The position numbers and the translations under genes were made by a program. From a virus, in IMG/VR virus record IMGVR_UViG_3300042987_000510, positions 1 to 24,085 of that record: DNA of 24,085 bases; one strand, 5' to 3'. Shown here one piece after another: positions 1-24,085 of this stretch. Every line of letters begins with the position of its first letter. Position 1 is the first letter of the stretch. The notes beneath the pieces were generated by a model. The model searched no databases. It saw nothing but the letters and a program-made list of their open reading frames with translations, and was not told where the DNA came from.

Positions 1-947
1 CCCACCAGGTTCGCCATGCGGCGGGCCGTGTTCAGGTCCGCCATCGGCTCGCCGTTAACGTCCTTCAGGTTCCGGTACGCATCGAACGCTGCGTTCGCTT
101 CGAGTTCGTACGAATGCGCGATTCCACCGACCGCGCCGCCGGCCAGCAAACCGGCCTTGGCGCCGGCCTCTGGGTTGCGCAGGAGTAACGCCCCCATGAC
201 GCCACCAGCCACGCCACCCCAGCCCGCCCCCTGTGCCGCTGCAAAGAGCCCTTGGCCCATCTGACGCGCCGCGTAGCTTGCCTGGGACACGGACCACATG
301 AGCCCCGGGGCAAGCTCGTCCTCGCGGGCCAGCGTGATCTGGCGAGCCTTGAGAGACTCCATGCGCGCCTGCTGGGCGGGGGTGAGCTTGCCGCCACGAC
401 GCTCGATGCCGACGAGATCCAGGTACGTGGGATCGGCTCGCTCCCAGCCGGCTTGCACACCGCGCACTGCCTGCTCGAACGTCGACAGCAGCGCGATGTC
501 CTTGCGCGCAAGAGCGGACCTCGCTGGGTCACCCGCAAGCCAGGCCGCGAACTTCGGACTGTTCTGTCGAAAGTTCGCCGGATCGAAAGACTTCAGTGCA
601 ACGGCGCGTTCGAGTTCGTCCAGGTTCTCCTCGACGTACTTTCGGGGGAGCCCTGACTTTTGCTCGACCGACAGGATTCGCGCGGCCATCTCCGGAGCCA
701 TCTCGGACCCGAGCGTTGCCGAGCGCTGCAACTGCGTGACGTCTGCGGCCGGCGCGGTGTACCGCTGCAGCTTGTCAACAGGCGCGGGTGTCGGAGCCGG
801 GGCCGCTTGCCGAGGACCGAAGACGCCGATCGAGCGAGTGAGGTCATCTACAGGCAATGCCGGTGGCATAACGCCAGCATCCTGTGGGGGTGCAGGAGGA
901 GGCGGCGTGGTCGACAGATAACGGTCGAATTTCGTCAGGTCGGCCAT
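1..947 (-). CDS. Large internal virion / DNA-ejection-type protein, N-terminal part (cut by left edge)
   Basis: An open frame of at least 315 codons starts with ATG at 947 and runs off the left edge without a stop. The start overlaps the stop of the preceding gene (TAATG). Residues 13-56 are rich in proline and alanine, residues 75-210 are helical and charged, and residues about 228-278 form a Gly/Ala-rich hydrophobic stretch (GWGGVAGGVMGALLL) that could insert in a membrane. The position after the tail proteins and two other ejection-type proteins, plus the overall character, fits the giant last virion protein of podoviruses (T7 gp16-like role, sometimes carrying a transglycosylase). No transglycosylase motif is visible in the part seen. 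Function is inferred mainly from position. Confidence 0.7.
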   Translation of the reverse strand, partial: MADLTKFDRYLSTTPPPPAPPQDAGVMPPALPVDDLTRSIGVFGPRQAAPAPTPAPVDKLQRYTAPAADVTQLQRSATLGSEMAPEMAARILSVEQKSGLPRKYVEENLDELERAVALKSFDPANFRQNSPKFAAWLAGDPARSALARKDIALLSTFEQAVRGVQAGWERADPTYLDLVGIERRGGKLTPAQQARMESLKARQITLAREDELAPGLMWSVSQASYAARQMGQGLFAAAQGAGWGGVAGGVMGALLLRNPEAGAKAGLLAGGAVGGIAHSYELEANAAFDAYRNLKDVNGEPMADLNTARRMANLV

Positions 948-2854
948 TACTTCACATTGCCTCGCAGGATGTTCTGGTACAACTCGGGCGGCCCGTTAAG
1001 TTCAAAGACCGCGGCCGCGCGCTCCAACGGCTCCTTCAGCAGCGCGCGGATTTCGGCGTCACTGCGCTTCTCGAACCCCTTGCGGTTAGCGCGTACGAAC
1101 TCGATTGAACGCGTCATCAGTTCAGGATCAACTTGCTCGATCGGGATGCGCGCACTACGGAACACCTCCTGAGCCTTTTCCGGTTCCGCGGTGGAGATTG
1201 CAAGGCGCGACACTTCCTTCGAACCCAACCCGAAGAACCCGCTGCTGATCTTCACCTTTTGCTTGACGGCATCCCGCATGAGCTTTTCCTGCTCTTCGCC
1301 GGTCAAGGGCCGCTTCAGTTCGTTCTCGCGGGTCTGGATCAACTGGTTGACCTCACGGAACATCGTACTCAGTTCGGCCTGCGTCTCCTTGTCCTTGCTC
1401 GTCTTGGGCTTGCCCGTAAGCAGGTTGGCATCGTAATCATAGTCACGGATGATCGACTTGAACGTCTCTTGCGTCATGCGCGCCTGCTTGACCGCACCAG
1501 GCTTCTGCAGCCGGGCGTGGGCCATGAGAAGTTCCTTCGCGTTGTTCGGGCCAAGCTGCAACGCGAGCGGCCCTGCGATCGTGTTCGGGTTCATGGCGCC
1601 CAGCGTCTCGGGGTTCGCCAGGTACATCAGGGTGGCAATCTCACCTTCTCGCTCGCGACGGGCCATAGCTCTGGCTTCCTCCGCGGCCGCGCGGGCGGAC
1701 AGGCTGGCGGCGCGAGAAGCTGCCGACGTGTTGAGCGCATCGATATGCTGAATGAATCGCGCCTTTTGGTCGCCATCGAGCGCCTGGTACTCGGGGGTCT
1801 TCATCACGTCAGCCGGCGACATCTTCTTTTCGTGCAGGTTCTGCATCACGCTAGCGAGGTTCGCGTGGTTGCTCTCGCGCTGCTGTTGTTGAATCTTGCT
1901 CGCACGGTAGTCGGCTTCCTGGCGCGCGAGTCTCAGGCCCTCGGGGTCGCCCGCGAACTCCTTGCGAAGCGCGGCATCGAGTTCGAGCGCGGGGAATGGC
2001 GCGTTCGGATTGGCAGGTACAATGCGCGCGAATATGCCATCGACCTTCTCCTGGGCTTCCGCGATCTTGATCTGAGGTTTGACCTTGGCGTCGATCGCTT
2101 CCTTGTCGCTCGTCGTCAGGGAAGCCGTGGCCTTGCCCATGAGTTCACGCGCGAGCTTGGTGTCGCCCGCGGCGACGGCCGCCTGGATTCGGTGAGTCCA
2201 GAGGTTGCTTTCGACTTGCTGCACGGCGAGCTTGACAGACTCCTCGCTCGCGCCGACGGCCCAGCTTTTGGCGAAGTTCTCGGTGAGAGCCTTGGCCCGC
2301 GCGAGTTCCGCCTGGAAAAGCGCGTCGTCCCCAAATGCGCGCCACGCATTGGCCTTGATGGTCTTGATCGAGTCATCGAAGACCTTGCCCTCGTAGGCCG
2401 AGCGCTCCTTCGCCGAATGCTCGTAGAGCGCTGCACGATGACGCAGGGCAGCCGATGCGGCAAGCTGAGAGAACCGCTGCTTCGCCCCGGGTGAGTCGAG
2501 GCTGTCAGCGAGCTTCTTGCGCTCGTCCTCGAACTGTTCCGCGTACTTGCGGTTGAACTCGGGCTTGAGCGTGTTCTCGCCTTGAGCGGTCTTCCACCCG
2601 GTCTGGGGATCGTTCGCAATCTGGTTCAGGCGCTCCTGGTACTGGTTGAACCGGTCTTCCGCCTGCAGCGTATCGAATTGTTCCTGGGCTTTGTACAGGT
2701 GCTCGGAGGCCGCGCCGAACTGCCCGCCCGCGGCATACATGCCCCGAGCCGCGTCGTCCTCACCACCGGTCGCCCCCTTGTAGGACGCCACCGCGAGCGA
2801 AGGCTGGACGCCGACGACGCCGAGATCCTGTGCGCTGGGGAGTGCTTTCGCCAT
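947..2854 (-). CDS. Internal virion protein, helical (T7 gp15-like position)
   Basis: The gene encodes 635 residues. Its ATG lies one base after the stop of the preceding gene. The protein is almost entirely predicted helix, rich in Ala, Glu, Lys, Gln and Arg, with coiled-coil-like stretches (for example the QQQQRESNHANLA and AAAEEARAMARRERE segments) and no obvious membrane segment or catalytic motif. It sits between a short gp14-like protein and a very large membrane-active-looking protein, which is the usual order of the three podovirus internal core/ejection proteins that form the DNA delivery conduit. I call it an internal virion protein from position and composition; I do not recognise a specific family. 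No strong ribosome binding site is visible, so translation may be coupled to the gene before it. Confidence 0.75.
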   Translation of the reverse strand: MAKALPSAQDLGVVGVQPSLAVASYKGATGGEDDAARGMYAAGGQFGAASEHLYKAQEQFDTLQAEDRFNQYQERLNQIANDPQTGWKTAQGENTLKPEFNRKYAEQFEDERKKLADSLDSPGAKQRFSQLAASAALRHRAALYEHSAKERSAYEGKVFDDSIKTIKANAWRAFGDDALFQAELARAKALTENFAKSWAVGASEESVKLAVQQVESNLWTHRIQAAVAAGDTKLARELMGKATASLTTSDKEAIDAKVKPQIKIAEAQEKVDGIFARIVPANPNAPFPALELDAALRKEFAGDPEGLRLARQEADYRASKIQQQQRESNHANLASVMQNLHEKKMSPADVMKTPEYQALDGDQKARFIQHIDALNTSAASRAASLSARAAAEEARAMARREREGEIATLMYLANPETLGAMNPNTIAGPLALQLGPNNAKELLMAHARLQKPGAVKQARMTQETFKSIIRDYDYDANLLTGKPKTSKDKETQAELSTMFREVNQLIQTRENELKRPLTGEEQEKLMRDAVKQKVKISSGFFGLGSKEVSRLAISTAEPEKAQEVFRSARIPIEQVDPELMTRSIEFVRANRKGFEKRSDAEIRALLKEPLERAAAVFELNGPPELYQNILRGNVK

Positions 2855-2855
2855 G

Positions 2856-3446
2856 TCAGAAGTCCCAGGCCGGTGAGTCGAGCACGTTCATCGCTTCGGC
2901 CTGCGCGGGCGCGGATGGGGTTGCATCCTTCGGCCAATACTTCTGGAACAGACTCGCCCCGCCTTCGGCCAAGGTTCCCACGGCAGCCATGCGGTAGGAG
3001 TTCTTCGCCGATCGCGCATCCGCCATGCCGAGCGCCGCGTCGTACTGCTTGCCCTTGGCCTGCATCTCGAAGAGACGACCCTTCTCCTCACCACCGTAGA
3101 GGGCCGCCTGGACGTTGTACGACCGCTGGGCCATCGCGCTCGCCATGATGTTGAGCACGGTCGGGTCCGCCCCGCCTGCGCCCGCGCGAGCCTGGATGGC
3201 GGACATGAGACGCTGACCTTCCAACCCCTTGAAGTACGCGTCCCTCTGGGACGCTGCCTTCGCCTGGCCGGCGTTGATGCGAAGCTGGGCCGCCTCGAAC
3301 TCTGCCGCTTGCTGTCTGCGAGACGCCGCTTCGACCGCGGCCTTGCCAATGCCAAGAGCACCGGCAGCCTTGAGCCCGGAGCCGAACGCCAGCGTGAGCG
3401 CCGGCACGTACTGCTTGCTGAATATTTTTCCGAAGTCGAAATCCAT
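2856..3446 (-). CDS. Internal virion protein, gp14-like
   Basis: The chosen ATG at 3446 (MDFDFGKIFSK) gives 196 residues; it follows the previous stop by two bases and has a GAGGTG ribosome site about seven bases upstream that overlaps that stop. Longer in-frame starts would overlap the tail gene and lack support. The sequence has an N-terminal hydrophobic Ala/Gly segment (about residues 12-40), a long Ala/Gln/Arg helix (about 40-85), then an AGAGGADPTVLNIMA segment and another helix. This pattern (helix, Gly-rich turn with a DPTV-like element, helix) matches the short internal virion proteins found just after the tail tube genes in many podoviruses. It probably joins the ejected core complex. 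Identification is by pattern memory and position. Confidence 0.75.
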   Translation of the reverse strand: MDFDFGKIFSKQYVPALTLAFGSGLKAAGALGIGKAAVEAASRRQQAAEFEAAQLRINAGQAKAASQRDAYFKGLEGQRLMSAIQARAGAGGADPTVLNIMASAMAQRSYNVQAALYGGEEKGRLFEMQAKGKQYDAALGMADARSAKNSYRMAAVGTLAEGGASLFQKYWPKDATPSAPAQAEAMNVLDSPAWDF

Positions 3447-3448
3447 AA

Positions 3449-6400
3449 TCACACCTCGGCCACGAGTTTGACTGCCAGCACGGTACACGGCCTCGGTGCC
3501 TGGGCCTTCAGGCATATGCGAAGATCGGTCGCCCAGGTCGAGGGAAACTGTATCATGTCGGCGTCATAGTCCGTATCGATGTTGTCCGGGTCCACGGGCG
3601 CCCAGCCGTCCATCTCCGGGCGATCGTCCAGCGTGTCGTAGTCCGGGCCGAACCGGATTCCCTTGGCGTGCGTGTCAGCCAGCACGAGTGCCAGCCCGGT
3701 GATCCGGCGCTCCTTGCCGAACAGGATCTCGGTCTGAGTCTGCAGCATGAGCTTGGAGCTTTTGAACCGCGCATAGTACGGCAGGCCGACGGTGATGTTG
3801 GTCGTGGCCGCCGGCAACGTGATCTCGCCGTTCGCCACGGTGTAGGTCTGCTCGTAGTTCTCGTCCGTACCGAGATCCACACCATCTGCCCACACGACGA
3901 CGTCTTCGCCTTCCAGGTGATCGAGCCCGGTCACGGTGTCGGTCGCGACCCCGCTGTAGTTCACGTAGCTGTCGGCCAGATTGTTGAGGAAGTCGTCGGT
4001 CGTCCCCTCGACGATCAGCGTGCCCGTGGAATCGTAGAGAACCTCGGGCCCACCGTAGGTGATCTTGACGAGGTAGAGGTTGCCACCAGAGGCGGCCTTC
4101 ACTGCGACGTATCCGTAGTTCGACTGGTACGAGAGTGTCGGCGGCACCAGATTCCACGGATAGATGTCCGCGGTGCTGTCGGTCAGGCTCACGGTCACCG
4201 TGTCGACAAGCACCTTGGGGTTGCCCGTGTACCGGTAGATGTACGCACGCCCGGAAGCCGCGTCCGCCCGGTAAGCCATGAATAGCACATCGGTCGCTTC
4301 ATCGTAGTGAATCCAGCGACCGTAGTACGCACCGCCTGCTTCAAACGTCATTAGCTGTTCCCACGTGCCGCTGTTGGCAGTCGGCGTGGTCGACCATCCC
4401 GAGTACGCGTACAGGTAGGCAGGGCTGCTCGATCCCGTGTCCGCAACGATGACGTAGAGCTTCTGCGTCACCGAGTCGTAGGCAGGCCGGCTCTTGATCT
4501 GTAGAACCGAGCCCGCAAGCAGAGGCCCGTCGTGAATTGCGTACGCGCCCGTGGTCGCGACAATCTGAAACAGCTTGGTGCCAGGGGTCGTTGGTGCTGG
4601 CACTTGCTTGCCGAGCCACAGATGATTGTTGCTGTCCCAGACGGCCGGGCGGAACCCCGAATTGAAATCAAAGTTGACGTTGGTGATCGTCCACACGGCC
4701 GCGCCCAGGCTTCCGCCGCTGATGCTCGGGGTGTACATGCTCATTGTCGAACTGTAACCGAGCCACACGCGAGACGGTGTGTCCTGGGCCGCGAGGAAGT
4801 AGGACGGGTTGAGCCCGATGTACCCCATGTCGGTGAGCACGTGCGTGGTCGTGTTCATTACCTTGATGGGGCCGTTCGGCGTGAACCGGCCCGAGATCCA
4901 CAGGTTGCCGCCCTCCTTGGACAGGCCGCCGATCAGCGTGAGTGCCCCCGAGCTTTCAATGTCGCCTATGCCGGTGACCACTTCCGGAGGAGACGTGAAC
5001 GTCGCCTCATCATGGATCGAGACGTCATCGCTGTTGCTGCCGACCGCATAAATTTCCGCAAGGTCCGCGTTGTACACCGCGCCGACCGTGTCATCCGGGT
5101 AGGTCGCGTTGACGTCCGTCTCGCAGAAGTCGAACGTGCTGTAGGCATTGAGCAGGCTCGCATCCCCCAGCCCGAGGCCGCCGCGAGACTGGCTCGCCTG
5201 CGACCACTTCTCCAGGTAGCGAACTGTCGCACCATCGATCGTGCGCTTGACGACGTAGTAGATGTAGTCGTCTGTCACGCCCGACTGCGCAGGCAGCACG
5301 ACGACATCCTCGACTTCACCCAGCGTGTCGATCTCGCACCAGGCAGTCACATCTTCGTTCTTGTCGATCACGAGCAGCGCAACCGTTCCATCGGATCGGA
5401 TACAGTGGATGCGCGTGTCGGGCTGCCGTTGCACGGCCAGGCGAACGATCCCGGGGGAGCCGATCTCAGGCACGAGCGCGCACAGGTCATTGGCACTGTA
5501 TTCCAGCGTGCCGCTGGCGAGCGCGTTCTCGTAGACCTTCATGCCGGTTCTATTCGCGAAGATCGCGCGCGAGTCCATGCGACCAGGCATGACCGGGGCC
5601 GAGCCCTGGTCGCTCGTTGCTTTCACGTTGAACTGCGTGGGGGTCAGCGGTTCATCGAGCGAGGACGATCTGGCGGCGTACTCGTTGAGGTCCGCACCGA
5701 TCAGCAGCCGCTGGGACGACACGAGCCAGTTGATGTTGTCGACCGGGCCCGCGCCGAGGCTGCGCGAGATCGGACCCGCATCCCCTTCGTAGTCCGGGTC
5801 AAACGAGTCGAACGCATCGGTGATGCTTCCCCATACCTTCGACTTGCCGGCCCACCACAGGCGCCCCTCGTGGAACGTGACCGCAGTCGGCCAGCCGCGA
5901 TAGTCTGACCAGGCACCCTCGGCCCAGATTTCCGTGGCGCCCGTGCCACCCAGATCACTCAGCACGTCGGCGCTGACCGACGTGACGCTAGTGAACCCGG
6001 TGATACGCACGACCCCGGACGTCGACCCGAGCGCGTAGTCGAGGGTGGCAGTCAGCGTCCCCGAGGTGTAGTTGCCAGTTTTGAATCCGATCCGATACCA
6101 CGCGATCTGGTTGTCCAGACCATCGTCATATGTCTCGGTGGTGTTTGCGGTCCAGCTTAGGGTGGTCACGTCTTCCCATGGACCTTCGTCGGAATCGAGA
6201 GATCGTTGCAGCGTGACCGTGCCGGCCCACGTGCCGGCGAGGATGATCGTGAACACGCGAGACGAATCCACGCCTGTGATGCGGATCGCGTTGGTGAACG
6301 TGTCCGCGGCCGAGATGTTGCTCGCGACCGTCTGCCCGTCCGAGGTGAGACGAAAGAGCGCGCCAACGTGGGTCGTGCGGAAGAGGTTGGTGCTTGCGGT

Positions 6401-7327
6401 GAGCGTGATCGAGCCCGTTATCGCACTCGGGGTCAGGGTCGTGTTGGTGACGTTCTCGGTTCTGAACGGGCCATCCTCGGGCTCGTACTTGACGACGCTC
6501 CACGAGTGAATGTCCCAGCGCTGGATAATGTATGGTGCGACGTCCGCACACGCGACGAAGACGTAGTCACCGGACTGGTCCCACCGGATATCGTCCAGGT
6601 TGGACGAAGTCCAGGGGGCGTCGATCGAGAACACGCCAGCGGACTCGACCGTGACCGAGTTGACCAGCACCGGGCGCGCAAGGCGGGACATGATGCGAAT
6701 GTAGAACGTCGTGCCGGTCGGCGTGAACGCAAGCGAATGGGTGCCGGTGCCGAGGGAAAGCTCGCGCACGTACTGCTCGCCACCTTGCACGGTGCCGACC
6801 ATGAACGTCACAGGGCCCCGGATGACCGACACGCGGATCGCGTGCTCGATGTTCACGTCACCCCCGGACACGGTCACGGCTTGGTCGAGGATCGCCGCAT
6901 TGGTGCCGTCGCCCAGGAGTTGCGCGTACCCGGAGCTATTCCAGGTCGATGCCGCGCCAGTTTCGTCGTTGTCGGTCCAGCCGCTGATATCGCTCGTGAA
7001 GTTGCCGTTGGTGATGCCAGTGCCGACTGTTTCACGTGTAACCAGTTCGTCCGACCACCAGACCCGCATCGTGGTGTTGGTGATCTCAAGCAAGTGTGTG
7101 TCGGTGACCGAGAACACGAACGGGATGAACTTGGCAGCCAGGTTCGAGCGCGTGGACCCAAGGTACTTCCACCCGGGGCGGATACTCATGGAGCCCAACA
7201 CGCGAGGGATGAAGTTCCACATCTCCTCGGCGGACATGGCGAGCCGCTTGACGTCCACGCGAGCAAGCCCCAGCCGGGAGACGATCCCCCGGTTGAAGGC
7301 GAGCAGGGCTGTCGTCAGTTGCCCCAT
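3449..7327 (-). CDS. Tail tubular protein B-like tail protein with inserted domains
   Basis: The gene encodes 1292 residues from an ATG whose A is shared with the stop of the gene before it (TGATG). The N-terminus (MGQLTTALLAFNRGIVS, then SAEEMWNFIPRVLGSM) and the C-terminal part (TGLDHLEGEDVVVWADG, then GLPYYARFKSSKLML and ERRITGLALVL) match the tail tubular/stabilisation proteins of podoviruses that form the tail nozzle. Residues about 100-235 look like a beta-sandwich, carbohydrate-binding-type domain (NGNFTSDISGWTDNDETGA onward). Residues about 745-1110 form an extra region with seven repeated beta-rich elements, consistent with a seven-bladed propeller inserted between the LEKWSQ element and the C-terminal nozzle part. 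Relatives I know are markedly shorter. The inserted domains may contact the host surface. Confidence 0.85.
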   Translation of the reverse strand: MGQLTTALLAFNRGIVSRLGLARVDVKRLAMSAEEMWNFIPRVLGSMSIRPGWKYLGSTRSNLAAKFIPFVFSVTDTHLLEITNTTMRVWWSDELVTRETVGTGITNGNFTSDISGWTDNDETGAASTWNSSGYAQLLGDGTNAAILDQAVTVSGGDVNIEHAIRVSVIRGPVTFMVGTVQGGEQYVRELSLGTGTHSLAFTPTGTTFYIRIMSRLARPVLVNSVTVESAGVFSIDAPWTSSNLDDIRWDQSGDYVFVACADVAPYIIQRWDIHSWSVVKYEPEDGPFRTENVTNTTLTPSAITGSITLTASTNLFRTTHVGALFRLTSDGQTVASNISAADTFTNAIRITGVDSSRVFTIILAGTWAGTVTLQRSLDSDEGPWEDVTTLSWTANTTETYDDGLDNQIAWYRIGFKTGNYTSGTLTATLDYALGSTSGVVRITGFTSVTSVSADVLSDLGGTGATEIWAEGAWSDYRGWPTAVTFHEGRLWWAGKSKVWGSITDAFDSFDPDYEGDAGPISRSLGAGPVDNINWLVSSQRLLIGADLNEYAARSSSLDEPLTPTQFNVKATSDQGSAPVMPGRMDSRAIFANRTGMKVYENALASGTLEYSANDLCALVPEIGSPGIVRLAVQRQPDTRIHCIRSDGTVALLVIDKNEDVTAWCEIDTLGEVEDVVVLPAQSGVTDDYIYYVVKRTIDGATVRYLEKWSQASQSRGGLGLGDASLLNAYSTFDFCETDVNATYPDDTVGAVYNADLAEIYAVGSNSDDVSIHDEATFTSPPEVVTGIGDIESSGALTLIGGLSKEGGNLWISGRFTPNGPIKVMNTTTHVLTDMGYIGLNPSYFLAAQDTPSRVWLGYSSTMSMYTPSISGGSLGAAVWTITNVNFDFNSGFRPAVWDSNNHLWLGKQVPAPTTPGTKLFQIVATTGAYAIHDGPLLAGSVLQIKSRPAYDSVTQKLYVIVADTGSSSPAYLYAYSGWSTTPTANSGTWEQLMTFEAGGAYYGRWIHYDEATDVLFMAYRADAASGRAYIYRYTGNPKVLVDTVTVSLTDSTADIYPWNLVPPTLSYQSNYGYVAVKAASGGNLYLVKITYGGPEVLYDSTGTLIVEGTTDDFLNNLADSYVNYSGVATDTVTGLDHLEGEDVVVWADGVDLGTDENYEQTYTVANGEITLPAATTNITVGLPYYARFKSSKLMLQTQTEILFGKERRITGLALVLADTHAKGIRFGPDYDTLDDRPEMDGWAPVDPDNIDTDYDADMIQFPSTWATDLRICLKAQAPRPCTVLAVKLVAEV

Positions 7328-7971
7328 CAGTACAGATCCCCCGTCCGGTAACCGAGGTCGTCGCGCGCGGAGTTGCTCATGCGAGCCCGGTTCCATCGGC
7401 CGGGAGGCAGCACCTTCGACGGGTCCGCCATCGCATCCTTGTTGAGCGCAAGCTTCTTCAGGCGCTCGGTTCGCTTTTCTGCTTTCTTCAGCGCCTCTTC
7501 GGAGGTGCTCATCTTGAATACAACCCGCTCGGCGAACCAGGCGGCGACGAAGTCCTCGAAGCTCCCGGGCCACCGGTTCATGTCGAGCCCGTATGCCTCG
7601 TCGTCGGACACGTACCGCACGTAGATCGAGTCGAGGTCCGCGTACCAATACCCAGCCTCGTCCACGTACCCGAGGAGGGGCTGTCGGAAGTAGGCGTCCT
7701 GGCAGACCGCAGACGTGACAACCCAGTCCGAGGGCTTGCTGAACGCACGCGAGTACCCGAAGGGTGGGGCCACGAGAGGATCGTAGTCGATCTGGATCGT
7801 TCGCATGGCGAACTTCCACTGCCCCTGCTCCAGGCACTTGCGGACCCCGCCCGTATCCCAGACTTGGTCGAGCAGCCGGCGGGGCTCCCGGGCTTCCGTA
7901 AGCGATGCGATGGCCCGCTCGCCCGCCATCAGCAATGCATTGTTGTAGAGCGTCAGTCGGCTGATCGTCAT
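7327..7971 (-). CDS. Tail tubular protein A-like head-tail adaptor
   Basis: The gene encodes 214 residues from ATG at 7971, which overlaps the previous stop (ATGA). The N-terminus MTISRLTLYNNALLMAGE is the hallmark of podovirus tail tubular A-like proteins (T7 gp11 group), which bind below the portal and join it to the nozzle. Further typical elements are the CLEQGQWKFAMR segment near residue 45, the FSKPSDWV segment, and the helical FVAAWFAERVVFKM region, followed by a Lys/Glu-rich helix and an Arg-rich tail ending NRARMSNSARDDLGYR. Its place immediately before the tail tubular B-like gene is the standard order. A much longer reading upstream in the same frame is rejected because it runs antisense-free through the neighbouring gene and has no family match. 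Confidence 0.88.
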   Translation of the reverse strand: MTISRLTLYNNALLMAGERAIASLTEAREPRRLLDQVWDTGGVRKCLEQGQWKFAMRTIQIDYDPLVAPPFGYSRAFSKPSDWVVTSAVCQDAYFRQPLLGYVDEAGYWYADLDSIYVRYVSDDEAYGLDMNRWPGSFEDFVAAWFAERVVFKMSTSEEALKKAEKRTERLKKLALNKDAMADPSKVLPPGRWNRARMSNSARDDLGYRTGDLY

Positions 7972-8489
7972 GCGGCCACCCCGTACAAAGTACCCACCCC
8001 GGCGCCGGTAGCGCTCAGGCCCACGGAGACGCGCGTGGCAGTGCGCATGGTGCCCACTGCGACCGCATCTGCGTCCAAATCTGTCGGCGCCTTGGGCGGC
8101 GTTTGAAGGGCTCCTGCGGTCGCTCCTGCAGCGGACAACGCGGCAGACGCCCGGGTAGCCGTTCGCAAGGTGCCAGTAGCAGCCCCGGTCGACTTGAGAT
8201 AGGGCCCGATCACGGCGTTCAGGGTCACCGAGGCCGAGCCCGCGCCCGACAGGGCCGTCGGGACCGAGGCGGACACGATGGCTCGGTCGGTGATCCGGCG
8301 CCAGTTGACCCCGTCGCTGAAGCATGTCACGGCTCCCCCCGTCTCGTCGGAGACGTGGACCTGGGCCCCCGTCCACTGGGAGGCGGGAGGAAGCTGGGAA
8401 ACCTGATACCGATCGAGGGCGAAAGGCTGGGCCTGCCGGGACAGAACTGCCCGGCGAAGAACGCCCCGCCTATCGGCCCGAGTCGTCAA
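7968..8489 (-). CDS. Podovirus structural protein with C-terminal repeats
   Basis: The gene encodes 173 residues. The only sensible start is TTG at 8489, which overlaps the previous stop (TTGA); no ATG or GTG lies near. Residues about 22-75 carry the pattern ALDRYQVSQLPPASQWTGAQ followed by VHVSDETGG and a CFSDGVNWRRITD element, a short beta domain seen in many phage tail or fibre-associated proteins. The remainder is a low-complexity Ala/Thr/Gly/Val tail with a 24-residue repeat: residues 106-129 (GTLRTATRASAALSAAGA...) and 146-169 (GTMRTATRVSVGLSATGA...). Its position between a small structural protein and the adaptor suggests a virion component. Exact role unknown. Confidence 0.7.
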   Translation of the reverse strand: MTTRADRRGVLRRAVLSRQAQPFALDRYQVSQLPPASQWTGAQVHVSDETGGAVTCFSDGVNWRRITDRAIVSASVPTALSGAGSASVTLNAVIGPYLKSTGAATGTLRTATRASAALSAAGATAGALQTPPKAPTDLDADAVAVGTMRTATRVSVGLSATGAGVGTLYGVAA

Positions 8490-8944
8490 CCTACGGTGGC
8501 CCCGATGGTGCGCTCGTGCTCACGCATCCACTGGTTGGCTTCTTCCTTGGTCGCGAACCCGTTTCGGATCGGCTCCAGGTCTGCCACGCGGATGACCGTG
8601 AACTTGTTCTGGGGGCCCTTCCACTCGACCCGGTGCTGGACGGCGACTGTCTCGGACACGTCCTTGGACGTGAGCTTGACGACGCGATCGAGAGCCACAC
8701 GGGCCCAGGTGCGGTCGCAGCCGGTGACGATGAGGTAGGCGACCCAGGTGCCGTCGTCGGCACGAGCCTCGATGTGATCGTAGGGCTTCATGTAGCTTGC
8801 CATGTGCGCCCAGAACCCGGGCACCATGATGTCTTCCTGCGACACACCGAACTCGATGTTGGCGACCCAGTCCTGGCGCTCGTACTCGGCGAGCCGCATG
8901 CGGGACTGATCGATCATGGGTGTGCGCTTCTTCTCTTCGGGCAT
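8486..8944 (-). CDS. Conserved phage protein of unknown function
   Basis: The gene encodes 152 residues from ATG at 8944, with a GGAGA ribosome site five bases upstream (CGGAGACATTCATG). The protein opens with charged residues and an RLAEYERQDW element, then a beta-rich middle (VAYLIVTGCDRTWARVALDRVV) and a C-terminal FATKEEANQWMREHE helix. Similar proteins occur between the capsid and tail genes of podoviruses, but I know no function. The gene follows a strong hairpin, so its transcript level may differ from the capsid genes. The middle of the protein is small and beta-rich, which would suit a virion or assembly role, but this is inference. Confidence 0.7.
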   Translation of the reverse strand: MPEEKKRTPMIDQSRMRLAEYERQDWVANIEFGVSQEDIMVPGFWAHMASYMKPYDHIEARADDGTWVAYLIVTGCDRTWARVALDRVVKLTSKDVSETVAVQHRVEWKGPQNKFTVIRVADLEPIRNGFATKEEANQWMREHERTIGATVG

Positions 8945-8966
8945 GAATGTCTCCGGTGGTTGAAGA

Positions 8967-8992
8967 ACCGATCCCGCCGAAGCGGGATCGGT
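8967..8992 (-). terminator. Stable UUCG-loop hairpin between structural genes
   Basis: On the minus strand an 11-bp perfect stem (ACCGATCCCGC paired with GCGGGATCGGT) closes a TTCG tetraloop, the classic extra-stable C(UUCG)G form. It lies in the 64-base gap after the stop of the decoration-like gene and before the next start. The bases after the stem are TCTTCAACC, only weakly U-rich, so it may act as a partial terminator or as an RNA-processing/stability element that sets a lower expression level downstream of the capsid genes. Confidence 0.6.
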
Positions 8993-9008
8993 GATGCTGC
9001 AGCGGGTA

Positions 9009-9416
9009 TTACGTCGAGCAGGTGATGAGCGAGTTGGTGCTCAGAACCGCCGCGCCACCAGTCGTGACATAGCCCACCACTGCGAACCGCAGGTAGTAGG
9101 ACGACATCACGGTGGTGCCGTGCTGCACGATGCACACCACGTCACCCGGGCGCATGCCCAGGGCGCCGCCGTCCGTGAAGTACGAACCATCCCACGGGGA
9201 CGACGTCATGTCGGTGGTGTTATACATCCAGAAGTTCTGACCCGAACCCAGACCGGGGCGAACCGTGGCAGTCGAGGACTGCTGGTAGTTGTTGCCGGTG
9301 TAGAGCAGGGTGGAACCGCTGGCGATCCGCACGTCCGGGCCGGCGCCGACGGCACCGAACATCTGGATGGGCGGGTTTGCGATGCTGCTTGCTTGAGTCG
9401 ATCCAAGATATGCCAT
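9009..9416 (-). CDS. Capsid decoration-like / head-associated protein
   Basis: The gene encodes 135 residues from ATG at 9416 with an AGGAGA ribosome site in a 24-base gap after the capsid gene. The opening MAYLGSTQASSIANPP, the GLGSGQNFWMYNTTD element near residue 57 and the GALGMRPGDVVCIVQ element near 85 recur in small beta-rich proteins encoded directly after the capsid gene in podoviruses. The sequence is rich in Gly, Ser and Thr and predicted all-beta, as expected for a capsid cement or decoration protein exposed on the virion. The assignment is from position and composition, with pattern memory for the opening motif. A strong hairpin follows the gene. Confidence 0.65.
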   Translation of the reverse strand: MAYLGSTQASSIANPPIQMFGAVGAGPDVRIASGSTLLYTGNNYQQSSTATVRPGLGSGQNFWMYNTTDMTSSPWDGSYFTDGGALGMRPGDVVCIVQHGTTVMSSYYLRFAVVGYVTTGGAAVLSTNSLITCST

Positions 9417-9440
9417 TGTCGTGTCTCCTAGTGGCGAAGG

Positions 9441-10289
9441 TTAGGCGTAAGCCGAACCGTCGTGGGTGATGACGACGACCCCGGCATTCTGGAGCAGCTT
9501 GGCCGCCATGAAGCAGCTTGCGCGAGCCCACGAGTAGTCCTGCTCCTCGTCGTAGCCCACGGGAGACTGCATCCCGCCGGTATCTGCTGCGTGCCCGATT
9601 GCCGTCTTGTGGTACATGAACGACTGCTCGGACGAGGTGCCCTTGCCCGGGAGGGCCGGGTGCTCGATGATCAAGCAGTTGCGCCACCGGTAGGCCATCG
9701 GCTTGTCCTGCCAGCTTGCCGTGTTGCCGGCATACGGGCGGATGTCGACGTACTGGGCGTTCGAGAACTCGGGCGCCTGCTCCAGGTACGCGATGAACGA
9801 CGGCTGGCACAGCAGAGTGACATTGCTGTCCCACGGCACCGAGGCGTTCGAGAGCTTCACGCGGCCGTTCTGGAAGAGCGACACCGAGGGGAGCGTGCTC
9901 GAAGAGCCGATCGTCACCGTGCCGGTAGCGAGTTCGGTGATGATGAGCGAGTCGATCTTGCGGTTCAGGACGGCCATCGTGGTCTGCTGCATGATCGCAC
10001 GCTGGTTGCCCTGAGAGGCGAAGATGTTGAAGCTCGTCTTGCGGACCAGATCGTGCCACTCTTGCAGAGTCGCGGTGGTCTGGGTGAGGTCGTCGCCGCG
10101 GGCCTGGATTCGACCGTTGACGCCGCGCGTGGTGGCGGCCGCGCCGCCCGAGCCGGCAATCAGGAAGACAGCCTGCTGACCCTTGATGACCGCTTCCGTG
10201 GTCACCGTCTCGCGCAGCAACGACTGGTGCTGCTCGAAGGTAGCGATGAATTCCTGCCGGTACTGGATTTGAAACGCAGTATCTGCCAT
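9441..10289 (-). CDS. Major capsid protein
   Basis: The gene encodes 282 residues from ATG at 10289, with a GGAG ribosome site eight bases upstream. It follows the scaffold gene, the usual order in podoviruses. Recognisable elements are the N-terminal helix (QIQYRQEFIATFEQHQSLLR), a Gly/Ala-rich loop (FLIAGSGGAAATTRGVNG, about residues 43-60), and the long spine-like helix with FASQGNQRAIMQQTTMAVLN and KIDSLIITEL (about 90-120), all typical of the short HK97-fold capsid proteins of this phage group. There is no protease gene or obvious cleaved delta domain; scaffolding is supplied by the separate preceding gene. It would form the icosahedral shell and should be among the most abundant proteins made. 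Confidence 0.88.
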   Translation of the reverse strand: MADTAFQIQYRQEFIATFEQHQSLLRETVTTEAVIKGQQAVFLIAGSGGAAATTRGVNGRIQARGDDLTQTTATLQEWHDLVRKTSFNIFASQGNQRAIMQQTTMAVLNRKIDSLIITELATGTVTIGSSSTLPSVSLFQNGRVKLSNASVPWDSNVTLLCQPSFIAYLEQAPEFSNAQYVDIRPYAGNTASWQDKPMAYRWRNCLIIEHPALPGKGTSSEQSFMYHKTAIGHAADTGGMQSPVGYDEEQDYSWARASCFMAAKLLQNAGVVVITHDGSAYA

Positions 10290-10454
10290 TTGGGTTTCTC
10301 CAAATCAAATGTTGAACCGCGACATTCGCTCGGGGATGCCTAACGGCAGGCAGCGAGGTGGCCCTTTCGGGGGTCGCCGCCGGCAGTACAGGGGCCAGCT
10401 AACTGTCTTCGATGTTGCTCCAAGTTGTGCCCGGGCTCTTGCGAGGGTAGCGGG
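10290..10454 (-). promoter_or_regulatory. 165-base non-coding leader of the capsid gene
   Basis: This is the longest gap between structural genes and has no credible open frame. On the minus strand it contains an imperfect hairpin (GCTGGC and GCCGGC arms around 10385-10405) followed by a GAAA-loop element (GACCCCCGAAAGGGCC, near 10359-10374). It ends with the GGAG ribosome site of the capsid gene. I see no consensus bacterial promoter. The gap could hold a phage promoter, an RNA processing site or a translation-control leader for the highly expressed capsid gene. Confidence 0.4.
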
Positions 10455-11381
10455 CTATGCTGCTCGTTGCGCGGACTGCCACTCAAGGAGTTGACGGTAA
10501 CGCGCCTGCATCTTTTCGTCGCGATTGTACGCTGCTCTGTCTTCTCGCATAGTCTTTTCAATTTTCTGAATTTCATCGGTGACCGACTGAGCGGTAGCGA
10601 CACCACTCGGTACGACTACCCCGGCCGGATTGCGTTCACGCGCGAGCCCCACCAGAAACTTGAGCGCCTCGACGCTCGAACCGATCGGCGTGCCGTCAGC
10701 CAGGCGCCCTCGAAGCAGTTTGTCCCGCAGGCCGGCGGGCCCCGCGTCGAGCATGTTGGTCACGAGGTTGATGTTGACCCGGTAGTCCTCGCCCCACTCG
10801 GCTCGCAGTGCATCCTCGGCGGACGTCTTGATCTCCTGGTCCTGGGATGCGCGCGCATTGCGGGCTTCTTCCGAGATGTCGGTGTAGGCCTTGAGCGCGG
10901 CGCGCGCCTGGTCGGTCGTCATGTTGGCTGCATGCGCGGACGCAAGGAACTTCTGCACCATTTCCTTCTCGCCCTCGGGCACTTCCAGGTCGCCGAGGTC
11001 GTACTTGTCAGGGGCCTCGGGAATGCCGTGTGCTTCACGATAGGCCGCGATCTCCTCGGGCTTGGCGTCCTTGCCGAGTGTCGGCTTGAGGTCGCCCGCG
11101 CGGATCTTGTTCTGGGCCGCGATCAGCGCATCGGCCAGCGCTGCCGGCGACGCGTACCTCTGCAGGCGGGCAGCCTTGGCGGCGTCCCCGGCGGCGAACT
11201 TGTCTCGCCAGTCCGCGGGCCAGTCACTCTGGGTGGTGGGCGCAGGTTTGCCAGGGGGCGGCGGGTCGGTCACGAGCCCGGTATCGGTAGCACTGTCGTC
11301 GATCGGTGGAGGTGCCGTGTTGCCCACGGGCGGGACAACCTTGGTATCGACCACTTCGTCAACGATGTTCTCGTCAGCCAT
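10455..11381 (-). CDS. Scaffolding protein
   Basis: Two adjacent ATG codons exist at 11384 and 11381; the second is better spaced from the GAGGAGG ribosome site and gives 308 residues. The protein is acidic and proline-rich at its N-terminus (residues 1-50), has a WPADWRDKFAAGD element near 54, a HGIPEAPDKYDL element near 130, helical middle parts and a basic, helical C-terminus (MQARYRQLLEWQSAQ). The WP.DWR element, the GIPE.PD.Y element and the location immediately before the capsid gene are standard for podovirus scaffolding proteins, which guide capsid assembly through a C-terminal helix and are then released. It overlaps the previous gene by 8 bases. Confidence 0.88.
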   Translation of the reverse strand: MADENIVDEVVDTKVVPPVGNTAPPPIDDSATDTGLVTDPPPPGKPAPTTQSDWPADWRDKFAAGDAAKAARLQRYASPAALADALIAAQNKIRAGDLKPTLGKDAKPEEIAAYREAHGIPEAPDKYDLGDLEVPEGEKEMVQKFLASAHAANMTTDQARAALKAYTDISEEARNARASQDQEIKTSAEDALRAEWGEDYRVNINLVTNMLDAGPAGLRDKLLRGRLADGTPIGSSVEALKFLVGLARERNPAGVVVPSGVATAQSVTDEIQKIEKTMREDRAAYNRDEKMQARYRQLLEWQSAQRAA

Positions 11382-11658
11382 CATTCCTCCTCAAGGATGA
11401 AGTGTTCAATCGGAGCAGCTTCACGATTTGCTGCCCGACGAACGCACGCCCAAGAGCGAACGCAGTATCGCGGTCGCTTGGGTAGTAGTTGAACTCGTAG
11501 GTGCCCGCCCCATGCTCGATCAGCCACTTGAGGGCACGCTGTTGCTGGTGAGGTTCAGCCTCGCCTCGCTGAAGAGCCTGGAACGCCGTAGCGTCCGCAA
11601 GTTCGTACGGGGGAGGGATGAACGGGCCGATGGCCCGGGTGGGCTTCTTGGTTGTCAT
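11374..11658 (-). CDS. Small Bbp19-like phage protein
   Basis: The gene encodes 94 residues. Its ATG overlaps the portal stop (ATGA) and its end overlaps the scaffold start. The region ALKWLIEHGAGTYEF followed by SDRDTAFALGRAFVGQQIVK resembles the small Bbp19-type proteins found next to portal and scaffold genes in many phages. Their function is not established; position suggests a head-assembly or connector role. The N-terminus is basic and proline-rich (TKKPTRAIGPFIPPP). Assignment rests on the DTAFALGR..VG.QIV.LL pattern and location. Confidence 0.7.
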   Translation of the reverse strand: MTTKKPTRAIGPFIPPPYELADATAFQALQRGEAEPHQQQRALKWLIEHGAGTYEFNYYPSDRDTAFALGRAFVGQQIVKLLRLNTSSLRRNDG

Positions 11659-13316
11659 GCTGCCATCATATCCATCGGGCTACCGGCCTGAGGCGCTTCA
11701 CCGGCTGGCGCCTGAGCCTGGGCCTGGGCGTTGTTCTTGTTGATGGTCGAGGCCTGCTCCATGCTTGCGAGCATCTGCTGGGCGGCGGCTGCCTGCTCCT
11801 GCGCGGCCGCGATCTTTTTGACCTCGTCCTCGGATCGAATCCAGGTCGCCGGGATCTGGATGCCTTCCATCGCTTCGCGAAGCGCGGTCTTGAAGTCGAC
11901 CAGGGATATGGCCGCGGGCTCGATGGCGGCTGCGTCGGCGAGCATCGCCTTCACCTCCATGAGCTTGTGGCCCTTCTGCTCCTCGATCGCATCGTGCAGC
12001 GGCGACTCGAACCGGAACTCGATCTCGGACCCGAGCAACTCCTTCGGCCAGTTGCGCGGGTCGCCGAACGCCCCGTTGCGCCAGAGCAACTCGAACGTGT
12101 TCTCGCACAACGCCGCGTTGTACTCGGCTTCCATTGGCTCGAAGATAGGCATCGCATTGCGGATGTACTCCTGCACGCGCTGCCCGACCTCGTAGGCAGT
12201 CATCTCTGGCCCACGCTGGGGCATCGCGAGCTTGTTCAGGAAGAACGCCTCCCGGATCAGCGCTCGCACGTCGCTCGTCATCTGGGGTCCGTACTGCAGG
12301 CCACGGAAGTCCTGCGTAATAGGGCGAAGCGCATCCCCCAGCCGCTCGTCGTACTCGGAGTCGACCCAGGTCACGCCGCCCGCGTAGAGCGCGAGATCGG
12401 ATCGAACGGCATCCTGGGTTGCAACCATCGGCGGGGAAGACGCCTTCTCGCTCGCTTCGAGCAGTGTGAACGTCATGGCCTGAATCAGGCGCGCATCGGG
12501 GAGCGCTGCCACCGTGGCAGGACTGTAAGCGTACTGGGAGCCCGACACCGTCTGCCACCGGGGGATGATGTAGTGTCCGGTCCACAGGGGCACTTCATCC
12601 AGAACGAAGTCATGCGCAGGGTCGTACCAGATACCCCAATACGGCAGGCGCGTGCCTTTGTCGTAAAGCTCGGCCGGCACGACGATGTGAATCACCTCGT
12701 GCTCCTCGAACGGGTGAAGCGTGTGACGGGATTCAAGTTGCTGAGGGAGCTTCCTGAACGTGCGACGAAGCGTGTGGAGCGTGGGCTTCCACTTGCGAAA
12801 CTTCGTCTCGACCTTGCCGGCTTCGTCTTCCTGCCAGACCATGTCCTTCAGGTGCCAGCATCGGTATAGAGCGTGGGAGCCTGCCTTCTTGTTGTGGTTG
12901 ATCTCGATCGAGATCGCGCACTGGCCGAAGGCCGCGAAGTCGTGGTCGGCCTCCTTGGTCGCTCGCGTCATCTGGCTGATCGGGTCGTACATGGCCCGGC
13001 GTTGAGTCTCCTCGAACGCTTCGAGCACGCGGCGGACCTCGGTCTTCTCCTTGGCTTCATACCGACGCTGCATGTGGAACCACTGCTTCGCGGTCGGGCG
13101 AAGCATCGACCCGAACTGGTTGCCGAGATCGCGCCGGCAGAGCAGCGGATAGCTCGTCGTCAGGTTGCCCGCGAAATCCTCACCAAGGGATCGCGTGACT
13201 GTGAATGTCGCGCGCTCCGGGTAGAAGTGATTGGCGACTTCCTGGTGGAGCGAGTTGAGCGCGCTCTTCTTGCTGAAGAGTTGCTCACTCAGGTCGTAGA
13301 GTTGTTTGGGAGTCAT
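11655..13316 (-). CDS. Portal (head-tail connector) protein
   Basis: The gene encodes 553 residues from ATG at 13316, sharing one base with the previous stop (TGATG). The length matches T7-type connectors of about 530-560 residues. Residues 1-35 form the typical N-terminal helices with a HFYPERATF element; residues 64-82 (LGNQFGSMLRPTAKQWFHM) match the portal motif that normally reads like GL.S.LTSPARPWF; a TAYEVGQRVQEYIR element lies near residue 380. The C-terminus is Gln/Ala-rich (AAAQEQAAAAQQMLA), as in portals whose C-terminal barrel is repetitive. It would form the dodecameric DNA channel at one capsid vertex, docking the terminase and then the tail adaptor. Confidence 0.9.
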   Translation of the reverse strand: MTPKQLYDLSEQLFSKKSALNSLHQEVANHFYPERATFTVTRSLGEDFAGNLTTSYPLLCRRDLGNQFGSMLRPTAKQWFHMQRRYEAKEKTEVRRVLEAFEETQRRAMYDPISQMTRATKEADHDFAAFGQCAISIEINHNKKAGSHALYRCWHLKDMVWQEDEAGKVETKFRKWKPTLHTLRRTFRKLPQQLESRHTLHPFEEHEVIHIVVPAELYDKGTRLPYWGIWYDPAHDFVLDEVPLWTGHYIIPRWQTVSGSQYAYSPATVAALPDARLIQAMTFTLLEASEKASSPPMVATQDAVRSDLALYAGGVTWVDSEYDERLGDALRPITQDFRGLQYGPQMTSDVRALIREAFFLNKLAMPQRGPEMTAYEVGQRVQEYIRNAMPIFEPMEAEYNAALCENTFELLWRNGAFGDPRNWPKELLGSEIEFRFESPLHDAIEEQKGHKLMEVKAMLADAAAIEPAAISLVDFKTALREAMEGIQIPATWIRSEDEVKKIAAAQEQAAAAQQMLASMEQASTINKNNAQAQAQAPAGEAPQAGSPMDMMAA

Positions 13317-13552
13317 CAGGCCCCCAGCTTGTTGTCGCCCGTGAGCACGGTGTCAGCCGTGTTCAACTGACGAGAGAGACTGATCGCGGCCTTGCGCCGT
13401 TCGGCCGCCTTCTGGGCCATCGGGTCAGGCATCAGGGTCGGAGGTTCGACCGTTGGCGCGGGCGCAGCCGGCGTGTCTTTCTTGTTGAACAACCCGCCGA
13501 CCACGTTGGAGGCAACCGCACCAGCTACAGCAGTGACAAGTGAAGTGGGCAT
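13316..13552 (-). CDS. Small virion-associated protein upstream of portal
   Basis: The gene encodes 78 residues; its ATG overlaps the previous stop (TAATG) and an AAGGAG site lies upstream. The N-terminus is hydrophobic (MPTSLVTAVAGAVASNVVGG), followed by a proline/alanine-rich linker and a basic C-terminal part ending in LNTADTVLTGDNKLGA. Small proteins ending in a similar LTG...LG motif are found beside the portal genes of many podoviruses and in T7-like phages have been linked with tail assembly. The hydrophobic start might be a membrane or packing helix. Function is inferred only from position and the C-terminal pattern. Confidence 0.65.
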   Translation of the reverse strand: MPTSLVTAVAGAVASNVVGGLFNKKDTPAAPAPTVEPPTLMPDPMAQKAAERRKAAISLSRQLNTADTVLTGDNKLGA

Positions 13553-14007
13553 TACAATCTCCTTGCATAAACTTCGTCGACCTTGGAATACCCAAGGAGA
13601 TGCAAAAGTTCACCGAACTTTGGGTTAGCTGCCGGGCTACTGTAGAGCACCATATGGCAGTCTTCCTTCGCTAGTTCACGCGCAATGTACGCGATGAACT
13701 TGATTGCTACGTGCCCTCGCCGAAATTCAGGCCGCACGTAGAACCCACCCTCATGCGCCTGCTTCAGATACTTGCGCTGCATGGAGAATGCCAGGTGGAA
13801 CAGTGCGTAGCCGATAAGCTGCCCATCCTCGCGAGCCGTGAATACCTTCAGCAATCCGTGCTCGTGCAAGCGAGAGTACAGATCAACGTCGATGTCCAAC
13901 GGGTCGCCGGAAGTGATGTCGTACGAAATCTCTTCGTTGTGCCGGTACACGAGCGGGAGGATCTCGTCCAGCACTTCGGCAACGGTTTCGCACGCGTAAT
14001 CAACCAT
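13552..14007 (-). CDS. GNAT-fold acetyltransferase-like phage protein
   Basis: The gene encodes 151 residues from ATG at 14007 with a strong GGAGG site seven bases upstream, overlapping the terminase gene end by 8 bases. The GNAT signature is visible: a beta strand pair (DGQLIGYALFHLAF), then residues 88-101 (GFYVRPEFRRGHVA) corresponding to the V-x-P-x-x-R-x-x-G-x-G/A acetyl-CoA loop, then a helix (AIKFIAYIARELA) and a final NPKFGELLHLLGY element. The glycine pattern of the CoA loop is imperfect (RRGHVA). Proteins of this type recur between terminase and portal in podoviruses; the substrate is unknown. It is unlike the acetyltransferase of the sugar operon and is probably an unrelated virion-module protein. 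Confidence 0.75.
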   Translation of the reverse strand: MVDYACETVAEVLDEILPLVYRHNEEISYDITSGDPLDIDVDLYSRLHEHGLLKVFTAREDGQLIGYALFHLAFSMQRKYLKQAHEGGFYVRPEFRRGHVAIKFIAYIARELAKEDCHMVLYSSPAANPKFGELLHLLGYSKVDEVYARRL

Positions 14008-15616
14008 TACGATACCTCCGCGAACTCAACGCCGGGACGCGCGACCCGATCACCTGCGGGCGCCGGTTCGAGCCGCGAGCAAACCCGGTATCGATCCAGT
14101 CAAGAGCCTTGGTGGACTGACGATCGCCCTCGAACCAGGCCATGATGACAGCATCACCGTAGTCGGTGGACCGACCGAGCCTTGCGCACACGGCGTCCTT
14201 CGGTTCGACCTTGATGCCGTTCGAGCCGACCTCGAACGTCGCTGCCGTCAGGTCTGCCACGAGACGCGGGGACGGTGGCAGCGCGATCGGCGACCCGCCG
14301 GGCTGGCCCGGGTCGAGCGCTTCCCGGAAGAGCCAGTGCGCGGCCGAGCGCTTGTTCGTGAACTTGAACTTGCCTTCCTTCGAGCGGCGGGGCGTGGCCT
14401 CGGCACCGCGGAATCCGACGACCTCGATACCGTTCTCCTTCAGCCGCTCATACATCGAGCCGCCGTACCCGCCACCCAGGTCAACCACAACGAGCGCCTG
14501 GTCGCACCGGTAGGTCAGAACCTGACCCGCGCACCACGAGCCGGCTCGATCCTGGGGAATCTCCTTGCCGGGTATCTCGATGATATTGTCATACCATCCA
14601 TCCCAGCGGGGCGCGATCGTCATCGGGTCCGAACCGCCCCCGGACATATCGACGCCCATCGCGCAGCACGGCACGCCACTCGGGGGCTCGGGCCTCCATC
14701 GGGCCTGTGCAGCCTGGACCCACGCGGTAGGGATGACCTGGTTCTCTGCGTCCTTGAACGAAGTGCGGAACCCGCCCATGAGGATCGAGCGGAACGGTTC
14801 CGGCATCGCGTCGAGTTCGCGCTGGTAGTCGCTGTTGACGTAGTACGGGTTGTCCTTGACCGAGGCCGGGATGTACGTGCGACTCTTCGGCTGCACGAGC
14901 TTGCCGTTGATCTCGACGGGGTCCGAACTCGACACCCATCGATCGTTGCCATCCTCGTCGCTCACGACCCATCGAAGCTCGCCAGGCTTGGCTGGCACGG
15001 GGAACTGCGGGTCGAGCCAGGGCGCGAACATCTCGATGACCCACAGGCCTTCGGCAGCCAGAGGCGGGTTGGTCGCGAGCACGGTCCTCGTGCGCTGACC
15101 CGGGCGATCGGTACGGACCCAACCCATCAGGAACTGAATCTGGGACTTGGCGAAGTGCGTGGCCTCGTCGATGCCGAGGAAGTCACGACCGTCACCCATC
15201 GTGCTCTGCTCGTCACCGACATTGTTCGCGGCACGGAACGAGATCAGCCGATCGTCATCGAGCTTCAGCCTCGGGGGCGCAGACCCGTTGAACCCATCTC
15301 GCGAGCCGTGGATCTTGAGCGCATCGCGGATGATCCGGTCAAGGTCGGTGTACTTGCGACGGAAGATCATCGACTCCCGGTGCTCGTTGAACGCGAGCCC
15401 GAGAAGCAACTGGGTCTTGCCGCCCCCCGGCTCTCCCCCGTACAGCAGCACGTCCGCCTTCGAGACGTATGCCTGGGTCTGAGGGCCAGGGTTGGGCTGC
15501 CACCTGAATCGTGGCGTCATCGACTGCACGGATTCCTGAATGCGACGAAGCGTCTCCTCGGATTGACCCGATAGCTTGGCAACGACTTCGTCGAAGTTCA
15601 GGGTCGCGAGCGTCAT
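14000..15616 (-). CDS. terL: Terminase large subunit
   Basis: The gene encodes 538 residues from ATG at 15616, which overlaps the previous stop (ATGA); longer upstream starts would lie inside the neighbouring gene and have no family match. The ATPase domain has a Walker A (GGEPGGGKTQ, Lys67) and Walker B (FLGIDEATHF, Asp150-Glu151), followed by the coupling motif (VLATNPP, near 180). The C-terminal RNase H-like nuclease has its acidic residues in GVDMSGGGSD (Asp323), VVVDLGGGYGG (Asp379) and STDYGDAVIMA (Asp485/Asp488). It would pump DNA into the prohead through the portal and cut the concatemer. The domain order and length are complete. Confidence 0.95.
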   Translation of the reverse strand: MTLATLNFDEVVAKLSGQSEETLRRIQESVQSMTPRFRWQPNPGPQTQAYVSKADVLLYGGEPGGGKTQLLLGLAFNEHRESMIFRRKYTDLDRIIRDALKIHGSRDGFNGSAPPRLKLDDDRLISFRAANNVGDEQSTMGDGRDFLGIDEATHFAKSQIQFLMGWVRTDRPGQRTRTVLATNPPLAAEGLWVIEMFAPWLDPQFPVPAKPGELRWVVSDEDGNDRWVSSSDPVEINGKLVQPKSRTYIPASVKDNPYYVNSDYQRELDAMPEPFRSILMGGFRTSFKDAENQVIPTAWVQAAQARWRPEPPSGVPCCAMGVDMSGGGSDPMTIAPRWDGWYDNIIEIPGKEIPQDRAGSWCAGQVLTYRCDQALVVVDLGGGYGGSMYERLKENGIEVVGFRGAEATPRRSKEGKFKFTNKRSAAHWLFREALDPGQPGGSPIALPPSPRLVADLTAATFEVGSNGIKVEPKDAVCARLGRSTDYGDAVIMAWFEGDRQSTKALDWIDTGFARGSNRRPQVIGSRVPALSSRRYRNG

Positions 15617-16473
15617 CGAAGCACGGACTTCACTCGTTCGACCACGCCAGGGGTCGCTGCGGGCGTGTCGGTCGAGACTGCCGAGCCCGCCGTTTCCGGC
15701 ATGGAGCGTTGCCACAGGTCGATGTACGGCTCACCGGTTGTCGGCGGTGCGAACCCAGACGCAGCCGGCGGGGTCAGGTAGTTCTCCTTGTCGGGCCAGG
15801 TCTGGAAGCAGTAGTTGAGGTCGTCGATCGCACCTCGCAGGAACGCAGCCTCGTGGGCCTTCTGCTGGGCGACCTGCTCTGCCGCGGCGAGCCGCTGGTT
15901 CAACTCCTCCCGACGTGCGCGCATCTTCACATGGAAGTGCTTGACCTCGTCGACACCGTAGAGGAACCGGGGCCGGAAGAGGTCGGACTCGGGGGGCACG
16001 CCGACCTCGATGCCACGCTGGGCAGCGATCAGGGCGAAGTAGTGAAGCCCGGCACGCTGGGCCTCGTACTCCTCGTTCGCGGCCATGTCGACGCCCCACA
16101 GTCCGATCTTGGTTGCGCCAAGCTCGATCGCATGGGCCATCATCCAGGCAATGGACGAGGTGAAGAAGTAGGGCGAGTATTTCTTCACCAGCAGGTCGTA
16201 GTCGAGCATGATCCCGTTGGGGATCTCCTTGCGAGGCTCGGCCACCACGACGCACGGGTGATCGCGCAGGAACTGGCAATACTCAGGCGAGAACCAGGTC
16301 TGCCCGGGTTCGTAACGGTGCATCTCGAACCAGATGTTCGAGCGCCCCTTCGGCACAACACCATATGCACCCGGCGAGCATCCCCACACTTGCCACGAAG
16401 GATCGTGATAGGGAGCCAGCCGGATGGATGCGGGCGCGCTCCCGACGAGCGCGACTTTCAGTTCTTCGGCCAC
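15613..16473 (-). CDS. Rossmann-like phage protein resembling DUF115/sialyltransferase fold
   Basis: The gene encodes 286 residues from GTG at 16473; the AAGGAGG ribosome site overlaps the stop of the gene before it. Residues 5-35 form a nucleotide-binding-like strand-loop-helix (KVALVGSAPASIRLAPYHD), and residues 104-150 carry FFTSSIAWMMAHAIELGATK followed by IGLWGVDMAANEEY, a layout that resembles the DUF115 (motility-associated factor) and sialyltransferase-like families, where this region contacts the sugar nucleotide. The last third contains a helical/coiled-coil stretch (about 185-235) and a flexible tail. Related proteins, as I recall, occur beside terminase in podoviruses without known function, so glycosyltransferase activity here is only a hypothesis. 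No DNA-packaging motif is visible. Confidence 0.65.
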   Translation of the reverse strand: MAEELKVALVGSAPASIRLAPYHDPSWQVWGCSPGAYGVVPKGRSNIWFEMHRYEPGQTWFSPEYCQFLRDHPCVVVAEPRKEIPNGIMLDYDLLVKKYSPYFFTSSIAWMMAHAIELGATKIGLWGVDMAANEEYEAQRAGLHYFALIAAQRGIEVGVPPESDLFRPRFLYGVDEVKHFHVKMRARREELNQRLAAAEQVAQQKAHEAAFLRGAIDDLNYCFQTWPDKENYLTPPAASGFAPPTTGEPYIDLWQRSMPETAGSAVSTDTPAATPGVVERVKSVLR

Positions 16474-16482
16474 AAATCCTCC

Positions 16483-16938
16483 TTAGGTTGACGTGGTCGC
16501 TGCAGCGATGATGCTGGAGGCGGCGCCGGTCCAGGCCCAGATGGCGGTCGTGATGCCCATCAGGCTGACCGTGCCACCGTTGCCGGCCGTGCTCTTCAGG
16601 GTCGTGAAGCTCGAACCCAGTGTGCTCACGATCGTCTCGCTGTTCGCGGTCTTGACGTACATCGCGCCACCACCGGTCGAGCCGAACACCAGCGTCTTGT
16701 GGACGCCAGGCAGCGGCGGATCGAGCACGAACACGCAACTCGACGACACGGTCGTGAGCAGGCTCACACCGTAGGGCGCCAGGTTCGTACCCGTGGAATC
16801 GCCTGTGGTCGCGTAGCTTCGGAAAGCCTCGGCCCCCACCAGAACCTCGTTCTTGCGCGCGTCCTGAGCACTGGACAAACGCTGAAGACCGAGCCGTCGT
16901 CCGTAAAGGGACGTGGTGATCTTGTCGTACCATGCCAT
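16483..16938 (-). CDS. Small beta-rich phage protein, probably structural
   Basis: Two in-frame ATG codons lie at 16944 and 16938. The AAAAGGAG site is only one base from the first but seven from the second, so I choose 16938 (MAWYDKITTSLYGRRLGLQ), giving 151 residues. The N-terminal 45 residues are helical and basic; the rest is rich in Gly, Ser, Thr and Val with beta-strand alternation (KTLVFGSTGGGAMYVKTANS), ending in a hydrophobic segment (GITTAIWAWTGAASSIIAAA) near the C-terminus. Proteins of this kind upstream of terminase are often minor head or fibre-like components. I do not recognise a family. Confidence 0.7.
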   Translation of the reverse strand: MAWYDKITTSLYGRRLGLQRLSSAQDARKNEVLVGAEAFRSYATTGDSTGTNLAPYGVSLLTTVSSSCVFVLDPPLPGVHKTLVFGSTGGGAMYVKTANSETIVSTLGSSFTTLKSTAGNGGTVSLMGITTAIWAWTGAASSIIAAATTST

Positions 16939-16957
16939 AGCCATACTCCTTTTATGC

Positions 16958-16972
16958 GCCGGTCAGACCGGC
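16958..16972 (-). other. Short perfect hairpin in intergenic gap
   Basis: A perfect 6-bp stem (GCCGGT / ACCGGC) with a 3-base loop lies in the 47-base gap between two small structural genes, just upstream of the ribosome site of the second. There is no T run after it on the minus strand (GCATAAAAGGAG follows), so it is not a canonical terminator; it may stabilise or process the message. Confidence 0.4.
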
Positions 16973-16991
16973 ATTGCTGATTGCTGCGGAG

Positions 16992-17378
16992 CTACTTGTG
17001 CCAACATTCGACCTGGACTATCCCACTGGTGTAGGCAGCCAGGCTGAACCCGGTAGACGCCCCGGCCACCTGGAACTCGCGGGCCGAAGGCACGGGCACG
17101 CGAGAGGTGGTCGAGACGGTAATGCCGCTGGACGGGACCGAAGCGGCAGTCGTGAACAGGTTGGCGGTGCAAAAGAACGCCCCGCCTGCGGTGGACACCG
17201 GAGTGATCCGCACGAGATGGATGCCGGCCGTGGCCGCATTCGCCGCGGCGGTGCCGGTGTCGTCGGGCCAATCGCTCGCCTGAGCGCTAGAGCCGCCAGT
17301 CATAAGAAACGTGATCACCGTGCTGGGGAGCACGGGCGTCTGGTCTGTCGGTTGCAGTTTCCCTGATGCTCTTGGCAT
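16992..17378 (-). CDS. Small beta-rich phage protein
   Basis: The gene encodes 128 residues from ATG at 17378, preceded by a strong AAGGAGG site that overlaps the end of the 50-residue gene before it. The sequence is rich in Thr, Ser, Ala and Val with strand-like alternation (GIHLVRITPVSTAGGAFFC, GITVSTTSRVPVPSAREFQ) and ends GIVQVECWHK. No signal peptide or catalytic motif is visible. Its composition suits a small surface or head-fibre protein, and the next gene has the same character, so the two may be partners. I do not recognise a family. Confidence 0.65.
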   Translation of the reverse strand: MPRASGKLQPTDQTPVLPSTVITFLMTGGSSAQASDWPDDTGTAAANAATAGIHLVRITPVSTAGGAFFCTANLFTTAASVPSSGITVSTTSRVPVPSAREFQVAGASTGFSLAAYTSGIVQVECWHK

Positions 17379-17388
17379 GGCGCCTCCT

Positions 17389-17541
17389 TCAGCTTACGAG
17401 TGTGGAGGGCGCAGCGCTTTCAGCGCCTTTGATCTTGCCCTTGTTGATGGACGCATAGAAGACCGATTTGGCTTTCTTGGTGTCGCCGTAGGTCTTCTTC
17501 ATCGCACTCATGATCTTCTTGCCCTTCTTCGTCAGCGGCAT
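17389..17541 (-). CDS. 50-residue basic phage protein
   Basis: A short gene of 50 codons plus stop runs from ATG at 17541 to TGA at 17389. A GAGGTG site overlaps the stop of the preceding gene. The protein opens MPLTKKGKKIMSAMKKTYGD and continues with SVFYASINKGKIKG; it is strongly basic in its first 25 residues. Very similar small proteins (TKKGKKIM..M...YG...G..VFYAS.NKG.I.G) are common in phage head modules, which supports this being a real gene despite its size. The function is unknown; a DNA- or RNA-contacting role is possible from its charge. Confidence 0.8.
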   Translation of the reverse strand: MPLTKKGKKIMSAMKKTYGDTKKAKSVFYASINKGKIKGAESAAPSTLVS

Positions 17542-17550
17542 GGCGGCACC

Positions 17551-17949
17551 TCAGTTGAGCTTGTTCGGAGTGATGTCGACCTCGGGCCTCACCTGTGCCA
17601 TCGTGAAGAGGAAGGCGACTTGCTTGGCGAGTTCGAGGACGTTGACGGGCTTGTGCTCTTCGACGTCGGTGACCGATTCGATCTTGACCGAGGCGATCGG
17701 CTTGGCGTGGACGTAGGGTGCGGCCGCCTTGGCGGCGTCCATCCGGCGCTCTTCCCAGCGGACCAGGCGCTCCGCGTAGTCGACTGGCTTCTCCCCGGTG
17801 AGCCGCACGGGCTTGGGTGCATTGAGCACGTCGAGCATGTAGTCGAGCGGAGCAATGCGAGCCTCGCGGGCCTCTGCGATGAGCGCTTCGCGGCGGGCTT
17901 TGCTGGTGGGCTTCTTGGCCGGCTTACATGGCGCTTTCCTTTGGGGCAT
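17551..17949 (-). CDS. Putative terminase small subunit
   Basis: The gene encodes 132 residues from ATG at 17949 with an AGGA site upstream. The first 30 residues are highly basic (PQRKAPCKPAKKPTSKARRE). The middle carries APLDYMLDVLNAPKP and, after a charged linker, RRMDAAKAAAPYVHAKPIAS, the combination (PLDYML...R..AA.AAAPY.HA..) that marks a family of phage small terminase/DNA-packaging proteins as I recall it. The C-terminal part may mediate oligomer or large-subunit contact. It starts the packaging module, four genes before the large terminase. It would recognise phage DNA for packaging. The assignment is moderate because no experimentally defined motif is visible. Confidence 0.6.
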   Translation of the reverse strand: MPQRKAPCKPAKKPTSKARREALIAEAREARIAPLDYMLDVLNAPKPVRLTGEKPVDYAERLVRWEERRMDAAKAAAPYVHAKPIASVKIESVTDVEEHKPVNVLELAKQVAFLFTMAQVRPEVDITPNKLN

Positions 17950-18017
17950 GTTGGTCCTGTGAAAAGACTACGTGCCCGCGCACCCTACCACCAATCCTAT
18001 TCAAAAACCTGAACAAA
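17950..18017 (-). promoter_or_regulatory. A+T-richer junction between regulator gene and packaging genes
   Basis: This 68-base gap is one of the few spaces in the window and is clearly richer in A and T than its surroundings (TTTGTTCAGGTTTTTGAAT on the minus strand). It separates the helix-turn-helix gene from the first packaging gene and ends with the AGGA ribosome site. I could not find a well-spaced -35/-10 pair. It is the best place in this window for a late promoter or operator, but this is inferred from position and composition only. Confidence 0.35.
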
Positions 18018-18293
18018 TCACCATGCGGTCGAGGATGCCGTAGCCTGGAATACGGGGGCCGTTGTCATCACGGGCGCGCGCGAGGTCGACAGAGACGTGA
18101 CCCGAGGAGGCTCGACCCCGAACGTGTTCGCGTAGAGGTTGAGCAGCATCTCGCCGTTGCGGTACTTCGGCTCGCCGCCCGACTTCCAGTAGTAGATCGT
18201 GCCGAGCGATACCTCGGCGACCTCTGCCTGGGAGCGCAGGGTAATCCCCGACTGCTCCAGTTCGGAGATGACATGGAACCAGGCGATGCGCAT
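18018..18293 (-). CDS. Small helix-turn-helix DNA-binding protein
   Basis: The gene encodes 91 residues; its ATG shares a base with the stop of the nonulosonate synthase gene (TGATG). Residues 12-45 read as a helix-turn-helix: ITLRSQAEVAEVSLGTIYYW, where the AEVAE helix, the turn at VSLG and the TIYYWKSG recognition helix are clear, followed by a NGEMLLNLYANTFG helix. The last 30 residues are Ser/Thr/Ala-rich and probably disordered. It resembles small Cro-like or YdaS-like phage regulators. Lying exactly between the sugar operon and the packaging genes, it could control either, including through the A+T-rich gap after it. Its target is unknown. Confidence 0.7.
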   Translation of the reverse strand: MRIAWFHVISELEQSGITLRSQAEVAEVSLGTIYYWKSGGEPKYRNGEMLLNLYANTFGVEPPRVTSLSTSRAPVMTTAPVFQATASSTAW

Positions 18294-19291
18294 CAGTCGA
18301 CGTCCTCCAGCTTGGCAGGCTCGCCGATATCGACGCCCCGCGTCACACGCCGGTTGAGAAACTTGCCAAGGTCAGCCGGCGAAGCACCGAGCGCTGGGCG
18401 CGCGGTGCGAAGGTGGCGCCGTTGAACGTACGATCCAGCCGCAAGCGGTTCAGCCCAGTACAGGCTGCGTCGGAACTGAAGGCTCGGCTTCTCCTCGTCA
18501 GTCGGTCCGTAACGCACCTCACCGAACGCCAGAGCCGCTTCACGGCAGGCGTCGACCATGGCCTTGAACTCGTGGGGTTCGGACGAGAACCCTGCGTCTG
18601 GCCCGCCGTCGGAACGCTTGAGCGTGATGTGCTTCTCGATCATGGTGGCGCCGAGCGCGGTCGCGGCCACGGGGACGACGAGCCCGAGCGTATGGTCGGA
18701 GATGCCCGTGTAGCCAGCGTAGTAACCCAGCAGGTCCATGGTGGCGAGATTCGCGCTAGCGGCGGTTGCCGGATATGCGCTCGTACACTTTAACAGCGTG
18801 ATGTCCTCAAGCCCTGTCTGCTCGGCCGCATTCCACGCACAGGTCACCTCGTCCTCGCTCGCCATCCCAGTTGATATGACAATAGGCTTGCCCGTCTTCG
18901 CGACCGCTTCGATGAGCGGCAGATCCACGATCTCGAAGCTCGCGATCTTGTACCGGGGGCAATCGAGCGATTCAAGGAAGGCGAGCGACTCGTGATCGAA
19001 CACGGATGCGAAACACTCGATCTTGTGCGACTTCGCGTAGTCAAAGAGCGCAGGGAACCACGCCCACGGGGTCCACGCTTTGCGATACAGGTCGCGCATC
19101 TTCTGCCCGTTCCAGGCGGTCCCCTGGATCGTGTGGTCACCCAGCACCATCATATCTTCCTCCCAGCACTGGAACTTGACCGCATCGGCGCCGGCCCAGG
19201 CTGCGTTGTCGATCAGGTCCAGGGCGCGAGGCAAACTGCCCAGGTGGTTGCACGACACCTCGGCCACGATGTACGGACTACGGCTTTGCAT
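18293..19291 (-). CDS. pseI: Pseudaminic acid / nonulosonic acid synthase (PseI/NeuB family)
   Basis: The gene encodes 332 residues and is complete. The TIM-barrel NeuB domain starts with YIVAEVSCNHLGSLPRALDL and has GADAVKFQCW near 35-43; the metal-ligand histidines lie in GISDHTLG (His200) and IEKHITLKRSDGG (His221). The C-terminal antifreeze-like SAF domain follows (about 274-332) with RRSLYWAEPLAAG, RPALG.SP and DIGEP. The enzyme condenses phosphoenolpyruvate with a 2,4-diacetamido-hexose to make the nine-carbon sugar. The SAF wording is closer to PseI (pseudaminic) than to sialic acid NeuB, but LegI or another nonulosonate synthase cannot be excluded. The start overlaps the preceding acetyltransferase gene by 14 bases. 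Confidence 0.92.
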   Translation of the reverse strand: MQSRSPYIVAEVSCNHLGSLPRALDLIDNAAWAGADAVKFQCWEEDMMVLGDHTIQGTAWNGQKMRDLYRKAWTPWAWFPALFDYAKSHKIECFASVFDHESLAFLESLDCPRYKIASFEIVDLPLIEAVAKTGKPIVISTGMASEDEVTCAWNAAEQTGLEDITLLKCTSAYPATAASANLATMDLLGYYAGYTGISDHTLGLVVPVAATALGATMIEKHITLKRSDGGPDAGFSSEPHEFKAMVDACREAALAFGEVRYGPTDEEKPSLQFRRSLYWAEPLAAGSYVQRRHLRTARPALGASPADLGKFLNRRVTRGVDIGEPAKLEDVD

Positions 19292-19709
19292 AGGTCACCT
19301 GTAGCAGTTTGAAGCCGAGGGACTCCCACATGCGGATGCTGGCCTCATTCTTCGGGTTGATGTTGGCAAGGAACGGCCCCGGGTGCAGGGCCATCAGTTC
19401 ACGCACCGCGGCGCTGCCATACCCCTTGCGCTGTTGATTGAGGAAGATCGACACGCCGATCTCGTTGCGATTGGACAGGTAGATCGCGCCGACCGACTTG
19501 CCGTCGGCCAGGATCTCGTACCACTTGGTGTAGGGCTTGCGCTCGACAAAGGCGCGGTGTTCTTCCATCGTCGGCATGCGCCTGTGGCTGATGCTCTGAT
19601 CTGGTGTTCGCTCGGAGAGCAACGCGTAGAGCGGGCCGATGAAGTAATCCCAGCGGGTGTAGATGTCGACCAACGTGATCACGATGCTTCGCCCACGCTT
19701 GGTTCTCAC
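19278..19709 (-). CDS. GNAT N-acetyltransferase of the sugar operon (candidate PseH)
   Basis: The gene encodes 143 residues from GTG at 19709, overlapping the previous stop (GTGA), with a GGAGGTG ribosome site. The fold is clear: HRRMPTMEEHRAFVERKPYT then KWYEILADGKSVGAIYL, a strand EIGVSIFL, the acetyl-CoA loop NQQRKGYGSAAVRELM (residues 91-106), and ANINPKNEASIRMWESLGFK. The Q-x-x-x-G-x-G loop is intact. In the pseudaminic pathway PseH acetylates the 4-amino group of the UDP-4-amino sugar before the synthase step, and this gene lies directly before the synthase, so PseH-type activity is the simplest reading. It could instead acylate another position of the final sugar. Confidence 0.82.
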   Translation of the reverse strand: MRTKRGRSIVITLVDIYTRWDYFIGPLYALLSERTPDQSISHRRMPTMEEHRAFVERKPYTKWYEILADGKSVGAIYLSNRNEIGVSIFLNQQRKGYGSAAVRELMALHPGPFLANINPKNEASIRMWESLGFKLLQVTYAKP

Positions 19710-20422
19710 AACCTCACCTCCACACCGTACTCATCGAGATACTGGGCGGCCGCCCGGGGCGTGGCGTCCGTGAACTGGAACAGGGCCCCAGCAGCCACGG
19801 CAGAGGCGCCATGCCCGATCGCGGCCAGCATGTCCGCGTATCCGCTGCACCCGCCATGCGCGATGACAGGTATGTCAACGACATGCGCCACTGACCGTAT
19901 CAGGTCCAGGTCGTAGCCTTCCATCGTACCCTCGCGGTCCATGGCCGTAAGCAGGATCTCGCCGGCACCTCGGCGCTCGATGTCCTTGGCGAGATCGAGT
20001 ACCAGCGTCGTGCGACCTTCATCCCTCACGTCGAGCGCCACCACGATCGCCTGCGATCCGAAGCGGTACGCGCAAGCGTCCAGGAAGTCGAAGTCCGCCT
20101 GATATGCGGTCTTGATGCACACCTTGTCCGCACCGGCGCGCAGCAGCCCTTCCACGTCCGCGATCGAGCGCACACCGCCGCCCACGGTCAAGGGCATGAA
20201 GCAGTCCTGGGTGAGCGCTTCGATCATGGCGAAGTTGGGCCCGTTGCCCGCGGGGGTCGCGCCCACATCGAGGATGCACAGTTCATCGACGCCTCGGGCT
20301 TGGTGTACGCGCGCGGCCTGCTGCACGTGGCCGATGACGCGGTCTGCGCTGAAGCGCCGCCCTTTGACGAGCTTCGTACCCTTGGCGAGAAGGGTCGGAA
20401 TTATTCGTACTGCGAGGCCCAC
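19706..20422 (-). CDS. hisF: HisF-like cyclase-subunit paralogue, probable partner of the amidotransferase
   Basis: The gene encodes 238 residues from GTG at 20422, overlapping the previous gene by 22 bases. It is a complete (beta/alpha)8 HisF barrel: AVRIIPTLLAKGTKLVKGRR, CILDVGATPAGNGPN, PLTVGGGVRSIADV, IVVALDVRDEG, GEILLTAMDREGTMEGYDL and PVIAHGGCSGYADM. The catalytic aspartate of true HisF (in IIACLDVKDG) is replaced by Leu12, while the second (Asp131) remains. This substitution and the position next to a PseA/WbpG-type amidotransferase match the HisF2 paralogues that channel ammonia to sugar amidation in O-antigen loci. A HisH glutaminase is not in view. Histidine biosynthesis is therefore unlikely. 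Confidence 0.88.
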   Translation of the reverse strand: MGLAVRIIPTLLAKGTKLVKGRRFSADRVIGHVQQAARVHQARGVDELCILDVGATPAGNGPNFAMIEALTQDCFMPLTVGGGVRSIADVEGLLRAGADKVCIKTAYQADFDFLDACAYRFGSQAIVVALDVRDEGRTTLVLDLAKDIERRGAGEILLTAMDREGTMEGYDLDLIRSVAHVVDIPVIAHGGCSGYADMLAAIGHGASAVAAGALFQFTDATPRAAAQYLDEYGVEVRL

Positions 20423-21459
20423 TTCTCACATTCCCGTTGCCACTCGGTTGGAGAGATGCCGACGTAGGCAAGTACCTCACCGATCGGCTTGCCCAGGCTC
20501 GTGAGCGGTGTGTGACCTGCTCGACCAACAAGTTGTAGTGCCTCAGCACGCGAGAGGCGTCCTCGGCGCACATGGTTGCAAGCAATGTCCGTAGCTCGCG
20601 TATAGCCGTACTTGAGCCACCGTAGATGATCACGTAGTACAGTGACATAGTTGTCCAGGTTCTCGTAGTTGGCGAGGCTTGTCTCTACCGGGCACGGGGC
20701 CACCTCGAACCCATACTGCTGGGCAATGAACGCGTTCTTCCACCCATCCCAATCTACGTAGTCCCCGAGCCATATGCCGTTGACATCGGCGGTGTCGAGC
20801 GCTTCATCGGTCGGGAACCGGAAGACGTCCAGGTCTTGCTCGGTCAGTCCTTCCTGACCCACGATGTCATCGAGCCGCAGGCCGAGGAGCCCTCCGAACT
20901 CGGACACCCACCGGCTCGTGAGACGCGTGGCAGGCGGCACGCCCTCGGGGCATGCGTACTCGCGCTGGGGCTGCTCACCCCACACGACCAACGGGATGCG
21001 GAAGGCGACCGCGATCCGCATCGGGATGGACCAGATGGCGAGGTGCTCGGGGTAGGACAGGTCGCCCACGAGACGCAGGCCGATCCGCATGAGTTTCTTG
21101 CGCACCTCGATGTTCGGCGTCCACTCGATGAGGTCGCAGTAGTGCTTGAGGTTGTCCAGGTTGCGGCGACCGATCGGGGTGAGGTAGTCAGTGCCGGCGT
21201 TGACTGCGAGCACCTTGGCGCCCATGTCACGCAGTGTCAGCACCTGATAGGTCGAGTCCTTGCCCCCGCTCACGGGCACGACGCAGTCGTAGTCCGCGCG
21301 GCCACGGGCGAGCCGCAGGATGGACCGGAGCGCTTCGCCTCTCACGTCCCAGGCGACGTACTTGCGCTCGGCATAGGCACGACAGCCAGAGCACACGCCA
21401 TCGATGAAGTGCGCGTCGGGTCGCGTGTCAGGGTAGATGCACAGGCGGCAGAGGGTCAT
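20401..21459 (-). CDS. pseA: N-acetyl sugar amidotransferase (PseA/WbpG family)
   Basis: The ATG at 21459 overlaps the methyltransferase stop (ATGA) and gives 352 residues beginning MTLCRLCIYPDTRPDAHF. A zinc-finger-like N-terminus has Cys4, Cys7, Cys23 and Cys26 (GVCSGCRAY). The ATP-PPi loop VPVSGGKDSTYQV (SGGKDS at 64-69) follows, then VLAVNAGTDYLTPIGRRNLDNL and a VWGEQPQREYA element. This family converts an N-acetyl group to an acetamidino group on nonulosonic acids (PseA in Campylobacter) or on ManNAc3NAc derivatives (WbpG with HisH/HisF in Pseudomonas). The following gene is the matching HisF-type partner. It implies that the sugar made here carries an acetamidino group. Confidence 0.88.
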   Translation of the reverse strand: MTLCRLCIYPDTRPDAHFIDGVCSGCRAYAERKYVAWDVRGEALRSILRLARGRADYDCVVPVSGGKDSTYQVLTLRDMGAKVLAVNAGTDYLTPIGRRNLDNLKHYCDLIEWTPNIEVRKKLMRIGLRLVGDLSYPEHLAIWSIPMRIAVAFRIPLVVWGEQPQREYACPEGVPPATRLTSRWVSEFGGLLGLRLDDIVGQEGLTEQDLDVFRFPTDEALDTADVNGIWLGDYVDWDGWKNAFIAQQYGFEVAPCPVETSLANYENLDNYVTVLRDHLRWLKYGYTRATDIACNHVRRGRLSRAEALQLVGRAGHTPLTSLGKPIGEVLAYVGISPTEWQRECEKWASQYE

Positions 21460-22025
21460 TTCGTGAACAGCCACGCGGTGCATTGATCGAAGCCGGCGGG
21501 TCGCCACCAACTAGTCACGAGCCGCAACCCAAGGTCCACGTAGACCTTGTCGTAGGGGCGCTTCCAGCACTTGTCATCGTGCCCTCGGTACGGGATCGCC
21601 TCCTCGTAGTCGGACTCGTACTCTACGGCCAGCACCCATCGGAACGACTTGTCGATGATCGCGGCCATCACCTCTCGCACATGCTTGGGCTCAATGTGGA
21701 TCAGGACGCCCGCGGTGAACACGAGGTCGAACTTGCCAGGCACCGCCCGGAAGTCGAGGCAGTTGTACGTCTCCAGGCCCGCGGCGTGCGCCTGTTCGAG
21801 CGCACGCTCGTTGATGTCGCTACCGGCCACGCGCACGTGGGGGTTGTTGAGGCGAATCGCGCTCAGGTTCCAGCCCGCGTTGCAACCCACCTCGAACACG
21901 GATCGAGCGCCAGTCAACTTGATGATGCGGTCCCAGAAGTCGACACGAGCCATCCAGTCCACCTGGTTGCGTTCGGTGTACGCATCACCGAACTCGCCAC
22001 GCCATAGTTCGATACCATCACCCAC
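21456..22025 (-). CDS. Pseudaminic-acid-associated SAM methyltransferase
   Basis: GTG at 22025 is chosen: a GAGGAG site lies eight bases upstream, the overlap with the previous gene is then only 8 bases, and the family starts at the WRGEFGDAYTERN element. The 189-residue product has that element at residues 8-20, SAM motif I VFEVGCNAGWNL at 43-54, acidic motif II VRVAGSDINERAL at 64-76, and a FDLVFTAGVLIHIEP strand-helix at 99-113. The W.GEFG..Y..RN opening is characteristic of the methylase family found in pseudaminic acid loci. It probably methylates an oxygen or the acetamidino nitrogen of the nonulosonate; the position cannot be read from sequence. Confidence 0.82.
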   Translation of the reverse strand: MGDGIELWRGEFGDAYTERNQVDWMARVDFWDRIIKLTGARSVFEVGCNAGWNLSAIRLNNPHVRVAGSDINERALEQAHAAGLETYNCLDFRAVPGKFDLVFTAGVLIHIEPKHVREVMAAIIDKSFRWVLAVEYESDYEEAIPYRGHDDKCWKRPYDKVYVDLGLRLVTSWWRPAGFDQCTAWLFTK

Positions 22026-22608
22026 GGTGCATCTCCTCGTAGAGTTTCTCGGCTCGCTGCCAGTCTTTCTCGGTGTTGATGTCGCAGACGCGCGAGGCAG
22101 GCAGCCTATAGAACGCGGCTTGATCCAGCGGCACACCCGAAATGAACGCTTGCGTCTCACCCCAGTACCACTGACCGGCGTCTTGCCAGTTAGCGCCAAC
22201 GGTGTAGACGTAAGGCACGCGAGGGGCGCGCAGGCGAAGGTAGCCCTCGATCAGGTCCATGCTCGTCATCAGCGGTGCCGTGGCGTATATGCAGCACGCA
22301 TACTTGGGTGGATCGATCACGAGGTGATCAGCCAGGATCGTGTTGAGCGCATCGGCCATCACGGCTTGCGTGCCGACATTGTCGACCGCGAGCCGATCGT
22401 TACGCCAGAGCACGTCCGCGCCGGCACGGTACGCGACCGAACTGATCGCGGGCGAGTCGGTCGAGACGTAGATGCGCGAGAAGAAGCCCGCGTCCTGGGC
22501 AGCCTTGATCGAGTACTCGATGATCGGCTTGCCGTGGAAGAGGCGGATGTTCTTGCCCGGGATGCGACGCGAGCCGCCGCGGGCAGGGATGACGGCGACG
22601 AGGCTCAC
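22018..22608 (-). CDS. pseF: CMP-pseudaminic/nonulosonic acid cytidylyltransferase (PseF/NeuA family)
   Basis: I choose GTG at 22608, which overlaps the previous stop (GTGA) and has a GGAGG site seven bases upstream, over the TTG two codons earlier; this gives 196 residues. The N-terminus has the defining nucleotide loop VIPARGGSRRIPGKNIRLF, then GKPIIEYSIKAAQDAGFF, IYVSTDSPAISSVA, an ADVLWRND element and the substrate-binding C-terminal strand-helix ending CDINTEKDWQRAE. The enzyme activates the nonulosonic acid with CTP. It is somewhat shorter than usual (about 230 residues), mainly in the middle, but the motifs are intact. The PseF subgroup fits the context; LegF or NeuA is the alternative. 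Confidence 0.9.
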   Translation of the reverse strand: MSLVAVIPARGGSRRIPGKNIRLFHGKPIIEYSIKAAQDAGFFSRIYVSTDSPAISSVAYRAGADVLWRNDRLAVDNVGTQAVMADALNTILADHLVIDPPKYACCIYATAPLMTSMDLIEGYLRLRAPRVPYVYTVGANWQDAGQWYWGETQAFISGVPLDQAAFYRLPASRVCDINTEKDWQRAEKLYEEMHRG

Positions 22609-22901
22609 AGGCAAGCCTCCACGACGCGCATCACGATCTCGCTGTTCACCTTGCCATCATCCCAGCGCGCTTGCATGGCGTTGCGCCGGATGTGGCCCAC
22701 ACGCACGACAGCCGTAGCAAGCTGCTGGTCGGTTGGTGCATGGCGAGGCACCTCGACGTTCATCTTCACCTCGAAGCCGCACTGGGTCACGGCGTCGATC
22801 AGGTCACGCGCAAGCTGGATGGCGGCCGGCATGTCGAGTTCGCCGCTTGCGGGAAGCTCAACACGCAGCGCGCGCTTGTCGCCTCGAATCTGGACGGTCA
22901 T
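22605..22901 (-). CDS. 98-residue protein of unknown function in the sugar operon
   Basis: The ATG at 22901 overlaps the preceding stop (ATGA) and the gene ends overlapping the cytidylyltransferase start, so it is read as part of the same coupled series. The product begins MTVQIRGDKRALRVELPASG and continues with an amphipathic helix (MPAAIQLARDLIDAVTQCGF), a strand (FEVKMNVEVPRH) and two helical parts. It has one cysteine and no catalytic, membrane or secretion motif that I recognise. The strand-helix-strand layout could be a small alpha/beta fold. I know no related nonulosonate enzyme of this size, so it is more likely a phage accessory protein than a pathway step. Confidence 0.6.
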   Translation of the reverse strand: MTVQIRGDKRALRVELPASGELDMPAAIQLARDLIDAVTQCGFEVKMNVEVPRHAPTDQQLATAVVRVGHIRRNAMQARWDDGKVNSEIVMRVVEACL

Positions 22902-23167
22902 TTGGCCTCCCCACGCAAACGATCGGCCACGAGCTTGGCATAGCCCGCGATGTCGTCCCACGAATCCACGTAGTCTGGGTCGCCGTTGATGATGCGCCCG
23001 ATCTTGTGCGCAATCATCTCAAGCGCTTCACGCTGGTCCGCTTCGAGCCGCGCCCAGCCAGCGGGAACGTACAGCACCTGTTTCATGGCCTGCGTGACTT
23101 CAGCGTGCTCCTTGAACGGCCCGTATCGGTTGCCTCGCTCTTCGAGGATCTTGTCGATCTCGCTCAC
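22898..23167 (-). CDS. DUF6378-type small phage protein
   Basis: The gene encodes 89 residues from GTG at 23167, overlapping the aminotransferase stop (GTGA), with GGAGGTG upstream. The protein has the opening ILEERGNRYGPFKEHAEVTQ and the central block QREALEMIAHKIGRIINGDP followed by DSWDDIAGYAKLVADRL, which is the pattern of a helical domain very common in phages (DUF6378). Its function is not known; the helical layout loosely recalls MazG-like nucleotide pyrophosphohydrolases, but I do not see their full metal motif. It is not a known nonulosonate gene and its presence inside the operon shows phage genes mixed with the pathway. Confidence 0.8.
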   Translation of the reverse strand: MSEIDKILEERGNRYGPFKEHAEVTQAMKQVLYVPAGWARLEADQREALEMIAHKIGRIINGDPDYVDSWDDIAGYAKLVADRLRGEAK

Positions 23168-23820
23168 TTGAACACCTCCAAGGTTGACAGGTCAGGGTAG
23201 TCGTCGTTGGGCAACGGCTCGTTGTGCCTGGGCAGTGAGTGCAGCTTGAGGATGCCCTGGGCCGCGGTCGACGGGTTCATGTAGCAGTGCCAACCTAGGA
23301 TGATGCCGGTGTCATCCTTCGGCGCCACGCCCTCGGCTCGGCCATCGAAGCGCGCACGTCGGAACCACGCATCGGCCTCGGCATTGTCGTGGAGGATAGC
23401 GCCGCCTTGCTCGATGCCAAGCGTCTTGCTGGCGTGGAAGGAGACGCAAAGGAAGTCGCCGCCTGCATCATCGTACATACCGCTCGTGAACCAACGCGCG
23501 CTATCCCACACCGGCAGCGGGTCAAGCGTGTAGTGCCCGATCCACTCTCGATCCTCGAACACCGGCCGCCCGCCGGCATGGATGATGGCCTGAGGCACAC
23601 TCACGTAGGTACGCTTGGGGATGGTGACAGTCGGCTCGCAGCCCTCGCGCCAGACGTTGGGCCCGACGTATGGACGCACGTCCTTGCCGCTCAGATGCCA
23701 CGCCAACGCGAGCGTGAGCGCCATCGTGCATGAGTTGACCGCTACGACGTAAGGCGCGCCCGTGTACTCGGCGACCGCGGCCTCGAAGTCCTTGGTGACT
23801 TGATGCGGGTTACGGGACAT
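23164..23820 (-). CDS. Short DegT/DnrJ/EryC1 (PseC-type) PLP aminotransferase
   Basis: The gene encodes 218 residues from ATG at 23820, overlapping the dehydratase gene by 11 bases. Fold-type I features are visible: DFEAAVAEYTGAPYVVAVNS and CTMALTLALAWHL at the start, an aspartate in VWDSARWF (Asp106) at the PLP-ring position, and the Schiff-base lysine in SFHASKTLGIEQGGAILHDN (Lys132). It ends soon after GWHCYMNPSTAAQGILKLHS, so the C-terminal small domain of about 130 residues and a middle loop are absent relative to the usual length near 380. No remnant is seen downstream, where the next gene starts at once. The context suggests transfer of an amino group to the 4-keto sugar from PseB. Whether this short form is active is uncertain. 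Confidence 0.82.
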   Translation of the reverse strand: MSRNPHQVTKDFEAAVAEYTGAPYVVAVNSCTMALTLALAWHLSGKDVRPYVGPNVWREGCEPTVTIPKRTYVSVPQAIIHAGGRPVFEDREWIGHYTLDPLPVWDSARWFTSGMYDDAGGDFLCVSFHASKTLGIEQGGAILHDNAEADAWFRRARFDGRAEGVAPKDDTGIILGWHCYMNPSTAAQGILKLHSLPRHNEPLPNDDYPDLSTLEVFK

Positions 23821-24085
23821 GTCTCAGCGCCTCACAAAGATCGGCCACCAGCAGACGTGGTGCCTTGTCACTCGACAGGTGTGCGTCCATCGACTCGTGC
23901 AGCTTCTCGTGCTCTGGCAGACCTATGACACTGTACTGCTTGCCCATGGCCGTGGCGAGATCCACGACTCGGAAGGCGGGCAGACACTTGGGCACCAGCA
24001 CCTCATGCGGATTAGCGTTATTCACGGCGTCCAGAACGAATGAGACAGCCTGCCAACGCGTCATCCAGAAACGGGTGCAGTTGGG
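23810..24085 (-). CDS. PseB/CapD-type UDP-sugar dehydratase, C-terminal end (cut by right edge)
   Basis: The frame is open to the right edge, so only the last 91 residues are visible. They begin NCTRFWMTRWQAVSFVLDAV, which is the TRFW.T..QAV.FVL element of PseB/FlaA1-type short-chain dehydrogenases, followed by HEVLVPKCLPAFRVVDLATA and VIGLPEHEKLHESMD, equal to the family's EIFVPK.PS...VDLA.A and IG.RPGEKLHE.M elements. The first internal ATG at 24064 lies inside this homology and is not the true start. Such enzymes act on UDP-GlcNAc by C4,C6-dehydration with C5-epimerisation (PseB) and would give the first step of the pathway. A CapD- or FnlA-type specificity is possible. Confidence 0.82.
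   Translation of the reverse strand, partial: PNCTRFWMTRWQAVSFVLDAVNNANPHEVLVPKCLPAFRVVDLATAMGKQYSVIGLPEHEKLHESMDAHLSSDKAPRLLVADLCEALRHVP

Follow-up and report, generated by a model that had tools for sequence, protein, structure and literature searches.

The nozzle gene and its surroundings

The window, that is, the whole 24,085-base virus record analysed here, carries on its minus strand a gene for a tail nozzle of the T7 gp12 or tail tubular protein B type. The open frame spans 3449-7837 (-), and its proper start is the ATG at 7327 (MGQLTTALL...), giving a protein of 1292 residues. Residues 9-731 match the tail protein family phrog_376 (E 3e-154), and the closest solved protein by sequence is the tail nozzle of phage Carin1 (PDB 8ck1_A, E 3.9e-35). 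An adaptor gene lies upstream, the gene after the nozzle matches an internal virion protein family, and the window stops short of the expected position of a fibre gene. By sequence, by fold (see below) and by its adaptor neighbour, the protein is a tail nozzle of the T7/Carin1 type. The features are as follows.

3449..7327, minus strand: tail nozzle gene, T7 gp12 / tail tubular protein B type (1292 aa, ATG at 7327)
7327..7917, minus strand: upstream gene, T7 gp11-like adaptor (phrog_394, E 1.7e-23; one-base overlap with the nozzle start)
7019..7327, minus strand: nozzle residues 1-103, N-terminal region, aligned with the Carin1, epsilon15 and BcepC6B nozzles
6632..7018, minus strand: residues 104-232, extra domain, putatively jelly-roll-like (alignment columns 105-232 are empty in Carin1, epsilon15 and BcepC6B)
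5183..6631, minus strand: residues 233-715, core seven-bladed propeller including a tip-domain excursion (model and structural matches)
3989..5176, minus strand: residues 718-1113, inserted second domain, predicted to be beta-propeller-like (alignments, two predictions, fold matches)
3452..3988, minus strand: residues 1114-1292, dock (TGLDHLEG...) and C-terminal part of the platform, kept in all relatives

By analogy with T7 (PMC6702177), residues 1-103 may contribute strands to the platform. The domain at residues 104-232 (NGNFTSDISGWTDND...) is clade-specific, being present in all close relatives and missing from the nozzles of Carin1, epsilon15 and BcepC6B; its jelly-roll-like naming is suggested by an NGxF..GWTD pattern. 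Residues 1114-1292 are 73% identical to their counterpart in the related contig L003 and can be aligned with Carin1.

Elsewhere in the window, a run of sugar genes at 18296-23820 (-) encodes a NeuB protein (PF03102, E 2.6e-75), a cytidylyltransferase, a DegT aminotransferase, a HisF-like protein, an amidotransferase-like protein (without a Pfam match), an acetyltransferase and a methyltransferase. Taken together, these genes look like a pathway of the nonulosonic-acid type.

A large insertion in a small clade

Alignment with the 879-residue nozzles of two relatives (L006 and L007, about 50% identical) places 396 extra residues between G717 and L1114. When 81 nozzles were aligned, the stretch that takes up 406 residues in the window was 11-15 residues long in nearly all relatives. 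Viral contigs yielded 151 distinct complete nozzles, and in 148 of these the site holds no more than 6 extra residues. The exceptions are L003, with 392 extra residues, L018, with 140, and L202, with 57. The L003 insert is homologous to that of the window, being about 27% identical over 369 residues (26% by blastp, E 8e-14). In two further contigs, L002 and L004, a homologous insert (54-56% identical) starts at the same point and continues up to the contig ends. The clade is poorly sampled, because only these three homologous inserts, whole (L003) or partial (L002 and L004), are known beyond the window. Residues 718-1113 are an insertion in the nozzle, present in a small clade.

The preliminary description of this DNA had placed extra residues between the elements LEKWSQ and TGLDHLEG, and had proposed to fix the borders by alignment with relatives. 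The presence of extra residues is confirmed by that alignment, as relatives bridge the site with few residues; the proposed extent of about 365 residues (3980-5095) is not, the insertion being slightly larger and shifted (396 residues, 3989-5176). The same description recognised that its proposal would fall if all relatives contained the region as part of the core fold. This reading, or that of an assembly chimera, might draw on the small number of contigs with the insert, but it is contradicted by the survey of 151 nozzles, by the homologous inserts at the same residue in independent contigs, which show that the insertion is real and no assembly accident, and by the solved nozzles, which do not contain the insert. 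We therefore regard it as extremely improbable.

In-depth sequence searching covered viral contigs, phage records and the PDB. Comparison of the insert with phage genomes by tblastn (E up to 1) gave no match, and nothing in Pfam or PHROGs scored above the cut-off. An insert profile run against PDB sequences returned a chance match alone (arcelin, E 0.49). Among the named propeller families (Reg_prop, Kelch, WD40, NHL and sialidase), no curated cut-off was reached, and Reg_prop alone was seen. Contigs of bacterial and archaeal genomes were also scanned, with the insert or the nozzle as the target; this produced pattern matches, of which none was confirmed as a relative. In viral contigs, patterns derived from the insert only found nothing, patterns from a two-sequence alignment found L003 alone, and a search with the nozzle C-terminus revealed no further carrier of the insert.

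Predicted fold of the insertion

Seven similar strand motifs had been noticed in the extra region and read as the blades of one propeller. All of them, and the two flanking elements, are found in one frame on the minus strand (residues are counted from the ATG at 7327).

Residue 705, minus strand: LEKWSQ, flanking element before the insert
5033..5059, minus strand: blade 1 motif AEIYAVGSN, residue 757; predicted strand, low-confidence blade
4883..4906, minus strand: blade 2 motif NLWISGRF, residue 808; predicted strand
4748..4771, minus strand: blade 3 motif RVWLGYSS, residue 853; predicted strand
4604..4624, minus strand: blade 4 motif HLWLGKQ, residue 902; predicted strand
4439..4462, minus strand: blade 5 motif KLYVIVAD, residue 956; predicted strand
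4262..4288, minus strand: blade 6 motif VLFMAYRAD, residue 1014; predicted strand
4088..4117, minus strand: blade 7 motif YGYVAVKAAS, residue 1071; predicted strand, low-confidence blade
Residue 1133, minus strand: TGLDHLEG, flanking element after the insert

The spacing between the seven motifs is 45-58 residues. Self-similarity of the insert at offsets of 40-62 residues scored 356, compared with 102 +/- 56 for shuffled sequences, and none of 1000 shuffles was as high. Neither the L003 insert nor the nozzle core gave a positive result in this test, so that a clear repeat signal in the sequence is confined to the window insert. Just ahead of the blade 4 motif there is a weak resemblance to Reg_prop (PF07494; Pfam E 0.25, 12.1 bits against a cut-off of 20.4). 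Residues 974-989 (window 4361-4408 (-), AYSGWSTTPTANSGTW) are among the longest stretches common to the divergent inserts of the window and L003, and may form a binding loop or have a structural role.

Structure prediction, which the preliminary description had proposed as a check, yielded an all-beta domain that matches beta-propellers throughout. The insert alone, predicted from an alignment of four sequences (mean pLDDT 54, pTM 0.60), is nearly all strand without any long helix, and strands begin at insert residues 41, 91, 136, 185, 239, 296 and 354, coinciding with the seven motifs. When residues 233-1292 were modelled with the 81-sequence alignment, the mean pLDDT was 76.5, with values of mostly 80-97 in the core, and of 34-84 in the insert. 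The two predictions had different inputs, and the seven motifs are beta strands in both.

Beta-propeller proteins mostly occupied the top matches listed in a Foldseek search of the insert against the PDB (best E 4.1e-6). With VIA-align, for which Z 7-8 is typical of models without a clear match according to the tool, the insert aligned with the prolyl oligopeptidase propeller with Z 17.9 and an rmsd of 3.6 over 307 residues (model 12-394). In the in-context model, the propeller 5c2v_B matches the insert alone (model 557-868, Z 15.6). The propellers of prolyl oligopeptidase, BtuG/BT1954 and YncE rank first or high among the structures whose fold resembles the insert; these proteins are, however, cellular and only 5-13% identical to it, and the likeness is one of fold alone.

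The models thus show repeated four-stranded blades of 40-60 residues, the arrangement of a propeller, and the insert is predicted to fold as a beta-propeller-like domain. Closure of seven blades into a ring is likely rather than demonstrated, because blades 1 and 7 were predicted with low confidence (pLDDT about 23-50, mostly below 50 in both models). The original idea of one seven-bladed propeller is hence upheld as regards the predicted propeller fold, and is likely as regards a ring of exactly seven blades.

A probable second propeller in the nozzle

The nozzle of T7, gp12, is built around a central seven-bladed propeller, and a fibre dock on the outer surface links the end of the propeller with the platform (PMC6702177). 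The SU10 nozzle likewise has a seven-bladed propeller core, in which inserted Ig-like domains separate blade 2 from blade 3 (PMC9509320). One propeller in a nozzle is, on these examples, the rule and a second one the exception. The model of residues 233-1292 matches the Carin1 nozzle 8ck1_A with Z 27.6 (542 residues aligned), LME-1 9efk_M with Z 24.0 and T7 gp12 with Z 19-20. Model residues 1-483 (window residues 233-715) can be aligned with single propellers (7uhy_H, Z 17.2), and residue 715, the last of this core propeller, lies just ahead of the insert. Most likely, therefore, the window nozzle contains two consecutive propellers, and the start of the second immediately follows the end of the first. 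The proposal of a propeller inserted in a nozzle had missed that the core is itself a seven-bladed propeller; the insertion with its predicted propeller fold stands, as the second of the two. Double-propeller proteins align across core and insert with an rmsd of 16-25 A, so that the presence of two propellers is comparable and their arrangement is not.

Profile comparison found no sequence relation between the two propellers (probability 0.7%), and the possibility that the insert is a recent duplicate of the core propeller was rejected. No nozzle with a second propeller was found in the databases searched or in the part of the open literature that was covered. In the nozzle of Anabaena phage A-4L (1015 aa), a weak comparison suggested about 120 extra residues in the C-terminal half, too few for a propeller.

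The Carin1 nozzle (gp36 of Cobetia phage Carin1) belongs to the same family as the window nozzle by sequence and structure, but lacks both the second propeller and the domain of residues 104-232; on the other hand, it has about 107 residues of its own from the propeller-end strand to TGLDHLEG, most of them in an 80-residue piece after a YDG element. T7 gp12 (PDB 6r21, 7boy) shares the central seven-bladed propeller, fibre dock, platform and tip, but is about 790 residues long and has no inserted propeller, and the sequence searches made here did not find it. SU10 gp17 (PDB 7z47, Z 16.3) also combines a seven-bladed propeller core with extra inserted domains; these are, however, Ig-like and lie between blades 2 and 3, and no propeller follows the core propeller.

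Other extra domains are found near the insertion site. L202 has its 57-residue insert (nozzle ORF residues 721-782) at the same site as the window propeller, and by eye this insert resembles a duplicated and degenerate dock element. In L018, a segment of about 134-140 residues (NLITDGGFDSGISNWT...) is located at the final hairpin of the core propeller; this segment (about 3170-3590 (+)) resembles a carbohydrate-binding jelly roll and has no Pfam match. The nozzles of Carin1, epsilon15, YA3 and Kp4865-1 have about 80 extra residues a few residues beyond the window insert site. Two further contigs show unusual nozzle frames. L067 (5192-6334 (+)) has a nozzle N-terminus followed by a LamG/lectin-like segment of about 250 residues and then by a frame change, which may be a sequencing error or a real break. 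In L029 (2587-7131 (+)), the nozzle frame does not stop after the dock element but adds about 700 residues that belong to another, internal virion-like protein, either by fusion or by an assembly join.

Divergence and possible function of the predicted second propeller

The insert is 56, 54 and 27% identical to those of L002, L004 and L003, respectively, while the other parts of the nozzle are 66-92% identical. The synonymous comparison rests on L002 and L004, the two pairs without saturation at synonymous sites; pS is 0.61 in the insert and 0.40-0.62 in the core for L002, and 0.51 and 0.50-0.59 for L004. In contrast, pN is 0.29-0.32 in the insert against 0.07-0.22 in the core, that is, about 1.5 to four times higher, and pN/pS is 0.47-0.71 against 0.14-0.42. 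GC and GC3 of the insert are like those of the rest of the nozzle gene. Since pS is equal to that of the core and pN is higher, the divergence occurred at the protein level and not by import of a foreign copy. This fits an insert that travelled with the gene while its surface changed fast, as host-binding parts do; a pN/pS that is high but below 1 is equally compatible with relaxed constraint.

The latter view, that the insert is tolerated without a selected role and drifts under weak constraint, would agree with these ratios and with the rarity of the insert in the family. Nevertheless, the frame is open, base composition is that of the rest of the gene, pN/pS is still below 1, and relatives have kept the insert despite strong divergence at their synonymous sites, all of which makes drift unlikely.

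Tail nozzles are regarded as parts of the channel and gate, host binding being left to fibres or spikes. The explanation that we favour, with moderate confidence, is an ordinary T7/Carin1-type nozzle that has a surface-exposed second propeller for host binding in the linker leading from the core propeller to the fibre dock and platform. The second propeller, of about 396 residues and probably seven blades, would fold independently. If the nozzle is hexameric like that of T7, the tail would be surrounded by six protruding propellers of this kind close to the fibre docks. These could act as modules binding the host surface (a glycan or a surface protein), adding to the tail fibres or partly replacing them, while the core propeller would retain its channel-gating role. 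Receptor or glycan binding is our best guess for the insert, considering its fast amino-acid change, its adjacency to the fibre dock and the extra domains nearby in relatives. The stronger version, in which the six propellers are receptor-binding devices that replace separate tail fibres, making the nozzle itself the host-recognition module, appears rather doubtful.

The main rival to a host-binding propeller is that the insert docks or braces tail fibres or spikes, its rapid change following that of the fibre it holds. The insert is indeed located between the core propeller and the dock, where the nozzles of T7 and P-SCSP1u hold their fibres, and epsilon15 and Carin1 have their extra 80-residue piece close by. 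However, about 98% of the relatives in the family do without the insert, and a propeller of 396 residues exceeds any dock element described in the published nozzle structures compared; we consider docking a serious but minority possibility. An enzyme-like propeller, a lyase or hydrolase acting on surface polysaccharide, is suggested by the presence of propeller polysaccharide lyases among the fold matches (6byp_B, 3pe7). These matches are at the level of fold, with about 10% identity, and neither a family match nor a set of catalytic residues was identified in the insert, so that an enzyme seems a quite remote prospect, slightly more so than drift.

The different extra domains found at positions corresponding to window residues about 698-717 and 1114-1130 indicate that natural phages tolerate the insertion of whole domains there. 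If the linker to the dock indeed carries a large, fast-changing propeller, then new surface functions can be added to the nozzle itself.
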